A stretch of DNA of 64,000 bases, taken from NCBI GenBank assembly GCA_018223185.1, contig JAAEYW010000025.1, positions 1 through 64,000 on the forward strand, in the 5' to 3' direction. Below, piece after piece: positions 1-64,000 of this stretch. This DNA comes from Oceanospirillales bacterium. GTDB taxonomy: Bacteria; Pseudomonadota; Gammaproteobacteria; Pseudomonadales; Balneatricaceae. Positions within the stretch are counted from its first letter, which is position 1. Each line of letters opens with the position of its first letter. The notes below the pieces were generated by a model. The model was not told where the DNA came from, did not search any database, and saw only the letters and a list, made by a program, of their open reading frames with translations. Position numbers and translations under genes: made by a program.

Positions 1-143
1 GGGAAGCTCATTATCTCACAGGAGCTTTATTCGATTAAGTCCGACGGGCTGCTAGGGTCTGTAAAATCGTTCTGCTACTATGCTGTAATAACTCTTGTTT
101 GCCGAGAGACCCGTTTTGCCGATAGATGGTTCAAGGAGAAGTC
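1..143. other. Window start, no gene recognised
   Basis: The first 143 bases lie upstream of the asmA-like gene. I see no recognisable coding remnant, tRNA or strong terminator. An AAGGAG ribosome-binding site at about 132-137 serves the ATG at 144. The promoter is probably here but no convincing -35/-10 pair stands out. Confidence 0.4.
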
Positions 144-2282
144 ATGAAAACGTTTTTAAAGATTTTTGGTGGTCTGGTTGCCCTGCTGCTGATAGTCGTC
201 GTTGCAGGCGGAGTCCTGCTTGGGATGTTCTTTGATCCCAATGAATATAAACCTGAAATCCAAAAACTGGCGCTTGAGCAAGGCGGCGTACAGCTGGAGA
301 TCGATGGCGATCTGGGCTGGTCAGTCTTTCCCTGGCTGGGAATCGAAATCAACCAGATTAAAGTCAGCTACCCCGGCAAGCCTCAGCTGGCAGAGCTGAA
401 TCAGGCTCAGGTATCGGTAGAACTGCCGGCACTGCTGTCCGGCAACGTCAGAATGAGCAGTATTCTGCTGGATGGCCTGACGCTGAATCTTGAAAAGAAC
501 AAAGATGGCAGCACCAACTGGGCTGTATCCGGCGCAGGCCAGCAGGCCTCAGGCACCGCTGAAACCCCTGACACCAATGCGGCAGAAACCGCTGGAGGCG
601 CAGCCATCGCACTGGATATTGAGAGCATCGCGATCACCAACGGTAATATCAGTTACAACGATGCCACCAGCGGTAGTAAAGTGCTGCTGAAGAATTTCAC
701 CATGACTTCCGGCAAAGTCACCACCGGCGCATTTTTCCCTGCAGAGCTGAGTTTTCAGGCTGAGCAGTATCAGGCCGGTCAGCAACAGATGACTATTGAT
801 TCGGCCCTGAAAGCGGAGTTCTTTCTTGACCTGGCCAACCAGCAATACAAAATCAAAGGGCTGGAAAGCACGCTGGGCCTGACCGGCGCGCCATTCAACG
901 GCAAAACCGTCAGCGTGAAGCTGAGCACCGATATTGAAAGTGACCTGAACAAAGAGACAGCCACCCTTAAAGGGATGAGCCTCAGCGCAGCCAATATCAT
1001 CGCCGATGGTGATATCACGGTTACCAGTTTCAGCAAACCAGTCATCAGTGGCAACCTGAAAGTCGCCAGGTTCAGCCTGCAGGAGCTGCTCACAGCACTG
1101 GGACAACCCGCTATCGAAACCACCGATCCCGATGTACTGAAAGCGATCAGCTTCAATGCCGAACTCGGTGGTGCCCCTAATACCCTGGGGCTGAACAAGA
1201 TGAATCTGATGCTGGATGACACCCGCTTCAACGGCAGCTTCGCGATGAACCTGGCAAGCGGTTCAATCGCTTTCAACCTGAAGGGTGATGAACTCAATGC
1301 AGACCGCTACCTGCCGCCGGCAAAAGAGCAGCCAGCACAGGCAGGTTCCGATAGCGCAGCCAAATCCAGCGGTTATTCTAAAGAGCCTGTCGTGCCGGTT
1401 GAATTGCTGAAAGGGCTGGAGATGGATGTTGATCTGGGACTGAAAAAACTGCTTATCAACGGTCTCACCCTGAGTAATCTGGAGCTGGACACCAGCGCCC
1501 ACGGCGGCCTGGTTAATATGAGCAAGATCAACGCGGATATGTACAACGGCACACTACGCAACTCAGTGGTGATCGATGTGCGCAAAACGCCGGTCCGTTT
1601 CCATGTTAAGAAAAACATTAAAGGGATTCAGGTCGGCGACCTGCTGAAAGATATGGCCGATGTTGACCGCCTGACCGGAACCTTCAATACACAGACTGAT
1701 ATGACCGCTCAGGGCGAATCTGTATACGCCATCGTTAACAGCCTCAACGGCAACGCTAATGTCACCATGCCCGATGGCACGGTCAAAGGGATCGATATCG
1801 CACAGACCATCTGTCAGGGCTTCAACAATGTTGCTGCGCTGGGGGTTAATGCCGATCAGGTTGACCGTTCCACACCGTTTGCCGATCTGAGCAGTAACTT
1901 CAAATTCACCAATGGTGTCGTCAGCAATAACGATCTGATTACCAAACTGGATGCAATCACCCTGCGCGGTAAAGGCAATGTCAGCCTGCCCGCACAGAAT
2001 CTGGATTATCGTCTGGGACTGACCATTGAAGAAAACCTGTTCAAGAAGACCTGTGCCGTAAACAACAACCTGGAAGGGGTTGAATGGCCGATTAACTGTA
2101 AAGGCAGTTTCGATACCGAACCGGCTAAACTGTGTCGTCCGGATGCCAGTGTGCTGAAAGAGCTACTGAAACAGAAAGCGAAAAAGCAGCTGGAAAGCAA
2201 ACTGATGGACAAACTCGGTGGCGATGAAGGCAGCAAAACAGAGAACGCCAAGAAGCTTCTCAAAGGGCTGTTCGGTAATTGA
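144..2282 (+). CDS. asmA: AsmA family envelope protein
   Basis: Predicted inner-membrane-anchored AsmA-family protein of 712 residues. AsmA-like proteins are large periplasmic proteins implicated in outer-membrane biogenesis and lipid transport. One transmembrane helix at residues 5-28 is followed by the AsmA N-terminal fold, a small-residue-rich linker near residues 130-155, and an AsmA_2-type C-terminal region containing TICQGF and a pair of cysteines (KKTC, INC) about 18 residues apart. The tail is lysine-rich. The ATG at 144 is preferred over the ATG at 126 because AAGGAG sits 6-12 bases ahead of it and the membrane helix then begins almost at once. The stop overlaps the mutY start region, so the two are probably cotranscribed, as is common in gammaproteobacteria. 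The family call is firm; the substrate is unknown. Confidence 0.88.
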
Positions 2283-2287
2283 TAGAG

Positions 2288-3361
2288 ATGACTCCTGAAC
2301 ACTTCGCCAACGCCGTGCTGGCCTGGTTTGACCGGCACGGTCGTCACGACCTGCCCTGGCAGGAACACAAAACCGCCTACTTCACCTGGCTCTCAGAGAT
2401 CATGCTGCAGCAGACCCAGGTCACTACGGTAATCCCCTATTTCGAGCGATTCCGGGAACAGTTTCCCACAGTGGATGATCTGGCTGCCGCCGATCAGGAT
2501 GAAGTCCTGCATCTGTGGACCGGTCTGGGCTACTACGCCCGGGCCCGTAATCTACATAAAACGGCCAGAATCGTCAGCCACGATTTCGGCGGGCAGTTTC
2601 CCGAAACCGTTGAAGCGCTGGAGCAACTACCCGGCATTGGCCGATCCACCGCGGGTGCCATTCTGTCGATCTCCACCGGCAAACGGGCGGCGATACTCGA
2701 TGGCAATGTAAAACGGGTGCTGGCCCGCTTCTACGCCATCGACGGCTGGCCCGGCACCACCGACAATATAAAACAGCTGTGGCGCTTCGCTGAACAGAAC
2801 ACCCCGCATGAACGGTTGGCCGATTACTCCCAGGCGATGATGGACATGGGAGCCACGCTCTGCACCCGCAGCAAACCCGCCTGCCTGCTCTGCCCGTTAC
2901 AATCCGGCTGTCAGGCTCATCAACAGGGCCGCGAAAACCAGTTACCGGAACCCAGACCGAAAAAAGTCATCCCGGTAAAACAGACATTGATGCTAGTGAT
3001 CCGGGATCAGCAGGGACAAATACTGTTGCGCCAGCGTCCGCCAAGCGGGATCTGGGGCGGTCTGTGGAGCCTGCCGGAAACAACAGACCTGCGGGATGCC
3101 GCAGAGGAAACCGGCCTGCCAATCGACCCTGACAGCGCCACAGCGCTGCAACCGCTACGGCACACCTTCAGCCACTTTCATCTGGATATTACTCCGGTAC
3201 AGATCTCCCTGCTGAAAGGGCATCAGGAGAACGAGCAGAGCAAAGACCTTACAAACCGTGTCATGGAACAGCCCGCCACTCTCTGGTATAACTTGCACCA
3301 GCCACAAAAGGTCGGCCTCGCCGCCCCTGTGAAAAAATTACTGGGTAAGCTAAAAAGCTAA
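2288..3361 (+). CDS. mutY: Adenine DNA glycosylase MutY
   Basis: Removes adenine mispaired with 8-oxoguanine or G in base-excision repair. The 357-residue protein has the usual length. From the ATG at 2288 it shows the catalytic Glu37 in [12 protein letters not shown], the helix-hairpin-helix [12 protein letters not shown] near residues 115-126, and the catalytic Asp138 in ILDGNVKRV. The 4Fe-4S ligands Cys192, Cys199, Cys202 and Cys208 have C-X6-C-X2-C-X5-C spacing. The C-terminal third (from about 225) is the NUDIX-like 8-oxoG recognition domain. A TTG at 2279 would overlap the asmA stop, but the ATG gives the family-typical N-terminus ([18 protein letters not shown]). It is followed by yggX, the order seen in many gammaproteobacteria. 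Confidence 0.96.
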
Positions 3362-3418
3362 ACCTCTGGTCTGAGCATGAAGCGTTCACAGCAGCCCGGA
3401 ATAACCTTGGAGAATGAG

Positions 3419-3691
3419 ATGACCCGCACCGTAATGTGCCGTAAATACAAAGAGGAACTCGAAGGTCTGGACAAGCCCCCGTATCCGGGCGCCAAAGGCC
3501 AGGAGATCTTCAATACCATTTCGAAAAAAGCCTGGACCGAGTGGACCAACCACCAGACCATGATCATCAACGAAAAACACCTGAGCATGATGGACCCGTC
3601 TACCCGCGAATTTCTGCAGCAAGAGATGCAAAAGTTCATGGATGGCGAAGACTACGAGAAAGCCGAAGGTTACGTACCGCCGTCAAAGTAA
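3419..3691 (+). CDS. yggX: Fe(2+)-trafficking / oxidative damage protection protein YggX
   Basis: Small (90-residue) cytosolic protein of the YggX family, which protects labile Fe-S clusters from oxidative damage and is proposed to traffic ferrous iron. It starts [18 protein letters not shown] and carries the conserved Cys7 and the [12 protein letters not shown] signature, so the family call is firm. The ATG at 3419 is chosen over the upstream ATG at 3377 because it gives the family N-terminus and has TTGGAGAA a few bases upstream. It lies 57 bases after mutY on the same strand. The mutY-yggX pairing is conserved and fits a shared role in oxidative stress, since MutY itself carries an Fe-S cluster. 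Confidence 0.95.
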
Positions 3692-3704
3692 GCGGTTTTA
3701 GCTT

Positions 3705-3791
3705 GTGGGAGCGGCGTTGGCATGCCCTCCGGGTACCCCGCCGCGATACGGCAACAGATCATAATCATCGCCGCGAGGGCGCGCCTCCCAC
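3705..3791. repeat. Imperfect palindromic REP-like element
   Basis: Seven-base arms GTGGGAG (3705-3711) and CTCCCAC (3785-3791) bracket a GC-rich interior with shorter inverted matches (GCGAT and ATCGC). The layout resembles intergenic REP-type repeats of pseudomonads and relatives. It sits just after the yggX stop, where it could protect mRNA ends. Only one copy is seen in this window, so repetitive status is inferred. Confidence 0.45.
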
Positions 3792-3862
3792 TCTCTCAGC
3801 AGCTGATTTACTGCGCCAAAGTGATCATCTGCTAAGAATATCAAAAAAACTGTAAAGGTTTA

Positions 3863-3891
3863 TTGACAGCGAGGCCTGAAATCAGTTTAAT
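3863..3891 (+). promoter_or_regulatory. Sigma-70 promoter of tRNA-Phe
   Basis: A perfect TTGACA -35 (3863-3868) is followed after exactly 17 bases by TTTAAT (3886-3891), a 5/6 match to the -10. A GC-rich stretch typical of stringently controlled stable-RNA promoters follows, and the tRNA begins 15 bases after the -10. Confidence 0.8.
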
Positions 3892-3906
3892 ACGCACCTC
3901 CTGTTT

Positions 3907-3982
3907 GCCCGGATAGCTCAGTCGGTAGAGCAGAGGATTGAAAATCCTCGTGTCGGTGGTTCGATTCCGCCTCCGGGCACCA
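3907..3982 (+). tRNA. tRNA-Phe (GAA)
   Basis: The 76-base sequence folds as a cloverleaf. The acceptor stem GCCCGGA pairs with TCCGGGC and the CCA end is encoded. The D-loop contains AGCTCAGTCGGTAGAGC, the anticodon loop reads TTGAAAA with anticodon GAA (phenylalanine), and the T arm contains GGTTCGATTCC. It has its own promoter and a terminator straight after. The DNA downstream is AT-rich and accessory, consistent with tRNA 3' ends serving as integration sites, although no duplicated tRNA end was found. Confidence 0.97.
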
Positions 3983-3996
3983 CTCAGGACCGAATC

Positions 3997-4023
3997 AGCC
4001 TCACTTTGTAGTGGGGCTTTTTT
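3997..4023 (+). terminator. Rho-independent terminator of tRNA-Phe
   Basis: AGCCTCAC (3997-4004) pairs with GTGGGGCT (4011-4018), including one G-T pair, around a six-base loop. A run of six T follows (4018-4023). Confidence 0.85.
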
Positions 4024-4121
4024 GTGTCTGAAAGTCCGCAGGGCGGAACACGAACCGGGTTCGATTACTCGTCGCTACGCTCCTCCCCCTTCGGGCCATC
4101 GCCGAAGAGCAGCGATGTTGT

Positions 4122-4138
4122 AATGGCCTTCGGCCATT
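4122..4138. repeat. Perfect short hairpin in intergenic DNA
   Basis: AATGGCC, loop TTC, GGCCATT. It lies between the tRNA terminator and the 3' end of the minus-strand orphan gene and lacks a T tract. It may act as a weak mRNA-end structure; no other function is visible. Confidence 0.4.
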
Positions 4139-4171
4139 GCTCCGCCTCTTTTAATTTTACTCTGACTCCAT

Positions 4172-4957
4172 TTATTCGCGTACTAAAGGGATAACAGCAG
4201 CCATGGCTATTATGACTGTAGCTATTTTCATAATGTTTGCAGTCCTATTAGCATCCGCATGGCGACTCATCTCTTTTTGGTACTCATCCAGCACCTTTAA
4301 ACCTCTAGGCAATAGCCTTGCATAATATGCAATGTAGTAATCGGCATCTAAGGCAATTAACTTTTCTTCCAATAACCCATCTATAACCAGTCTGAGCCTG
4401 GCTCTCAAACGGTCTGAGATAAATGATGGTTTAATACCTGGACCATACAAGGTGAGTAACAATAGCTCCGTACTAGTTTGAGACTTGCCGTTTCTACTGT
4501 TTTGCTCAAGGATGCTCAGTATTGAATAGCGATCTGAAATAAAATTGATACGCTTCATCTTATGAACGAGATAAAACCATTTTAAATAGTGAAATCCCAA
4601 AAAAGAAGAAAACGCTTTTCTTTTAAAACTTACTGTTTCGAAGTTCAATATACGATAATGATGAATCACGCGAACTCTATCCCACGCTACATTATTCAAC
4701 TTGATAGCGCACTTAACTACTGGCCTATGAACGTCTTGAACTTCAGCTAAAAAACGAACCTCTCCTTGTGCATACAGGTAGACTTCATCAACCTCATATA
4801 TTTGCAATGAGTAGTTATCATCTAGAAACAGTAAGACCTGATATTGATCAATCTGACCGTTAGCTTCAGCTTTCCTTGAGTAAGTGTTTGACGTAAAAGG
4901 TTTTAATAAGAAATCTTTTAACCGCTTTTGATAGAAGTATTTAAACAATCTTGTCAT
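4172..4957 (-). CDS. Orphan protein of unknown function, AT-rich
   Basis: A 261-residue protein that I do not recognise. It is rich in aromatic and basic residues (many Y, F, K, R) and its codons are clearly more AT-rich than those of the flanking housekeeping genes. Residues about 140-225 (from ISDRYSILSILEQ to LPRGLKVLDEYQKE) have the helix-helix-wing look of a winged-helix domain. The C-terminus holds one hydrophobic helix (IMKIATVIIAMAAVIPLV) near residues 240-257, suggesting a tail-anchored membrane protein. There is no partner gene on the same strand. Its position just past tRNA-Phe and its base composition suggest horizontal acquisition. It has intact termini and no internal stops, so it is probably a real gene. 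Confidence 0.6.
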   Translation of the reverse strand: MTRLFKYFYQKRLKDFLLKPFTSNTYSRKAEANGQIDQYQVLLFLDDNYSLQIYEVDEVYLYAQGEVRFLAEVQDVHRPVVKCAIKLNNVAWDRVRVIHHYRILNFETVSFKRKAFSSFLGFHYLKWFYLVHKMKRINFISDRYSILSILEQNSRNGKSQTSTELLLLTLYGPGIKPSFISDRLRARLRLVIDGLLEEKLIALDADYYIAYYARLLPRGLKVLDEYQKEMSRHADANRTANIMKIATVIIAMAAVIPLVRE

Positions 4958-5084
4958 CCCTTACCATCAGCCTAGCATAAAGCTCAGCTGTGTTAGAACC
5001 GCGTTAGAAACAACATAACAACTATTTACGCCCCATCATAGCCATTAGCACCTGCAATCCGTTACAGCGCCTTTCAGGCGTTCG

Positions 5085-5345
5085 TTAACTGGGCGCAAAA
5101 AACGCTTCCAGAATATCAATGACCTCTTGCCCATCCTCATCGCTTAACCCCAGGGATTCCCGAACTTCGATATTGCAATCATTATCGCCAAATTGATGGG
5201 TGACGTCGTAGGCTTCTGTTCCCGGGCCAGTGCTGACACCCGCTTCTGTGGCTGACCAGAACGGAAATACTGTATCGCGCAGGTGAAGTGTCTCGCCGTG
5301 CAGGATGCGATCAACCGCCCCCCCCTTTTTCGGCCATAGCTTTAT
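5085..5345 (-). pseudogene. 3' remnant of an unidentified gene, 5' end replaced by repeat
   Basis: An open frame of about 80 codons ends at 5085 with a plausible C-terminus (ESLGLSDEDGQEVIDILEAF near the end). Its upstream part runs straight into the CACAGAG repeat element and through a C8 homopolymer at about 5317-5324. The apparent N-terminus (MPLCLCASVVK) is just translated repeat, so the original start is lost. The surviving tail is loosely reminiscent of C-terminal segments of di-haem cytochromes, but I cannot assign a family. Non-functional remnant is the likeliest reading. Confidence 0.4.
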
Positions 5346-5432
5346 CTCTGTGCCCTCGGTGTTCTCTGTGGTGAATATTCGAAGACGTTTCACCACAGAG
5401 GCACAGAGGCACAGAGGCACAGAGGCACAGAG
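5345..5432. repeat. CACAGAG-type palindromic repeat with 4 tandem octamers
   Basis: CTCTGTGGTGAA (5364-5375) is the perfect inverted complement of TTCACCACAGAG (5389-5400), with a 13-base loop. The right arm continues as four perfect tandem copies of GCACAGAG (5401-5432). The left arm carries matching degenerate units (CTCTGTGCCCTCGGTGTTCTCTGTGG). Elements of this kind recur in many unrelated bacterial genomes and generate spurious proteins reading HRGHRE or LCLCASV in different frames. Confidence 0.85.
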
Positions 5433-5496
5433 AACAACAAGGAGGAGTTATCAGCACGTCACCAGAATTTATTCTGTGTGCCGAGGCTATTCTCAT

Positions 5497-6327
5497 CTAA
5501 GCACGATAAAACTCCGGAAAGATTGCATTATCTGCCGGATGGCTGCCAGGACTGACGCGCACCTCCTGCGGGTTTACGCTGGGGTCGGTGCCGGGCCTTG
5601 GGTCCCAGATGGCATCGTCGCCCAGCCAGCGGGTTGAGAATGCCATACGATCCTGAGTGGTTGATTGATTGCCGGGCGAGCCGTGTAGCGTCCAGGCGGA
5701 GAATAGCAGGGCGTCACCCGGCTGCAGGTCGAATCCGATAATGTCGAAGTTTTCCCGTCCGTCTTCTATATCGGGACAGGGGATACCTTCGCCGGTGCCG
5801 GTCCAGCTATTGGCTTTTTCGCCTGAGGCCCCAAAGGCTTCGGGCAGGTAAAAAACATCATCACGGTGGGAACCTCTGACAAACTCTAAACCACTGCCAG
5901 CAACCGTGACCGGCGTCAGGGCCAGCCAGATCGAAGCGATCTGTTTACCTCTGAAGGGCCAGTAGGGTACATCCTGGTGCCAGGGTGTCGGGGTGGTGGT
6001 TTCTGCTTTTTTGATCAGCAGATGGTCAAAATAAAAACGGGCGGTCTGACTCTGCATCGCCTGGGCCGCGAGGCGGGCGCAGCCAGAGTCTTTGGCATAC
6101 TTGTAAACCAGATCGTTGGAACGCCACAGATAGCGGTCAGTGAACATACGCCCCTTCTGCGCCCCGGGGTTAGCGTCATTACACAGTTTGCCGGGGTTAT
6201 CCAGCTGATACCGGCCAAACGCACTCAGTTTTTCTATCCACTCAGGGTCAATTGCATTTCGTACACAGACGACACCGTCCTGCTGATACTGTTGAATCTC
6301 AACCTCAGTCAGATTTCGTTGAGTCAT
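5497..6327 (-). CDS. Phytanoyl-CoA dioxygenase (PhyH) family protein
   Basis: Predicted Fe(II)/2-oxoglutarate-dependent oxygenase of the PhyH family, 276 residues. The iron-binding facial triad is visible: His117 and Asp119 in WHQDVPYWPF, and the distal His215 in WTLHGSPGN. The family signature SGLEFVRGSHR is at residues 145-155. Members hydroxylate small molecules (phytanoyl-CoA, ectoine, halogenated intermediates, phosphonates); the substrate here is unknown. AAGGAGA six bases before the ATG supports the start. It is transcribed divergently from the LysR gene at 6411, its probable regulator. Broken relatives of its 3' part occur at 7738-7858 and 17394-17450, so the window once held at least one more copy. 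Confidence 0.88.
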   Translation of the reverse strand: MTQRNLTEVEIQQYQQDGVVCVRNAIDPEWIEKLSAFGRYQLDNPGKLCNDANPGAQKGRMFTDRYLWRSNDLVYKYAKDSGCARLAAQAMQSQTARFYFDHLLIKKAETTTPTPWHQDVPYWPFRGKQIASIWLALTPVTVAGSGLEFVRGSHRDDVFYLPEAFGASGEKANSWTGTGEGIPCPDIEDGRENFDIIGFDLQPGDALLFSAWTLHGSPGNQSTTQDRMAFSTRWLGDDAIWDPRPGTDPSVNPQEVRVSPGSHPADNAIFPEFYRA

Positions 6328-6378
6328 GTGGATCTCCTTTTATAGTTATTGTTGACCCGACTATAGCGCCATGGATAG

Positions 6379-6395
6379 TATTGATTAAGTCAATA
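6379..6395. promoter_or_regulatory. Probable LysR operator between PhyH gene and its regulator
   Basis: TATTGA and TCAATA form a perfect 6-bp inverted repeat with a 5-base spacer, lying 15 bases before the LysR start and about 50 bases before the PhyH start. It fits the T-N11-A palindrome expected for LysR proteins. It would control both divergent genes; this is inferred from position and symmetry only. Confidence 0.5.
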
Positions 6396-6410
6396 ATTTA
6401 GATATGTATT

Positions 6411-7337
6411 ATGGAAAATTTTGATTACAGCGCGCTGAGCTTCAAAAGCCTCAAAACCCTGAAGCTGATCTATGAACTGGGCTCCCTGACCGCGGCAGCG
6501 ATTGAGCTGAGACAGAATCAGCCAACCGTGAGCTATACGCTGGATCAGATGCGTGAAGCACTGCACGACCCTCTGTTTGTGCGCTCGGGCCGGGGGGTGG
6601 CGCCTACCAGCCGCTGTCACCAGATCATGCCGCAGGTTGAAAGTCTGCTCCGGGGAATGTCTGAACTACTTCAGCCAGAGGATTTTGAACCTGCCAATGC
6701 AGCGTTAGATGTGACCCTCTCCTGCAACCAGTATGAACTGCAGGTGATCGTGCCGCACCTGGTGCACAGATTGAGTCGGTTGGCGCCCAATATCCGGATG
6801 ACCTTTATCCAGTCGAATCTCAGCGGTCATCAACAACTGCAGCGGGGTCAGTGTGACCTGTTACTTTCGCCCGTGGTACATGATTACGAAGCGCTCTATC
6901 AGCGTGTACTGTTTGAGGATCGTTATGTGTGTCTGATGGCCGCCGAACATCCGTTAGCCAGAAAGCAGATCGGGCGTGAAGACTATATACAGGCCAGGCA
7001 TCTGGAGATCTATTATGAAGGGGGATGGAAGCCTCTCTATCTGAGCACCCCAGAGCTTCAGGGCGTAAATCTGAATGTCGGACTTCGTCTGCCAGGTGTA
7101 ACCGGTTTTATCCCGACAATCGCCAGTACCGATCTGATTATGACACTGCCTGAACGTCTGGCACGACTGATTGGCGGGCCGATGCTGATCAAAGACCCGC
7201 CCTTTATCAGTCGCTTTCAACTGTGTCTCTACTGGAACAAGATGACCCATCACTCGAAGGCTCATCAATGGTTACGTGAGCAGATAATCGAGACCTGTAA
7301 CGGCCTGAATAGCGCAGAACAGACAGACTTCGGTTAA
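6411..7337 (+). CDS. LysR family transcriptional regulator
   Basis: A 308-residue LysR-type regulator. An N-terminal winged helix-turn-helix at about residues 12-65 (LKTLKLIYELGSLTAAAIEL, then QPTVSYTLDQM) is followed by a periplasmic-binding-protein-like effector domain from about residue 95. The N-terminal extension and spacing resemble the NodD/LinR-like subgroup. It is divergent from the PhyH oxygenase gene with an 83-base shared promoter region holding a palindromic site, so it most likely controls that gene. The inducer cannot be predicted. The ATG at 6411 has no strong ribosome-binding site, but the frame and the family N-terminus support it. Confidence 0.9.
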   Translation: MENFDYSALSFKSLKTLKLIYELGSLTAAAIELRQNQPTVSYTLDQMREALHDPLFVRSGRGVAPTSRCHQIMPQVESLLRGMSELLQPEDFEPANAALDVTLSCNQYELQVIVPHLVHRLSRLAPNIRMTFIQSNLSGHQQLQRGQCDLLLSPVVHDYEALYQRVLFEDRYVCLMAAEHPLARKQIGREDYIQARHLEIYYEGGWKPLYLSTPELQGVNLNVGLRLPGVTGFIPTIASTDLIMTLPERLARLIGGPMLIKDPPFISRFQLCLYWNKMTHHSKAHQWLREQIIETCNGLNSAEQTDFG

Positions 7338-7382
7338 GGGATCAAAGCGCTTATCCTCACGACTGATGGAGGCCGTCAAAAA

Positions 7383-7601
7383 TCAGTCTGAGCCGCAGCA
7401 CTGACCGTCTTTCTGAATGGGTGGGCAGGGGACTGTGCCAAAGGAACAGAAGACGCAGCAATCACCGGCTTTTGGTTTTAACAACTCATGGCAGGCTTCG
7501 CACTCATAGAAATACTGGCACGCATCGCCGGGCATCGTCTCGGTTTTTTCATGACCACATATGGGACAGGTAATTCTGGACTGCAGAATAATTTCAGCCA
7601 T
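7383..7601 (-). CDS. GDCCxxC-motif small zinc-ribbon-like protein
   Basis: A 72-residue cytosolic protein of the GDCCVxC family, known in databases as a (seleno)protein family because some members carry selenocysteine. Visible motifs are CPICGH at residues 12-17, CEACH further on, then GDCCVFCSFGTVPCPPIQ and a terminal CC. All positions are cysteine here; no in-frame TGA is present. The cysteine pairs suggest metal binding, and the function is not established. The ATG at 7601 is preferred to the GTG at 7607 because AGGAGG lies just ahead with six-base spacing and would overlap the GTG. It is a single gene pointing toward the LysR gene. Confidence 0.75.
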   Translation of the reverse strand: MAEIILQSRITCPICGHEKTETMPGDACQYFYECEACHELLKPKAGDCCVFCSFGTVPCPPIQKDGQCCGSD

Positions 7602-7737
7602 ATTCACCTCCTGGAGGCTTATGAGATATAACTGTTATCCTATATCACATACAGTCAGGAGGGGAATAAATCACCAGCCTTCAGGTAAAAAGGGACAGAT
7701 TTATTTTAGTCATGCCCGATGAGTCCAAACCGCGGAG
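7602..7737. other. Intergenic with short RAYT/REP-like motif
   Basis: Upstream region of the GDCCxxC gene, followed by AAAAAGGGACAGATTTATTTT (7687-7707). That string resembles motifs found beside REP-associated transposases in many genomes. No transposase is present, so it is at most a relic. Nothing else is recognisable before the dioxygenase fragment. Confidence 0.3.
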
Positions 7738-7858
7738 GTCAGTGTCTGGTCTGGGGTTCCAGATGGCATCGTTGCCTAATCAGCAGTTGAGAACGCCAGA
7801 CGGCCCTGAGTGGTTGCCGGGCACCCATACAGCGTTCCACGCTCAAAAGAACAGGGCT
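7738..7858 (-). pseudogene. Internal fragment of a PhyH-family dioxygenase paralogue
   Basis: Compared by eye, the + strand here aligns with 5584-5714 inside the intact dioxygenase gene, sharing CAGATGGCATCG, GTTGAGAA, CCTGAGTGG and TTGCCGGGC. Read on the minus strand it encodes AFSTA, then after a frame disruption LGNDAIWNPRPDTD, against LGDDAIWDPRPGTD in the intact protein. It also lacks an 8-base TTGATTGA segment. There is no start, the frame is broken and the 3' end is missing. It is a decayed second copy, not a gene. Confidence 0.75.
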
Positions 7859-8049
7859 GGTTGGTTCTGATAAAGTCTCACCCCCTCGAAGAAAAGCTCT
7901 ATGTCTCCTGTAATACCACAGTTTTCTTCACAAGTTCCCACTACGAGTACTCAAGTAGTGCTCCCCTCTGGATAAAGCGGGTAGACTCTTCCTTATTTGC
8001 GACAATTATCCAAACCCAAATCCAGCGTTGTAAACCACAGGAATCAGGA

Positions 8050-9126
8050 ATGAAAAAGTCTTTATTTATACATATTCGTAGATTATGCCTGTTGTGTTTG
8101 TGTCTGCTTGTTATGCCTTATGCCCTTGCAGAGACACCTGAAAAAAAGCCAACGCTAGAGCAGCTCATACAAGCTCGTCAGGAGTGGGAGGTTAAAAGTA
8201 AACAGGGAGATGCTGAAGCCAGCGCCAAACTCGGAGCCCTGTATCTGTCCGGATCATTAGGCTCACCCGACTTTACGATGGCCAGAAAATACCTTGAAAT
8301 AGGTGCCGACGTCGACTTGTCCGCCCGCCTGGCCTATGGGCATCTGCTTATGAATGGACTTGGCGGCAAAACCGACCTGAATAAAGCAGAACAGGTTTTT
8401 GCAAAGGCGGCAGAAAAAGGCAGCCTCGAAGGCTTATATCTAAAATCTAAATTAGTACTGGGCAGACAGGCATCAGACAGCGAAGTCCAAACGGCTGTTG
8501 TTAATATCAGCAACGCTGCCGATAAAGGTTTCCCGCCGGCGTTATCTACGGTGGGCGAGTTTTACCGCACCGGCACTTTCACAAAAAAGAATCCGGAACT
8601 GGCGATAGAGTATTTCCTTAAGGCAGCAAAAGGTGGATACGCAGAAGGGCTCACGTCTGCTGCTGATATGTATTTATTCTCAGAACTTGGGCGCGCGAAT
8701 ATTGCAGAAGCGGAAAAACATTACCGCGAAGCCGTTTCCAAGGGCGTAAAGTCGGCCAGCTATTCACTCGCGTTCCTTTTGTATCATAAAAATCCTGAGA
8801 ACAAAGAACTACTAAGTGAAGCCTTTCAAATAGCCAAAATCGCAGCATTCGCCTGGGATGAAAGGTGCCAGTACCTATTAGGCCTGATGTACTTCGAAGG
8901 CCTCGCGACGCCTGCCGATGCCGAGCAGGCATATTTCTGGCTGGACCTTGCAGCAAGCGCAGGTGTTTTTGAAGCTCACCATATACGCGCCATTTCAGCC
9001 AGCTCGCTGACTGACAAGCAGGTATCCAGGACTAAAGCGCGCGCTCAGGAATGGTTTACCGCAAACCATAACCAACCACACAAACATCTTTTCATCGACA
9101 ACAATGTGCACAGGTATAGTAAATAA
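8050..9126 (+). CDS. Secreted Sel1-repeat (TPR-like) protein
   Basis: A 358-residue protein with a signal peptide (MKKSLF, then LCLLCLCLLVMPYALA, cleaved near residue 28) and a solenoid of Sel1-like repeats. Typical units read AEASAKLGALYLSGSLG, then ARLAYGHLLMNGLGG, PALSTVGEFYRTGTF and CQYLLGLMYFEGLATPADAEQAYFWLDLAAS. Sel1 solenoids are protein-protein scaffolds. The start at 8050 follows CAGGAATCAGGA and begins the signal peptide; the open frame extends 80 codons further upstream but has no such features. Its stop overlaps the next ATG, so it leads a three-gene operon with a YtkA-like protein and a di-haem peroxidase. It may organise those periplasmic partners. Confidence 0.8.
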   Translation: MKKSLFIHIRRLCLLCLCLLVMPYALAETPEKKPTLEQLIQARQEWEVKSKQGDAEASAKLGALYLSGSLGSPDFTMARKYLEIGADVDLSARLAYGHLLMNGLGGKTDLNKAEQVFAKAAEKGSLEGLYLKSKLVLGRQASDSEVQTAVVNISNAADKGFPPALSTVGEFYRTGTFTKKNPELAIEYFLKAAKGGYAEGLTSAADMYLFSELGRANIAEAEKHYREAVSKGVKSASYSLAFLLYHKNPENKELLSEAFQIAKIAAFAWDERCQYLLGLMYFEGLATPADAEQAYFWLDLAASAGVFEAHHIRAISASSLTDKQVSRTKARAQEWFTANHNQPHKHLFIDNNVHRYSK

Positions 9127-9518
9127 TGCTAAAAAAAATCATCTTCCTATCTTCCATGCTGTGTTTTGCCAGTCTGTCCTGCGCCAATGGCATAACCTCA
9201 GATAATGGAACGCTGATGATTGCATTTGAACAACCGCTGAATAAGGTAAAAATTCACGATATTGTCGATATCGATTTTACTGTGCATACCTCCGGGGAAT
9301 CACCGGTATCAGGTTTAAAATTTAACGTTGAGGCTGGAATGCCAGGGCACGGGCATGGAATGCCAACCTCTCCGTTCGTTGAAGAACAGGCCAATGGCGG
9401 CTACATACTGCGCGGAGTTAGCTTTTCCATGCGCGGAGAATGGCTTCTGGTTCTCAAGGTGAATAATGATCCGTACTCGGCAGTACGGTTTACCATTCCA
9501 CTCAATATAGAGCCATGA
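9126..9518 (+). CDS. YtkA/FixH-like periplasmic protein
   Basis: A 130-residue exported protein with a signal peptide (LKKIIFLSSMLCFASLSCANG). A compact beta-rich domain of the YtkA-like type follows, centred on the motif GMPGHGHGMPTSPFV at about residues 72-86 and ending in strands (YILRGVSFSMRGEWLLVLKV). YtkA/FixH-like domains often accompany copper or haem-copper oxidase maturation, and the His/Met-rich loop could bind metal; neither is proven here. Its start shares a base with the Sel1 stop, and its end overlaps the peroxidase start by four bases (ATGA), so tight translational coupling is likely. Confidence 0.7.
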   Translation: MLKKIIFLSSMLCFASLSCANGITSDNGTLMIAFEQPLNKVKIHDIVDIDFTVHTSGESPVSGLKFNVEAGMPGHGHGMPTSPFVEEQANGGYILRGVSFSMRGEWLLVLKVNNDPYSAVRFTIPLNIEP

Positions 9519-10687
9519 AAACATTTTTACTGACATGCACACTGTCAGGTCTGCTAACGTGTGTTACCGCTCAGGCAACTGATCTTGAAGATGCAAAGTA
9601 CTTCTCAATTTTTGGTCTTGCTCCTCTGCCAACAGACCCTTCAAACGATTGGCAGAAAGATCCGGATGCGGCTCAACTGGGTGAACGATTATTCTTCGAT
9701 ACCGGGATGAGCGCAAACGGTACTGTCGCCTGCGCCAGTTGTCATTTTACCGAGGGCAACTATGTCGCTAACGAGTCTATTCCCGCGGAGGAATCCCGTA
9801 ATTTCAGGTCGGTACCTCAGATTACGGGTGCGGCCTATAACCGCTTCTTTTTTTGGGATGGCAGAGTCGACAGTCTTTGGGCTCAGGCCTTAAAACCGAT
9901 AGAGAACCCTGATGAACATCAATTCACACGACTGAAAGCGGTCACTTACGTTGTTCAGGCATACCCTGCTCAATTAGAGATTATCGCCGCTAAGTCAGAA
10001 AAATATCATCAGCACCTGAAATCAGTACAACACTGGCTTGCAACAAATCAGCACAGTGAAGCACCGGATGAATCAATTAATTTTATCTTTGCACTGATAG
10101 GCAAGTCGCTCGCTGCCTTTGAAACGATGCTGCCAATAAAGCCCGTTCTATGGGATGAAGTCGCCAACGCCAAAATCACGGGACGCAGGTTAAACGCGGA
10201 ACAGGAACAGATATGGCAGGGCTTTAAGGTATTTAATGGCAAAGCGCGCTGTTCCAGCTGTCATGACGGCCCACTGTTTACTGATTATTCATTTCATAAC
10301 ACCGCAATGCCTTCCAATCCCGTACTAGGAATTGAAGCAGGCCGCTATGCGGTGCTGCCAGCAATCAAAGAAAATGAGTTTGGCTGTTATAGCCCTTATT
10401 CAGATGCAGGAAGTGACGACTGCTTGCATTTGAAATATATCAACCTCAGTGTCGAATCGAATTTTGGTGCATTTAAAACACCTACCCTGCGAGGTGTTAG
10501 TACAAAGGCACGCCTGGGTCACTCGAGCCAGTTTCCGTCTATGGAAGAGATGATCGATCATTATGACCAGGCGCCAAAAGGAGTGCACGGCAGAATGTTC
10601 AATATGGACTCCCTCTCCGAGCTGCAACCAATAGGTCTGACTACACTCGAAAAGGAAGCGTTACTCGCATTCTTACGTGCCTTGTAA
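9515..10687 (+). CDS. Di-haem cytochrome c peroxidase / MauG family protein
   Basis: A 390-residue periplasmic di-haem protein. The signal peptide (MKTFLLTCTLSGLLTCVTAQA) is followed by a first haem motif CASCH (Cys73, Cys76, His77) and a second, CSSCH, near residue 246. Other MauG/CcpA hallmarks are FDTGMSANGTVACASCHFTE, FWDGRVDSLWAQALKPIENP and FKTPTLRGVSTKARLGHS. The family includes hydrogen peroxide reductases and MauG, which oxidises partner proteins. Being coupled to Sel1 and YtkA-like genes, and convergent with a GMC dehydrogenase operon, points to a role in a periplasmic redox process rather than general peroxide defence. This last point is inference. Confidence 0.88.
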   Translation: MKTFLLTCTLSGLLTCVTAQATDLEDAKYFSIFGLAPLPTDPSNDWQKDPDAAQLGERLFFDTGMSANGTVACASCHFTEGNYVANESIPAEESRNFRSVPQITGAAYNRFFFWDGRVDSLWAQALKPIENPDEHQFTRLKAVTYVVQAYPAQLEIIAAKSEKYHQHLKSVQHWLATNQHSEAPDESINFIFALIGKSLAAFETMLPIKPVLWDEVANAKITGRRLNAEQEQIWQGFKVFNGKARCSSCHDGPLFTDYSFHNTAMPSNPVLGIEAGRYAVLPAIKENEFGCYSPYSDAGSDDCLHLKYINLSVESNFGAFKTPTLRGVSTKARLGHSSQFPSMEEMIDHYDQAPKGVHGRMFNMDSLSELQPIGLTTLEKEALLAFLRAL

Positions 10688-10709
10688 CCTAATCCACAGT
10701 AACCGTACT

Positions 10710-11783
10710 TTATTTATCCCTGTTTGAAGCACCAAGATGGCCAAACAGGAGCGCCCTTGTTGGCGCATCACGCAGTTTCCAGATAGCGCTATCCACATAG
10801 TAATGATGAATATTAATTGCAATGGCCAGCAAGCCAATGATCGTCGGGGTTGCGCTATTTAAGTTTGCGCTCAATTCTGATTGCCAGAAGATTAACGCGC
10901 CAGCTACAACCGAACCTGCATAAGTAAGCTGAACCCGGACTCTGGCAGGTATTTTTGTATCCCCCCCCACTGACTGGTTAAGTTCAACCCGCGAGGCAAA
11001 TACCAAATACTGCAGGGCATGGGAAAGCTGTGCCCAAAAGATAAAACTGCTGTCAAAATAAATCGCCAAATACCAGAGGTATATGCTGAACCATACACCC
11101 ATTGTGCGCAGGTCAATTTGGCGTTTTTTCCAAGCAGGGAAAACAAGCATTCCAGAGACAACAAAACTAAACAGTGCCACATATGAAGCAATCGCATAAA
11201 CGACTTCATTTTGCACCCAGCTAACCCACGGCATCGAGGGTAGCAACTGCGCGGCCCAGACAACATGCCATACAATCAGCAATCTGAGACTCCAGTGCAG
11301 AATTCTTTTTTGCCAAGGGCTCCATTGCTGCTTCGATAGCAGTGAAAACGTTGATATACACCCCCACGCCTGCCCGACATAGTGCCACGCAAGATAAAAT
11401 GAGGCCACCAACCACATAATGTATGAAATAAGTAATGACTTACTGACTTCATCCTGAGAGCCCTTACCCAGAAACCAGATAACCATAATCAACAAAACCA
11501 GTAATCCCGGAACGACAATGGTTGCCCCAGGGAAACGTTGGCAACATTCAGGTTGTTGGTACAAAAGACGATAGGAAATCATAAAGTGCGGCCAGTTGAG
11601 GAGGAGCTGCAACAGTATTGCCATTGAAATAATACGCGTGCCATCACCGGAGGACGATTCAATATGCGTTCCGGAAAGCAGCAGCCCTCCAATGAACAGA
11701 ATAGAAATACCTGATGTCAGCCAGAAGTCTGTCCAGAAACCAAACAGATTTTGGGTTGGATTCACTGTAGAGTTACGCTTCAT
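10710..11783 (-). CDS. Polytopic membrane protein with conserved-looking histidines
   Basis: A 357-residue integral membrane protein with about eight to nine predicted helices (for example SGISILFIGGLLLSG and VVPGLLVLLIMVIWFLG). Several histidines lie at helix ends: NWPHFMISY, AWHYVGQAW, LSHALQYL and INIHHYYVDSAIWKLRD. The pattern suggests a membrane metal or haem site, as in membrane oxygenases or desaturases, but I cannot place it in a characterised family. It starts four bases after the GMC oxidoreductase stop, making it the third gene of that operon. It may be the membrane electron acceptor or anchor for the dehydrogenase. Confidence 0.65.
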   Translation of the reverse strand: MKRNSTVNPTQNLFGFWTDFWLTSGISILFIGGLLLSGTHIESSSGDGTRIISMAILLQLLLNWPHFMISYRLLYQQPECCQRFPGATIVVPGLLVLLIMVIWFLGKGSQDEVSKSLLISYIMWLVASFYLAWHYVGQAWGCISTFSLLSKQQWSPWQKRILHWSLRLLIVWHVVWAAQLLPSMPWVSWVQNEVVYAIASYVALFSFVVSGMLVFPAWKKRQIDLRTMGVWFSIYLWYLAIYFDSSFIFWAQLSHALQYLVFASRVELNQSVGGDTKIPARVRVQLTYAGSVVAGALIFWQSELSANLNSATPTIIGLLAIAINIHHYYVDSAIWKLRDAPTRALLFGHLGASNRDK

Positions 11784-11787
11784 AATT

Positions 11788-13449
11788 TCAGCTCAATGTC
11801 CTGATGTGATCTGCTGAACGAATAGCCAGAGCCTGTATAGTCAGTCCCGGAGACTCTCCTCCTCCTGTGGATGGAAAAATACTGCCGTCACACACAAAAA
11901 GATTTTTAACATCATGCGCTCGACCATATGAGTCGCAGACACTCGAACGAGCATCGGTGCCCATACGGCATGTACCAAACACATGCGTTGACGAAAACGC
12001 ATCCGCTGTACTGAAAGTTTCAAATGGCGAATCGCAACCCGCTGCCGTAAGAATCCTGTTACATTCAGTATGCATGAATCGCAAACGTGAAAGAGCATTG
12101 TCATCCAAATATGAATGAATTCTAGGAATAGGCAAGCCATGCGCATCGACCTGACCGGAAAGATCGATATAGCTTTTTGTATGCGGCAGACTTTCACCGA
12201 TAGATGTCATTGAAAGCACCCGTCCAAACTGTTCCCTCATCTGTAACTTATGCTTCGCACCCCAGCCAGGCACCACGCGGGTCGCATAAGCAACAGGCCC
12301 AACCAAATCACTCTCAGCCATCGATGGAGCAAAACGACAGCCCCCAATAACACCAGGAATTGCATCAGGTGCATTATACGTCCAGCTGACCCAGTTCACC
12401 GGAAGCCCCCTGTGACTTCCCTGTTTATCCGGATGCATCGCGGATACCGTAGTCAATAAAGTTTCCATGAAGTTTTTACCCACCTGCCCGCTGCTATTAG
12501 CAACGCCATCAGGGTGTTGTGCATTAACTGAATTTAACAGCAATCTGGGCGTTTGAATGGCACCCGCGGCCAGAATAATCCAGTTTGCTGAGAGACGAAG
12601 CCGCTCCCCCTGATGATAAACCAGAACACTGGTAACCCGTTCATTGCGTACCTCTATTTGCAGTACTTCCGTTTCAGGAAACACCTGACAGCGCTGACTA
12701 CGCACAGCATGCCTTATATACGTGACGTCAATGGTGCCTTTATCTGTCGGCATACACCCTCGCTGACAGCCACCACAATAATTGCAAGCGGGCCGGTTAT
12801 CATACGGTTCACTCAGAACCGCAAGGGCATTTGGCTGTGGGCTGTGTCCGGCTTTAATCGCGGCATTTTCAAGTACGCTTGCAGCATAACTATAAGCATG
12901 TTGAGGTAACGGATATTCAGCTGAACGTGGACACCGGATGTCCGTCACCGGGCCAGCAACACCGACCAGGTTTTCAGCCACCTGATAGTAGGGGTCCAGA
13001 TCGGAGTAGCTCATGGGCCAGTCAGCACCCACGTCATACAGACTTTTCATCTTCATGGAACGGGGATTTAACCGGTGGGCTTCTCCGGTAAAGTGAAGTG
13101 AACTGCCTCCGACACCACGTACATGATGATAGCCGAAACTGGCTCGCCGGGAGCCTTGAACATACAGCCCTCTCAGCTTATTCCATGAGCGTAGCTCAGA
13201 CTCTAAATCGCCGATATCCTGCAGCTCCGCGACTTCATAAGAACCGGTGGAGCCAGATTTTTTAGGAAAAGGTTTTTCCCAATCCTCGCTCGTTTGTTTG
13301 TAGTCATTCGCCGGTGTAAAAACAGGACCGGCTTCCAGAACCATGACCTTAAAGCCATGCTGAGTCAGGCGCCATGCAGCGGCACCGCCTCCGGCGCCAG
13401 CCCCTATTACAATTACATCGGCATTAAAGTTCTTCAGGTGATTTGTCAT
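11788..13449 (-). CDS. GMC family oxidoreductase, GADH large-subunit type
   Basis: FAD-dependent glucose-methanol-choline oxidoreductase of 553 residues. The FAD fold is at the N-terminus (VIVIGAGAGGGAAAWRL) and the GMC_oxred_C region contains HVFGTCRMG, whose His is the expected catalytic base. A motif of clustered cysteines, ACNYCGGCQRGC, lies mid-protein. The end of the active site reads GGGESPGLTIQALAIR, where many GMC enzymes have an Asn (NPTLTI). The ATG at 13449 gives a normal N-terminus and overlaps the preceding subunit-3 gene by 26 bases; the frame extends further upstream without need. Membership with a gluconate-dehydrogenase subunit-3 partner suggests a periplasmic alcohol or sugar dehydrogenase. 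The substrate is unknown. Confidence 0.85.
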   Translation of the reverse strand: MTNHLKNFNADVIVIGAGAGGGAAAWRLTQHGFKVMVLEAGPVFTPANDYKQTSEDWEKPFPKKSGSTGSYEVAELQDIGDLESELRSWNKLRGLYVQGSRRASFGYHHVRGVGGSSLHFTGEAHRLNPRSMKMKSLYDVGADWPMSYSDLDPYYQVAENLVGVAGPVTDIRCPRSAEYPLPQHAYSYAASVLENAAIKAGHSPQPNALAVLSEPYDNRPACNYCGGCQRGCMPTDKGTIDVTYIRHAVRSQRCQVFPETEVLQIEVRNERVTSVLVYHQGERLRLSANWIILAAGAIQTPRLLLNSVNAQHPDGVANSSGQVGKNFMETLLTTVSAMHPDKQGSHRGLPVNWVSWTYNAPDAIPGVIGGCRFAPSMAESDLVGPVAYATRVVPGWGAKHKLQMREQFGRVLSMTSIGESLPHTKSYIDLSGQVDAHGLPIPRIHSYLDDNALSRLRFMHTECNRILTAAGCDSPFETFSTADAFSSTHVFGTCRMGTDARSSVCDSYGRAHDVKNLFVCDGSIFPSTGGGESPGLTIQALAIRSADHIRTLS

Positions 13450-13978
13450 GTTTCGGATAACCTGTTGGCTGAATAGGTTGCTCAATCTCCATACCTTCCC
13501 ACGCCGCATTATGATGGTAGTAAAGGGTCATCACATCATCTCGCAGGCGCTCAATAAACACTTTTGGTAACGTCATATCTGGCTGATTAAACGCAGTGTC
13601 TACTATGAGATTCTGATGCTCCAACTGCAATTCCAGAAACGCTTTGTTGAAAGACCTGATACTTGTGCTCTCGAGCCAACCCAGTCCCTGCTCTAACAAC
13701 TCAGGGTAGCGAGACACCTGATCTGCCAGGCTCATTATCTCAACATCCAGTTTCAAATCAGTAGCACTCGGCGTGATATCGCGCGGGATGAGTATATCCA
13801 GAGTGACGGCAAGCAATCGTCGATTATTGGATGGCGAAGACTGAAAATCTAAAGCACCGGCATACGCTTGTTGCCAATATAAAGGCGCAGCGGCAATCAG
13901 CTTTAACAACAGCCTCCGGCTAAACAGGTTATGCGAGATCCTGCCAGTAGGTTGCTTTATGTCCATTCCATTCCCCAT
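13424..13978 (-). CDS. Gluconate 2-dehydrogenase subunit 3 family protein
   Basis: A 184-residue small subunit of GMC-type dehydrogenases. It has a Tat-like signal (SRRLLLKLIAAAPLYWQQAYA) near residues 20-42, which would carry the folded FAD partner to the periplasm. The body matches the subunit-3 family in length and in landmarks such as LAVTLDILIPRDITPSATD and the C-terminal VMTLYYHHNAAWEGMEI. It is the first gene of the operon, and its end overlaps the GMC start. Two in-frame ATGs (13978 and 13966) are possible starts. The operon diverges from the autotransporter gene at 14160. Confidence 0.8.
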   Translation of the reverse strand: MGNGMDIKQPTGRISHNLFSRRLLLKLIAAAPLYWQQAYAGALDFQSSPSNNRRLLAVTLDILIPRDITPSATDLKLDVEIMSLADQVSRYPELLEQGLGWLESTSIRSFNKAFLELQLEHQNLIVDTAFNQPDMTLPKVFIERLRDDVMTLYYHHNAAWEGMEIEQPIQPTGYPKHDKSPEEL

Positions 13979-14159
13979 TATGAGTAGCGACCATTGTCAC
14001 CTGTGTCACATATGTCTTTACTGACACTTATTCAATACATATACTGATTGTCAATTATAAATCATGCTCAGTAACACCGTAAATTGCTGAGTTAGTATAC
14101 AGACCTTATTTCACGAGCCGTACTTAAGGATCTTTATAGCACTTACCGAGGCGTGAAAA

Positions 14160-16673
14160 ATGAAACCCATTATAAATAAATATGCAACGGCAGGCCTGCT
14201 GTTGGCTGTCACAGGCACAACCAACGCCGGCCATTTGTTCACACAGGCATCATCGAATACCCCAACATGGATTCAGTCCGGCCAGGGAATAGTGATTGAC
14301 CAGTATGGTGACGAAGGTGGATCCGGTACTGGCGCTATCAGTATTGACTTTGAGGCCAACATTGCGCCACCAAATGGAGCCGATACCTCAACCAGCGATT
14401 GGTGGAGTTGGAGTGCCGGCGATGTCATGCGAATAAACCTTCCGCTAAGCAATGCCACCTACACCTACACCATCGCTTATGATGCCGCATCCGGCACCTG
14501 CGCCTATGACTATTGCGGCCAGACCTACATTGGCATTAACTCCTCGACGCTAGGCGATAGCGGCGTAACGCTGCCTACACATACGGGCGAACGGTCAAGT
14601 TATACCAGCTCGGATACTTCTTTCACCTGGTCTATTGAAGCCCTGGCCGGTGAGTTTTCACTGGGTGGCTACCGCTTGAGGACTTCTGGCGGAACCATCG
14701 ACGGAACCGGTGCAGGCCCTCTGGATCAGAGCAGTGTTGTCAGCGCTGAGGAAGTGGCCCAGGGCGTTACTGGTGGTAGCTCTATACCCGACATCGACAC
14801 GACCCAGACTGAATATACTGCCAGCGATGTAAATAACAATCTGGTCAATCCGAAATTTACCGGCGGTACACTTGCGATCAGCTCAGGTAGCGTACCTATT
14901 AGCACCAATTTCACCGTAGATGCGAATGGCGGTACGATCCAGGCAGATGCTGATATTGAAATTAGCGGTGTCCTGAGTGATGACAGCAGCTCCAGCGGTG
15001 GTTCACTGACCAAGACAGGCAGCGCGTCACTGACGTTATCAGGAGACAATACATTTACCGGCGACCTAATTGTAGAAGAAGGCATACTCGTTGCTGATGG
15101 CAGCCTCACAGGAAGCGTTGTCGTGAATGCAAATGGTATGCTGAAAGGATCGGGTACTGTTAGCGGCATTACATCTGATGGCACCATTGCCCCTGGTAAT
15201 TCGCCAGGCACACTGACTTCCAGCAGTAGTATTGTACTTAATTCCGGATCAACGCTACAGGAGGAGATTGATGGCCTTACCTATAATCCCGCAGGTGGAG
15301 CAGGCAGCTACGACCGCATCGCTGTCACGGGTGCAGGATCGACATTTACTGCTGATGGCACTCTGGAAATACTGCTACGAGGCATCTCCGGGGCAGCAAC
15401 CAATACATTTACCCCATCTATTGGCGACCAATTCCGTATCGTAACCACGGAAGAAGCTAACGGCGTACTCGGCAACTTCGCTCTGGTCACTCAGCCAACT
15501 GACGGTTTATCAGGCAATACCCGGTTTGATGTATTGTACGGCGCCAACTTTATTGACCTGGTGCTAACACCGGAAAGCTATGCTGCATATGCAGCCATCA
15601 ATGGCAATCAGAACTCTCGCGATGCGATGACCGCTCTTGACGCTATTCGCCCAGCCGCTGGAGTCGTCATTACAGGAGTCGATCCATTTTCCGGCCTGAC
15701 AGGCTTGTCTGAAGCTCAGTTAAACACGGCTATTGCTCAGCTCTCGGGGGAAATTCATGCTCAGAGTGCAAACGATGTTAAAGACCAGATAGTTTCTCTG
15801 AGTAATATTGTTCTGAACGCATCACGCACGTTAGATCCAGAAGAAAGACTATGGTTTAACGTTAACTACAACCGCCTCAACTATCGCGATGATAAGATCG
15901 CAACAGGATATGATTCGAACGCCAGCGCTATTGTGGTTGGCTATGACCTTGAGCGCCAACTGAACCAGCGCTATGGTCTGGGTGTTAGTTATATTGCTTC
16001 AGATCTGTCCTCAGCACTGGGCTCCTCTTCAGAAAACCAGCTTGCCTCAGTATTTGCCTATTTTGATGGCAGCCGGGAGACCGAAAACCTGGGTACACTG
16101 AACCTGTCTCTGAACGCGGGTATCGGCTTAAGCTACCGGGAGATGGCTCGTAATGTCGCTCTTTCTTCTGGTGTGAATGTCCATGAATCGAAAACCAACG
16201 AATCGCTGGTATTCGGCCAGGCCCGTATCTCCCGTCTCTTTGTTGATAGCGACAAAGCTCAGGTTACCGGTTACACCGGTTTACGCGTGCAATCCCTGAA
16301 AGGCGATGCATATACAGAAAACGGCTCATCGGACACCGCGCTGTCCGTTGCTTCAAACACCCAGACCTCCGGGCAACTGGAGCTTGGCGCCTTAGTTAGT
16401 CTGACCAATTCCGATACAGTCAGCTGGAACCTTGATGCTGGCCTGTATTCAGAGCTGATCAGCGATAATAAAACCCTCGATCGGGACGTAACTCTCGGGG
16501 CGGCCAACTGGACAGTACAAGGCACTGACACCGGCGATATCGGCGCTAAGATTGCAGCACACGGCAACTGGGCAGTGAAAGATAACATTACTGGTTTTGT
16601 AAACCTGTCCATCACAGGAACCGGTCACCGCTCAGAGGGACAGGCAAGCCTGGGAATCAGTGTAGACCTGTAA
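14160..16673 (+). CDS. Autotransporter (type Va) with PATR passenger
   Basis: An 837-residue outer-membrane autotransporter. The signal peptide (YATAGLLLAVTGTTNAG) is followed by a Ser/Thr/Gly-rich passenger. At about residues 275-355 lie passenger-associated transport repeats, for example GGSLTKTGSASLTLSGDNTF and the TIAPGNSPGTLT motif. The C-terminal 270 residues from about RLWFNVNYNRLNYRD form the beta-barrel translocator, ending GQASLGISVDL rather than the more usual aromatic residue. The passenger shows no protease triad or adhesin signature that I can recognise. GAGG lies eight bases before the ATG. A 12-bp hairpin follows the stop. It is divergent from the GMC operon and may be co-regulated with it. 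Confidence 0.87.
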   Translation: MKPIINKYATAGLLLAVTGTTNAGHLFTQASSNTPTWIQSGQGIVIDQYGDEGGSGTGAISIDFEANIAPPNGADTSTSDWWSWSAGDVMRINLPLSNATYTYTIAYDAASGTCAYDYCGQTYIGINSSTLGDSGVTLPTHTGERSSYTSSDTSFTWSIEALAGEFSLGGYRLRTSGGTIDGTGAGPLDQSSVVSAEEVAQGVTGGSSIPDIDTTQTEYTASDVNNNLVNPKFTGGTLAISSGSVPISTNFTVDANGGTIQADADIEISGVLSDDSSSSGGSLTKTGSASLTLSGDNTFTGDLIVEEGILVADGSLTGSVVVNANGMLKGSGTVSGITSDGTIAPGNSPGTLTSSSSIVLNSGSTLQEEIDGLTYNPAGGAGSYDRIAVTGAGSTFTADGTLEILLRGISGAATNTFTPSIGDQFRIVTTEEANGVLGNFALVTQPTDGLSGNTRFDVLYGANFIDLVLTPESYAAYAAINGNQNSRDAMTALDAIRPAAGVVITGVDPFSGLTGLSEAQLNTAIAQLSGEIHAQSANDVKDQIVSLSNIVLNASRTLDPEERLWFNVNYNRLNYRDDKIATGYDSNASAIVVGYDLERQLNQRYGLGVSYIASDLSSALGSSSENQLASVFAYFDGSRETENLGTLNLSLNAGIGLSYREMARNVALSSGVNVHESKTNESLVFGQARISRLFVDSDKAQVTGYTGLRVQSLKGDAYTENGSSDTALSVASNTQTSGQLELGALVSLTNSDTVSWNLDAGLYSELISDNKTLDRDVTLGAANWTVQGTDTGDIGAKIAAHGNWAVKDNITGFVNLSITGTGHRSEGQASLGISVDL

Positions 16674-16682
16674 ATAGTCAAT

Positions 16683-16709
16683 TTGCGAATGCCCAACGGG
16701 CATTCGCAA
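16683..16709 (+). terminator. Strong hairpin after the autotransporter
   Basis: TTGCGAATGCCC (16683-16694) pairs perfectly with GGGCATTCGCAA (16698-16709) around a 3-base loop. No T run follows, so it may stabilise the mRNA end or stop transcription inefficiently. Confidence 0.6.
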
Positions 16710-16785
16710 CAGGCTAAGCCTGAACCTGACTATAAATAACGTGTGCCTGAAACAACTTCATGAAAATATTCAGAGCAATATTCTC

Positions 16786-17138
16786 ATGAGAAAATTGACC
16801 AAAATTACGCTTTAATTACTTATTAACAGTGCTGGCGTTCTTGTCAGAGGACTTGCGTCAGCTTCAACAGAAACTATCAGCCTTCCTGGTAGTTTCACTG
16901 GAACAACCACCACCTTCCTGAATGTCTACAACACGTCCACACCGATAACATCTGACAGCGTCAGCAGCTCAACAGATAGCATAGTGTGACCGGCAGCGGT
17001 GACATACAACTCACCACAGCAACAGGCCTGAACGCGATTACAGGCGACCCTGCCATTGATTGGACCAGCGGCACTGCTACTCAAATCTCTGTTATTGCCA
17101 CAGATTTACCCATCTACGTCATTGCTCTACGAACGTAG
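16786..17138 (+). pseudogene. Decayed gene for a small secreted Ser/Thr-rich protein
   Basis: From an ATG at 16786 the frame encodes MRKLTKITL, meets an in-frame TAA, then continues in the same frame through a hydrophobic-to-secreted stretch and a Thr-rich body (PGSFTGTTTTFLNVYN) to a TGA at 16987. A one-base frame change at about 16985 restores an open frame reading VTGSGDIQLTTATGLN onward to a TAG at 17136-17138. Joined up it would be an exported protein of roughly 115 residues. A bidirectional terminator stands downstream, as expected for a former gene. The family is not recognised. Confidence 0.55.
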
Positions 17139-17213
17139 TAAGTCCATCAACTCAGGGCACTCTGATTCCATTCAGTTGAAGTTGTCCATTCCATACTAAG
17201 AACAAGTCAGATC

Positions 17214-17249
17214 AAAAAAGGGACATAGCTTTGGCTATGTCCCTTTTTT
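17214..17249. terminator. Bidirectional rho-independent terminator
   Basis: GGGACATAGC (17220-17229) and GCTATGTCCC (17234-17243) pair perfectly around TTTG. Six A precede and six T follow. It can stop transcription from the left, and also from the GGDEF/EAL gene that converges from the right. Confidence 0.9.
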
Positions 17250-17393
17250 ATTTTCACTATCAGGCATTAGGCTCATACTAAGATAACAGCATGGAGTATC
17301 TGATTTACCGCGCATTGATTACAAACCAAAGCAAGGGGTTGCCAGGACGGTCACAAATCACACAATGACGACCAGTTACTCAGGAATCGCGTT

Positions 17394-17450
17394 CAGTCGT
17401 ATAAAACTCGGGAAATAGTGCATTATCCTATGGATACTGTGGGTATCCGA
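17394..17450 (-). pseudogene. 3' end fragment of a PhyH-family dioxygenase paralogue
   Basis: Read on the minus strand this stretch gives YP, a stop, then DNALFPEFYTTERDS and a stop. The intact dioxygenase ends HPADNAIFPEFYRA. On the + strand ATAAAACTC, GGAAA and TGCATTATC are shared with 5504-5532. Only the last 20 or so codons survive, and the frame is interrupted. It is far from, and on the opposite side of the redox cassette to, the other fragment at 7738. Confidence 0.65.
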
Positions 17451-17494
17451 CAACTGATAACCCTGATCAGTAAAAATCCACAACAGTCCCGACA

Positions 17495-19387
17495 CTATTG
17501 GCGGACAACCGTTTCCTGTTCGTCGATAAAACTGAGTAAGGCATCCCACTGCAGGGGACGCGACAGATAATAACCCTGCACCCAGTCACACCCTATCTCC
17601 TGCAGGTATTCAAGCTGCTCTTTTGTCTCAACCCCTTCAGCAACAACTCTCAGCCCATAAAGTTCGGCCAGATCCTCAATGATTCTGACCATCTTATGTC
17701 GCGCCACATCGACTGAAAACAGGTCATTAACAAATGATCGGTCAATTTTAAGACAGTCCGCAGGGTAGTTTATTAGCTGGCTGAAGGCGGTAAAGCCCGT
17801 ACCAAAATCATCCAGCGCCAGTGAGATACCAATATCCCTGAGTTCATTCAGTATCGCCCTGCTCTTAATATCGTCCAGCACAAACGCAGTTTCGGTAATC
17901 TCAAACTCAATCAGCGAAGGCGTGACACCATGCGTATCGATAAGTTGTTTCACCTGAACAGGAAACAACTCATTGTGCAGTTCCACACCGGAAATGTTGA
18001 TACAAAACTTACCACTGAAACCGGTTGTAGCCTGAAGCTCAACCAGCCGGGCCATCGCATTATCAATCACCCACAGGTCGATCTCTTTAATCAGACGGGT
18101 TTTCTCTGCAATAGGAATAAAGCGATCCGGGCCAATGCCAAGGCGTTGCAAATTTTCCGCTCGCAGAAGCACTTCCAGCCCCACAATTTCGAGTGTCTGG
18201 CAGTCGAACATTGGCATATAAACCAGGGAAAAATAATTGTGCTGCAGAGAAGCCCTCAGGGAGTTTTCAATCACTGCCTGATCCCTCAGCTCCCGGGCCT
18301 GCTCATCGGAAAAATACTCTACGCGATTCCGTCCATTACCTTTTGCCTGATACATTGCCAGGTCTGCGCAATGAATCAGTTCTTCCGCGGTGGAGGCATT
18401 TTCGGGATATAAGGCGATGCCGACACTGGCATATACTGAATGACTGATACCCTCCACAGGCAGCCCACTGTCAAACAACTGCAGGATTTTCAGAGCCACC
18501 TCTCTGGCTCTGTCAGAGTGGTGCGGGTCCTTCACCACAACCACAAACTCATCACCCGCCATCCGGCCCAGCTCAACCTGAAAAGACTGATTGAACTCCT
18601 CAGCCAGTTGGCGGAGTCTGTCGCTAAAGACTTTTAATAACTTATCCCCCATATCGTGGCCATAGTTATCATTCACCTTTTTAAAGTTATCGAGATCGAT
18701 ATATAGCAAGCCGATATGCTCGCCTTTCTTTTTTGCTTTTAGCAATAATGAGTCAAGGCGATTTTTTACATTCCAGCGATTTGGCAAACCGGTGAGCCGG
18801 TCAAAGAAAGCCATTTTATGCATATCAGCATTATGCATCTGACTCAGCATCGTTTGGGCGCGCTCTTCGGAGTGAAGCGTTGCCAGACAGATAAGATAGA
18901 GAGCGATCAGGGTAAACTCAATGCGCAGCGCTTCCGTCAGCGAATAGCTGGTCAGCAAAATTCCTGACAACGGCGTTAAAAGAAGCGCACCACAGACAAC
19001 CAGAAAAAAACCGTACAAAAATACCGCAGACCAGAACCGGTTAATAAAAATATTGATCGCCAGAACAGGATAGATCCAGAAGACCCCGGTATTTTCACGC
19101 CCACCGGTAATCAGAAGCATCAGAGACAAAACAACGCAGATAGTATTGATGCTTATGACCGCGAACTTAATGTTGTTATCGCGAAACAGAAGAAACAGGG
19201 CGAGATAACCGACTGTCATACACCCTAGCAGGACCGTACTCAGCAGATAGAGATGATCAGCCACCGTCAACGCGCCGAAAACCAGCAGAAAGGTAGTGCC
19301 TATAGCCAGCAGTAATTTACATAAGAGAATATATCGGCCTCTTCGGACAGACTCGATCTCATCACTGCTTTTAGTGCTATATGTCAT
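17495..19387 (-). CDS. Membrane-bound GGDEF/EAL c-di-GMP protein
   Basis: A 630-residue protein combining an N-terminal multi-helix membrane sensor (about residues 20-165, six helices, MASE-like) with a GGDEF domain (about 190-355) and an EAL domain (about 370-625). The GGDEF signature is altered to RMAGDEF, a variant still active in some cyclases. The EAL signature reads GLEVLLRAE (EVL). DDFGTGFTAF and the CINISGVELH region of the EAL domain are intact, so phosphodiesterase activity is plausible. The net effect on c-di-GMP cannot be read from sequence. It is transcribed alone; its 3' end faces a bidirectional terminator. Confidence 0.9.
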   Translation of the reverse strand: MTYSTKSSDEIESVRRGRYILLCKLLLAIGTTFLLVFGALTVADHLYLLSTVLLGCMTVGYLALFLLFRDNNIKFAVISINTICVVLSLMLLITGGRENTGVFWIYPVLAINIFINRFWSAVFLYGFFLVVCGALLLTPLSGILLTSYSLTEALRIEFTLIALYLICLATLHSEERAQTMLSQMHNADMHKMAFFDRLTGLPNRWNVKNRLDSLLLKAKKKGEHIGLLYIDLDNFKKVNDNYGHDMGDKLLKVFSDRLRQLAEEFNQSFQVELGRMAGDEFVVVVKDPHHSDRAREVALKILQLFDSGLPVEGISHSVYASVGIALYPENASTAEELIHCADLAMYQAKGNGRNRVEYFSDEQARELRDQAVIENSLRASLQHNYFSLVYMPMFDCQTLEIVGLEVLLRAENLQRLGIGPDRFIPIAEKTRLIKEIDLWVIDNAMARLVELQATTGFSGKFCINISGVELHNELFPVQVKQLIDTHGVTPSLIEFEITETAFVLDDIKSRAILNELRDIGISLALDDFGTGFTAFSQLINYPADCLKIDRSFVNDLFSVDVARHKMVRIIEDLAELYGLRVVAEGVETKEQLEYLQEIGCDWVQGYYLSRPLQWDALLSFIDEQETVVRQ

Positions 19388-19586
19388 CTAAATAATCCAC
19401 ATTACTTAACGCAGACAGTAATATTTATACCCATGTGGCCAGCCAGCCCTCAGACACCAGAGCAGACGCTATAGAATGCTCTGTGATTTCTACTATGAAT
19501 GCTGTAACTATATCGGAACATTTAACGAATAACAGGCAAACATGACGCCCAACCGTCTCATTATGGTGAACATCGCACACACATTA

Positions 19587-19808
19587 CTACTCTGCACCAG
19601 AGCCCTTTTCAGCGACGTGAAGCTTATCAATATAGACCTGCATTGAGGCCAGATTCAGCTGGTCTACCTGACTCTGAATCTGCAGTTTAACATTCGCTTT
19701 TGCCTCGGTGGAGTAGAGCCTGTAGAGGACAACGTTAACTCCCAGCGATATTACAAACAGCAGCACCATAACGATAACGGCATCCAGATTCAGCTCGAAC
19801 TTTTTCAA
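19587..19808 (-). CDS. Small single-pass membrane protein
   Basis: A 73-residue protein of unknown function. A short charged N-terminus (MKKFELNLDA) precedes one transmembrane helix (VIVMVLLFVISLGVNVVLYRLY) and a soluble helical tail (ANVKLQIQSQVDQLNLASMQ). The start is TTG at 19808, supported by GGGAGA about eight bases upstream. The tail could form a coiled coil. No neighbour shares its strand closely. It is probably real because of the ribosome-binding site and clear membrane topology, but this is a moderate call. Confidence 0.5.
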   Translation of the reverse strand: MKKFELNLDAVIVMVLLFVISLGVNVVLYRLYSTEAKANVKLQIQSQVDQLNLASMQVYIDKLHVAEKGSGAE

Positions 19809-19954
19809 CTTACAATCTCCCGATAACCAACACTTAAAACCCGTAAGCCGACAGTAACACAGGGATTATCGCCGGATATATTGGTTCAGTCATTTTTTTA
19901 TTCCCCGGGTTTACGGGCTGGAATTTTCAGGACACATTAATGAGTTATCTTTGC

Positions 19955-19987
19955 AAAAAAAAACGACCCTCAGATAGGATCGTTTTA
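19955..19987 (-). terminator. Terminator of the catabolic operon
   Basis: On the minus strand ACGATCC pairs with GGGTCGT (one G-T pair) around a seven-base loop, followed by a run of nine T (AAAAAAAAA on +, 19955-19963). It lies 37 bases after the aldehyde dehydrogenase stop. Confidence 0.8.
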
Positions 19988-20023
19988 TCGGTTTCACAGT
20001 GAAAAATGAACCTCCGGAAACGT

Positions 20024-21514
20024 CTACCTCATAACGAAAGGATTACTCATCGGCTCAGATGAGGTATTGATCCACGTGGTTTTGGTTCTGACATAATCAA
20101 GCACGGCCTGTATACCTGCTTCCCGGCCATAACCCGACTGATTAATACCACCGAAAGGCGCGATAGGTGAAGTGACCCGATAAGTGTTCACCCAGCAGAT
20201 ACCAGACTGAATTTTGCTCGACACACGATGCGCTCTGGCAATGTTCTGAGTAAATACACCCGATCCCAAACCATAAACACTGTCGTTTGCCATGGCTATT
20301 GCTTCATCTTCCGTATCAAACGCAACAACCGACATAACCGGTCCAAACATTTCAGTTTTGAGGGTTTCAATCTGATCGTTCGGGCATTCAACCATCGTTG
20401 GTTCAAAATAGTGTTCAGAGCCATATTGTGGCGCACGCTTTCCGCCAAACCGTATATTGGCTCCCTGCTCAATCGCTTTAGCCAGCGTAGCTTCAATACA
20501 CTCCACCTGAGCCAGTGTGCATAAAGGCCCGATATGAGTATCGCTGGATTGAGGATCTCCAATAATAATCCGCTTCGCCTTTTCTTCTATTTTAGTCTTT
20601 AACTCTTCCAGAATTGAGCGCTGGATAAAGGCACGTGAACCTGCAACACAGGATTGCCCCGATGCGCCGAAGTTACCGGCAATAAGGCCATTAGCCGCAC
20701 TTTCTAAATCAGCATCTTCAAAGACGATAATAGGCGACTTACCCCCTAATTCTAGTGAGGTAACTGCGAAATTTTCAGCGGTATTGCGGATAACATGCTT
20801 AGCGGTTTCCGGCCCTCCGGTGAATGCAAGGCGATCAATATCCGGGTGTGAGGTCAGAGGAATGGCGCAATTAGGTGCATCACCGGTGATAATAGATACC
20901 ACACCATCTGGAAAACCCGCTTCCTGAATTAATTTCCCAAGCTCAAACATGGGCGCCGGGGCTAATTCAGATGCTTTTAACACCACCGTACAGCCTGCAG
21001 CCAATGCGGGGCCCAGCTTGGAAGCGGTAAGGAACATCTGCGCATTCCAGGGCACAACGGCGGCAACCACGCCAATTGGGACAGGTGTAGTAAAGACATG
21101 CATGTCCGGCTTATCAATCGGTAACGTCGCGCCTTCAATCTTGTCAGCAAGGCCGGCATAGTAGCGATAATAGCTGGCAACATAACGAGACTGGCTAACG
21201 GTTTCTGCTGCCAGTTTTCCACTATCCGTGGTTTCAACTTCTCCCAGTTTTTGAGCATTCTGCTCGACCAGATCAGCTAATCGATAGAGCAACGCTCCGC
21301 GTTGAGTTGCATTCATGCTTGCCCAGGGGCCGGCATTCAGGTTGCGTCTGGCAGCTTTAACTGCCCGATCAACATCATTTTTGTTAGCACAGGCAAAGGT
21401 TGCCCATTCAACCCCGTTAGCAGGATTACAACTGTGCATAATCTGTTTGTCAGCACCGTCGACCCATGCTCCGTCAATCAGCAACTGGTAATGAGGCAGG
21501 TTATTATTAATCAT
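20024..21514 (-). CDS. tgnC: Aldehyde dehydrogenase, TgnC-like
   Basis: NAD(P)-dependent aldehyde dehydrogenase of 496 residues. Visible motifs are the cofactor-binding VVPWNAQMFL, the general-base Glu in SLELGGKSP, the nucleophile Cys in GQSCVAGSR and the late MFGPVMSVV region. In the trigonelline pathway TgnC oxidises the hydroxybutyrolactone ring-cleavage product, MFMB, to MFMS; assignment to that step rests on gene context. It is the last gene of the five-gene operon and is followed by a terminator. The ATG at 21514 is used; an upstream TTG at 21529 would add five residues just after the oxygenase stop. The family is certain, the exact substrate inferred. Confidence 0.82.
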   Translation of the reverse strand: MINNNLPHYQLLIDGAWVDGADKQIMHSCNPANGVEWATFACANKNDVDRAVKAARRNLNAGPWASMNATQRGALLYRLADLVEQNAQKLGEVETTDSGKLAAETVSQSRYVASYYRYYAGLADKIEGATLPIDKPDMHVFTTPVPIGVVAAVVPWNAQMFLTASKLGPALAAGCTVVLKASELAPAPMFELGKLIQEAGFPDGVVSIITGDAPNCAIPLTSHPDIDRLAFTGGPETAKHVIRNTAENFAVTSLELGGKSPIIVFEDADLESAANGLIAGNFGASGQSCVAGSRAFIQRSILEELKTKIEEKAKRIIIGDPQSSDTHIGPLCTLAQVECIEATLAKAIEQGANIRFGGKRAPQYGSEHYFEPTMVECPNDQIETLKTEMFGPVMSVVAFDTEDEAIAMANDSVYGLGSGVFTQNIARAHRVSSKIQSGICWVNTYRVTSPIAPFGGINQSGYGREAGIQAVLDYVRTKTTWINTSSEPMSNPFVMR

Positions 21515-21533
21515 TACTTTTCTCGTCAATTCA

Positions 21534-22568
21534 TTAGCTAAATGCAGGCATTACTTCATCAATAAAGCGCGCAAGAGAGGTTTCTTTTTGCGCACGGCTC
21601 ATGCCTGAATCAGACCAGTAAGAAAACTCGTCGTAACCCAAATCCTGATAATATTTTAAGCGGTCGATTATTTGCTTCGACGTACCTATCATCAGATCTT
21701 TTCGTATTTGCTCAGCGGAATAAAAAGGATGTGCATCGATCTCTTCCTGACTCAGACGTTTAATCAGCCCCTGATCGATGGTACGTTCATTCTTAAACCA
21801 GGCACCAAAATAGCAGTAAAACTCGTTCAGCTGTTTAGCCGCACGGGTCAGCTCCGCTTCATCTTTTCCAACATAGGCATGCTGTAAAATCATGATTTTA
21901 GGGCGCTTATCATAGGTTTCGCAGGCCTGATTGAATTTACTGATCAGGCTTTCCACTTCATCCAGCCCCTGCCACAACGGCGTTACCTGAACATTACAGT
22001 CATTCTCAACAGCAAACTCATGACTGTTGATATCCCTTGCTGCCACCCAGATAGGCGGGCCTTTCTCGGATAAAGGCTTAGGCGAAGAGGTCGTTTTAGG
22101 GAAGTTATAATATTTACTTTCCTGAGTGTGATTACCTTTCCATAAACCTTTGATTGCCGGAACCATTTCCCGCAGGCGCTCGCCCGCTTCCCATGCATCC
22201 ATACCGCCTTGCATCATGCGTTCATACTCGAATGAGTATGCGCCGCGCGCGATACCAAGCTCTAAACGCCCCTGAGTGATAATATCCGTCATGGCGGCTT
22301 CGCCAGCCAGCTTAATAGGATTCCAGAATGGGGCGACGACCGTACCTGTACCCAACCGGATGTTCTTAGTCCGGTGTGCTAAATCAATCAGGTTCAGGAA
22401 CGGGTTCGGGGCAATGGTAAAGTCCATGCCATGGTGCTCACCAGTCCAAACAGTACACATGCCGCCATTATCTGCCATCTCACTCAGCGACAGAAATTCT
22501 TCGTATAGTTCGCTTTGGGTCTGTTCATCATTGACCCTTTCCATATGTGCAAATAGAGAAAACTTCAT
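21534..22568 (-). CDS. tgnB: Luciferase-like flavin-dependent oxygenase, TgnB-like
   Basis: LLM-class monooxygenase of 344 residues that uses reduced flavin supplied by a partner reductase. The TIM-barrel family is recognised from MKFSLFAHMERV, TVWTGEHHGMDFT, RLGTGTVVAPFWNPI, LELGIARGAYSFEYERM and the C-terminal IGTSKQIIDRLKYYQDLGYDEFSYW. In the trigonelline pathway the oxygenase TgnB cleaves the pyridinium ring directly between C5 and C6. The overall sequence feel and the neighbours support that role, though homarine or another N-methylpyridinium acid is possible. AGGAGGT five bases ahead fixes the start; the longer frame is an artefact. It lies 19 bases after the reductase gene. Confidence 0.82.
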   Translation of the reverse strand: MKFSLFAHMERVNDEQTQSELYEEFLSLSEMADNGGMCTVWTGEHHGMDFTIAPNPFLNLIDLAHRTKNIRLGTGTVVAPFWNPIKLAGEAAMTDIITQGRLELGIARGAYSFEYERMMQGGMDAWEAGERLREMVPAIKGLWKGNHTQESKYYNFPKTTSSPKPLSEKGPPIWVAARDINSHEFAVENDCNVQVTPLWQGLDEVESLISKFNQACETYDKRPKIMILQHAYVGKDEAELTRAAKQLNEFYCYFGAWFKNERTIDQGLIKRLSQEEIDAHPFYSAEQIRKDLMIGTSKQIIDRLKYYQDLGYDEFSYWSDSGMSRAQKETSLARFIDEVMPAFS

Positions 22569-22587
22569 CACATACCTCCTGATCTGA

Positions 22588-23496
22588 TTAGTGGATATTA
22601 CCGATTGTGTTATCACCAACATACAAACGAAACACGCCGTTTTGCTTCTCAAGTACAAAGCGTTGCAACATGCTTTGTATATCTGATGAAACAAAATTCA
22701 GATCGGCTATTTGATCTATATCGATATAATCGCCCAGCTCATTCGTCTTATCATTGTTAGCAATAGCACGGTAATATGTGGTGAACTTATGCGCGTCCAG
22801 ATTTTCGTAGACGGAGTAGACTGAACCCACTTCACAATCTAACCCCTGAGCATCCAGAAATTGGCGAATAGCCTTTTGTGAGCCCTGATCGGAGCTAATA
22901 TCAATATGCGGTAAGGTATAACCTTGCTCAGTAGGAACTAGTAACACTTTGTTTTCGAACTCAATAATACTGCCTACAACACCGTTGTGAGAGTGGGTAA
23001 GTTCTTCAGCGCGATGCTCCATACCTAAACTGAAGTAACCCCCTTTAGCATATCCCAACCCCAGCTTTTCATTGGTTGCAAAGTGATTAACCTGGCCCAC
23101 CAGCAGAATATGATCTCCTGCGGAGATATTGTTATATGTTGAGCAAGAAAAATGCGCCACTGAACCTTCGATTATTGGACAGCCATTTTCATCACTGTGC
23201 CAGCGAATACCTTCAAAGCGGTCACCTTTAGCACTGGCGAACGTGTTCGAAACATCCTGCTGATCTTCAGCAAGAATATTCACCGCAAAGTGCTTGCAGC
23301 TATTAAAAATATCAAAACTCGACAGATTATTAGACGGGCACACCAACAACAGCGGTGGATCAACAGAAACGGACGTAAATGAATTAGCGGTAAATCCGAC
23401 TTTCTCACCTGAGTCGCTTACTGCAGTCACTACGGTCACGCCAGTCATGAACGAACCAAACGCATTACGTAGCTCTCGGGTATCAATAGTGGTCAT
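22588..23496 (-). CDS. tgnA: Flavin reductase with C-terminal extension, TgnA-like
   Basis: A 302-residue NAD(P)H:flavin oxidoreductase. Residues 1-165 form the FMN-binding split-barrel domain, with FGSFMTGVTVVTA, GFTANSFTSVSVDPPLLLVC and GDHILLVGQV. The remaining 135 residues are a separate domain (from about SIIEFENKVLLVPTEQGYTLPH) with the look of a NUDIX or regulatory fold, making it longer than stand-alone flavin reductases of about 170 residues. It would supply reduced flavin to the oxygenase next door. The ATG at 23496 has AAGGAG ahead and overlaps the hydrolase stop by four bases (ATGA). Trigonelline reductase-component identity is inferred from context. Confidence 0.82.
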   Translation of the reverse strand: MTTIDTRELRNAFGSFMTGVTVVTAVSDSGEKVGFTANSFTSVSVDPPLLLVCPSNNLSSFDIFNSCKHFAVNILAEDQQDVSNTFASAKGDRFEGIRWHSDENGCPIIEGSVAHFSCSTYNNISAGDHILLVGQVNHFATNEKLGLGYAKGGYFSLGMEHRAEELTHSHNGVVGSIIEFENKVLLVPTEQGYTLPHIDISSDQGSQKAIRQFLDAQGLDCEVGSVYSVYENLDAHKFTTYYRAIANNDKTNELGDYIDIDQIADLNFVSSDIQSMLQRFVLEKQNGVFRLYVGDNTIGNIH

Positions 23497-24323
23497 GCTT
23501 GACTCCTTATTTGTGTGCCGCATTGCTGTACAAATTCGGCTAGTAATCGATTAATCTCATCAGGATGGGTCATTTGGACCATGTGACGCGAATTCTCTAT
23601 CACGGCATAACGACCATACGGACAAAGTGTCGCCATACGCTCGGACATTTGCCCCGATGAATTGGTATCGCCATCCCCGGTAATGAAGATCGCAGGTATT
23701 TGCAGCGTCATTAACGCATCATCTTCAGGACCGTCATTCTGGCTGAATATCTGATAAGCCCGGGCATAACCTGTTACGGGAGCGGCAAGCAGCCATTGCT
23801 CGCACAGATCTGCCATCTGTTTTTCCAGGCCCTGAGGGTTCTGATTAAACCAACGAATAATGGGTGTAGTCACATTATCCAGAGCAGTCGAGTTCAGCAT
23901 ATCAAGGGCGCGTTGTTGCACCGCCTGTTTTGCCTGAGGCGATCGTCGATAAACCGAATTTAGCGCCGCGACTCCGACACAAAGTTCGCTGTAACGAATC
24001 GCAAAGTTCAGTGCAATCATCGACCCCATTGAGTGCCCCATCATGATAACGGGCGCCTGAATTTCTCTATTTATCCAGTCGGCGATAACATCAACATACT
24101 CATCTAAGCCCGCATCATCCTTAACAAGCAGATCACTTTCTCCATGACCCGGCATATCAATGGCATACACTGTGTGGTGCTGACTAAGCACTGGCTCCTG
24201 ATTGAGCCAGGCTTCTGCGCGCAGTCCTACACCATGTATCAACACAACAGGAGAGCCGGAACCAGACTTGAAATAAGCAAGTCCGTTATCTGACTTATAC
24301 CGCTGCCGGGTTTTCAACATCAT
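23493..24323 (-). CDS. tgnD: Alpha/beta hydrolase, TgnD-like
   Basis: A 276-residue alpha/beta-fold hydrolase. It has the oxyanion-hole HGVG at residues 30-33, the nucleophile Ser98 in MGHSMGSM, an acid in ITGDGDTN and the catalytic His in ENSRHMVQM. In the trigonelline pathway TgnD splits (E)-2-((N-methylformamido)methylene)succinate into CO2, methylamine, formate and succinate semialdehyde. That is the most likely step here, from gene order and from the succinate-semialdehyde dehydrogenase across the promoter. GAAGGAG lies eight bases before the first of two adjacent ATGs. The start overlaps the AA_synth gene by 29 bases and the end overlaps the reductase, so the operon is tightly coupled. 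Confidence 0.8.
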   Translation of the reverse strand: MMLKTRQRYKSDNGLAYFKSGSGSPVVLIHGVGLRAEAWLNQEPVLSQHHTVYAIDMPGHGESDLLVKDDAGLDEYVDVIADWINREIQAPVIMMGHSMGSMIALNFAIRYSELCVGVAALNSVYRRSPQAKQAVQQRALDMLNSTALDNVTTPIIRWFNQNPQGLEKQMADLCEQWLLAAPVTGYARAYQIFSQNDGPEDDALMTLQIPAIFITGDGDTNSSGQMSERMATLCPYGRYAVIENSRHMVQMTHPDEINRLLAEFVQQCGTQIRSQA

Positions 24324-24894
24324 GCCCTAGCTCCTTCAGTTCCTGATATCGGTCACCTATCCGATGGTGAGGACGACCTCCGGTTGCCCCCCCTAATACC
24401 ACAACAACCTCATCAGGACCCGGTGCATCAGAGATATTGAACTGCAACGTAAGGTAATGAGATCGACGGCCACCATCATTCTTATCCATCATCGGAATCA
24501 TAATAGGTGCACTCGCCGGGCCGCGGGTATTAGTGAAAGACAGGAAAGACTTGGCTTGCACCGCTTCACGGAAGATATTCCCGAAGTGGAGGGTATGAAT
24601 TAATGCTGAAGCGTGTTCTATCTCTCCATTCATCCCAACGACAGCAGCTTTACCGAAAGCCTCAATATTCAGCGCTCCACCAGCCATTTCACTAATTTTA
24701 TCCGTCAGGATCTGACCTAAAACAGGACCGTAAGCCAGGACCTCTGGCCGCAAGTCCTCTACATACCGTCCTGCCCACGGATTTTTAATCACCGCCGCTA
24801 CCGCAAACATACGTACGGGGGTTTGTGCTTCTTTAAAACCCTCAATAAAGGTTTCTTCTTCAAAACTGACGATTTTTCTAATTTCAGGCTTCAT
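24295..24894 (-). CDS. Amino acid synthesis (AA_synth) family protein
   Basis: A 199-residue protein of the AA_synth family (DUF1185-type), recognised by MKPEIRKIVSFEEETFIEG, YGPVLGQILTDKI, AVVGMNGEIEHASALIHT and the C-terminal VVVLGGATGGRPHHRIGD. The family name is historical and the biochemical role is not settled. It is the first gene of the catabolic operon. The published trigonelline pathway needs a conserved hypothetical helper protein at the last step, and this gene is one candidate. The ATG at 24894 is used, because the longer frame reads through the palindromic operator at 24926-24945. Confidence 0.78.
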   Translation of the reverse strand: MKPEIRKIVSFEEETFIEGFKEAQTPVRMFAVAAVIKNPWAGRYVEDLRPEVLAYGPVLGQILTDKISEMAGGALNIEAFGKAAVVGMNGEIEHASALIHTLHFGNIFREAVQAKSFLSFTNTRGPASAPIMIPMMDKNDGGRRSHYLTLQFNISDAPGPDEVVVVLGGATGGRPHHRIGDRYQELKELGHDVENPAAV

Positions 24895-24925
24895 TTCATA
24901 CTCACTCAGAGAAACAAGATCGTTT

Positions 24926-24945
24926 ATTGTATTATGGTATACAAT
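24926..24945. promoter_or_regulatory. Palindromic operator in the divergent catabolic promoter
   Basis: ATTGTAT and ATACAAT form a perfect 7-bp inverted repeat around TATGGT. It lies 32 bases before the AA_synth start and about 105 bases before the GntR start. The 16 bases TTGTATTATGGTATAC (24927-24942) recur exactly at the BCCT transporter promoter. Sites of the TGGTATACCA type are typical of FCD-subfamily GntR regulators, so the adjacent GntR protein is the likely binder. Confidence 0.75.
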
Positions 24946-25051
24946 CATATAACCTTACGGCATGCAACAAAACATTCGAATTTATAGTAATCTTGGTTCC
25001 TTAGTGCTCACCCTTATATAGAGAGCCTTTACCAGCATAAACAATGGAATC

Positions 25052-25708
25052 ATGAGCAATATGTTAAAGGTAGATAGACCAAAAACTCTGAAAGAAAATG
25101 CTTTAGAGTCATTGCGGGATGCGATTACGAGTGATGTTTTCAAGCCAGGAGAGCGCCTGGTTGAACGGAACCTATGCGAAAGTATGGGAGTGAGCCGTAC
25201 TGTTGTTCGTGAGTGCATCAGACACTTAGAAAGCGAACGACTGATTGTCGGTATTCCTAATGCGGGTTTTGTAGTCGCCACTATCAGCGGTGACGAAGTA
25301 AAAGAGATTTATGATATTCGTATTATGCTCGAGTGCTCTGCCGTACGAAGTTGTGCTTTGAATGCTGATGAAGCGGTCGTTAAAGAGTTACATCAGTTAC
25401 GTGAAAAAATTGCTAACTGCCTGCAGAACGAAGACATCATGCAGGCACTGAAACTGACAACTGCGTTCTACAAATTAATTTTCACGACCGGAGGAAAGCA
25501 TGTCGCCTGGGATTTAGTTGAGCGACTAAATGCCCGCATTTCGAGGCTCCGTGCGCTGACGCTGAGTTCAGCAGGCCGAAAAACCAAAGGGCCTGACAAC
25601 TTATTAAACATCATTAATGCGATCGAACAAAAAGACACTGATCGTGCCGAAGAAATTTGCAAAAAGCATCTTACTGAGGCTGCTGAGATCGCATCTAAGT
25701 TAACATAA
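25052..25708 (+). CDS. GntR family regulator, FCD subfamily
   Basis: A 218-residue regulator with an N-terminal winged helix-turn-helix (residues 12-75: LRDAITSDVFKPGERLVERN, then MGVSRTVVRECIRHLESERL). A helical FCD effector domain follows (ISGDEVKEIYDIRIMLECSA, later INAIEQKDTDRAEEICKKHL). FCD proteins bind carboxylate ligands through metal-ligating Asp and His residues; here some positions, including the usual His cluster, look reduced. It leads a plus-strand unit with the decarboxylase-like gene (13-base gap) and diverges from the catabolic operon. It most likely controls both directions and the transporter through the shared palindrome. Confidence 0.9.
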   Translation: MSNMLKVDRPKTLKENALESLRDAITSDVFKPGERLVERNLCESMGVSRTVVRECIRHLESERLIVGIPNAGFVVATISGDEVKEIYDIRIMLECSAVRSCALNADEAVVKELHQLREKIANCLQNEDIMQALKLTTAFYKLIFTTGGKHVAWDLVERLNARISRLRALTLSSAGRKTKGPDNLLNIINAIEQKDTDRAEEICKKHLTEAAEIASKLT

Positions 25709-25721
25709 CGGTAGGTACATA

Positions 25722-26102
25722 ATGGATAAAGCTCTGTTTGAATTAGGTTTAAATAAACGTAAAGCCACCTTAGGTGAAGATTATGTCACTGACAATCTGG
25801 CTAAGGCAGATGCTTTTAATTTACCTTTTCAGGAAGCGATGACCGAGTGGTGTTGGGGATTTGGCTGGGGCGACGATACTATCGACATGAAAACCCGGTC
25901 ATTAATGAACCTCACCATGATTGCTGCACTTGGCAAGATGCATGAATGGGAGTTACATCTTCGGGGAGCGATTACTAACGGCGTTAGTATCGAGGAAATC
26001 CGATCAGCTATACATGCTATCGCTATTTATTGTGGCGTCCCACAGGGCGTTGAGTGCTTCAGAATCGCCAGAAACGTTCTGGAAGAACTCGAACTTTTAT
26101 AA
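25722..26102 (+). CDS. Carboxymuconolactone decarboxylase-like protein
   Basis: A 126-residue all-helical protein of the CMD/AhpD-like superfamily, with the PcaC-type pattern: RSLMNLTMIAALGKMHEWELH, then LRGAITNGVSIEEIRSAIHA and YCGVPQGVECFR. True PcaC decarboxylates gamma-carboxymuconolactone, but no protocatechuate genes are nearby. A role on a pathway intermediate, or as the helper hypothetical protein known from trigonelline catabolism, is more likely. It follows the regulator by 13 bases and precedes the succinate-semialdehyde dehydrogenase by about 215 bases. Confidence 0.8.
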   Translation: MDKALFELGLNKRKATLGEDYVTDNLAKADAFNLPFQEAMTEWCWGFGWGDDTIDMKTRSLMNLTMIAALGKMHEWELHLRGAITNGVSIEEIRSAIHAIAIYCGVPQGVECFRIARNVLEELELL

Positions 26103-26317
26103 TATTCGGCTGTTGATGGCGCGACTTACCTTCTCAGGATATACGCGGGCCTGATCAGACAGCATCAATCTTTATCAACACGACCGGGGCAGAACTATGC
26201 ACTGCCCCTCAGCTTTCTGCTGCCTGAAAAACTTGAATCATTTAATCCACGGCGTTGTTAACCCCAAAAGGGACGGCCGTTTATCCTTATTAACTGTTAA
26301 CGAGCAGAGTAAAATTC

Positions 26318-27781
26318 ATGTCAATTTCCAATTTGAAAGATCCCTCATTATTAAAAAATCAGTCATACATCAACGGCCAGTGGACAGATGCAGACTCGGG
26401 AAGAACATTTGATGTGATTGATCCCGCAAATGGAGAGGTTCTGGCTCAGGTGGCAGACCTGAGCGTAATAGAAACAGGCCGAGCAATTGAAGCGGCTGAT
26501 CAGGCAATGCAAACCTGGAAAAAGCAAACAGCTAAAGACCGCTCAGTTTTATTAAGAAAGTGGTTTGATTTAATAATGGCCAATCAGGATGACCTGGCAA
26601 TTATTATGACCGCTGAGCAGGGTAAAGTACTGGAAGAGTCTAAAGGTGAAATAGCGTACGGCGCATCATTCGTTGAATGGTTCGCCGAAGAGGCAAAACG
26701 TATCTATGGTGACGTCATTCCAAACACCACCCGAGATCGCCGCTCAATCGTTATTAAGCAACCGATCGGTGTTGTAGCAGCGGTGACGCCCTGGAACTTC
26801 CCTAACGCAATGATTACACGTAAGGCCGCACCCGCATTAGCGGCAGGCTGTGCAATCGTTATAAAGCCCGCAGCTGAAACACCACTCTCTGCACTGGCTT
26901 TAGCTGAGCTGGCCGACCGTGCAGGTCTTCCTGCGGGTTTGTTTAATGTCGTTGTCGGAACGGCTGCGCCTGAAATTGGTGCAGAACTGACATCAAATCC
27001 GATTATAAAGAAGTTCACTTTTACGGGGTCTACCCCGGTCGGCAAGCTACTTATGCAGCAATGCGCTCAAACCGTTAAACGAACATCTATGGAACTAGGC
27101 GGCAATGCCCCGGTGCTAGTCTTCAGTGATGCTGACCTGGATAAAGCGGTGGCCGGTGCTATTGCAGCTAAGTACCGTAACGCGGGTCAAACCTGTATAT
27201 GTGCCAATCGCATAATAGTTCAGGATACTATTTATGATGCATTCGTTGAAAAGTTCACTGCAAAAGTGAAGGAGTTCACGTTAGGTAATGGCTTTGATAA
27301 AACCGCAACGTTAGGCCCTCTGATCACAGCTAAAGCCGCAGCAAATGTTCATTCACTTGTCGTCGATGCTCAAGCAAAAGGGGCCCGTGTAACCACAGGG
27401 GGAAAGATTGACCCTCTGGGTAACACATTCTATCAGCCAACCGTACTATCTGATCTCAGCAATGATATGCGAATCGCCAGGGAAGAAATTTTTGGGCCTG
27501 TGGCTCCTATCTTCAGGTTCAGTACAGAAGAGGAAGCCGTAACGATGGCTAATGATACGGAGTTCGGTCTGGCGTCCTATCTGTTTACCAAAGATATGTC
27601 ACGCGTCTGGCGTGTTGCTGAAGCGATTGACTACGGCATGGTGGGAATCAATGAAGTCGCAATCAGCTCTGAGGTGATTCCTTTTGGTGGCGTTAAAGAG
27701 TCAGGCCAGGGACGTGAAGGGTCGAAATATGGAATGGATGACTATCTGGAGATTAAATACATTTGTATAGGTGATATCTGA
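26318..27781 (+). CDS. tgnE: Succinate-semialdehyde dehydrogenase, TgnE/GabD-like
   Basis: A 487-residue NAD(P)-dependent aldehyde dehydrogenase of the GabD type. It carries QSYINGQWTDADSGRTFDV at the N-terminus, the cofactor motif TPWNFPNAMITRKAAPALAA, the base Glu in SMELGGNAP, the nucleophile Cys in NAGQTCICANR and the C-terminal GGVKESGQGREGSKYGMDDY. It would convert succinate semialdehyde to succinate for the TCA cycle, the final step of trigonelline catabolism. A GABA-catabolic role is possible but no GABA aminotransferase gene is present in the window. A strong hairpin follows the stop. Confidence 0.85.
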   Translation: MSISNLKDPSLLKNQSYINGQWTDADSGRTFDVIDPANGEVLAQVADLSVIETGRAIEAADQAMQTWKKQTAKDRSVLLRKWFDLIMANQDDLAIIMTAEQGKVLEESKGEIAYGASFVEWFAEEAKRIYGDVIPNTTRDRRSIVIKQPIGVVAAVTPWNFPNAMITRKAAPALAAGCAIVIKPAAETPLSALALAELADRAGLPAGLFNVVVGTAAPEIGAELTSNPIIKKFTFTGSTPVGKLLMQQCAQTVKRTSMELGGNAPVLVFSDADLDKAVAGAIAAKYRNAGQTCICANRIIVQDTIYDAFVEKFTAKVKEFTLGNGFDKTATLGPLITAKAAANVHSLVVDAQAKGARVTTGGKIDPLGNTFYQPTVLSDLSNDMRIAREEIFGPVAPIFRFSTEEEAVTMANDTEFGLASYLFTKDMSRVWRVAEAIDYGMVGINEVAISSEVIPFGGVKESGQGREGSKYGMDDYLEIKYICIGDI

Positions 27782-27787
27782 CGATTG

Positions 27788-27824
27788 CCTGATTAACCGT
27801 TTCAAACTGAAACGGTTAATCAGG
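27788..27824 (+). terminator. Long perfect hairpin after the dehydrogenase gene
   Basis: CCTGATTAACCGTTTC (27788-27803) pairs with GAAACGGTTAATCAGG (27809-27824), 16 perfect pairs around a 5-base loop. There is no T run. It probably ends the GntR-CMD-dehydrogenase transcript or protects its 3' end. Confidence 0.6.
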
Positions 27825-28231
27825 GTACACATTAGCTCAGAATACTCCATGATCCATCCGGGCATGCAGTGACAATATTGAATAGCTCTGACATATCGGC
27901 CAGAGCTATTTCATCGCTTAGGCCTGAACATCACCATGCAGGTGAGAAATTACTCAGCATAAGCGCCCCTCCTGAAACTATTTCTTACGGCCCAGCCTGA
28001 AACTAAAATAATCAATAAAAACATAACCTTATAAGCAAAACTATAGCCCGTCCTCTTTTTTATCCCGTTGTATTCACTTTTCTATTGTTTGGAATATAAT
28101 TTGATCGCATATTTGTATTATGGTATACCATAATACAGTGAGAGCAAGTTGCACGGGTTTGCTGCTGTTTCCCGGTCTGACCGGAAAGGCGACAAACATC
28201 TACTAATAAAATAAAGAAGGGAATATGCGAT
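27825..28231. other. Long upstream region of the BCCT gene
   Basis: About 400 bases without a gene. Apart from the hairpin at its left edge and the 24-bp palindrome at 28114-28137, I see only AT-rich promoter-like sequence (for example TATAAT at 28095-28100) and the leader before the transporter. No small ORF with a good ribosome-binding site stands out. Confidence 0.5.
28114..28137. promoter_or_regulatory. Perfect 24-bp palindromic operator of the BCCT gene
   Basis: TGTATTATGGTA is followed directly by its reverse complement TACCATAATACA. It lies 94 bases before the transporter start. Sixteen bases, TTGTATTATGGTATAC (28113-28128), are identical to the site in the divergent catabolic promoter at 24927-24942. 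The core ATGGTATACCAT matches known FCD-GntR operator style. Confidence 0.8.
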
Positions 28232-29860
28232 ATGCAGCCCAATAAAATAATAGCCTCGAAGGGCTTTTTCCACGGGGTACATCCCGGGATGGGGATTGCC
28301 TCCAAAGCAATGGTTTTAGCCTTTGTTCTTTTTACAATTATCAATGTGGACTTCGCTAACGGGATATACAGCGATATAAAAACCTGGATTCAAACAACCC
28401 TGAACTGGTACTACGTTACCGTTGTTAGCCTTGTTTTATTCTTCTCCATCTGGGTAGCCTTCAGTCGCTTCGGCAATTTACGCCTGGGTAAAGATGATGA
28501 AAAACCCGAGTTTGGCTTCATGACCTGGTTTTCGATGCTTTTCAGTTGCGCCATTGGTACCGGCATTCTCTTCTGGAGTATTGCAGAACCTATTTTCCAC
28601 TTTCAGGGCAACCCATTTATCGAGATGGCAGGTATAGCGTCAGGTACTGCCGAAGCCGCCCAGATGGCTATGCGAATCACCCTGTTTCACTGGGGCCTTC
28701 ATGGCTGGGCTATCTATATAATTGTTGGCCTGATACTGGCGTATTTCGCCTATCGCCGGGGATTACCCCTCACCATTCGTTCGGCACTTTACCCTCTTCT
28801 GGGTGACCGTATATATGGGCCTATCGGCCATGCCGTAGATCTTTTAGCTATATTCAGTACGCTGTTCGGTACTGCGACCACGCTGGGCCTGGGTGTATCC
28901 CAAATGAATGCTGGTTTGAACTACCTGTTTGGTATAGAGATATCGACTACAACACAGGTGATCCTGATTGCGATCATATCTGTTGTCGGGACATTATCAG
29001 CGGTATCCGGAGTCGAAAAAGGCATTAAGTTCCTCAGCATCTGGAACATCCGGATCAGTGCCATTCTGATTCTCTTCTTCCTTCTGGCCGGGCCGACTGT
29101 ATTCCTGTTAGGTATGTTTGTTACCAGCGTTGGTGATTACATGTGGAACCTGATCCCTATGGGGTTCTGGACCGATCCAAATCCACAAGGCCAGTGGCAG
29201 GGATGGTGGACTATATTTTACTGGGGATGGTGGTTGTCCTGGGGCCCTCTGGTTGGCATGTTCATCGCGCGTATTTCCCGAGGCCGGACTATCCGTCAGT
29301 TCTTATTAACCGCATTAATTATTCCGCCATTGGGTGGATTCCTGTGGATCGTAATCTTCGGTGGTACTGCGCTACATATGGAACTATATGGAGCAGGAGG
29401 TATTGTAGAGGCGGTTAATAGCGACATGACAATGGCGCTCTATAAGACGATTGAAGGTCTGGGAGTCGATTCACTGACCTGGCCAATGTCGGCACTTGCC
29501 ACCTTCATGATAATCACCTGGTTTGTCACTTCAGCTGACTCCGGTACTTTAGTTATCTGCACCATTCTGTCCGTGGGCGATAGAAATCCACCGCAGCGCT
29601 TTCGAATTATATGGGGCATGGGTCTAGGTGCTGTTGCGGCGGTTCTGCTGATGGCCGGTGGCCTTAAAGCTCTGCAGACCGCTTCCATCGCGGCAGCACT
29701 GCCCTTCTCCGTGGTGCTTCTGTTTATGTGTGTTGCATTGGTGAAAGGACTCAACGATGAAGCTAATGGCGTGGTTTACAGCACAACGCCACGCCAACCT
29801 GAAACAGAAACAGAAACAAACGAAGCGTTACTGCCGGTAGAGGTTAAGGTCTCATCCTGA
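28232..29860 (+). CDS. BCCT family betaine transporter
   Basis: A 542-residue secondary transporter of the betaine/carnitine/choline family with about twelve membrane helices. It shows the glycine-rich substrate segment (CAIGTGILFWSIAEP) and the tryptophan-rich motif in helix 8 (FYWGWWLSWGPLVGMFIARI, followed by SRGRTIRQF). Trigonelline and homarine are zwitterionic N-methyl betaines, and the promoter carries the same palindrome as the catabolic operon, so it is the likely uptake system for the pathway substrate. An osmoprotectant role is the alternative, but long N- or C-terminal osmosensing tails are absent. GAAGGG lies about ten bases ahead of the start. Confidence 0.9.
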   Translation: MQPNKIIASKGFFHGVHPGMGIASKAMVLAFVLFTIINVDFANGIYSDIKTWIQTTLNWYYVTVVSLVLFFSIWVAFSRFGNLRLGKDDEKPEFGFMTWFSMLFSCAIGTGILFWSIAEPIFHFQGNPFIEMAGIASGTAEAAQMAMRITLFHWGLHGWAIYIIVGLILAYFAYRRGLPLTIRSALYPLLGDRIYGPIGHAVDLLAIFSTLFGTATTLGLGVSQMNAGLNYLFGIEISTTTQVILIAIISVVGTLSAVSGVEKGIKFLSIWNIRISAILILFFLLAGPTVFLLGMFVTSVGDYMWNLIPMGFWTDPNPQGQWQGWWTIFYWGWWLSWGPLVGMFIARISRGRTIRQFLLTALIIPPLGGFLWIVIFGGTALHMELYGAGGIVEAVNSDMTMALYKTIEGLGVDSLTWPMSALATFMIITWFVTSADSGTLVICTILSVGDRNPPQRFRIIWGMGLGAVAAVLLMAGGLKALQTASIAAALPFSVVLLFMCVALVKGLNDEANGVVYSTTPRQPETETETNEALLPVEVKVSS

Positions 29861-29875
29861 TCTGAATGTCAGCAT

Positions 29876-29906
29876 GAACAGCTCCATTAGCACTAAGGAG
29901 CTGTTC
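29876..29906 (+). terminator. Hairpin after the BCCT gene
   Basis: GAACAGCTCC pairs with GGAGCTGTTC around an 11-base loop, starting 16 bases after the stop. The T tract is poor, so it is probably an mRNA-end hairpin; a better terminator follows at 29941. Confidence 0.55.
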
Positions 29907-29940
29907 ACTTTCCAGAGAGTGGCTCACTTTGGTCACCTTT

Positions 29941-29965
29941 AGCGGTCATAACGGCCGCTTTTTTT
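29941..29965 (+). terminator. Rho-independent terminator
   Basis: AGCGG (29941-29945) pairs with CCGCT (29955-29959), followed by seven T ending at 29965. Confidence 0.65.
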
Positions 29966-30058
29966 ATTTCTGGACAATAACAACGCTAAGCCAAAATCCT
30001 TGTCTCTCTCTTCGGGCAACCAGCCAGAATCCGGACCTGGTTTTTAATAGATGAATAA

Positions 30059-30844
30059 TTATCGCTGTTTTCTATATTGGGCAGGGCTGACGCCAAACTG
30101 CTCCCGGAACATGTAGATAAATGGGGATGGTGAGCTGTAACCAAGCTCTAATGCGATCGCCGTGATGCTCTGCCCCGTGTTTAACAGTTCGATTGCCTGC
30201 ATCAGCCGTAACTGCAGCCGCCACTGCTTCAGTGACATTCCGGTTTCCCGGCGAAAACGACGATCCAGGGTCCGTGGCGATACCGCCAGACCATCAGCCA
30301 GTTGTTCTGACGTTTCACTACTGTCTGACTGTTGATAAAGCCGGGTACACAGGGTAATCAGATCGTCACTGACAGGCCATGGCAGGTATCGGTCCTTCCG
30401 CTCGAGACGACTCAGAGTCTGCAACAACAACTGCACCAGATCATTCTCATAGCCCTGTACCGGATATTCGACGTCAAACTCTGCAGCCGTCAGTATCAGC
30501 TCCCGGAACAACGGTGATATCTGAAGCACAGCCGCCCTTTCTGCAGCCATCCCCTGATAACCAGGATCAAGATAGAGGCTTTTCAAATCTGCACCATATT
30601 CAGTAAACACGCTGTGCTGGCAACCCCGGGGCAACCAGATCGCCTGCTCCGGAGGAATAAAATAACGTTCGCCAACAAGGTCGACCACCAACACTCCGGA
30701 AACCGCGTATAACAACTGATGCCAGTCATGCTGATGTGGCGGAAAAAAATGCCCCGCTGGCATCGTTTGCTGACGCACATATAGCTCCCGGGGCAAGGAC
30801 TGCATCTGCAAAAGGCTGAGTTCGCGGGCGGCGTCAGTTGTCAT
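30059..30844 (-). CDS. AraC family transcriptional regulator
   Basis: A 261-residue regulator. The N-terminal cupin sensor contains HFFPPHQHDWHQLLYAVSG and a PPEQAIWLPRGCQHSV segment. The C-terminal double helix-turn-helix carries QLADGLAVSPRTLDRRFRRE and the AraC signature AIALELGYSSPSPFIYMFRE. The ATG at 30844 is used; a TTG at 30853 would add three residues. It is divergent from the YbfB-type MFS transporter with a gap of about 110 bases and very likely controls it, a pairing often seen for AraC regulators of small-molecule exporters. Confidence 0.9.
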   Translation of the reverse strand: MTTDAARELSLLQMQSLPRELYVRQQTMPAGHFFPPHQHDWHQLLYAVSGVLVVDLVGERYFIPPEQAIWLPRGCQHSVFTEYGADLKSLYLDPGYQGMAAERAAVLQISPLFRELILTAAEFDVEYPVQGYENDLVQLLLQTLSRLERKDRYLPWPVSDDLITLCTRLYQQSDSSETSEQLADGLAVSPRTLDRRFRRETGMSLKQWRLQLRLMQAIELLNTGQSITAIALELGYSSPSPFIYMFREQFGVSPAQYRKQR

Positions 30845-30955
30845 GATGCTCAAATCTATCTTTGTCTTATTTTAGATATATTCTGTCATTTTATAGAAAG
30901 ATAACAAACACATTATTCGTTAACCTGTAGACATTCACCCGCCTGAGAAATAAAC

Positions 30956-32149
30956 ATGCCTGAAATCAGTAAATTCCGCATGCTGCTCACCTGTGTTTTA
31001 GGAATAGTCGCAACCATCGGTATCGCCCGCTTTGCCTATACCCCGATGATTCCGGAAATGGCCCGGGGAACCGGTCTGAGTGAATCGGTCGCGGGATATC
31101 TCGCTGCGGCCAACTATGCAGGCTATCTCAGCGGCGCCCTGCTTATCTCTTTTATCCACAGCCTGGCGCTGAAAGCCCGCCTGTACAAAATAGGACTACT
31201 GACGGCGGTGCTGACCAGTATGGCGATGGCCCTCACGACTCTTGAGCCTCTCTGGTATCTGCTTCGTTATCTGTCGGGCCTGAGCAGTTCTGCAGGTATG
31301 CTGCTGGGTGGTGGCTTGCTGATGCACTGGTTAATGAAACGTAACCATAAAGCCGAACTGGGTATCTTTTTTTCAGGGCTGGGTATCGGCATCGTTATCA
31401 CCGCAATTCTCGCCGTCATCATTAAAGATAATTTCACCTGGGACCAGCAGTGGCTGATTTATGGCGGAGTTACACTGTTATTGATCCTGCCTGTGTGGTT
31501 CTGGTTACCAGACTTCAGTACTGAACAGTCGCTGGCTAAACACAGTAAACAGCACATATCTTTGCCATCCAGTTTTATGCAGGTTCTGCAGCTGGCCTAC
31601 TTCTGTGCCGGGGCCGGTTATGTGATCTCTGCTACCTTTCTGATCACCATTGCTGAAAATATTGACGCCCTGGCAGGACAAGGCTGGATGATCTGGCTGG
31701 TTGCCGGCCTGAGCTGCGCACCTGCCAGCGCGTTCTGGGATAAAATCGTCAATAACACCAGTCAGTGGCAGGCCCTGTTTGCCGCTTACCTGCTCAACGC
31801 TCTGAGTATTCTGATTCTGTTACTAAGCCATCAGTTAGTGGCCGTCATTATCAGTGCTCTGATCTATGGCGCCAGCTTTATCGGTATTGTCAGTATGATG
31901 TTGTCGATGGTCGGACGTCTGTTTCCGGATAACCCTTCAAAGCCGATGAGCCGGCTCACCTTCAGCTATGGTATTGCGCAGGTCATTGCGCCGGCCGTTG
32001 TCGGCCTGATGGCAGAATACTATGGCAACTTTGATAACGGCCTGATACTGACGCTGGTCGTTATGCTGACCGGCAGCGCTGCCCTGTTATTCGCTCAGCG
32101 AATAGAGCAACGGGCTGAATTAACAGCCACGATCCATCACAATGCTTAA
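30956..32149 (+). CDS. YbfB/YjiJ family MFS transporter
   Basis: A 397-residue, twelve-helix major-facilitator protein. It begins with the family motif GIARFAYTPMIPEMARGTGLS and continues AGYLAAANYAGYLSGALL. The middle shows SGLSSSAGMLLGGGLLMHWL, and the second half begins after a soluble loop at about residue 190. YbfB/YjiJ transporters are mostly uncharacterised and predicted to export small organic molecules. The divergent AraC gene is its likely regulator. No other neighbour hints at the substrate. Confidence 0.85.
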   Translation: MPEISKFRMLLTCVLGIVATIGIARFAYTPMIPEMARGTGLSESVAGYLAAANYAGYLSGALLISFIHSLALKARLYKIGLLTAVLTSMAMALTTLEPLWYLLRYLSGLSSSAGMLLGGGLLMHWLMKRNHKAELGIFFSGLGIGIVITAILAVIIKDNFTWDQQWLIYGGVTLLLILPVWFWLPDFSTEQSLAKHSKQHISLPSSFMQVLQLAYFCAGAGYVISATFLITIAENIDALAGQGWMIWLVAGLSCAPASAFWDKIVNNTSQWQALFAAYLLNALSILILLLSHQLVAVIISALIYGASFIGIVSMMLSMVGRLFPDNPSKPMSRLTFSYGIAQVIAPAVVGLMAEYYGNFDNGLILTLVVMLTGSAALLFAQRIEQRAELTATIHHNA

Positions 32150-32254
32150 TCATCCGAACACCAAAAATATGAATTAAGTGACGGAATAAATTGACTCCGG
32201 CCCTTTTTATTCCGATGTTTAGATAATCGCTGAATGATCACTAAGGAGTCTGTT

Positions 32255-33919
32255 ATGGCCACCGATGTCGAAATTGCTCTACAGTTCACTCCCCGGCCAG
32301 TTGCAGAGATCGCAGAGAAACTCGGGATCAGTCATGACTTTCTGAACCATTATGGCCGCGATATCGCCAAGGTCGATCTGCAGGCGCTCACCCATAACGG
32401 CCGCAAGCCCGGCAGACTGATTCTGGTTTCAGCCACCACACCCACGCCATCCGGAGAGGGGAAAACCACCACCACAATCGGCCTGGCGCAGGCGTTTTCA
32501 CAACTGAATGAGTCCGTCTGCATGGCCTTGAGGGAACCCTCTCTGGGCCCCTGCCTGGGAATGAAAGGCGGAGCCACCGGTGGTGGCTATAGCCAGATCA
32601 TGCCTGCGGACCGAATCAATCTGCACTTTACCGGTGATTTTCATGCAATCACCAGTGCCAATAACCTGCTTTCGGCCGCGCTCGACAACCATATCTACCA
32701 TGGCAACGACCTGGGTATTGATCCACGGCAGATTGTCTGGCGCCGGGTCATGGATATGAATGATCGCAGCCTGCGTAAGATCGTTCTGGGCCTCGGCGGT
32801 AAAACACAAGGCACTCCCAGGGAGGGCGGCTTCGATATTACCGCGGCGTCTGAGGTCATGGCGATGCTCTGTCTGGCCGAAGATACAGATGACCTGAAGC
32901 GGCGCCTTGATCGCACCCTGATCGGTTATACCTATGCAGGCGAGCCTGTATATGCCGCACAGCTGAAGATTACCGGCGCGATGATGGCGCTACTGCGCGA
33001 TGCCCTGCAACCCAACCTGGTACAAAGCCTGGAAGGCACTCCGGCCTTCGTTCATGGGGGACCGTTTGCCAATATCGCCCACGGCTGCAACAGCGTAATC
33101 GCGACCCGGATGGCGATGAAGTATGCCGACTGGGCAATCACAGAAGCGGGATTTGGTTTTGATCTGGGGGCGGAGAAGTTCTTCGATATTAAATGCCGGA
33201 TTGCCAATCTGGACCCGGCTGCAGTGATTCTGGTGACCACCGTGCGAGCTCTGAAGATGCATGGAGGGAAACAGAAAAGCACGCTGGAGTCCGAAGACCT
33301 GACCGCCGTAAAGCTGGGGCTGGGCAATCTGGATAAACATATCGAGAGTGTCATTATCTTTAATAAACAGCCGGTAGTGGCGCTTAACCGCTTTGCCACC
33401 GACACCGATGCCGAGGTCGCTATAATTCGTGATCGCTGCACCGAGCTTGGCATTGCCTTCGCCGTAACCACTCACCATGCCGATGGCGGTAAAGGCGCGC
33501 TTGAACTGGCCCGTGCGGTCATCGCCTCAGCACAACAAAACAGGCCTTTCAAACCGTTGTATGACCTCGATCTGACCGTGCTGGAAAAAGTGCGGGCGGT
33601 TTGCAGGCAGATGTATGGTGCGGATGATGTCGCGTTCACAAAAGAGGCGGCAAAAGATCTTCAGCTTGTCGAACAACTGGGCCTGAGCCATCTGCCGGTC
33701 TGTATCGCTAAAGCGCCAAGCTCGCTTTCGGATGATCCGTTACTGCATGGCAGACCCCGGGACTTTGAAGTTACCGTCAGAGCGATTCAGATCAATTCCG
33801 GTGCTGGATTTCTGGTGATTCTGACCGGTGATATCCTGCGGATGCCAGGGCTGCCGAAAGAACCGGCGGCCAACCAGATGCGGTTACTCAAAAGTGGCGT
33901 AATCGAAGGGCTGGAATAA
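32255..33919 (+). CDS. fhs: Formate-tetrahydrofolate ligase
   Basis: Catalyses ATP + formate + tetrahydrofolate to 10-formyl-tetrahydrofolate. The 554-residue length is right for the family. The nucleotide-binding loop TPSGEGKTTTTIGLAQA is near residues 62-78, and KGGATGGGYSQIMPA, FVHGGPFANIAHGCNS and the C-terminal SGAGFLVILTGDILRMPG are diagnostic. The ATG at 32255 has AAGGAG seven bases ahead; the longer frame is unnecessary. It is monocistronic. Because the putative trigonelline pathway 2 kb upstream releases formate, it could return that carbon to one-carbon metabolism; this link is inferred from proximity alone. Confidence 0.95.
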   Translation: MATDVEIALQFTPRPVAEIAEKLGISHDFLNHYGRDIAKVDLQALTHNGRKPGRLILVSATTPTPSGEGKTTTTIGLAQAFSQLNESVCMALREPSLGPCLGMKGGATGGGYSQIMPADRINLHFTGDFHAITSANNLLSAALDNHIYHGNDLGIDPRQIVWRRVMDMNDRSLRKIVLGLGGKTQGTPREGGFDITAASEVMAMLCLAEDTDDLKRRLDRTLIGYTYAGEPVYAAQLKITGAMMALLRDALQPNLVQSLEGTPAFVHGGPFANIAHGCNSVIATRMAMKYADWAITEAGFGFDLGAEKFFDIKCRIANLDPAAVILVTTVRALKMHGGKQKSTLESEDLTAVKLGLGNLDKHIESVIIFNKQPVVALNRFATDTDAEVAIIRDRCTELGIAFAVTTHHADGGKGALELARAVIASAQQNRPFKPLYDLDLTVLEKVRAVCRQMYGADDVAFTKEAAKDLQLVEQLGLSHLPVCIAKAPSSLSDDPLLHGRPRDFEVTVRAIQINSGAGFLVILTGDILRMPGLPKEPAANQMRLLKSGVIEGLE

Positions 33920-34051
33920 CCAGAACAAAGGCCTGATAACGTCAAACTCTTCGGCATCCACCTCAGAAATACAGTAAAATAAGCGCTTTACTATAACTAA
34001 GTAACAACCGAGCGGCTTTTCCGCCGACTCATCTATTCCGGATTTTTTCAG

Positions 34052-35662
34052 ATGATACGTGTTTCTAATATTAAACTGCCGCTTGATCATGATGACCAGG
34101 CCCTCACCGATGCTATCCTGAGCATGCTTGAAATCAGCGCTGATCAGTTAACCGCTGTTGAGATACGCCGCCGGGGTTATGATGCCCGTAAGAAGAACAC
34201 CATCTTCCTGATCTATACCCTCGATGTCGACACCACCATTAACGAACAGCTGCTGGAAAAATTTGCCGGTAGTCAGTCGATTCGTCAAACACCGGATATG
34301 GAGTATAAGTATGTTGCTCAGGCACCTGCTGAACTTGAGGAACGGCCGCTGGTAATCGGCTTTGGCCCCTGCGGCATACTGGCCGGACTGGTGCTGGCTC
34401 AGATGGGTTATAAACCACTGATCATCGAGCGGGGCAAAGAGGTGCGCCAGCGAACCAAAGATACCTTCGGGTTCTGGCGGCAGAAAAAACTGAACACCGA
34501 GTCCAACGTGCAGTTTGGTGAGGGCGGCGCGGGGACGTTCTCCGACGGCAAGCTTTACACACAGATCAAAGACCCGAACCATTACAGCCGTAAAGTGCTG
34601 ACCGAATTTGTCGAAGCCGGTGCGCCGGAAGAGATTATGTATGTCAGCAAACCCCATATCGGCACCTTCCGGCTGGTGTCCATGGTGGAAAAAATCCGCG
34701 TCAGAATTGTCGAACTGGGCGGAGAGATCCGCTTCAGCGCCCGGGTTGATGATCTGCTGATCGAAGAGGGACAGGTCACCGGCATTACCCTGTCCAGCGG
34801 TGAAACGATCCGCTCGAAACATGTCGCCCTGGCGATCGGTCACAGTGCCCGGGATACCTTCCAGATGCTCTTTGACAAAGGTGTCTATATGGAAGCCAAA
34901 CCATTTTCAATCGGATTCAGAATAGAGCACGAACAGTCACTGATCGATCAGGCCCGTTTTGGAAAAAACGCAGGCCATCCTATTTTAGGCGCGGCGGATT
35001 ACAAACTGGTGCATCACTGTAAAAGTGGTCGTTCGGTCTATAGCTTCTGTATGTGTCCGGGGGGCACTGTGGTTGCCGCCTCTTCCGAGGAGGGCCGGGT
35101 GGTTACCAACGGTATGAGCCAGTATTCACGTCAGGAACGCAACGCCAACAGCGCCATTGTGGTAGGTATCGATCCTTCTGACTATCCCGGTCACCCATTA
35201 GCCGGTGTGGATCTTCAGCGCCAGCTGGAGAGCAACGCCTATCTTATGGGCGGCGAGAACTACGATGCCCCGGCACAGAAAGTCGGTGACTTCCTCAAAG
35301 GTGCGGCTTCAGAGGAACTCGGTACCGTTCAGCCCTCATTTAAACCGGGTATAAAGTTAACCGATCTGGCAAAAGCCCTGCCGGATTTCTGTATCGAAGC
35401 GATTCGTGAAGCGATCCCCGAGTTTAATAAGAAGATCAAAGGCTTTGCAAAGGATGATGCACTGCTGACCGGTGTCGAGACACGCACCTCCTCGCCGGTC
35501 TCAATCAAGCGCGGCTACGATATGCAGAGCATTAATACCCGCGGTTTATACCCGGCGGGCGAAGGTGCAGGCTACGCAGGCGGTATTATGTCAGCGGCAA
35601 TCGATGGTATTAAGATCGCCGAAGCGATCGCGATGAGCATCAATGAACAACACCACGTTTAA
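34052..35662 (+). CDS. COG2509-type FAD-dependent oxidoreductase
   Basis: A 536-residue flavoprotein of the uncharacterised NAD(P)/FAD-dependent dehydrogenase family (COG2509). An N-terminal ACT/THUMP-like segment (residues 1-90, with VEIRRRGYDARKKNTIFLIY) precedes the dinucleotide fold (PLVIGFGPCGILAGLVLAQM, then KPLIIERGKEVRQR). Further landmarks are NVQFGEGGAGTFSDGKLYTQ, SFCMCPGGTVVAASSEEGR and the C-terminal GLYPAGEGAGYAGGIMSAAI. The family is widespread and well conserved but its substrate is unknown. It is a single gene followed by a clear terminator. Confidence 0.88.
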   Translation: MIRVSNIKLPLDHDDQALTDAILSMLEISADQLTAVEIRRRGYDARKKNTIFLIYTLDVDTTINEQLLEKFAGSQSIRQTPDMEYKYVAQAPAELEERPLVIGFGPCGILAGLVLAQMGYKPLIIERGKEVRQRTKDTFGFWRQKKLNTESNVQFGEGGAGTFSDGKLYTQIKDPNHYSRKVLTEFVEAGAPEEIMYVSKPHIGTFRLVSMVEKIRVRIVELGGEIRFSARVDDLLIEEGQVTGITLSSGETIRSKHVALAIGHSARDTFQMLFDKGVYMEAKPFSIGFRIEHEQSLIDQARFGKNAGHPILGAADYKLVHHCKSGRSVYSFCMCPGGTVVAASSEEGRVVTNGMSQYSRQERNANSAIVVGIDPSDYPGHPLAGVDLQRQLESNAYLMGGENYDAPAQKVGDFLKGAASEELGTVQPSFKPGIKLTDLAKALPDFCIEAIREAIPEFNKKIKGFAKDDALLTGVETRTSSPVSIKRGYDMQSINTRGLYPAGEGAGYAGGIMSAAIDGIKIAEAIAMSINEQHHV

Positions 35663-35763
35663 GGTGCATGAATCTCCGGTGAGTAGCTCTCGTTGCCTCT
35701 AACCGGAGGCTCTGCAAACAGCATCAAATTCTCATCAAAGCTGCACACGGGGCCTTCTGCATA

Positions 35764-35801
35764 AAAAGGTATAGCGTATTAATCACTGCGTTATACCTTT
35801 T
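35764..35801 (+). terminator. Rho-independent terminator after the flavoprotein gene
   Basis: AAAAGGTATA (35764-35773) and TATACCTTTT (35792-35801) pair perfectly over ten bases, with CG pairing deeper in the loop. The A/T flanks allow it to work in both directions. Confidence 0.75.
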
Positions 35802-35940
35802 ATTCACTTTCCCTATTCATTCTTAACTTATAATACTGTTCAGACATCTGCCTTTTTATTCAGTTTTTCCCCAAATATGGTATGTTGTTTCAGATGCTTT
35901 TTTATCGTATGCGGCCGCACCAAAGGAAATAAAGCAGCCT

Positions 35941-36516
35941 ATGACAAAATATTATACGACCGGACAGGCTGCCAAAATCTTAGGTGTGTGTATTCGCACC
36001 GTGCAGTTATGGGTTGAGGATGACCGCATAGAATCCTGGAAAACATCCGGGGGGCACCGGCGCTTATGCAGAGAATCGGTCCATGCCCACCTTAATTCAG
36101 AGCAGTTAAGCAATGCTTTAACCACCGATCCATCGCCACACACTCCAACCAAACAGTTCCTGATCGTCGATGACAGCAAAACGGATTCACGCCTGTTAAT
36201 CCGTATCATCCTGACCATCTTTCCTGATGCCGATATTGCTGAAGCCGCTGATGGCTTTGAGGCCCTCATCCGCATAGGTAAAAAGCCTCCCGATATACTG
36301 ATCACCGATCTGAATATGCCCAATATGAATGGCTTGCAGATGATTGAAGCGATCCATCAGCAACTGGGGGACGAAAAGCCCAACCTGATCATAACCACAG
36401 CCTACGATGCAGAAGAACTGAAGTCTCTGCCGCCCATTCCAACCTATGTCACTGGCGTATTTCACAAGCCATTGAATATAGACTTGCTGAGTGAGTGCCT
36501 CAGCCGACTAAAATAG
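35941..36516 (+). CDS. HTH-receiver response regulator (reversed domain order)
   Basis: A 191-residue two-domain protein. Residues 1-52 are an excisionase/MerR-like helix-turn-helix (YYTTGQAAKILGVCIRTVQL, then WKTSGGHRRL). Residues 72-191 are a receiver domain with the acidic pocket LIVDDSKTDSR, the phospho-acceptor Asp in LITDLNMPNMNG and the conserved Lys in FHKPLNID. The DNA-binding part precedes the receiver, opposite to most response regulators. It lies 250 bases before a histidine kinase that has no receiver of its own at its C-terminus, making the two a likely pair. Confidence 0.85.
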   Translation: MTKYYTTGQAAKILGVCIRTVQLWVEDDRIESWKTSGGHRRLCRESVHAHLNSEQLSNALTTDPSPHTPTKQFLIVDDSKTDSRLLIRIILTIFPDADIAEAADGFEALIRIGKKPPDILITDLNMPNMNGLQMIEAIHQQLGDEKPNLIITTAYDAEELKSLPPIPTYVTGVFHKPLNIDLLSECLSRLK

Positions 36517-36765
36517 CGACTCTCTCAATATAATTACCCTCTTAATCAGCCACATAGCTGTCCTGCCTCAATGTTTTTTTCATCAGTGACGTCACGCCAT
36601 AACGGATAGCTTTACGCATTTGTCATACCAGAGTATCAATTAAACAAGTCGCCAAATTGAGACTTTCATTTATTTGATAATGAATTGATAGGTATTACTG
36701 TACGTCAACTCGCTCAATCTCTAAATGGCTGCCCGAATGATCAAAATTGAAGGCTGGACAGAATT

Positions 36766-39405
36766 ATGAAACACAATCAGTTGTTGTTCATAGGTAACCT
36801 CCAGCGCCAGCCTGAGTACAATTTTATCAGGACACTCTGTCCCGGCATCAGTTTACTGCCCTGTACAGATCTGACTCAGCTGCCTGAATCGCTCGAAGCG
36901 TCAATCATTATCACCAGCGTTCGCTGGCTTGAGACGCTATCAAAATCTGACAGGGAACGCCTGACTCAAACCGCTCAAACGTGCTCACAATGGATAGGCA
37001 TCAGTGACACCGGGCTTAAACGTGATGCAATGCTGCGCTGGTTAGAGTCCGGGGTAAACCATCTGCTGCCAGCAGAATTTGAACAACCTCTCTGCAGACT
37101 GCTGATCCATGACCAGCCCGCATCAGAGACGGCCCCGACGACTGTCGTTCTGATTGCAGAGTCGAAGCAGGCGACCAGAAAGTACGCAAAACTTCTACAA
37201 AAACACAACATTTACAGCATTGCAGTTACCAGAAACAGCAATATCGGTGCCTCATTGCATAACGCAACGTCAGATCTGATAGTCGCCATCGACGGGTTTG
37301 GCGTCAATCAGATCAAAATACTTAAATCCCAACCAAATGGTATTGCTGTACCGGTGATATGTCTGACTGACAACTCGCCGGATACAGTATCTCTTCCCGA
37401 CTCTTATGCTCATATCCCTATTGCTCATGCAGAATCACTGCTACCAGGCACACTGAGAAAATTTCAGCAAGATAAAATACAACTGACAGATACGCCAGAC
37501 AGCAAGTATTTAAACGCAATTCAGCGGCTAACCCAGGTTCTTGGCCAGCACGCCATTATCAGCACCGCTGACCGTGCCGGAAAAATCACCTACATTAATG
37601 ACAACTTCCGCTGCCTCTCTGGATACACAGAGAGCGACCTGATTGGCCAGTCACACAGTGTTGTAAAATCAGGTCACCACCCAACTCAGTTTTATAAAGA
37701 TCTGTGGCAAACACTCAGAAATGGCAAAGTCTGGCACGGAGTGATCTGCAACCGCAATAAATCGCAGCAGCTGTACTGGACTTATTCCCGCATACTTCCC
37801 CTACAAAGCAGTAACGGTAAGATAAGACAATATATTTGTATCAGTTCAGATATCACTTCAACGCTACATGATCAATTGCAGCGACAACAATTCGATCAGC
37901 TGGTAACAAACTATCAGGATCACACGGGGCTGGCCCCCTGGGTTCTGGATATCAAAAGACAGAAGATCTGCTGGTCAATGCTGGCCCCCGGTGTGCTTGG
38001 GGTGAAAAACGCAGACCTTCCGTTATCCAGTCGCCAGCTGCTGGACATGGTTCATCCAGATGATAGAACGCACATAAAAGAGGCGCTCAGAGCCGCTGTG
38101 ACAAGCGGCTCTCAGTTCAACGCAGAGTTCAGAATAACGTCCGATCATGGCAGAGAGCGCTGGTTCTGCGCCAAAGGGTTGCCTATATGCGATAGCGATG
38201 GCAAGCCGATCCATATCCAGGGAATACTGGAAGATATACATGTTAAGAAGATAGCAGAGGAAAAGATTACCCGCAGCCTTAACCTGTTCCGTCAGATGTT
38301 TAACACCAGTGACTACTGCATGGCGGTTTCAGATCATCTTGGCACAATTGTGTTTATAAACCCTGCCTATACCCGGGTGATGGGTTATACCCCGGCCGAG
38401 GTCATTGGTAGGAACTGCAAAGATTTTCTCTGCAACGATGCGGTAATCGCTACCGAATTAATAGACATCCTGCTCAAAGAAAAAAAGAACTGGAAAGGCA
38501 CAACCAGAAGACGGCGCAAAGATGGTTCAGAATTCATTTCGCTTAACCTGGCAGGTCCCATCCATAATGAGTCAGGCACTATTACCCATCTGTACACAAC
38601 ATTCACCGATATTACTCAGGAACTGAATAATCAGCAGGAACTGACTCGGGCAAAAGCGACCGCCGAAGAGGCTAACCGGGCCAAGTCAGAGTTCTTATCG
38701 CGGATGAGTCATGAGTTACGTACACCAATGAATGCGGTACTCGGCTTTGCACAGTTGTTACAGAAAAACCCTCAACTCCCCCCGGAGTTGCATCAGGATG
38801 TCAGGGAGATATTGAAGACCGGCAATCACCTGCTACAGCTAATCAATGATCTTCTCGATCTGTCTAAAATTGAATCCGGTCGGATCAGTCTGGTAAATGA
38901 ACAGGTATCACTGAACCATCTTATCGCTGAATGCAAAGCACTGCTTCACCCCCTGGCGCAGACTCGTGATATCACTCTGCAATCTGAAAACATTCAGGAA
39001 TACAGGTTATTCACTGATCAATTGCGCCTGAAGCAGGTAATTCTCAATCTGCTAACCAACGCGATCAACTATTCTCCTCCGGGTGAAGAGGTAAAAATCA
39101 TCCCTTCAGCATCAGATAACGGCCGTGTCAGAGTCGAATTTATTGATAACGGACCTGGAATTCCAGCCTCACAGATTGATGAGTTGTTCATTCCGTTCAA
39201 ACGCCTGGATCAAACCTCAGCGAAAGTGGAGGGTTCAGGTATCGGGTTGGCTATCAGCCTGGAACTGATCGAATTAATGGGCGGGCAGATCGGGGTTAGC
39301 AGCCAGCCGGGCACGGGGTCTGTCTTCTGGTTTGAGATTCCAGTTGATCCGGATCGGATCCAGGCCAGACAAAAACACACAGTCACACTTAATAGAAAAA
39401 ATTGA
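36766..39405 (+). CDS. Soluble multi-PAS sensor histidine kinase with receiver-like N-terminus
   Basis: An 879-residue cytosolic kinase with no membrane segment. Residues 1-240 look like one or two degenerate receiver folds (VVLIAESKQATRKYAKLLQ, then DLIVAIDGFG) lacking the full acidic pocket. Three PAS/PAC modules follow (about 250-370, 375-495 and 500-625). The HisKA phosphorylation box is SRMSHELRTPMNAVLGFAQL. The ATPase domain carries the N box (LKQVILNLLTNAINYSPPG), the G1 box DNGPGIP and the G2 box EGSGIGLAIS, so catalysis is expected. The neighbouring HTH-receiver protein is its likely target, and the chemoreceptor downstream may share the stimulus. Confidence 0.88.
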   Translation: MKHNQLLFIGNLQRQPEYNFIRTLCPGISLLPCTDLTQLPESLEASIIITSVRWLETLSKSDRERLTQTAQTCSQWIGISDTGLKRDAMLRWLESGVNHLLPAEFEQPLCRLLIHDQPASETAPTTVVLIAESKQATRKYAKLLQKHNIYSIAVTRNSNIGASLHNATSDLIVAIDGFGVNQIKILKSQPNGIAVPVICLTDNSPDTVSLPDSYAHIPIAHAESLLPGTLRKFQQDKIQLTDTPDSKYLNAIQRLTQVLGQHAIISTADRAGKITYINDNFRCLSGYTESDLIGQSHSVVKSGHHPTQFYKDLWQTLRNGKVWHGVICNRNKSQQLYWTYSRILPLQSSNGKIRQYICISSDITSTLHDQLQRQQFDQLVTNYQDHTGLAPWVLDIKRQKICWSMLAPGVLGVKNADLPLSSRQLLDMVHPDDRTHIKEALRAAVTSGSQFNAEFRITSDHGRERWFCAKGLPICDSDGKPIHIQGILEDIHVKKIAEEKITRSLNLFRQMFNTSDYCMAVSDHLGTIVFINPAYTRVMGYTPAEVIGRNCKDFLCNDAVIATELIDILLKEKKNWKGTTRRRRKDGSEFISLNLAGPIHNESGTITHLYTTFTDITQELNNQQELTRAKATAEEANRAKSEFLSRMSHELRTPMNAVLGFAQLLQKNPQLPPELHQDVREILKTGNHLLQLINDLLDLSKIESGRISLVNEQVSLNHLIAECKALLHPLAQTRDITLQSENIQEYRLFTDQLRLKQVILNLLTNAINYSPPGEEVKIIPSASDNGRVRVEFIDNGPGIPASQIDELFIPFKRLDQTSAKVEGSGIGLAISLELIELMGGQIGVSSQPGTGSVFWFEIPVDPDRIQARQKHTVTLNRKN

Positions 39406-39652
39406 TACTCAATTTGAAATAAGATCTAAATTAAATGCGCTAAAGTTACTTAATCAGCCCTTTTCACAATCATCCCTTAACGAAGAGACGAATATAAAGC
39501 ATTTACTCAGATCAAAATTTGATGAATTTGATAAAATTTAGTAGATATCAATAAAACCTTTCGTTATATTAATTCGCTCACTTTTTGTACGGCTATGAAG
39601 CTACGACTTCAGCCCGCTGATCTCAAACTAACAATAAAAACAGAGAATATTG

Positions 39653-41227
39653 ATGAAAATCAACCATCCGGTTACGGATTATGAAGTGGCATATGACAAG
39701 AATCTGAATATCCTGTCGACCACTGATGCCAAAGGCTCTATAACCTACGTAAACCCGGACTTTATTAAGATAAGCGGTTTTGAGAGCAGTGAGCTGATTG
39801 GCAGAAATCACAATATTGTTCGGCATCCGGATATGCCTCCGGCAGCCTTCGGCGATCTCTGGTCTACGGTACAAACCGGCAGGTCCTGGATGGGAATAGT
39901 GAAAAATCGCTGCCAGAATGGTGACCACTATTGGGTAGATGCCTATGTAACACCTATCAGGCGCGACGGAAAAATAGCCGAATACCAGTCAGTCCGACGC
40001 AAACCCGACCCGGATTATGTAAAACGCGCAGAAAAGATCTATCCTCAACTGCTACAAAATAAAAGACCTCGACACATTATAAAAACACCCTCGTTACAAA
40101 CCAGAATTCTTCTTAGCACCTATCTGCCACTCCTCTTTTCCCTCGCTATAAGCGCCTTTTTCTTCGAATTACCATCAACTCTGCTAACTATTTTTACCGC
40201 CGCACTTCTCATCTCTACTGCTCTCACCTGTATATTTTTTTCACCCCTACGCCAGCTATCGCGCCAGGCCAGAGAGACTGTTATCAACCCGGTTGCTCAG
40301 TATATTTACACAGGCCGAACAGATGATATTGGCCAGATTCAACTGGCTATTAAAATGCTCAGGGCTGAATCCAGCGCACTGGTCGGTCGTATTTCAGATT
40401 CAGCCAATACCCTGACCCAGGGCTCTTCAGAACTCAGCTCTGCGGTCAATCAGTCCGAGGTGGGTGTACGCCAGCAGTTTGCGGAAACCGATCAGGTGGC
40501 GGCAGCCGTTAACCAGATGTCAGCCAGTATTCAGGAGGTTGCAGCCAACGCGCAAAACAGCTCAGATTCCGCCGCTAATAGTTTGCTCGAAGTCTCGCAA
40601 GGCAAACGTGTTGTTAATGAAAGCATGCTGTCAATACAGGATCTTAAAGAGAATATTGAGCAGGCGGTCACCGTTATCGCTGATGTAGAGGCGAGCAGTA
40701 AGAATATCAATTCAATTCTCGATGTTATTGGTGGGATTGCGGAGCAGACCAACCTTCTGGCACTGAATGCGGCAATTGAAGCCGCCCGGGCAGGTGATGC
40801 CGGGCGCGGTTTTGCAGTCGTTGCCGATGAAGTGCGACTACTGGCAAACCGAACCCAGACCTCGACAGAAGAGATCCGCGAAATGATTGAAAAACTGCAA
40901 GACAGCGCCGGAAAAGCAGTTCTCACGATGGGTCAGGGACAGATCAAAACAGATACCTGTGTCAGTCAGAATGAGGTAACGGTAAAAGCGCTTGATGCCA
41001 TCTACAGCGCGATTGAACAGATCAGCAACATGAACACTCAGATCGCTGTTGCTGTAGAGCAACAGGGCGTCGTAGCCGACGAGATCAATCGTAGCATCTT
41101 TAAGATCAGAGATATGTCCGAACAAAATCTTTCCGCGGTAGAGCAAACAGCGGTCACCAGTGGACAAATGTTCTCCGTTTCGCAAGGTTTCTCCGAACTT
41201 TCATCTCAGTTCTGGGCCAGACAATAA
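39653..41227 (+). CDS. Aer-like PAS chemoreceptor (methyl-accepting protein)
   Basis: A 524-residue energy-taxis-type receptor. The N-terminal PAS domain (residues 18-125, with [20 protein letters not shown] and [19 protein letters not shown]) matches the FAD-binding PAS of Aer. Two closely spaced membrane helices at about residues 155-200 ([37 protein letters not shown]) anchor it without a periplasmic domain. A HAMP-like stretch and the signalling hairpin follow, with the tip motif [32 protein letters not shown]. It would bias swimming toward favourable redox conditions. The ATG at 39653 directly follows a TTG that is also in frame. Confidence 0.9.
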
Positions 41228-41287
41228 AAAATAACTTACTGGATATCTTTCTCTCTGCGGCAATAAGCATCTGAAAAGGAACTTCAT

Positions 41288-43495
41288 ATGAACCAGATAA
41301 GAATTCTCCGCCTGACACTGATTAGCTGCATACTGGTTATCGTATCGCTTATCTCTGTGCAGATTCAGCTTTCTCAACTCATCACACATTATTTACACCA
41401 GTTTCCTGGAGTTGACGTACTACACCTGGCTGACGTTATCCTCGGTTTACTGATAGCAGCCATTATATTGCTACTGTTCGCGCAGAGACAGGCACGACGC
41501 CTGTATCAAGGCAGCCTGAAACAAACACTCAACCATGCCCGCTACGCTCAGTTGCTGGACAAGCTCCCCTACGCCATTGCTGAGCTGGATTCTCAAAAGG
41601 TCATCCATCACAGCAACGATGCTTTCAGGCAGATATCGCAACGACAGGGATTACTCTCCATACAACAGCAGATAGAGCAGCTGTTTAATCAGCTTGAGCA
41701 CAACAATTATCAGCAAAGCACGACCCTGCTACAGCGATTTCAGACCGGCGAAGCGCCAGTGATAAGCATTGAGTGGCAACTGCATCGCTCGGGTAATCAC
41801 TTCTGCCTCTCGGGACGGAATATCACCCGACAACTGGCTGAGCAGGACAGGTTATCCATTTCTGAAAAAATTATTGAAAGTACACCGATAAGCGTATTGG
41901 TTACGGGCCCGGATAAACGGATTCAGTATACCAATCCAGCGTTCGAGCAGGTCACGGGATACAAAAGCCAGGAAGTTGAGGGGCATTTCCCCTCTATCCT
42001 CAGTTCGGGAAAACAGGGAAATGACTTCTATAAAAAAATGTACCAGACAATGGAAGACGAAGGTTGCTGGCAAGGAGAGATCTGGAACCGTAAGCGTAAT
42101 GGCGATATCTACCTGGAATGGTTATCGATAACGGCCCTGAAAGATGAGTCGGGGAGAAATACGCACTATATCGGCATGTTCTCGGAGTTCACCGCACAGG
42201 AACTGGTCAAAGAGAAGCTGCGAACGCTGGCCTACTACGATGGCCTGACATCGCTGGCAAACCGGACACTGTTTAACGATCACCTGCAACACCTTATTCA
42301 GTGCAACAATACAAAGCAACTCTGCGTCATCTTCATTGATATTGACGGGTTCAAACGTATCAACGACACCCTGGGCCATCAGATAGGCGACCAGCTTCTG
42401 GTTGCCATTGCCAGCCGGATAAAAGAAACCTGCCGCGAAGCGGATACCGTTGCCCGCTGGGGTGGTGACGAGTTCATTATGGCGATTGAAGTCTCTGACA
42501 GCCACAGAGGGATCAGTACGTTCTGTACCAAGCACCTTCAGTCCCTGAAACAACCCTTCCTGATTAATGGCCGGGAGCTGAGTATAACCGCAAGTATGGG
42601 GGTCAGTATCTACGGAGATGATGCTAACAACACCTCTGAACTCATCCGTAATGCAGATATAGCGATGTTCCAGTCAAAGAAACTGGGAAAGAACCGCTTT
42701 GAAATATTCTCACCCGCACACCATCAGGAATTAATGGAAAGCATGGAGATCGAAAACCGTCTGCGTATCGCGATCAAAGATCATCTGATTGATGTTCACT
42801 TCCAGCCACAAGTCTGGCAGGACGCAAAGATATGTGGACTTGAAGCACTGGCCCGCTGGCATGACCCGGTGATTGGACAAGTGCCGCCTCAGAAGTTTAT
42901 TCAGGTTGCTGAAGAGACCGGATTAATCAGCGAGCTAAGTCAGCTCATTTACCATGTTGCGCTGAAAAAATTTAAAACAATCCTGGCGCTTAATCCGGCA
43001 CTGGGATTATCTGTAAACCTGTCTGCAACACAGCTGCAGGATGTCAACCTGGTCACAACGCTGAAGCAGGTGACAGATGCGCAAGGCATCAACCCCTCCA
43101 GCATTAAACTGGAAATTACTGAAGATATACTGATGTCTGATTTAGAACAGTCAATCCGCAATACTGGGCTGTTGAAAGAGATGGGATTTCAGATTGCGCT
43201 GGACGATTTTGGAACGGGTTATTCATCTCTCAGTTATCTGAAATATCTGGATATTGATGAAATCAAAATTGATCGGTCTTTTGTGCAGGACCTGCTCTCT
43301 TCAGAACGTAATAAAGCGATTATTCAGGCGATTGTAGCGATGAGTAAAGTACTTGATATCAATTGCGTAGTCGAAGGCGTCGAAACCGAAGAGCAGTTAA
43401 ACAGACTGGTACAGATCGGCTGTAATAATTTTCAGGGGTACTATTTTTATAAACCAATGCCGTCAGATGAGATAAGCAAACTGTTCACTGACTAA
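41288..43495 (+). CDS. Membrane PAS-GGDEF-EAL protein
   Basis: A 735-residue c-di-GMP enzyme. Two helices near the N-terminus (residues 6-28 and 45-63) anchor a short periplasmic loop. A PAS-like region and a second, clear PAS domain (about 190-310, TGPDKRIQYTNPAFEQVTGY) precede the GGDEF domain with an intact RWGGDEF and the EAL domain with an intact GLEALARWHDP and DDFGTGYSSLSYL. Both catalytic motifs are present, so it could act in either direction. AAGGAA lies eight bases ahead of the ATG. It is 60 bases after the chemoreceptor and may be cotranscribed. It converges with the exporter operon, with 15 bases between the stops. Confidence 0.92.
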   Translation: MNQIRILRLTLISCILVIVSLISVQIQLSQLITHYLHQFPGVDVLHLADVILGLLIAAIILLLFAQRQARRLYQGSLKQTLNHARYAQLLDKLPYAIAELDSQKVIHHSNDAFRQISQRQGLLSIQQQIEQLFNQLEHNNYQQSTTLLQRFQTGEAPVISIEWQLHRSGNHFCLSGRNITRQLAEQDRLSISEKIIESTPISVLVTGPDKRIQYTNPAFEQVTGYKSQEVEGHFPSILSSGKQGNDFYKKMYQTMEDEGCWQGEIWNRKRNGDIYLEWLSITALKDESGRNTHYIGMFSEFTAQELVKEKLRTLAYYDGLTSLANRTLFNDHLQHLIQCNNTKQLCVIFIDIDGFKRINDTLGHQIGDQLLVAIASRIKETCREADTVARWGGDEFIMAIEVSDSHRGISTFCTKHLQSLKQPFLINGRELSITASMGVSIYGDDANNTSELIRNADIAMFQSKKLGKNRFEIFSPAHHQELMESMEIENRLRIAIKDHLIDVHFQPQVWQDAKICGLEALARWHDPVIGQVPPQKFIQVAEETGLISELSQLIYHVALKKFKTILALNPALGLSVNLSATQLQDVNLVTTLKQVTDAQGINPSSIKLEITEDILMSDLEQSIRNTGLLKEMGFQIALDDFGTGYSSLSYLKYLDIDEIKIDRSFVQDLLSSERNKAIIQAIVAMSKVLDINCVVEGVETEEQLNRLVQIGCNNFQGYYFYKPMPSDEISKLFTD

Positions 43496-43510
43496 GCCCG
43501 CAGGTTCGAT

Positions 43511-44728
43511 TCAGAGCCGGGGCTGTACCCGGCTGCCATCACTCAGCTCTGCCGGGGGATAAAGCACCACCTGCTGGCCCTCTTCAAGCCCGCCCAGCAG
43601 CTCCGCGCTGATGCCGTTATTATGGCCAACCTCAACGGTCTTAAGGGCAGCTTTACCGGATTCGACCCGATAGACAGCCCACTTACTGCCACTGCGGATC
43701 AGCGCGCTGGAAGGCACGATAAGTGCGTCTGAAGCGGCCCAGACGACGATACGGGTCTCAACCCGGAAGCCATGTCCGAGGGCGGCCCGCCGGGCTTTAT
43801 CACTGTCAAAGCGGATTGTGGTTTTCACCCGCTGCTCTTCAACACCCAGTGCTGAATACTTGGTAAACCCCCAGGGTTCAATTTTTTCAACAACGCCCTC
43901 AAGCGCCTGCGGACCACCCCAGTTTTCGATAATCACCCGGTTGCCGGCTTTTACCTTTACCGCATCGGTTGAAAGCAGTTCAACCACCACTTCCAGCTCT
44001 TCATTGATATCACCGATCTCCAGAATCGCCTGACCCGCAGGCAGCGTGGTTTCGCTCTCCTGCAATACCCGCAGAATACTACCGGAGTGGGGCGCCACTA
44101 TATTGATCACACCGGAATCTGCCGCGCTGTTATCGGCCTGTCCGGGAACAAAGGTGATCAGCTGAGCGCGGGCGCTGGCGAGATCTGCCTGTCGCATGGA
44201 GATAGAGGCCTTTGCCATATCCAGTTGCGCACTGGCCACTCGCCACGCCTGTTTCGCCGTATCCAGAGCCGCATCACTGATCGCGCCACGCTGATGCAGA
44301 GCCGTGACTCGTTCAAAGTCGGTACGGGTCAGATCGGCATCGGCCAGCGCCTTGTTCAGCTGAGCCTGAGCCAGTCGCACGGCGGCTTCTGCGGAGGACA
44401 CAACAGCACGGGCCTGCTCACGGCTGCGGCTATCCAGAGCAACAGGATTGGAGGGCAGCATCCGGGCAACGACGGTTTCGTCCTGAATTACCCGGTCCCC
44501 TGGCTCAACATCGATCCGCAGCAGCCTTCCGGTCACGGGTGTCGAGACCACGTAGGCGTCCTGCACCCGGGTTTTACCCTCATCGTCGATCGTTTCCAGC
44601 ATCGCCCCCCGCTGCACCCTGCCAATATCCACCAGCAAAGGCCGGGGTATAAATGCCCAGACCAGCAGCAACAGCACAGTGACGACGCTTGCCAGCAACA
44701 TCCAGTGACCTGACCGCTTTGATCCCAT
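43511..44728 (-). CDS. HlyD/MacA-type membrane fusion protein
   Basis: A 405-residue periplasmic adaptor with one N-terminal membrane helix (MLLASVVTVLLLLVWAFI) and a bipartite lipoyl region (TPVTGRLLRIDVEPGDRV, later IVAPHSGSILRVLQESET). A long coiled-coil hairpin rich in Ala and Gln (about residues 95-200) and a beta-barrel segment complete it. It is the third gene of an ABC exporter operon, seven bases after the permease. It would link that permease to an outer-membrane channel encoded elsewhere. The cargo is unknown. Confidence 0.88.
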   Translation of the reverse strand: MGSKRSGHWMLLASVVTVLLLLVWAFIPRPLLVDIGRVQRGAMLETIDDEGKTRVQDAYVVSTPVTGRLLRIDVEPGDRVIQDETVVARMLPSNPVALDSRSREQARAVVSSAEAAVRLAQAQLNKALADADLTRTDFERVTALHQRGAISDAALDTAKQAWRVASAQLDMAKASISMRQADLASARAQLITFVPGQADNSAADSGVINIVAPHSGSILRVLQESETTLPAGQAILEIGDINEELEVVVELLSTDAVKVKAGNRVIIENWGGPQALEGVVEKIEPWGFTKYSALGVEEQRVKTTIRFDSDKARRAALGHGFRVETRIVVWAASDALIVPSSALIRSGSKWAVYRVESGKAALKTVEVGHNNGISAELLGGLEEGQQVVLYPPAELSDGSRVQPRL

Positions 44729-44735
44729 AATACCG

Positions 44736-47132
44736 TTACTCCCTCACTTTTAATGCCGAGACCAGATCGATCCGGTCGATATCCCGTTTCACCAGCCAGC
44801 CTGACAGCAGTGCTGCAACAATCACCGCCAGTGCCGCGATACCATAGCTTTGTGGTACAAAAACCGCTGAAACCCGGTAAAGATCGGTACTGAAGCCTTC
44901 CGATATGGCAAATACCAGAAAATAACCCAGCAACCCACCCAACGGCAGTGCCAGTAACGTAATAATACCCAGCTCGGCCAGCAGCACAAACGCAGCTTCG
45001 CCCCGGGTAAACCCTATCACCCGGAGACTGGCAAGATCCCGGGCGCGCTCGGCAAAGGCGATTCGTGCACTGTTATAGACTATCCCAAACGTTATCACAC
45101 CGGCTATCGCAGCCATCAGATACCTTACAGCGCCGGCACTGCTATCGATCAGTTTCTGAAATGCCTCACGGGCATCCTGCTTCAGGCTGACACCGGCGAT
45201 TGATGGCAGCGCTTTAATGCGGTGATAGATAGCAGCCTGCTTTGCGCTATCAATACGCAGATAAGCACCGGATACCCTGCCTGGCTCGCGCAGAACCCGG
45301 TTAAGGCTGTCGAGCGCCATATAGGCTGGCGCGCCTATCAGGGTTTCTGCCACCCCGGTCACCGGTATCTGCAACTGCGGCTGGCGCCCCTCCCGGACAT
45401 CAACATCAAGAATATCACCGGTTTTCACCCTGAGGACATCGGCCAGCGCAGTGCCCAGCACAACCCCCTCGGTTCGCATCGGAATCATCTGCTGACGGTC
45501 ATCCAGGGCACGGTTAAGCCGGGCATTAACCGGCAGTCCGATAATTGCACCACGATAGCGGTGCTGCCCATTACTGAACCTGACGGCCACAGTGCGCAGC
45601 GCCTCAACCTCGATAACCCCATCAATACTCTGCAACTCAAACACCACTTTATCAGATAGCGGCTCAACAAAACTCACCGACAGATCACTGCGATCAATCA
45701 GGTTAAAACTTAATTCCAGAGTCTGGTCAAAAGCACTCATCACATTCAGCATCGCCACCGCCAGAGACATCCCTGCGGCGATGCCCACCACTCCCCCGGC
45801 GGCTCTGCCGGGCTGACGTAACAACCGCCGGGCAACCATCCGTCCGGGCTGATCCAGCCAGCGTTTCAGAAATGAAGCCAGTAACAGAGAACGGCTGTAA
45901 TCCGCCGGTGTCGGCGGCTCCATCGCAACGGCCGGGGTCAGACGAAAAACCGATTTCAGCACTAACACACCTCCGGCGGCTGCGGCCAGAATGCTCACCA
46001 GAATACCCACCAGAAAAGTCAGCGGATCAATCTGAAAAAGCAGAAACGGAAATTTATAATAGCTCTGATACACCTGCGCCAGACTGCGGCCGGAGAGCAC
46101 CCCCAGAAAACAGCCGAGCAGTGCACCGCCCACGGCAATCACAGCAACAAACTTCAGATAGTGCAGAGTGATCTCAATGTCGCGGTAACCAAACGCTTTC
46201 AGCAGACCGATCTGGCTACGCTCTGCCCGGATCATTCTGGAGATAACGATATTAAGAAGAAACGCCGCCACCGCCAGAAATACCGGCGGCACAGTACGAC
46301 TGGAGACCCTCAGCCCGTTGATCTCCTCTTCGATAAAACGGTTTGAAACATGATCGGCCAGCCCATAAGCTCCCAGCCCGCCGTAAGGTTGCAGCAGGTT
46401 ATCGACCCGATCAAGGATCGCAGGCAACGAACTGTCTGCGGCAATGCCCAGCAACAGCTGGTTAAAAGCGCCTTTCATATCATAAACCGCTGCCAGCGCC
46501 GACTGACTCATCCAGATCACTGCAAACCGGGCATCATCGGGGACAAACTCTCCGGGAGCTGCGGAATAGAGAAACTCAGGCGCCTGCGCCAGACCCACAA
46601 TCCGGAAGGTCCGGCGGGCACCATGCATCGTGGCGGACAACGGGTCACCGGGGCGCAGTCCGTGCGCTTTAGCGAAATCCTGTAACAGGATAATCTCATC
46701 CTCATGGGCTGGATCCGGCCGCCGCCCTGAGGTGAGATAGATATCATTCAGCCGGGCCTCCCCCTGATCCGGCAACGAAACCGCCTGAGCACTCAGTGGC
46801 AGCCGCTGACCAGGCAGGTTGATCAGCGCACTGCCGGTTACCCGGCCAGTCACGACAGTAACCCCCTCAATCTCTGCTGCCCGGGTTAACAGTGACTGCG
46901 GTGCCCGCTGCAACGGTGCAAACACCTTCGCCAGGCGGTGGCGTTCATAATACGCGGTACGAGTGTCCTCCAGAGAGCGGACCAGCCCGTTCATCATCAC
47001 CAGCATCAGCACACCCACAGCGATCACCAGGGCAATCGCCACAGCCTGGCCTTTCATCCGCCACAAGTCCCGCAACAGCTTGCGATCCAACGGTGAAAAA
47101 CCTGTGAATACAAATCCGGTTAATCTCTGCAT
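44736..47132 (-). CDS. ABC exporter permease with two FtsX domains
   Basis: A 798-residue integral membrane protein. It has an N-terminal helix (AVAIALVIAVGVLMLVMMNG), a large periplasmic domain, a first FtsX core with three helices (about 270-400), a second periplasmic domain, and a second FtsX core ending at the C-terminus (AIAGVITFGIVYNSARIAFA, later YGIAALAVIVAALLSGWLV). This duplicated MacB/LolC-like layout is typical of mechanotransmission ABC systems that move lipids, peptides or drugs from the periplasmic side. Its gene starts 31 bases after the ATPase stop and ends seven before the adaptor start. Cargo is not predictable. Confidence 0.88.
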   Translation of the reverse strand: MQRLTGFVFTGFSPLDRKLLRDLWRMKGQAVAIALVIAVGVLMLVMMNGLVRSLEDTRTAYYERHRLAKVFAPLQRAPQSLLTRAAEIEGVTVVTGRVTGSALINLPGQRLPLSAQAVSLPDQGEARLNDIYLTSGRRPDPAHEDEIILLQDFAKAHGLRPGDPLSATMHGARRTFRIVGLAQAPEFLYSAAPGEFVPDDARFAVIWMSQSALAAVYDMKGAFNQLLLGIAADSSLPAILDRVDNLLQPYGGLGAYGLADHVSNRFIEEEINGLRVSSRTVPPVFLAVAAFLLNIVISRMIRAERSQIGLLKAFGYRDIEITLHYLKFVAVIAVGGALLGCFLGVLSGRSLAQVYQSYYKFPFLLFQIDPLTFLVGILVSILAAAAGGVLVLKSVFRLTPAVAMEPPTPADYSRSLLLASFLKRWLDQPGRMVARRLLRQPGRAAGGVVGIAAGMSLAVAMLNVMSAFDQTLELSFNLIDRSDLSVSFVEPLSDKVVFELQSIDGVIEVEALRTVAVRFSNGQHRYRGAIIGLPVNARLNRALDDRQQMIPMRTEGVVLGTALADVLRVKTGDILDVDVREGRQPQLQIPVTGVAETLIGAPAYMALDSLNRVLREPGRVSGAYLRIDSAKQAAIYHRIKALPSIAGVSLKQDAREAFQKLIDSSAGAVRYLMAAIAGVITFGIVYNSARIAFAERARDLASLRVIGFTRGEAAFVLLAELGIITLLALPLGGLLGYFLVFAISEGFSTDLYRVSAVFVPQSYGIAALAVIVAALLSGWLVKRDIDRIDLVSALKVRE

Positions 47133-47163
47133 AACCTAATGTTCATACGTTCACCCCGCTAAC

Positions 47164-47883
47164 CTACCAGACCAGATCCTGAGCGGAACACTTTTCACTA
47201 TTCAGCCCGATCTCCCGTATCTGTCCATCGGCAAAATGAATCACCCTGTCTGCCATTCCGGCAATCGTTGCTGCATGGGTGATAATCACCACCGTAGTGC
47301 CCAGCATCTGGTTGACCTGCTCCAGCACCGCCATCACCTGCCGGCCGCTGGTGCTATCCAGCGCGCCCGTAGGTTCATCACAGAATAAAACTCTGGGCTG
47401 TTTTGCCACCGCCCGGGCGATGGCGACCCGTTGCTGTTCACCACCGGACAGCTGTGCCGGAAAATGATCGATCCGCTCACTCAGTCCCACCAGCGCCAGC
47501 GCCGCTTCAGCAGTCAGCGGACTATCCGCGATCTCCGTAACCAGTTCGACATTTTCCCGCGCGGTCAGGCTGGGCATCAGATTATAAAACTGAAACACAA
47601 AGCCGATATGTTCGCGGCGATACAGGGTCAGATCACCGTCGTCCATCCGGCTCAGGTTCTGCCCGAAAAACAGCACCTCGCCTGCAGTGGGCTGATCCAG
47701 CCCGCCAAGGATATTCAGCAGCGTTGATTTACCACTGCCTGAGGCCCCCAATAAAACCACCAGCTCACCCTCCGGGATTTTCAGGTCTACGCCCCGCAAG
47801 GCATGCACGGCGGCGCTACCCTCACCATACACTTTGGTCAGGCCACTGGTGGAATAGGCGATTGCGGTGCTGTCAGAATCCAT
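47164..47883 (-). CDS. ABC exporter ATPase (LolD/MacB type)
   Basis: A 239-residue nucleotide-binding subunit. It has the Walker [10 protein letters not shown], the Q-loop [13 protein letters not shown], the signature [14 protein letters not shown], the Walker [13 protein letters not shown] and the H-loop IITHAA. The [10 protein letters not shown] and GALDSTSG details place it in the LolD/MacB/SalX group that powers FtsX-type permeases. It is the first gene of the operon with the permease and the HlyD-type adaptor, so the three form one exporter. Confidence 0.92.
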
Positions 47884-47979
47884 ATCCGAGACATCTGTGT
47901 GAATGACTATTAACTATAAGAGTACATAGAGAAGCGGGGCCTCGTACAATAATTATATGACCGGGGCGGGAACAACAGC

Positions 47980-48003
47980 AAAAAAGCCAGCATATAGCTG
48001 GCT
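47980..48003 (-). terminator. Terminator of the diiron/reductase genes
   Basis: On the minus strand AGCCAGC pairs with GCTGGCT around TATAT, followed by six T (AAAAAA on + at 47980-47985). It lies just past the ferredoxin-reductase stop. Confidence 0.85.
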
Positions 48004-48022
48004 CCTGTCACACTGATCAGCG

Positions 48023-49066
48023 TCAGATCAGCCGTTCTGGCGAAGGCGGCTCTGGCGGCGCCTGATCAAAAAATCCCTCCGTATGGATATTGCTACTGTC
48101 AGCTCCCTGAGCCTTAACTGCGCCGATGCAGGCATCCACAAATTCGGGACTACCGGCAATATAGATGGAGTGCCCGGAAAGATCGGGATAAAGGTTCCCA
48201 AGAATATCCGGGATACGGCCACTCTGGATGCCCTGCTTTTCTTCACGGGTCAGTGTGGGAATAAATTTAAACCGCCGATGGCGGATATTCCACAGTGACA
48301 TCAGCCCCTGACAGTAGACCTCTGCCTCCGTGCGGGCGGAAAAAATCAGATGTACCGGCTGCTTAAAACCCCGGCGCAGGGCAGCATCCGCCAGACTCAT
48401 AATCGGTGCCAGACCCGTTCCCGCCGCCAGACAGAGCACCGGACCATCGGTACCCGGATCACCGATAAAGGTGCCGTAGGGCCCAGAGACGTTTACCATT
48501 GAACCGGGATAAACCTCATCGTGCACCCAGTTACTGGTTTTACCCTCTGGCACACGGGTAATCTGCAGCACGATTTCACCATCAGGCCGTGGCGCATTGG
48601 CAATAGAATAAGAACGTGGCATCACAGTACGCGCGGTATCGGTCAGACTGACATACTGCCCGGGCCAGAAACGCAACGCATCGCCCACCGGACGCAGGCG
48701 GATCTCAGCAATCCGCGGAGTCCGTTCAATCCGGTCAACCACCACGCAACGTACATTTTCACGGGGGGGAAACAGTTTTGGCATTGCATCATCAGTGCCC
48801 CAGTCAATTTCCAGGGTGTCACTGAGCGGCTTACACATGCACATCAGGCCATAACCTTCGGCACGTTCCGCCGGTGACAGCGCCATGTCCATCACCATTC
48901 CCTGATCAAACTCCCCCTCAAGCACCTTAACCTTACACTCACCGCAGGCTCCGGCCCGACAGTTATTCGGCAGGGCATAACCGGCATTTTCCAGGGTTTC
49001 CAATACCGTTTCACCGGGTTTAGCGTCGACCTCTTTGCCCGACGGGGATAAACGGATCGAAGTCAT
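48023..49066 (-). CDS. 2Fe-2S/FAD/NAD(P)H oxygenase reductase
   Basis: A 347-residue three-domain electron-transfer protein. The plant-type ferredoxin domain has cluster ligands Cys36, Cys41, Cys44 (NNCRAGACGEC) and a cysteine in LMCMCKP. The FAD domain shows MPRSYSIAN. The NAD(P)H domain shows VLCLAAGTGLAPIMSLA and IYIAGSPEFVDACIGAVKAQ. This architecture serves diiron or Rieske oxygenases. It is encoded 107 bases after the ferritin-like diiron gene and is almost certainly its reductase. The ATG at 49066 follows GGAGG with good spacing; the GTG at 49072 would overlap it. Confidence 0.9.
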   Translation of the reverse strand: MTSIRLSPSGKEVDAKPGETVLETLENAGYALPNNCRAGACGECKVKVLEGEFDQGMVMDMALSPAERAEGYGLMCMCKPLSDTLEIDWGTDDAMPKLFPPRENVRCVVVDRIERTPRIAEIRLRPVGDALRFWPGQYVSLTDTARTVMPRSYSIANAPRPDGEIVLQITRVPEGKTSNWVHDEVYPGSMVNVSGPYGTFIGDPGTDGPVLCLAAGTGLAPIMSLADAALRRGFKQPVHLIFSARTEAEVYCQGLMSLWNIRHRRFKFIPTLTREEKQGIQSGRIPDILGNLYPDLSGHSIYIAGSPEFVDACIGAVKAQGADSSNIHTEGFFDQAPPEPPSPERLI

Positions 49067-49173
49067 ACTCACCTCCGGATCGGGTACTTGCCCAATCCTG
49101 TCACAGCATCGTTATACAGACAGCCGCCGGCCGAAAGGCCGACAGCTATATCATGATGTTCCGAGAAAAAAGA

Positions 49174-50199
49174 TCAGAAGATCGGGATAATATCCGCTGA
49201 GTCCAGATCCGCCTGTGTCACCTCTTCACCGGTAATATCCACTTCGGGTATCGCCGGGAACGGCGTGTCATACTTATCCAGTACCGCTTTCAGGTTGAGC
49301 ATGGCAGTACGCCAGTTATCCTTCTTCGCCTCATATGAGGGCACACCAAAACCTGCTTCCCGGGCGATCGCCTCGGCTTCACGCTGATTGGCAATGAAAT
49401 CGTCCGGCAGATCCCAGAACTCAGCAGGCGGCTCAAACAGTACCGCAGAGAGAAACAGGTAACCGGCACGAATCTGCTTGGTAATGACGCTTTTCTCTTC
49501 CGCTGTCAGCTTAGGATAATCACGTTCCATCAGTGACAGACAGATCGCCATATGACGCCCCTCATCACGGCCGATATTTTTAAACGCCTCCTGAAATACC
49601 AGCTCTTCACAGCTTTCAGACATCTGCTTAAAGATCGTTGCAGCGGCAATTTCGCCCATCAGGAAAGAGCTGAAAAGAACGGCCAGGCTGTATTTGGGTA
49701 CGGCTTTTTTATACCCGCCCCAATAGCGACCACCGTTGTAATATAACCAGGCGGCATTGCGCTTCAGACGGCGACCCAGATCGGTTTTTGGCTCATACTC
49801 CAGCGGGCTGTTCGCTTCCAGCAACTTAGTAATGGCCATGCCACACATCTGCTCGTGATTCTGCTCATCCCGGGTAACGGAGAAGAAACAGCGACGAATC
49901 GCATCCTCTTCATGGTCCTCATAAGTTTTAATAAACGCTTCGGCAAACACCGGTGGTGCAGATGCATCAAATACCGACAACAGCGTCCACCAGTACGCCA
50001 TCGCTTCCCGCTCCTCCCATGAATAGCCTGAGACATCAAAAGTATCCCAGGGCAGATCTTTCGGGTTCCATGCTTCACGCAGGGATGCATCCCAGATTTC
50101 CTCAGCCTTAGAGGTTTTGGTTTCCCAGCTCAGCGGGTAGATATTTGGCTGGGGCGTTGCCGGTGGAAATTCCATTGTATTGGCAAGTTTGTCATGCAT
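49174..50199 (-). CDS. Ferritin-like diiron protein, putative monooxygenase
   Basis: A 341-residue helical protein with two diiron half-sites of DExxH type: DEQNH (Glu112, His115) and DEGRH (Glu213, His216). A Glu at 183 in MGEIAAATIF supplies another ligand and an acidic residue of the helix at 78-94 probably the last. The layout matches R2-like and bacterial multicomponent monooxygenase alpha subunits but the protein is shorter than known hydroxylases and has no gamma or effector subunit genes nearby. With its adjacent reductase it may form a two-component oxygenase. GAGGT precedes the ATG. I could not match it to a characterised enzyme, so the substrate is open. Confidence 0.72.
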   Translation of the reverse strand: MHDKLANTMEFPPATPQPNIYPLSWETKTSKAEEIWDASLREAWNPKDLPWDTFDVSGYSWEEREAMAYWWTLLSVFDASAPPVFAEAFIKTYEDHEEDAIRRCFFSVTRDEQNHEQMCGMAITKLLEANSPLEYEPKTDLGRRLKRNAAWLYYNGGRYWGGYKKAVPKYSLAVLFSSFLMGEIAAATIFKQMSESCEELVFQEAFKNIGRDEGRHMAICLSLMERDYPKLTAEEKSVITKQIRAGYLFLSAVLFEPPAEFWDLPDDFIANQREAEAIAREAGFGVPSYEAKKDNWRTAMLNLKAVLDKYDTPFPAIPEVDITGEEVTQADLDSADIIPIF

Positions 50200-50258
50200 A
50201 GCGTAAACCTCAGTTCTGGTTGTTTTTGTTGTAGAAGTGAGTGCAAAGCTACCATTTA

Positions 50259-50297
50259 TGATACATATTTCAATATTAAATAATCCTTAATGTATCA
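50259..50297. promoter_or_regulatory. Inverted repeat upstream of the diiron gene
   Basis: TGATACAT and ATGTATCA are perfect inverted complements, with centres 31 bases apart, 60-100 bases ahead of the diiron gene start. They may be paired operator half-sites. No regulator can be named. Confidence 0.35.
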
Positions 50298-50399
50298 CTT
50301 AAAATATAAACAAAATAAAATAAAAGCATAAACTATTGTTTTTTATTAGAAATAAACCAAAACAAAAAAGATACGTTATAATTACTAAATTAAAAAATA

Positions 50400-50413
50400 T
50401 TGATTCATATCAA
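50400..50413. promoter_or_regulatory. Perfect FNR/ANR box
   Basis: TTGAT TCAT ATCAA is an exact match to the FNR/ANR consensus TTGAT-N4-ATCAA. It sits about 200 bases before the diiron oxygenase start and about 250 before the TonB receptor start, so either or both genes could respond to oxygen. Confidence 0.7.
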
Positions 50414-50666
50414 TACTTCAGTCTGTTAAAAATCATACTTTCAACCAACATCAATCAAGTCAGACACGCCTAATTACCAATTGAAACCGAGCCGTAGACA
50501 TATTATTTGTATGCTAATTAGTCGCGACTCCTTCCCCCCTATTTGGTTTTCTGTATCATAGTGGGCTCTGATGGGCTAAAGAGAATGGAGTCTCGTGAGA
50601 ACCCCCTACTTTAAATAATAATAATGCCACCGATTAAACGCTGGCTGCCTGCTCCGGATAAAGCTC

Positions 50667-52640
50667 ATGTCGAGAACCAGTGTCATACCACTGCTTATTA
50701 ACTCAGTACTTTTTGCCTCCTCGACAGCCAGTGCGGCCCCGCAAGATTTCAGCGACCTGTCCCTGAAAGAGCTGGTGGCGATGGACGTATTTACGTCAGC
50801 CTCTCTTGTGCCAACCCAGGTCAACAAAGCACCCGGGACGGTGTACACTTTCAGTCGTGATGATTTTAACCGCTACGGTGTGCGCCGACTGGATGATCTC
50901 TTACAGTTTGTTCCGGGCCTGCAACTTAATCAGTATCGTAAACGACACCGCTCAGTCTGGGCCCGTGGCGTGTTGAATCGCTATAATGACAAGATGGTAC
51001 TGATGGTTGACGGAGTAAGGGTTCGCCAGCTCTACTACAACCATTTCAGCCTTGGGGATAACCTGCCGCTGGAATACATTGAAACCGTCGAAGTCATTCT
51101 CGGGCCCGCATCAAGCCTCTATGGCGCTAATGCGTTTGCCGGTATCATTTCAGTTACCACCCGAAGCTTCAGCAACACTGAGCAACTGGAAGCGGGACTG
51201 GAGGCTGGCAGCAATCAACGCGGTAAAGGCACTGCGTTCTATAACAGTGAAAACCTGCAACTATTCGCCAGCCATCTCGATCAGGACGCCCCCTTCCGCG
51301 CCGATCGAAAGAGTTTTATAGGCAGAGACTCTCTTCAGCCTCTGGATGAGGACTACAGCAATATCCATATCAAAGCACAACCTCTGCCCCGGCTGACGCT
51401 GCAACTCGATTACAACCGTAGCAAAACCCCTTTCCTCTTCATCCCGTCCACCCAGGATGCTTATATCGATAGTGATTACCTGAACCTGTCTGCTCATTAT
51501 GAAACAGGCTCGCTCAATGAGGGACAACTGGAAAGCAGCTTCTATTATCAGAAAGATAACACCCGGGAATATGAGCTTGAGCAGTTAACCCAGTCGCTGG
51601 GATATGAGGAATATCAGAATGCCACCATGGCCGGAGCATCACTGACGCTGCTGAGACAGTTTGATCAACACACACTGGCCGGCGGTCTGAACTGGCAATA
51701 TGAGAAAGCAGAACGCAGCGACTATATCCGTAATTATCATTTTGCCAGTGGGTTTCTGCCCCTTCCCGAAACCGGCAACCTGCTTTCCGAACCCGATATA
51801 ACCAACAATGACTATGCCGCATTCGTTCAGGATATCTGGCAGATTCATCCGGATCTGAGCCTGACCATTGGCGGCCGGTTTGATTACTTTGAACAGTTTG
51901 GCGGTTACTTTAACCACCGGACAGCACTGGTGTATACCCCGGATAATCAGCAAACCTGGAAGCTTCAATACGGCACTGCGATCCGTACACCGGGCTTCAG
52001 GGAATACCTGAAAGTACTCGAAGGGACCAGTTTCAAGCCGCCGCAGGTAGATGCGGAACGAATCGCGATGACGGAACTGGGCTACCTCTACCAGTGGGAT
52101 GAGGCCAGCGTGAATATCAACCTGTTCAGAAGCCAGATTGATGATTTTATTCAGGAAGTGCCAACCCCAGGGCTGGTGAGTACTGATGAGTATTTTGCCA
52201 ACAGTAACTCGGTTTATCGAATGCGCGGAGCTGAGTTATTATTGAATCTGCGACCCACGCAAACGCTCAACACCTGGCTGGGCATCAGCTATCTGGAAAC
52301 CGATTCCGATGACGGAGCCCTGCCCTATCTGGCGTCCTGGACGGGCAGTCTGCAAACCGATTATCAGTTAACCCCGAATCATCTGCTGGGCGCCAGCCTG
52401 ATCTATAACAGCAGCCGAAATGACACCAACAGCTTTAATGATGCCGCCGACTCATTTACAACGGTCAACCTGTTTGGCTCAGGAAAGCTGACACGGGAAC
52501 TGGATTACGCATTCGGGGTTGATAACCTGTTTGATAAACGAGTGATGGATCCTGCCGCAGACTTCGGTAAGCTGTACAACAATGAACGAAGTGAAAGAGA
52601 GCTCTGGTTCCGACTGCAATGGAATCACGACCTTTTATGA
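50667..52640 (+). CDS. TonB-dependent outer-membrane receptor
   Basis: A 657-residue TonB-dependent receptor. A signal peptide (VIPLLINSVLFASSTASAA) precedes the plug domain (about 35-155: PGTVYTFSRDDFNRYGVRRL, DDLLQFVPGLQL, ILGPASSLYGANAFAGIISV). The rest is a 22-strand barrel ending in an aromatic-rich strand (SERELWFRLQWNHDLL). The plug and the LKELVAMDVFTSASL N-terminus resemble receptors encoded with YfiR and GGDEF proteins, not classic siderophore receptors. Its end overlaps the YfiR-like start by four bases. The ligand is unknown; it may sense rather than import. Confidence 0.88.
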   Translation: MSRTSVIPLLINSVLFASSTASAAPQDFSDLSLKELVAMDVFTSASLVPTQVNKAPGTVYTFSRDDFNRYGVRRLDDLLQFVPGLQLNQYRKRHRSVWARGVLNRYNDKMVLMVDGVRVRQLYYNHFSLGDNLPLEYIETVEVILGPASSLYGANAFAGIISVTTRSFSNTEQLEAGLEAGSNQRGKGTAFYNSENLQLFASHLDQDAPFRADRKSFIGRDSLQPLDEDYSNIHIKAQPLPRLTLQLDYNRSKTPFLFIPSTQDAYIDSDYLNLSAHYETGSLNEGQLESSFYYQKDNTREYELEQLTQSLGYEEYQNATMAGASLTLLRQFDQHTLAGGLNWQYEKAERSDYIRNYHFASGFLPLPETGNLLSEPDITNNDYAAFVQDIWQIHPDLSLTIGGRFDYFEQFGGYFNHRTALVYTPDNQQTWKLQYGTAIRTPGFREYLKVLEGTSFKPPQVDAERIAMTELGYLYQWDEASVNINLFRSQIDDFIQEVPTPGLVSTDEYFANSNSVYRMRGAELLLNLRPTQTLNTWLGISYLETDSDDGALPYLASWTGSLQTDYQLTPNHLLGASLIYNSSRNDTNSFNDAADSFTTVNLFGSGKLTRELDYAFGVDNLFDKRVMDPAADFGKLYNNERSERELWFRLQWNHDLL

Positions 52641-53218
52641 TGAAAGCGATGCACCACCTTTCATCCCCTTATCTGCGGCGTAAACCTGTACTGCTGCTTC
52701 TGCTTGCCTGTCTATGGCCACTCAGCCTCCAAGCAGAACCGCAGCAATACAAACTCCAGCAGGTCAAAACCGCTATTCTGTTCAACATTGCTAAGTTCGT
52801 TCGCTGGCCGGAAACATCAATATCAAAAAGTCCGGATTATCTTACAATCTGCCATTACCGTGAAAACACCCTCAGCCCCGCATTTCAGTCCATATATGGC
52901 AAGCGTGCGCAGCACAGAACTGTCAATGACAAGCTGATTGAGACACTGGCTGAGGCGGACCAGTGTGCTATGCTGTTCATCCCACTCGCTCAGCTCAGAG
53001 CGTTTGCTGAAGACCAGGCTCACCATGGCCCACTGCCCGTTTTAACGATCGCGGATCTGACACAAAGCTACTCCGTCGAATCATCCGATTCCCGGGCGGC
53101 AGTCAACCTCATCCGCCAGGGCTCTCGCATAGGTCTCGATATCTACCTCCCAGAGGTAACACGCAACGGGCTGACCATCAGTTCAGAACTACTCAAATTA
53201 GCCCGGATCAGGAGGTAG
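52637..53218 (+). CDS. YfiR family periplasmic protein (DUF4154)
   Basis: A 193-residue exported protein of the YfiR/DUF4154 family. It has a signal sequence (KPVLLLLLACLWPLSLQA) and the diagnostic start of the mature domain (YKLQQVKTAILFNIAKFVRW, then PDYLTICHYRENTLS) and end (AAVNLIRQGSRIGLDIYLPE). YfiR of Pseudomonas holds the diguanylate cyclase YfiN inactive from the periplasm. Here the cyclase-like gene follows by five bases, which makes the same kind of control very likely. The ATG at 52637 overlaps the TonB gene (ATGA), favouring it over the upstream ATG at 52619. Confidence 0.85.
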   Translation: MMKAMHHLSSPYLRRKPVLLLLLACLWPLSLQAEPQQYKLQQVKTAILFNIAKFVRWPETSISKSPDYLTICHYRENTLSPAFQSIYGKRAQHRTVNDKLIETLAEADQCAMLFIPLAQLRAFAEDQAHHGPLPVLTIADLTQSYSVESSDSRAAVNLIRQGSRIGLDIYLPEVTRNGLTISSELLKLARIRR

Positions 53219-53223
53219 CACTG

Positions 53224-55302
53224 ATGTCGATCTTTAAACGCCTCCCGCTGCGGCGCAAGCTGATGTCACTGCTACTCCTGATCAGCAGCACTGTACTGGC
53301 ACTCGCCACCGCCGGCTTTGCCCTGCATGACTGGCATGATTCCAGGCAACAGGCAACCGAGAATCTGCGCTCCCAGGCTGACATAATCAGCACAAATTCC
53401 ATTGCAGCACTCACTTTTGGCGATGCTGAGTCAGCCAGAATAACTCTGGCATCACTGGATAATGTCCAGGATATAGTACTGGCGGCACTCTACGATGCTG
53501 ACGGGCAGCTATTTGCACAATACTCCCCCTATAATTATCCGATACCTGACCTGCCCGAGAGCAGCGAAGGACAGCTTGACAACGCTCTCTATGTGATACG
53601 TCCGGTCACAATGGATCGTGAGGTACTAGGTTACACCTTGCTACTCTCCGATCTCAGCAGCCTGACAACCCGACAGATCGATCAGATGGGTATCGCATTT
53701 GTGGTCTTTCTGCTGTCACTGATCGTTGCGATGCTGTTATCCAGTGTTGCCCAGCAAATAGTTACCCGGCCAATTACTGAACTGGCTATGACCGTCCGCA
53801 AAATTACCCGTACACGAAACTACCAACTCAGGGTTCGCAGCCGCTCTGAAGATGAAATTGGCATTCTGGCAACTGATTTCAACCAGATGATTGAACAGAT
53901 TCAGGCCCGCGACACTGAACTGGACCAAGCCCGACAACTACTGGAAGAGAAAGTTAAAGACCGTACCGCAGAGCTACTGTTACTGACCCGGCAACTGGAA
54001 CATCAGGCGTTTCATGACAGCCTGACCGGGCTGCCCAACCGGGCCTCTTTCGATAATAGCCTGAATACAGCGATCAGTTATGCCCAGAGACGTAACGAAC
54101 AGCTGGCGGTCATGTTTCTTGATCTCGACCGCTTTAAAGATATCAATGACACCCTGGGTCATGATATGGGCGATCAGCTTCTGATAGAGCTGTCATCCCG
54201 CCTGCAACACTGCCTGAGAAGCAGCGACATACTGGCCCGGCTGGGCGGCGACGAGTTTGCTATTCTGGTGATCAATTCTTCACAGAACAGAGCCTCAGAT
54301 ATCGCCACAAAACTGATCAGAACGATCCAGAACCCGGTTGTGATTGATGACTTTAACCTGCAGGTTACGACCAGCATCGGCATTAGCATCTACCCGGCGG
54401 ACGGCATTGACGCGACAACAATTGTGAAACATGCCGATACCGCGATGTATAGCTCAAAAGCGGCTGGCAGAGACCAGTTCAGTTTTTTCGCTAAACAAAT
54501 GAACATTCGCTCTGAACGCCGCATTCATCTGGCACAGAAACTCAGACAGGCGATCGAAGAACAACGCTTCGAAGTCTATTATCAGCCCAAATGGTGTATC
54601 CGGCGCGCTAAAATTGTTGGTATGGAAGCTCTGATTCGCTGGTTCGATGCTCACGAGGGAGCAATACCGCCCGATGAATTCATCCCCCTCGCTGAGGATC
54701 AGGGGCTGATTGGTCTCGTAGACCAGTGGGTTATTAAAAAAGCCTGCCAGGATATTCTGCAAGTACGTCAGCAGTTCGGTGAGCAAATCCAGCTGTCTGT
54801 GAACTTCTCCCCGGCACATTTTATTCGCCGGGATCTCTATAAACGGATCGCTGAAATTCTCACAGAAACCGGTTTTCCGGGAAGCGCTCTGGAGCTGGAA
54901 ATAACCGAAACCTTTATGGCAACGGAGAATGAATCACTGCTTGAGCAGCTGAACCAGATTCGCAGCCTGGGTGTGGAGATATCCATTGATGACTTTGGTA
55001 TCGCCTACTCCTCTCTGAGCCGCCTGAAACGACTGCCACTGAATACCCTTAAAATTGACCGTTCCTTTATTCGCGATATTGGCAGCGATCATGACGATGA
55101 GGTGATCGTCAAAACCATTATCGATATGGCCCACAACCTTAATCTGAAGGTCGTTGCAGAAGGTGTCGAAACAGAGGAGCAACTGGCTTTTGTACGGCGA
55201 TACAACTGTGATCAGGTACAGGGATTCCTGTTCAGTCCTCCTTTGCCACTGACAAAACTTATCCAGTTGATGGAACAGCAGGACGCCACAGAGGCAATAT
55301 AA
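53224..55302 (+). CDS. CHASE8-HAMP-GGDEF-EAL c-di-GMP protein (YfiN-like sensor)
   Basis: A 692-residue inner-membrane protein. The first helix (LMSLLLLISSTVLALATAGF) and second (IAFVVFLLSLIVAMLLSSVA, about 160-180) flank a CHASE8 periplasmic sensor. HAMP (about 182-232) and a short coiled coil lead to a GGDEF domain with intact RLGGDEF and an EAL domain with GMEALIRWF and DDFGIAYSSLSRL (one change, T to I, in DDFGTG). YfiN itself has no EAL domain, so this is an extended form that might both make and destroy c-di-GMP. AGGAGGT fixes the start. It ends the TonB-YfiR operon and is presumably held in check by the YfiR protein. Confidence 0.9.
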   Translation: MSIFKRLPLRRKLMSLLLLISSTVLALATAGFALHDWHDSRQQATENLRSQADIISTNSIAALTFGDAESARITLASLDNVQDIVLAALYDADGQLFAQYSPYNYPIPDLPESSEGQLDNALYVIRPVTMDREVLGYTLLLSDLSSLTTRQIDQMGIAFVVFLLSLIVAMLLSSVAQQIVTRPITELAMTVRKITRTRNYQLRVRSRSEDEIGILATDFNQMIEQIQARDTELDQARQLLEEKVKDRTAELLLLTRQLEHQAFHDSLTGLPNRASFDNSLNTAISYAQRRNEQLAVMFLDLDRFKDINDTLGHDMGDQLLIELSSRLQHCLRSSDILARLGGDEFAILVINSSQNRASDIATKLIRTIQNPVVIDDFNLQVTTSIGISIYPADGIDATTIVKHADTAMYSSKAAGRDQFSFFAKQMNIRSERRIHLAQKLRQAIEEQRFEVYYQPKWCIRRAKIVGMEALIRWFDAHEGAIPPDEFIPLAEDQGLIGLVDQWVIKKACQDILQVRQQFGEQIQLSVNFSPAHFIRRDLYKRIAEILTETGFPGSALELEITETFMATENESLLEQLNQIRSLGVEISIDDFGIAYSSLSRLKRLPLNTLKIDRSFIRDIGSDHDDEVIVKTIIDMAHNLNLKVVAEGVETEEQLAFVRRYNCDQVQGFLFSPPLPLTKLIQLMEQQDATEAI

Positions 55303-55763
55303 ACACCCGCCTCTGCGCCTTCATCTCCGCCAAACCACCCCGCCTGTCAAAAATGACAAAACCAACGACAGGTAATGATGTGTCTGCTGACCCGTGTCAC
55401 GCTGGTGCCGTTTGTGAGGACCGATATGCTCCGCAGCCTGCACCTGCGGGGCGTCACTTGCAGCATACTGACACTGGAAATTATGCCTTGGATTGCAATG
55501 TTTTTCGTGCCGATCAGCGTGCTCTACACCAGCGGGTGTTACGTCAGGGTGTGACGCCGGATTAAGCCGACTTAATTGAGCGGAACAATATCTCTAACTA
55601 TTAACCGCTTTAACGACCAAGGAGAATAGCCTGTGGCATTTCGCCCGGACACCCGGAGCTCTTCTGACCTGCAGCTTTGGCTACAGCAATGCCATGCGGC
55701 TGGAAAGCCAGATGGAAGACTCTGAATAAAAACACGACAGAGCAGGCAAGCCGGAGCCGTGAA
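55303..55763. other. Gene-free stretch with small decayed-looking frames
   Basis: No convincing gene. A 59-codon frame at 55375-55554 encodes a hydrophobic segment (ILTLEIMPWIAMFFVPISVL), and a GTG at 55633 with AAGGAG ahead of it starts a 30-codon frame ending at 55725. Both look like fragments of membrane or secreted protein genes. Otherwise I see only direct and inverted GC-rich scraps. This may be the scar of a deleted gene. Confidence 0.35.
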
Positions 55764-57080
55764 TTACGGTTCCAGCTTGCGGTACAGGGTACGCAGACTG
55801 CAACCGGCAATCTCAGCAACCCGCCCCTTATCCGCGAAGGTTTGCATCAGCACCTGAAGATAACGCTGTTCAATCTCATCGAGACTCAGCTCCTGTTCCG
55901 CCATCTGTACCAGCCCATCCTTTTTTTGACCAGGCGACTCAGACAGCGGAATCAGATTCAGGCTTCGCTTAATGACATCCGCACCGATCAGGTCATCATG
56001 TCGCAAGACAGCGGCCCGCTCGAGTATGTTCTTCAGTTCCCGGATATTGCCCTTAAACGGTTGCTCAGCCAGCAACTGCAACGCGTCATCGGTCAGTTTC
56101 AGCGACACTTTATCCTCAATGCGCAGCAGCATACTCTCCACCAGCAATGGCAGGTCCTGACGGCGCTCCGCCAGCGATGGCAGGCGGATGGGAAAGGTAC
56201 TGATACGATGATAAAGATCATCCCTGAACTCCCCCCGCTCAACCATCGCCGGCAGATCTTTATGGGTAGCACAGATAAGCCGGAAGTCAGCAGCAATCGC
56301 CTTACTATCCCCTACCGGACGAAACGTTTTTGTTTCAATCAGTCGCAACAACTTAACCTGCAGATGCAGAGGCACATCACCCACCTCATCGAGAAACAGG
56401 GTACCGCCGTGGGCCGACTGAACCAGACCGGTACGGGAACTGATCGCACCGGTAAAAGCTCCTTTCGTATGACCAAAAAGTTCACTCTCAAACAGAGAGT
56501 CCGTCAGACCGGAGCATTCGACGGTGACGAAGGGCTTACTGGCCCGCGGGCTGGTCGCATGCAGTGCCTGGGCGGCCAGCTCTTTACCCGCCCCGGAAGG
56601 CCCCATCAACAATACGTTGATATCGGTTTTGCCCACCCGCTGAATCAGATCAACCAGCTCATTGAAGGCCCGGCTGCGACCGATCATCTTATTGGCAATC
56701 GGTTCTGCACTGACTTCCCGGATCGGATTCATCACTTCGATAAAGTAGGCGCGCTCCTCATCGTCACTGATCGGAATTGTATCAATACCCACATGTTCTT
56801 TACCCTGTGGAGTGTTGTGAATATGCAGTACGCTGGCCCGGTGACCGCTGTCGCGGGCTTCCTGCATGGGACAGGTTTCCCCTTCGAGGTCGCAGGGTTG
56901 CTGATAGCCATGGGAGAGGAAAAAACATTTCGCCGAGCTGCGGCCATTCAGCCCCCCAAAACGGAAATCATAACTGCTGTTGGTGGCAACAACGTTATAT
57001 TCAGCATCAATCAGTACAGCGGGATTATTATAACTATCCAGAACATTGCGCATCGTTCTCAACCAGCTTATTTTGGTCAT
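55764..57080 (-). CDS. Sigma-54-dependent PAS-AAA-Fis transcriptional activator
   Basis: A 438-residue enhancer-binding protein. An N-terminal PAS domain (residues 1-130) contains a cysteine-rich loop ([14 protein letters not shown], then ETCPM). The AAA+ domain has the Walker [16 protein letters not shown], the sigma-54 contact GAFTGA and the Walker [12 protein letters not shown]. The C-terminal Fis-type helix-turn-helix is [20 protein letters not shown]. The GAFTGA loop shows it works with sigma-54 RNA polymerase. The cysteines may bind a metal or cluster, giving redox sensing. Its target genes are not evident; no clear sigma-54 promoter was found nearby. Confidence 0.9.
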
Positions 57081-57539
57081 GACTCAGACTCTATTCCGTC
57101 AGTTATGGCTCGATTGTGCCAATAATGACAAGCACCCTGACACATTTCCAGTGCATTACAGACAGAGGCCGTCAATGATGAGCCAGATCAATATTTTAAC
57201 ACTGCAATACTCCAGCAACGACGCCGTCAGACTGCATTCAAACTGTCCTGCTTCAGGCTCTGGCACACCGACGGGGATATGAGTGGTTATATCACCCGAT
57301 CAGTACTCATAAGCTCTACCTCACCTTTTCTGATGCAGCACTCTGCCGGGCCTTAACAATTGCTTCGCGGGTAAACAGGTGTTGCCGCCACACTCTTCTG
57401 GCTGAGCTCCCGGCTGGCCAAATAAAAAACTAAGACGAACTCATGGTAAAGATAGCCAGCACAGGTCAGCTAATCCGGATTGGCGGGAATCAAAAGAGAC
57501 ATGAGGAACGCGAAACGGGCCGCCATTTTCTACAGACAC
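57081..57539. other. Gene-free stretch between sigma-54 activator and fusA
   Basis: About 460 bases with no recognised gene, repeat or regulatory motif. Short frames exist but lack family signatures and good ribosome-binding sites. It presumably contains the activator's promoter near 57100. Confidence 0.4.
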
Positions 57540-57567
57540 AAAAAAGCCCGCGAAAGCGGGCTTTTTT
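57540..57567 (-). terminator. Terminator of the EF-G gene
   Basis: GCCCGC and GCGGGC pair around GAAA (57546-57561), flanked by six A and six T. It sits 20 bases after the fusA-type stop and would work on either strand. Confidence 0.9.
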
Positions 57568-57587
57568 ATTCAGCAGTCAGGCAACAA

Positions 57588-59672
57588 TTACTTGTTGGCT
57601 TTACGCTCTTTCTCTTCAGCGATAACTTTCTCAGATACTGTTGCAGGACATGCAGCGTAGTGAGAGAACTCCATAGAGAACTGACCACGACCAGAAGTCA
57701 TAGTACGCAGGTGTCCGATGTAACCGAACATCTCAGACAGAGGCACGTCAGCTTTAACACGAACACCTGAACCAGCAGCTTCCTGACCAGAGATCATGCC
57801 ACGACGACGGTTAAGGTCACCGATAACATCACCAACGTGATCTTCTGGAGTGAACACGTCAACCTTCATGATCGGCTCCAGCAGTTGTGGACCCGCTTTA
57901 GGCATGGACTGACGGAAAGCACCTTTTGCAGCGATTTCAAACGCAATCGCAGAGGAGTCAACCGCGTGGTAACCACCATCGTACAGTTCAATCTCAACGT
58001 CCAGCACAGGGAAGCCAGCCAGCGGACCAGTATCCATCATGCTCTTGAAGCCCTTCTCGATAGCCGGGAAGAATTCCTTCGGTACGTTACCACCCACTAC
58101 GGTTGAAGCGAACGTGAAACCTGTGTTCTGCTCACCCGGCTTGATGCGGTAGTCGATCTTACCGTACTGACCTGAACCACCAGACTGCTTCTTGTGAGTG
58201 TAGCTGTCTTCAATCGCCTGAGTGATTGTCTCACGGTAAGCAACCTGTGGCTGACCTACGATCAGTTCAACACCGTAAGTACGCTTCAGAATGTCAACTT
58301 TGATATCCAGGTGCAGCTCGCCCATTCCTTTCAGAATGGTTTCGCCAGAGTCTTCATCGGTTTCAACAATGAAGGTAGGGTCTTCTGCAACCATCTTACC
58401 AATAGCGATACCCATCTTCTCAGCACCACCTTTATCTTTAGGTGTTACTGCAATGGAGATTACCGGCTCAGGGAATACCATCGCTTCAAGCGTACATTCG
58501 TGCTTAGGATCACACAGGGTGTGACCAGTCTGTACGTTTTTCATACCCACGATTGCCAGGATGTCACCGGCTTGAGCTGAATCAAGTTCTTTACGCGCAT
58601 CGGCTTCCATCTCACACATACGGCCGATACGTTCAGTTTTACCTGTGAACGAGTTCAGGATGGTGTCACCTTTCTTCAGCTTACCAGAGTAAATACGAAT
58701 AAAGGTCAGTGCACCGAAACGGTCATCCATGATTTTGAATGCCAGTGCGCGGAAAGGCTCATCAACAGAAACAGTCGCAACCTGGCCAGTTGGCTCACCG
58801 AACTCATCGGTCAGATCCTGTGGAATAACGTCTGTTGGGCTCGGCAGGTAATCTACAACCGCATCCAGAACCAGCTGAATACCTTTGTTTTTGAATGCAG
58901 AACCACAGTAAGTCGGGAAGAATGCCAGATCGCGGGTACCCTTACGGATACAACGCTTGATGTCTTCCATAGAAGGCTCTTCACCATCCATGTAAGCCAT
59001 CATGACATCATCATCCTGCTCTACCGCCAGTTCGATCAACTGCTCACGGTACATCTCAACATCTTCTACCATATCGGCAGGGATGTCCTGGATGCTGTAG
59101 TTTTCTGGCAGACCAGAGTCATCCCAAACGTAAGCTTTACGAGTTAACAGGTCAACAACACCTACGAACTCTTCTTCACGCCCGATAGGAAGAACCATGA
59201 CCAGAGGCTTCGCAGCCAGTACATTTTCAACCTGATCGACAACTTTAAGGAAGTCAGCGCCAATACGGTCCAGCTTGTTAACGAAGATGATACGGGAAAC
59301 GCCCGACTCATCTGCATAACGCCAGTTAGTTTCTGATTGCGGCTCAACACCACCAGAACCACAGAATACGCCGATGCCGCCATCCAGAACTTTCAGGGAA
59401 CGATATACTTCAACCGTGAAGTCAACGTGTCCCGGAGTATCGATGATGTTCATGCGGTGATCTTTCCAGAAAGTGGTGATCGCCGCTGACTGGATAGTAA
59501 TACCCCGCTCAGCTTCCTGCTCCATGAAGTCAGTAGTGGACTCACCATCGTGAACCTCACCGGTCTTATGGATTTTACCTGTCAGCTTCAGGATACGTTC
59601 GGTGGTAGTAGTTTTACCCGCGTCTACGTGGGCGAAAATACCGATGTTACGGTAGTGTGATAAGTCAGACAT
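57588..59672 (-). CDS. fusA: Elongation factor G, second-paralogue type
   Basis: A 694-residue translational GTPase. The P-loop is [12 protein letters not shown], followed by the switch regions ([27 protein letters not shown]) and NKLD; domains II-V are complete, ending [22 protein letters not shown] moves tRNAs and mRNA through the ribosome and helps recycle it. The [15 protein letters not shown] wording and the lack of rpsL, rpsG and tuf neighbours mark it as the solitary EF-G paralogue found in some gammaproteobacteria, not the str-operon copy. Codons look strongly biased, as in highly expressed genes. It has its own promoter and terminator. Confidence 0.92.
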
Positions 59673-59709
59673 TTCTTCACTCGAATGTTAGGGGCGTAAA
59701 ATGCGCGGC

Positions 59710-59715
59710 ATTATA
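59710..59715 (-). promoter_or_regulatory. Likely -10 of the EF-G promoter
   Basis: On the minus strand TATAAT is followed by GCCGCGC, a GC-rich discriminator like those of growth-rate-controlled genes. It stands about 38 bases before the start codon. The matching -35 is weak. Confidence 0.5.
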
Positions 59716-59827
59716 CCGCATTCATTGGCATTTGTAGATATTTTAAGCAAAGAAAAATCCTTGCTCTGATATCCCCGCTCAGGGTTCAGTTTCTGGGATC
59801 AGGATACTCTGATATCACATCAGTGTG

Positions 59828-60391
59828 TCAGATGCCGTATTCCTCAAAAATCTCTTTCAGACCCGGCTTATTCGCCAGCATCTCTTCCCGGTCCAACCCC
59901 TTGAGTTCATGGGGAAAAACCAGCCATTTCTCCGACTTATGCAGATAGTAATCCGGCACAAGATCGGTTCTGTTATTGACTGGTTTAAACCAGGGTGTAG
60001 CAATCCGGATATCGTGAGGTGCATTCAGACGCGCTTTATCTTTCAGCGTATCAATTACCGCCTTGATACTCAGCCCGGTGTCAAATACATCATCGACAAT
60101 CAACAATGAATCTGAGTGGTTTACGTTGCGGATCAGGTAATCCAGTCCATGCACCCGCACCTCTTTATCCCGGGTACCGATACCGGTATAGGATGATGTA
60201 CGGATAGCGATATGATCCGTCTGAACACCCAGATTATCCAGCAACTCCTGTACTGCGATCCCTACCGGAGTACCTCCCCGCCAGACACCAACAATAAAGT
60301 CAGGACGAAAACCGCTGTTAAACACTTCCAGGGCCAGCCTGAACGAATCTTCAAGCAGTTCCTGCGCGTTCAGATATACTTTTTCAGTCAT
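59828..60391 (-). CDS. Purine-type phosphoribosyltransferase
   Basis: A 187-residue type I phosphoribosyltransferase. It has the PRPP-binding motif LLIVDDVFDTGLSI and a GVWRGGTPVGIAVQEL segment near the N-terminus. The closest familiar relatives are bacterial hypoxanthine/xanthine (Gpt-like) phosphoribosyltransferases, which salvage purine bases to nucleotides. The ATG at 60391 has GAGGT ahead and gives the natural N-terminus (MTEKVYLNAQELLEDSFRLA); the longer frame begins at an upstream GTG or ATG without such support. It is a single gene between EF-G and the copper locus. Confidence 0.8.
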   Translation of the reverse strand: MTEKVYLNAQELLEDSFRLALEVFNSGFRPDFIVGVWRGGTPVGIAVQELLDNLGVQTDHIAIRTSSYTGIGTRDKEVRVHGLDYLIRNVNHSDSLLIVDDVFDTGLSIKAVIDTLKDKARLNAPHDIRIATPWFKPVNNRTDLVPDYYLHKSEKWLVFPHELKGLDREEMLANKPGLKEIFEEYGI

Positions 60392-60593
60392 CTCTATACC
60401 TCGCTCACCGGTCATTAATCATGCCGGCTTTTCGGCAAGGTTCGCTACTGTACGTATTCTGATCAGGTCGCGCAACTTTAGTCGCTGCTTTTATGAAAAA
60501 TGCCCTGTGGATTAAGAAAATCGTTATATGAAGGTAGCTCAGATCAGGTTTTTTGCCATGATTTCATTTACCGTTTGCCGACAAATATTAAAT

Positions 60594-60620
60594 AAAAAAG
60601 CGCCTCTCCCGAAAGGCGCT
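60594..60620 (-). terminator. Terminator of the cueR operon
   Basis: On the minus strand AGCGCCT pairs with AGGCGCT around a seven-to-eight-base loop, followed by six T (AAAAAA on + at 60594-60599). It lies 24 bases after the cytochrome stop. Confidence 0.85.
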
Positions 60621-60643
60621 GTGACATATGACTATTGCGGCAT

Positions 60644-61066
60644 TTACTTTAAACCGCCCCGGTCGAGCCAGGCCTGATAGATAGGGGCCGGCCACTGACT
60701 CTGAAAATAGCTGATAACCGCCTCAGTCTCCGCATCCGAAAGCGTATCGGCAAATCCAGGCATTGCCCCCCCCATAGGCACACCGCCAAGCTGTACCGAG
60801 CGTTTCAACCCTTTAAGCGGATGATGCCAGGCATGCGCTGTGCCATTCAGCGGAGGGGGTGGATATTTGCCATCCGCGGCGGGCTTATTCCAGTGAAGGG
60901 TCCCCTGAGCTGCCACACCATGACATTCAGCACAGTTATCAATAAACAACCGCTTACCGTTATCCACCAGTGAAGGGGTATACCAGCGGCCATCCACTTT
61001 AGATTCGGACTCACCACAGCCACTCAGAAACACAGCACCCAGCAGCATGATCAAAACAGGTTTCAT
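60644..61066 (-). CDS. Class I cytochrome c lipoprotein
   Basis: A 140-residue cytochrome c. The lipobox LSGCGES near residue 17 marks it as a lipoprotein. One haem motif, CAECH, is near residues 46-50, with likely distal Met ligands in GGVPMGGAMPGFADTLSD. It is the third gene of the operon cueR-DUF411-cytochrome, starting one base after the DUF411 stop (AAGGA ahead). It probably works in the periplasm with the DUF411 protein in copper handling or in donating electrons to a copper-dependent process. Confidence 0.88.
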   Translation of the reverse strand: MKPVLIMLLGAVFLSGCGESESKVDGRWYTPSLVDNGKRLFIDNCAECHGVAAQGTLHWNKPAADGKYPPPPLNGTAHAWHHPLKGLKRSVQLGGVPMGGAMPGFADTLSDAETEAVISYFQSQWPAPIYQAWLDRGGLK

Positions 61067-61067
61067 T

Positions 61068-61547
61068 TCAATAATCCTTATAATGACTAAAACTTCCTAT
61101 TTGCTTCTGACTATCCATCGAATAGACGGTAAAGCCGTCTTTACGGGCGCCCGCACTGTCCATGCCGGGCCCGCCGGATGGCATCCCCGGAACCGCCAGT
61201 AACTGAATATCATTATTCGTTGCCAGCAGGCGCTTGATGTCCTGAGCCGGAACATGACCCTCGATCACTTTGCCATTCACTTCGGCGGTATGACAGGAGG
61301 CCGCATTGGCCGGCACGCCCAGACGCTGTTTTTGAGGGTTCACATCGTTAACGACAATATCTTTAACGGTAAAGTTATGCTCTTTCAGGTGGCTGATCCA
61401 GCCTTTGCAGCAGCCACAGGAAGCACTGCGGTACACAGTGATCTCATATTGCTGATCGGTTTTGCCTTGCAACCACACAGCGTCGGCGGCATAGCCATTC
61501 AGTGACAAGCTAAGCAGGCACGTCACTATCAATATCAGTTTTTTCAT
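61068..61547 (-). CDS. DUF411 periplasmic metal-binding protein
   Basis: A 159-residue exported protein with a signal sequence (LILIVTCLLSLSLNGYAA) and the DUF411 core SASCGCCKGWISHL at about residues 42-55, whose cysteines resemble a copper site. A further conserved Cys lies in AASCHTAEVNGKVIEGHVP, followed by PGMPSGGPGMD. DUF411 proteins are repeatedly encoded in copper and heavy-metal loci. It lies between cueR and the cytochrome gene, with GGAG nine bases ahead. Confidence 0.85.
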   Translation of the reverse strand: MKKLILIVTCLLSLSLNGYAADAVWLQGKTDQQYEITVYRSASCGCCKGWISHLKEHNFTVKDIVVNDVNPQKQRLGVPANAASCHTAEVNGKVIEGHVPAQDIKRLLATNNDIQLLAVPGMPSGGPGMDSAGARKDGFTVYSMDSQKQIGSFSHYKDY

Positions 61548-61553
61548 CTTTAA

Positions 61554-61967
61554 TTACTCCGGACTATCGCTATCGACAATCACGCCATTTAACTGGTCAA
61601 GAATCGGACATTCAGCCCCGTCGTCACCACGACACTCGCGGGCAACGGCCTCAAGCACTGTCCGCATCTGCTGCAGCGACTCAATCTGCTGGTCAATCCG
61701 CCGTATCTGCTGCTCTGTTTTCTGTTTAACACTGGCGCTGGTGCGGGAGGGATCCTGAGACAGTTGAAACAGCTCCCGGCTTTCGTCGAGGGAAAAACCC
61801 ATATCCCGGGCCCGCTTTATAAAACGCAGGATATCCAACTGCTGCTCACTATAGATCCGGTAACCATTCGCAGAGCGCGCCGCAGGAGGAATAACCCCTT
61901 GTTGTTCGTAAAAACGGATCGTTTTACTGGTTAGTCCGGTGGCTGCTGCAGCCTGAGAAATATTCAT
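61554..61967 (-). CDS. cueR: CueR-like MerR family copper regulator
   Basis: A 137-residue MerR-type activator. The helix-turn-helix begins MNISQAAAATGLTSKTIRFY, followed by the wing VIPPAARSANGYRIY. A dimerisation helix leads to the metal loop CRGDDGAEC, with Cys112 and Cys120 at exactly the positions of the two copper ligands of E. coli CueR. It would sense Cu(I) and activate copA, whose promoter (62471-62501) has the 19-bp spacer this family untwists. The ATG at 61967 gives the CueR-standard start; a GTG lies two codons upstream. Confidence 0.93.
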   Translation of the reverse strand: MNISQAAAATGLTSKTIRFYEQQGVIPPAARSANGYRIYSEQQLDILRFIKRARDMGFSLDESRELFQLSQDPSRTSASVKQKTEQQIRRIDQQIESLQQMRTVLEAVARECRGDDGAECPILDQLNGVIVDSDSPE

Positions 61968-62040
61968 AGTCACTTTTTATGCCACTTAATTGATAACCTC
62001 ACAGGCTATCTTAAAAATCCAATGGTACGGTTTTAGTGTG

Positions 62041-62391
62041 TCAAACAAATAAGAGGACTGAACGGGGAGGGTGGTAAACCGGAGGCGGTATCGCTGAAAG
62101 ATAAGCGGGCGGAACCCAGCCAGGAAGTACCACCTGCAATGCAAAGCGCTGAAAACCTGCGGGCATAATAAATAAGACAGCGGAAAACTGCAGACAACAA
62201 TCAGACAACTCAGAATCACAGCACTCTGAACGGTTGTTATCACAGTTGTTGATATCGAAGCGGTCAACCCCCGAAAGACTGTCGTGACACTTCATCTGCG
62301 GATGCGCAGCGACAGGGCCCTCAGCAGCAGAGATCACCGGATTAATGGCTATCATACTGAGCAGCAGGATTAACAGGGTTCGATACAACAT
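62041..62391 (-). CDS. Small exported Cys-rich protein of the copper locus
   Basis: A 116-residue protein with a signal peptide (LYRTLLILLLSMIAINPVISA). A short polar segment carries cysteines (NNCDNNRSECC, SDCCLQ) and the C-terminus is proline-rich (YLSAIPPPVYHPPRS). Short exported proteins ending in such PPP...RPPR tails are common beside cueR and copper genes but lack an assigned function; metal binding is plausible. It is upstream of cueR on the same strand and divergent from copA, so the cueR operon may start here. Confidence 0.6.
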   Translation of the reverse strand: MLYRTLLILLLSMIAINPVISAAEGPVAAHPQMKCHDSLSGVDRFDINNCDNNRSECCDSELSDCCLQFSAVLFIMPAGFQRFALQVVLPGWVPPAYLSAIPPPVYHPPRSVLLFV

Positions 62392-62470
62392 CGGTACAGA
62401 CCGGATTCTCGTCTAAATTCAGTTTCGTTAATACAGATTCGCCCGTTCTGAAAGAAAATGCAACTCCCGG

Positions 62471-62501
62471 TTGACCTTACAGTGGCTGGAAGCTCTAACC
62501 T
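62471..62501 (+). promoter_or_regulatory. CueR-regulated promoter of copA
   Basis: TTGACC (62471-62476) and TAACCT (62496-62501) are separated by 19 bases, the overlong spacer diagnostic of MerR-family activation. The spacer reads TTACAGTGGCTGGAAGCTC, close to known CueR operators (CCTT...GGAAGG). The copA ATG is 33 bases downstream. Confidence 0.9.
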
Positions 62502-62533
62502 CGGGATAGCAAAAATCGTTATGTGAGAAGATC

Positions 62534-64000
62534 ATGACTACCACACTGTTATTAGAAAACGTGACCTGCGCCGGGTGCGTCAAAAAGATTGAAACAGGCA
62601 TCAACGCCCTGCCGGATGTAGAGCAGGCGTCGGTTGATTTCCCTCAGCGGCGGCTCAACGTCGAGGGAAGTATCCGTGGCGACAAACTTATCGAAGCGCT
62701 GTCAGAGATCGGTTACCGCGGCCGCCTGGCCAGCAATGAAGCAGAGGACCGGGCCCGGCAGAAAGCTCAGCAGGCAGCACAGTACCGACAACATGTCCGC
62801 AATACGCTGCTGGCACTGGGTGTCGGTATCCCGCTGATGGTTGCAGGAATACTGATGGATGATATGAGCGTTCGCACCCCCCAGGATCAGATAATCTGGG
62901 GCGTTATTGGCCTGCTGACACTGGCAATTCTGCTGTTTCCAGGGCGTCATTTTTTCAGTGGAGCCTGGAGCGCACTGAAACACGGCTCAGCCAACATGGA
63001 TAGCCTTATCGCGCTGGGCACCGGGGCGGCATGGATCTATTCCACCGCGGTGGTTGTGTTTCCGGGAATGTTACCGGAGGGCTCTCGTCACCTCTATTAT
63101 GAAGCTACCGCAATGATCATCGGCCTGGTGAACTTTGGTCTGGCGATGGAAATTAGCGCCCGCGGCAAGACATCAGCAGCGGTCGAACGGCTGCTCAACC
63201 TGCAGCCGAAAACCGCACGGGTGATGCGCAACGGAAAGGAACAGGACCTGCCGCTGGAGCTGGTGGAAACCGGCGACCTGCTGCGTATACGTCCCGGCGA
63301 ACAGATTCCGGTGGACGCCATCGTAGAGGAGGGCAACAGCCTTATTGATGAATCGATGCTCAGTGGTGAGCCTCTGCCGGTGAGTAAAGTTGTGGGCGAC
63401 AGCGTCAGTGCAGGCACACTGAACAAGTCCGGTTCACTGGTGATCAAAGCGGAAAAGGTCGGCAGCGAAACCGCGCTGAGCCGGATCATCGAGATGGTCA
63501 AAAAGGCGCAGGCCAGCAAACCGGAAATCTCCCGGATGGCCGACACAGTCGCGGGTATTTTTGTGCCGGTGGTTATCCTGTGCAGCACTGTGACAGCACT
63601 GACCTGGTATCTGGTTGGCCCGGAACCCCAACTGGCGTATATGCTGGTGACCGCCATGACCGTATTGATTATCGCCTGCCCCTGCGCACTGGGTCTGGCA
63701 ACACCGATGTCAGTGATGGTCGGAGTGGGTAAAGCCGCTGAATATGGCATCCTGATCCGTAACGGACAGGCCCTGCAGACCGCCTCTCAGCTGGATACCC
63801 TGGTGCTGGATAAGACCGGTACGATCACCGAAGGTGCACCGGCGGTTACCGACCTGATCGGCGAGCATCCGCAGATGCTGCAACTGGCGGCTTCACTGGA
63901 AGCCGCGTCAGAACATCCGCTGGCCGAAGCGATTGTCAGTTTTGCCCGGGAGCAGAATATCAGCCTCCTGGCTGTGGAAAACTTTCAGGCCCATAGTGGA
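62534..64000 (+). CDS. copA: Cu(I)-exporting P1B-type ATPase CopA (5' part, runs off window)
   Basis: The first 489 codons of a copper-efflux ATPase. A single heavy-metal-associated domain has its CxxC at Cys12-Cys15 (TCAGC). Membrane helices follow from about residue 90. Also present are the phosphatase motif SGEP, the CPC ion-site Cys382-Pro383-Cys384 in LIIACPCALGLATP, the phosphorylation site DKTGT at Asp426 and the SEHPLA motif at His461. The end lies beyond the window, where the ATP-binding hinge and last two helices should be. GAGAAG precedes the ATG. Copper enters from the cytosol and is exported to the periplasm; CueR would induce the gene. Confidence 0.96.
   Translation, partial: MTTTLLLENVTCAGCVKKIETGINALPDVEQASVDFPQRRLNVEGSIRGDKLIEALSEIGYRGRLASNEAEDRARQKAQQAAQYRQHVRNTLLALGVGIPLMVAGILMDDMSVRTPQDQIIWGVIGLLTLAILLFPGRHFFSGAWSALKHGSANMDSLIALGTGAAWIYSTAVVVFPGMLPEGSRHLYYEATAMIIGLVNFGLAMEISARGKTSAAVERLLNLQPKTARVMRNGKEQDLPLELVETGDLLRIRPGEQIPVDAIVEEGNSLIDESMLSGEPLPVSKVVGDSVSAGTLNKSGSLVIKAEKVGSETALSRIIEMVKKAQASKPEISRMADTVAGIFVPVVILCSTVTALTWYLVGPEPQLAYMLVTAMTVLIIACPCALGLATPMSVMVGVGKAAEYGILIRNGQALQTASQLDTLVLDKTGTITEGAPAVTDLIGEHPQMLQLAASLEAASEHPLAEAIVSFAREQNISLLAVENFQAHSG

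Follow-up and report, generated by a model that had tools for sequence, protein, structure and literature searches.

A predicted trigonelline degradation island in an Oceanospirillales bacterium and a palindromic motif that may link it to a BCCT transporter

Which compound is degraded by a block of nine genes in an Oceanospirillales bacterium, and does the transporter gene at its end belong to the same system? The window analyzed here, i.e., the whole stretch of 64,000 nucleotides at the start of contig JAAEYW010000025.1, contains this block at positions 20024-29860, where Pfam profiles detected two Aldedh proteins together with Bac_luciferase, Flavin_Reduct, alpha/beta hydrolase, AA_synth, GntR+FCD, CMD, and BCCT proteins, so that the composition described in the initial annotation was borne out (Table 1). 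Trigonelline (N-methylnicotinate) is a nitrogenous compound that occurs in plants and plankton, and homarine is N-methylpicolinate. The tgn trigonelline pathway of the soil bacterium Acinetobacter baylyi was reportedly worked out by Perchat et al. in 2018 (PNAS), and is said to be widespread. Judging by sequence comparison, we conclude that the block is a putative island for degrading trigonelline (tgn), not homarine. The tgn gene set looks complete in the window and is arranged much as in A. baylyi; the pathway itself is already known, and the additions of the current study are the promoter motif and the link to a transporter.

Table 1. Features of the predicted trigonelline island in the window, with the evidence for each assignment.
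Feature	Coordinates	Strand	Evidence
TgnC-like aldehyde dehydrogenase	20024..21529	-	Aldedh, 502 bits; 54% identity to A. baylyi locus, 98% coverage
TgnB-like flavin-dependent oxygenase	21534..22568	-	Bac_luciferase; 65% identity to A. baylyi; tree
TgnA-like flavin reductase, C-terminal Nudix-fold domain at residues ~170-311	22588..23523	-	Flavin_Reduct; 39% identity to A. baylyi
TgnD-like alpha/beta hydrolase	23493..24323	-	Reciprocal best match with A. baylyi
AA_synth (DUF1185) protein, start inferred	24295..24894	-	PF06684, 234 bits
Operator-like site 1, TATGGTATACAATC	24933..24946	.	Divergent AA_synth/GntR promoter; 2 mismatches in 14, 1 in 12-base core
FCD-GntR regulator	25052..25708	+	GntR and FCD domains; 42% identity to A. 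baylyi counterpart
CMD-family protein	25722..26102	+	PF02627; 50% identity to A. baylyi protein adjoining TgnE
TgnE-like succinate-semialdehyde dehydrogenase	26318..27781	+	TIGR01780, 697.6 bits (cut-off 646.35); 55% identity to A. baylyi
Operator-like site 2, perfect TATGGTATACCATA	28119..28132	.	~100 bp upstream of BCCT start
BCCT transporter, proposed trigonelline importer	28232..29860	+	PF02028, 619 bits; TIGR00842, 493.9 bits (cut-off 407.55)

The comparison locus was that of the A. baylyi type strain (L044), not ADP1, and 98 tgn core loci were collected, 96 of which were scored for the motif and for AA_synth. The window and A. baylyi share the core order AA_synth-TgnD-TgnA-TgnB-TgnC, divergent from the gene of the FCD-GntR regulator, and the gene order of the window is also that of an Acinetobacter plasmid annotated with tgnA, tgnB, and tgnC. 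Terminator-like sites flank the island just outside, at 19960-19986 (-) and 29941-29959 (+), in a scan that returned 16 sites in the scanned stretch versus 10.3 on average in shuffles. Directly past 29860, the AraC, MFS, and Fhs genes had no match in the 11 neighborhoods searched, and the island end was therefore set at the BCCT gene; the adjoining formate ligase (32234) was rejected as a member on the same observation. Because clustering of neighboring open reading frames brought up many antisense frames of GC-rich genomes, it was abandoned for targeted transporter queries, which covered only BCCT, NCS1, one ABC system, and one MFS.

An oxygenase outside the TgnB clade, the outcome named in the initial annotation as speaking against its reading, was not seen: the window protein and the A. 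baylyi enzyme fall in one clade of 39 rows (support 100/98), with all eight paralogous rows outside, and the window protein is 64.8% identical to the product of the plasmid gene annotated as tgnB. Its listed TTG start at 22694 was judged to be too early, since the aligned homologues begin at the ATG at 22568. The gene of the reductase adjoins tgnB, and a predicted model and a fold search assign a Nudix fold to the extra domain of this protein; the two-domain architecture is that of PDB 3rh7 (SMa0793), matched over residues 8-311. The Nudix box, scored with what we take to be its pattern, was present in the C-terminal domain in 0 of 26 aligned rows, and the fold nonetheless matches Nudix structures.

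The gene of TgnC directly follows tgnB as in A. baylyi, and C294 and E260, presumably the catalytic residues, are retained in the window group and in the 33 other clade rows. The reciprocal search proposed for the hydrolase returned TgnD and its A. baylyi counterpart as each other's best hits (7.0e-54 versus 3.0e-20 for the next hit, and 2.7e-54 versus 4.1e-15), and the invariant residues S98, D219, and H247 would form its catalytic triad. AA_synth matches were detected in 94 of the 96 tgn loci, and a fold search with this protein gave three matches at E <= 0.001, all of them DUF1185 structures, including 3byq and 2qtp. Its reading frame was called from 24948, but the actual start is probably at codon 19 (24894), because residues 1-17 have a pLDDT below 50 and an operator-like site lies inside that stretch. 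The CMD protein scored 116.9 bits against the PcaC model, i.e., under the cut-off of 155.7.

Promoters of tgn loci share a palindromic motif, TATGGTATACCATA, with two sites in the window. Counted over 300 bp anchored on AA_synth residue 24, the 12-base core with at most two mismatches occurs upstream of AA_synth in 95 of the 96 scored loci, versus 0.7/96 in shuffles and 2.7/96 in stretches drawn at random from these loci. This count includes the 25 loci from which the motif was derived, and most of the loci counted are related, 80 of the 98 having been taken as the top 80 among 559 relatives of an Acinetobacter TgnB. An earlier count of 51/96 loci, at three or fewer mismatches in 14 (versus 0.9 in shuffles and 2.2 in random stretches), was low because the AA_synth start had been set too far upstream in many loci. 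We propose that the FCD-GntR protein acts on sites of this type. Literature texts were also searched, and the matches listed for the motif strings carry only the 10-mer and mostly concern respiratory syncytial virus or respiratory viruses; in titles and abstract openings among the matches listed, none linked trigonelline to GntR, an operon, a transporter, or BCCT.

The motif also bears on the transporter. In the 4.6-Mb genome of the window, the only copy with zero or one mismatch is site 2, before the BCCT gene, and the BCCT gene is therefore probably part of the same regulon as the tgn genes. A genome-wide search at two mismatches in 14 gave 11 sites versus 8 in the reversed control, which is near noise, and copies of the 14-mer with one mismatch also occur outside this genome, with two in the tgn-negative congener G007 and further ones in G003, G006, and G012 at positions distant from tgn. 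The best promoter-like site, 28073-28100, lies just before site 2, and is weak evidence because such sites are rarer than in shuffles (9 versus 18.6). The protein contains the segments FHWGLHGWAIY and YWGWWLSWGP, which we take to be the aromatic box of BCCT transporters. Its best NCBIfam model is a glycine betaine BCCT (567.4 bits, though under the cut-off of 650), and this would fit a pathway as described here next to an importer of a general osmolyte (e.g., glycine betaine) that is a neighbor by chance. We regard such a coincidence as unlikely, considering that the motif before this gene is kept in three relatives with the same BCCT, that BCCT genes directly follow tgnC in 9 of the 98 core loci, and that the genome has three further BCCT genes. 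In four congeners, tgnC is followed by another BCCT gene, whose product is only 37-38% identical.

A substrate related to trigonelline, rather than trigonelline itself, is possible, since TgnA and TgnD reach only 39-40% identity with their A. baylyi counterparts, the stem of the window group in the TgnB tree is long (0.4), and the TgnC of this group differs uniformly at 25 positions that do not vary among the 33 other rows. Sister clusters of similar gene content with diverged reductases, two of them with amino-acid ABC transporters, likewise suggest re-use of the module, so that the same chemistry could act on another N-alkyl or N-heteroaromatic acid near trigonelline. On the other hand, TgnB shares 118 invariant positions, with uniform differences of the window group at only 5 positions invariant in the 33 other clade rows, and the gene order and promoter motif are retained, which makes a shifted substrate improbable. 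That the island degrades homarine, an alternative admitted in the initial annotation, appears very improbable: homarine is of the same compound class, the transporter is of betaine type, and the genome contains mgd-like genes, which have a role in homarine use, but the closest characterized locus is a trigonelline one, no mgd gene was detected in the island by Pfam, a 2021 paper argues that TgnA/TgnB probably do not act on homarine for steric reasons (PMC8269262), and homarine is cited, with reference to a 2026 paper, as having a pathway of its own in which Mgd participates (PMC13390433).

We return to trigonelline, and consider it highly likely that the island serves its import and degradation under control of the GntR protein and the motif, with methylamine salvage elsewhere in the genome. 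The TgnB clade, gene order, TgnD, the TgnE score, and the promoter motif support the proposal of the initial annotation that the locus performs the tgn pathway or a close variant. We infer the substrate and the reactions by homology to A. baylyi, and likewise the transport, the pairing of GntR protein and motif, and the direction of regulation. The BCCT protein would bring trigonelline into the cell, where TgnA would supply reduced flavin and TgnB would use it, together with O2, to cleave the pyridinium ring. TgnC would oxidize the ring-opening product, hydrolysis by TgnD would then release succinate semialdehyde, methylamine, formate, and CO2, and TgnE would convert succinate semialdehyde to succinate, following the TgnA to TgnE steps of the A. 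baylyi pathway. AA_synth and the CMD protein are assumed to assist with unstable intermediates. The FCD-GntR protein would bind sites of the TATGGTATACCATA type both in the divergent gntR/AA_synth promoter and ahead of the BCCT gene, and an inducer would release it.

The methylamine released could be salvaged by a gmaS-mgs-mgd-like operon, which we detected in the genome away from the island. An mgdC orthologue is present in 8/8 tgn-positive versus 3/9 tgn-negative congeners (one-sided p 0.007; 0.019 when the two genomes less than 90% complete are left out; both uncorrected for kinship).

Higher plants accumulate trigonelline, and concentrations of 1-300 pM were detected along a marine transect (PMC8269262). 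A diagnostic motif used together with the tgnB clade would offer a way to recognize trigonelline users and their transporters in genomes, and AA_synth, a conserved partner in these loci, is a testable candidate for a missing part of the tgn pathway. We also lean towards the view that one ancient pair of GntR protein and operator governs trigonelline use in alpha-, beta-, and gammaproteobacteria, and acts as a socket into which unrelated importers (BCCT, NCS1, ABC) fit. If so, the BCCT of the window would have been recruited as a dedicated transporter for trigonelline through the gain of a perfect operator of its own, and searches with this operator could reveal more trigonelline genes in other genomes.

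As in the window, the A. baylyi cluster contains homologues of TgnA-E, AA_synth, CMD, and FCD-GntR in the same core order, with overlapping AA_synth and TgnD genes and the motif in the divergent promoter. It has, however, an NCS1 (cytosine-permease type) transporter instead of BCCT, its perfect motif copy precedes tgnE rather than BCCT, and its mgdC orthologue lies beside the island, while that of the window's genome is on another contig; unlike in A. baylyi, the CMD and TgnE genes of the window come after that of the regulator. The loci of rhizobia and roseobacters (e.g., Phyllobacterium L122, Ruegeria L119, and Leisingera L035) share the AA_synth-hydrolase-reductase-oxygenase-dehydrogenase order and the motif. 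Unlike the window, the Phyllobacterium locus has an ABC transporter after tgnC, and those of Ruegeria and Leisingera had none of the searched transporter types (BCCT, NCS1, one ABC, one MFS) within 4.5 kb; CMD had no match in any of the three, and L035 also lacked a TgnE match of at least 45%. In the Pseudovibrio loci (L098-L100 and L118), the BCCT gene directly follows tgnC in the same direction, without a second motif copy at zero or one mismatch, and these loci share with the window the tgn core, a BCCT that is 52-54% identical, and a CMD protein that is 74-76% identical.

All nine genes of the trigonelline-type catabolic island proposed by the initial annotation were recovered at the positions claimed for them by gene calls and Pfam searches. 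The start of TgnB was corrected to 22568 by alignment of homologues, while AA_synth probably starts at 24894, since the longer open reading frame crosses an operator-like site and residues 1-17 of its product were modelled at a pLDDT below 50. Terminator-like hairpins flank the island directly beyond each end, and the genes beyond its right end (AraC, MFS and Fhs) found no match in the 11 compared neighbourhoods. The formate-tetrahydrofolate ligase (Fhs; 32234-33919, 826 bits against a cut-off of 652) lies 2.4 kb from the island and could use the formate released there, although no such gene was found beside the tgn genes of the compared relatives. Elsewhere in the window, an 837-aa open reading frame (14160-16673) looks like an autotransporter.

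The divergent AA_synth/GntR promoters have a palindrome in common, which was first noticed on visual inspection of the window and 25 loci. Of the 96 core loci that could be scored, 95 carried ATGGTATACCAT within 300 bp upstream of AA_synth, exactly in 31, with one mismatch in 51 and with two in 13. Because the loci were drawn, before two cut ones were set aside, as the best 80 of 559 matches to an Acinetobacter TgnB plus 11 plasmid loci and 7 congeners, they are neither independent nor evenly sampled. Shuffled controls gave a mean of 0.7 of 96, and stretches taken at random from these loci, some of which landed on the site itself, 2.7 of 96. Among seven scored paralogous clusters, one carried the motif upstream of AA_synth, and three others had a copy with no more than one mismatch ahead of the oxygenase gene. 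The tgn-type motif (0-1 mismatch) precedes oxygenase paralogues of 44-49% at L031:10429, L032:15653 and L033:10565, which suggests a related regulon within the same bacterial family. Genome-wide positions of the 12-base core were assigned to tgn promoters by arithmetic on locus coordinates. A single exact copy sits at the tgn promoter in all four alphaproteobacterial genomes searched, and the A. baylyi genome holds three, one before tgnE and two outside the tgn locus (G057:C4:300606 and G057:C7:322221); none was present in the one Burkholderia genome searched. A literature text search returned no earlier description of the motif among the matches listed. We infer that the GntR protein of the island binds it.

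Putative operator-like sites in the window
Feature	Position	Location	Basis
Operator-like site 1 (putative)	24933	AA_synth/GntR divergent promoter	motif match
Operator-like site 2 (putative)	28119	before BCCT	motif match

Site 2 apart, no copy of the motif in the window's 4.6-Mb genome has fewer than two mismatches. Among 17 congeners the exact 14-mer occurs four times, confined to this genome and the three that share its BCCT. One-mismatch copies elsewhere number two in G007, a tgn-negative genome, and one each in G003, G006 and G012, and the reversed-motif control gave one copy each in G003 and G006. The shared promoter motif ties a putative BCCT importer to the trigonelline island. Directly after tgnC (within 4.5 kb, same strand), the 98 core loci carry an NCS1 gene in 50 cases, an ABC binding protein in 17 and a BCCT in 9; 15 have none of the searched transporter types and 7 are cut. 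By contrast, the window and the three relatives closest to it have the BCCT at the opposite end of the island, with its own motif copy. The genome encodes three further BCCT proteins (35-43% identity). Four congener loci (L026, L027, L029, L030) have a different BCCT directly after tgnC, 37-38% identical to that of the window, and in L027 its aromatic segments are altered.

A close TgnB orthologue (E <1e-200) was found in eight of 57 related genomes, including the window's own; three further members of the family encode an oxygenase of 45-49%, and one congener has a second copy at 39%. Within the genus, 8 of 17 genomes carry the tgn oxygenase gene. A set of 96 neighbourhood loci included four paralogous clusters and some loci cut by contig ends; matches anywhere in the locus (E <=1e-5) were obtained for the oxygenase in 96, TgnD in 95, AA_synth in 94, TgnA in 93, GntR in 86, CMD in 51 and BCCT in 13, with TgnC at >=40% in 95 and TgnE at >=45% in 52. 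AA_synth is therefore almost as constant as the catalytic core.

The placement of the oxygenase with TgnB, as first proposed, held in a tree of 49 rows (the window, two paralogues from its own genome as outgroup and 46 loci picked by hand from 106 neighbourhood loci), where it shares a clade of 39 rows with the A. baylyi enzyme (support 100/98). All eight paralogous-cluster rows fall outside this clade, whose sister is a Mesorhizobium oxygenase from one such cluster (40 rows, 95/99). The stem of the window group is long (0.4). Compared with 33 other clade members, uniform differences of this group at otherwise invariant positions number 5 in TgnB (118 shared invariant), 25 in TgnC (157), 5 in TgnD (41), 4 in AA_synth (67) and 3 in TgnA (47).

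The C-terminal 143 residues of TgnA, modelled at a mean pLDDT of 91, gave 3rh7 (S. meliloti SMa0793) as best fold match, followed by Nudix hydrolases. None of the 26 sequences compared has the Nudix box in this domain; a role in regulation or flavin handling would be a guess. On a plasmid of Arthrobacter dokdonellae (L126:881-10068), the oxygenase is clustered with genes for riboflavin kinase, a separate Pfam NUDIX protein and a tautomerase, as well as two AA_synth genes, a predicted packaging of flavin supply with a flavin oxygenase. Sister clusters whose oxygenase resembles TgnB (38%) occur at L028:2088-13345 (the second cluster of relative G001), L124 and L125, together with ALDH, reductase, hydrolase, CMD and AA_synth genes and, within L124 and L125, amino-acid ABC transporters. 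Ahead of AA_synth they have no motif copy within two mismatches, and their substrate is perhaps another pyridine acid.

The pathway's products would be disposed of by genes on contig 4 of the genome, which holds, among open reading frames of >=150 residues, a gene run resembling gmaS, mgsABC, purU, folD, mgdA, mgdC and mgdD. PurU scored above its model cut-off, FolD above a subfamily cut-off and the gmaS candidate above that of the type III glutamate-ammonia ligase model. The mgdA and mgdC candidates match sarcosine oxidase family models below their cut-offs, and the mgs and mgdD candidates have distant matches or none, so the gmaS/mgs/mgd names rest on gene order and on the 64% identity of the mgdC candidate to the A. 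baylyi protein. An mgdC orthologue (>=59%, or 52-61% in pieces in G002; matches of 36-38% were taken as sarcosine oxidase) is present in 8/8 tgn-positive versus 3/9 tgn-negative congeners (Fisher one-sided p 0.007, or 0.019 without two genomes <90% complete, kinship ignored).

The A. baylyi type strain locus (L044) contains homologues of eight of the nine island genes, with identities of 65% for TgnB, 64% for AA_synth, 55% for TgnE, 54% for TgnC and 50% for CMD, and lower values for GntR (42%), TgnD (40%) and TgnA (39%). Whole-genome searches in both directions returned TgnD and its A. baylyi counterpart as reciprocal best hits, in line with the pathway assignment of the initial annotation, and TgnE scores above the succinate-semialdehyde dehydrogenase cut-off. 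The chemistry of every tgn step, reportedly described in a 2018 paper, agrees with that earlier account. The transporter gene of the A. baylyi locus is of the NCS1 type rather than a BCCT. An Acinetobacter plasmid with annotated tgnA, tgnB and tgnC has a core gene order identical to that of the island. The island is a further instance of the already known trigonelline cluster.
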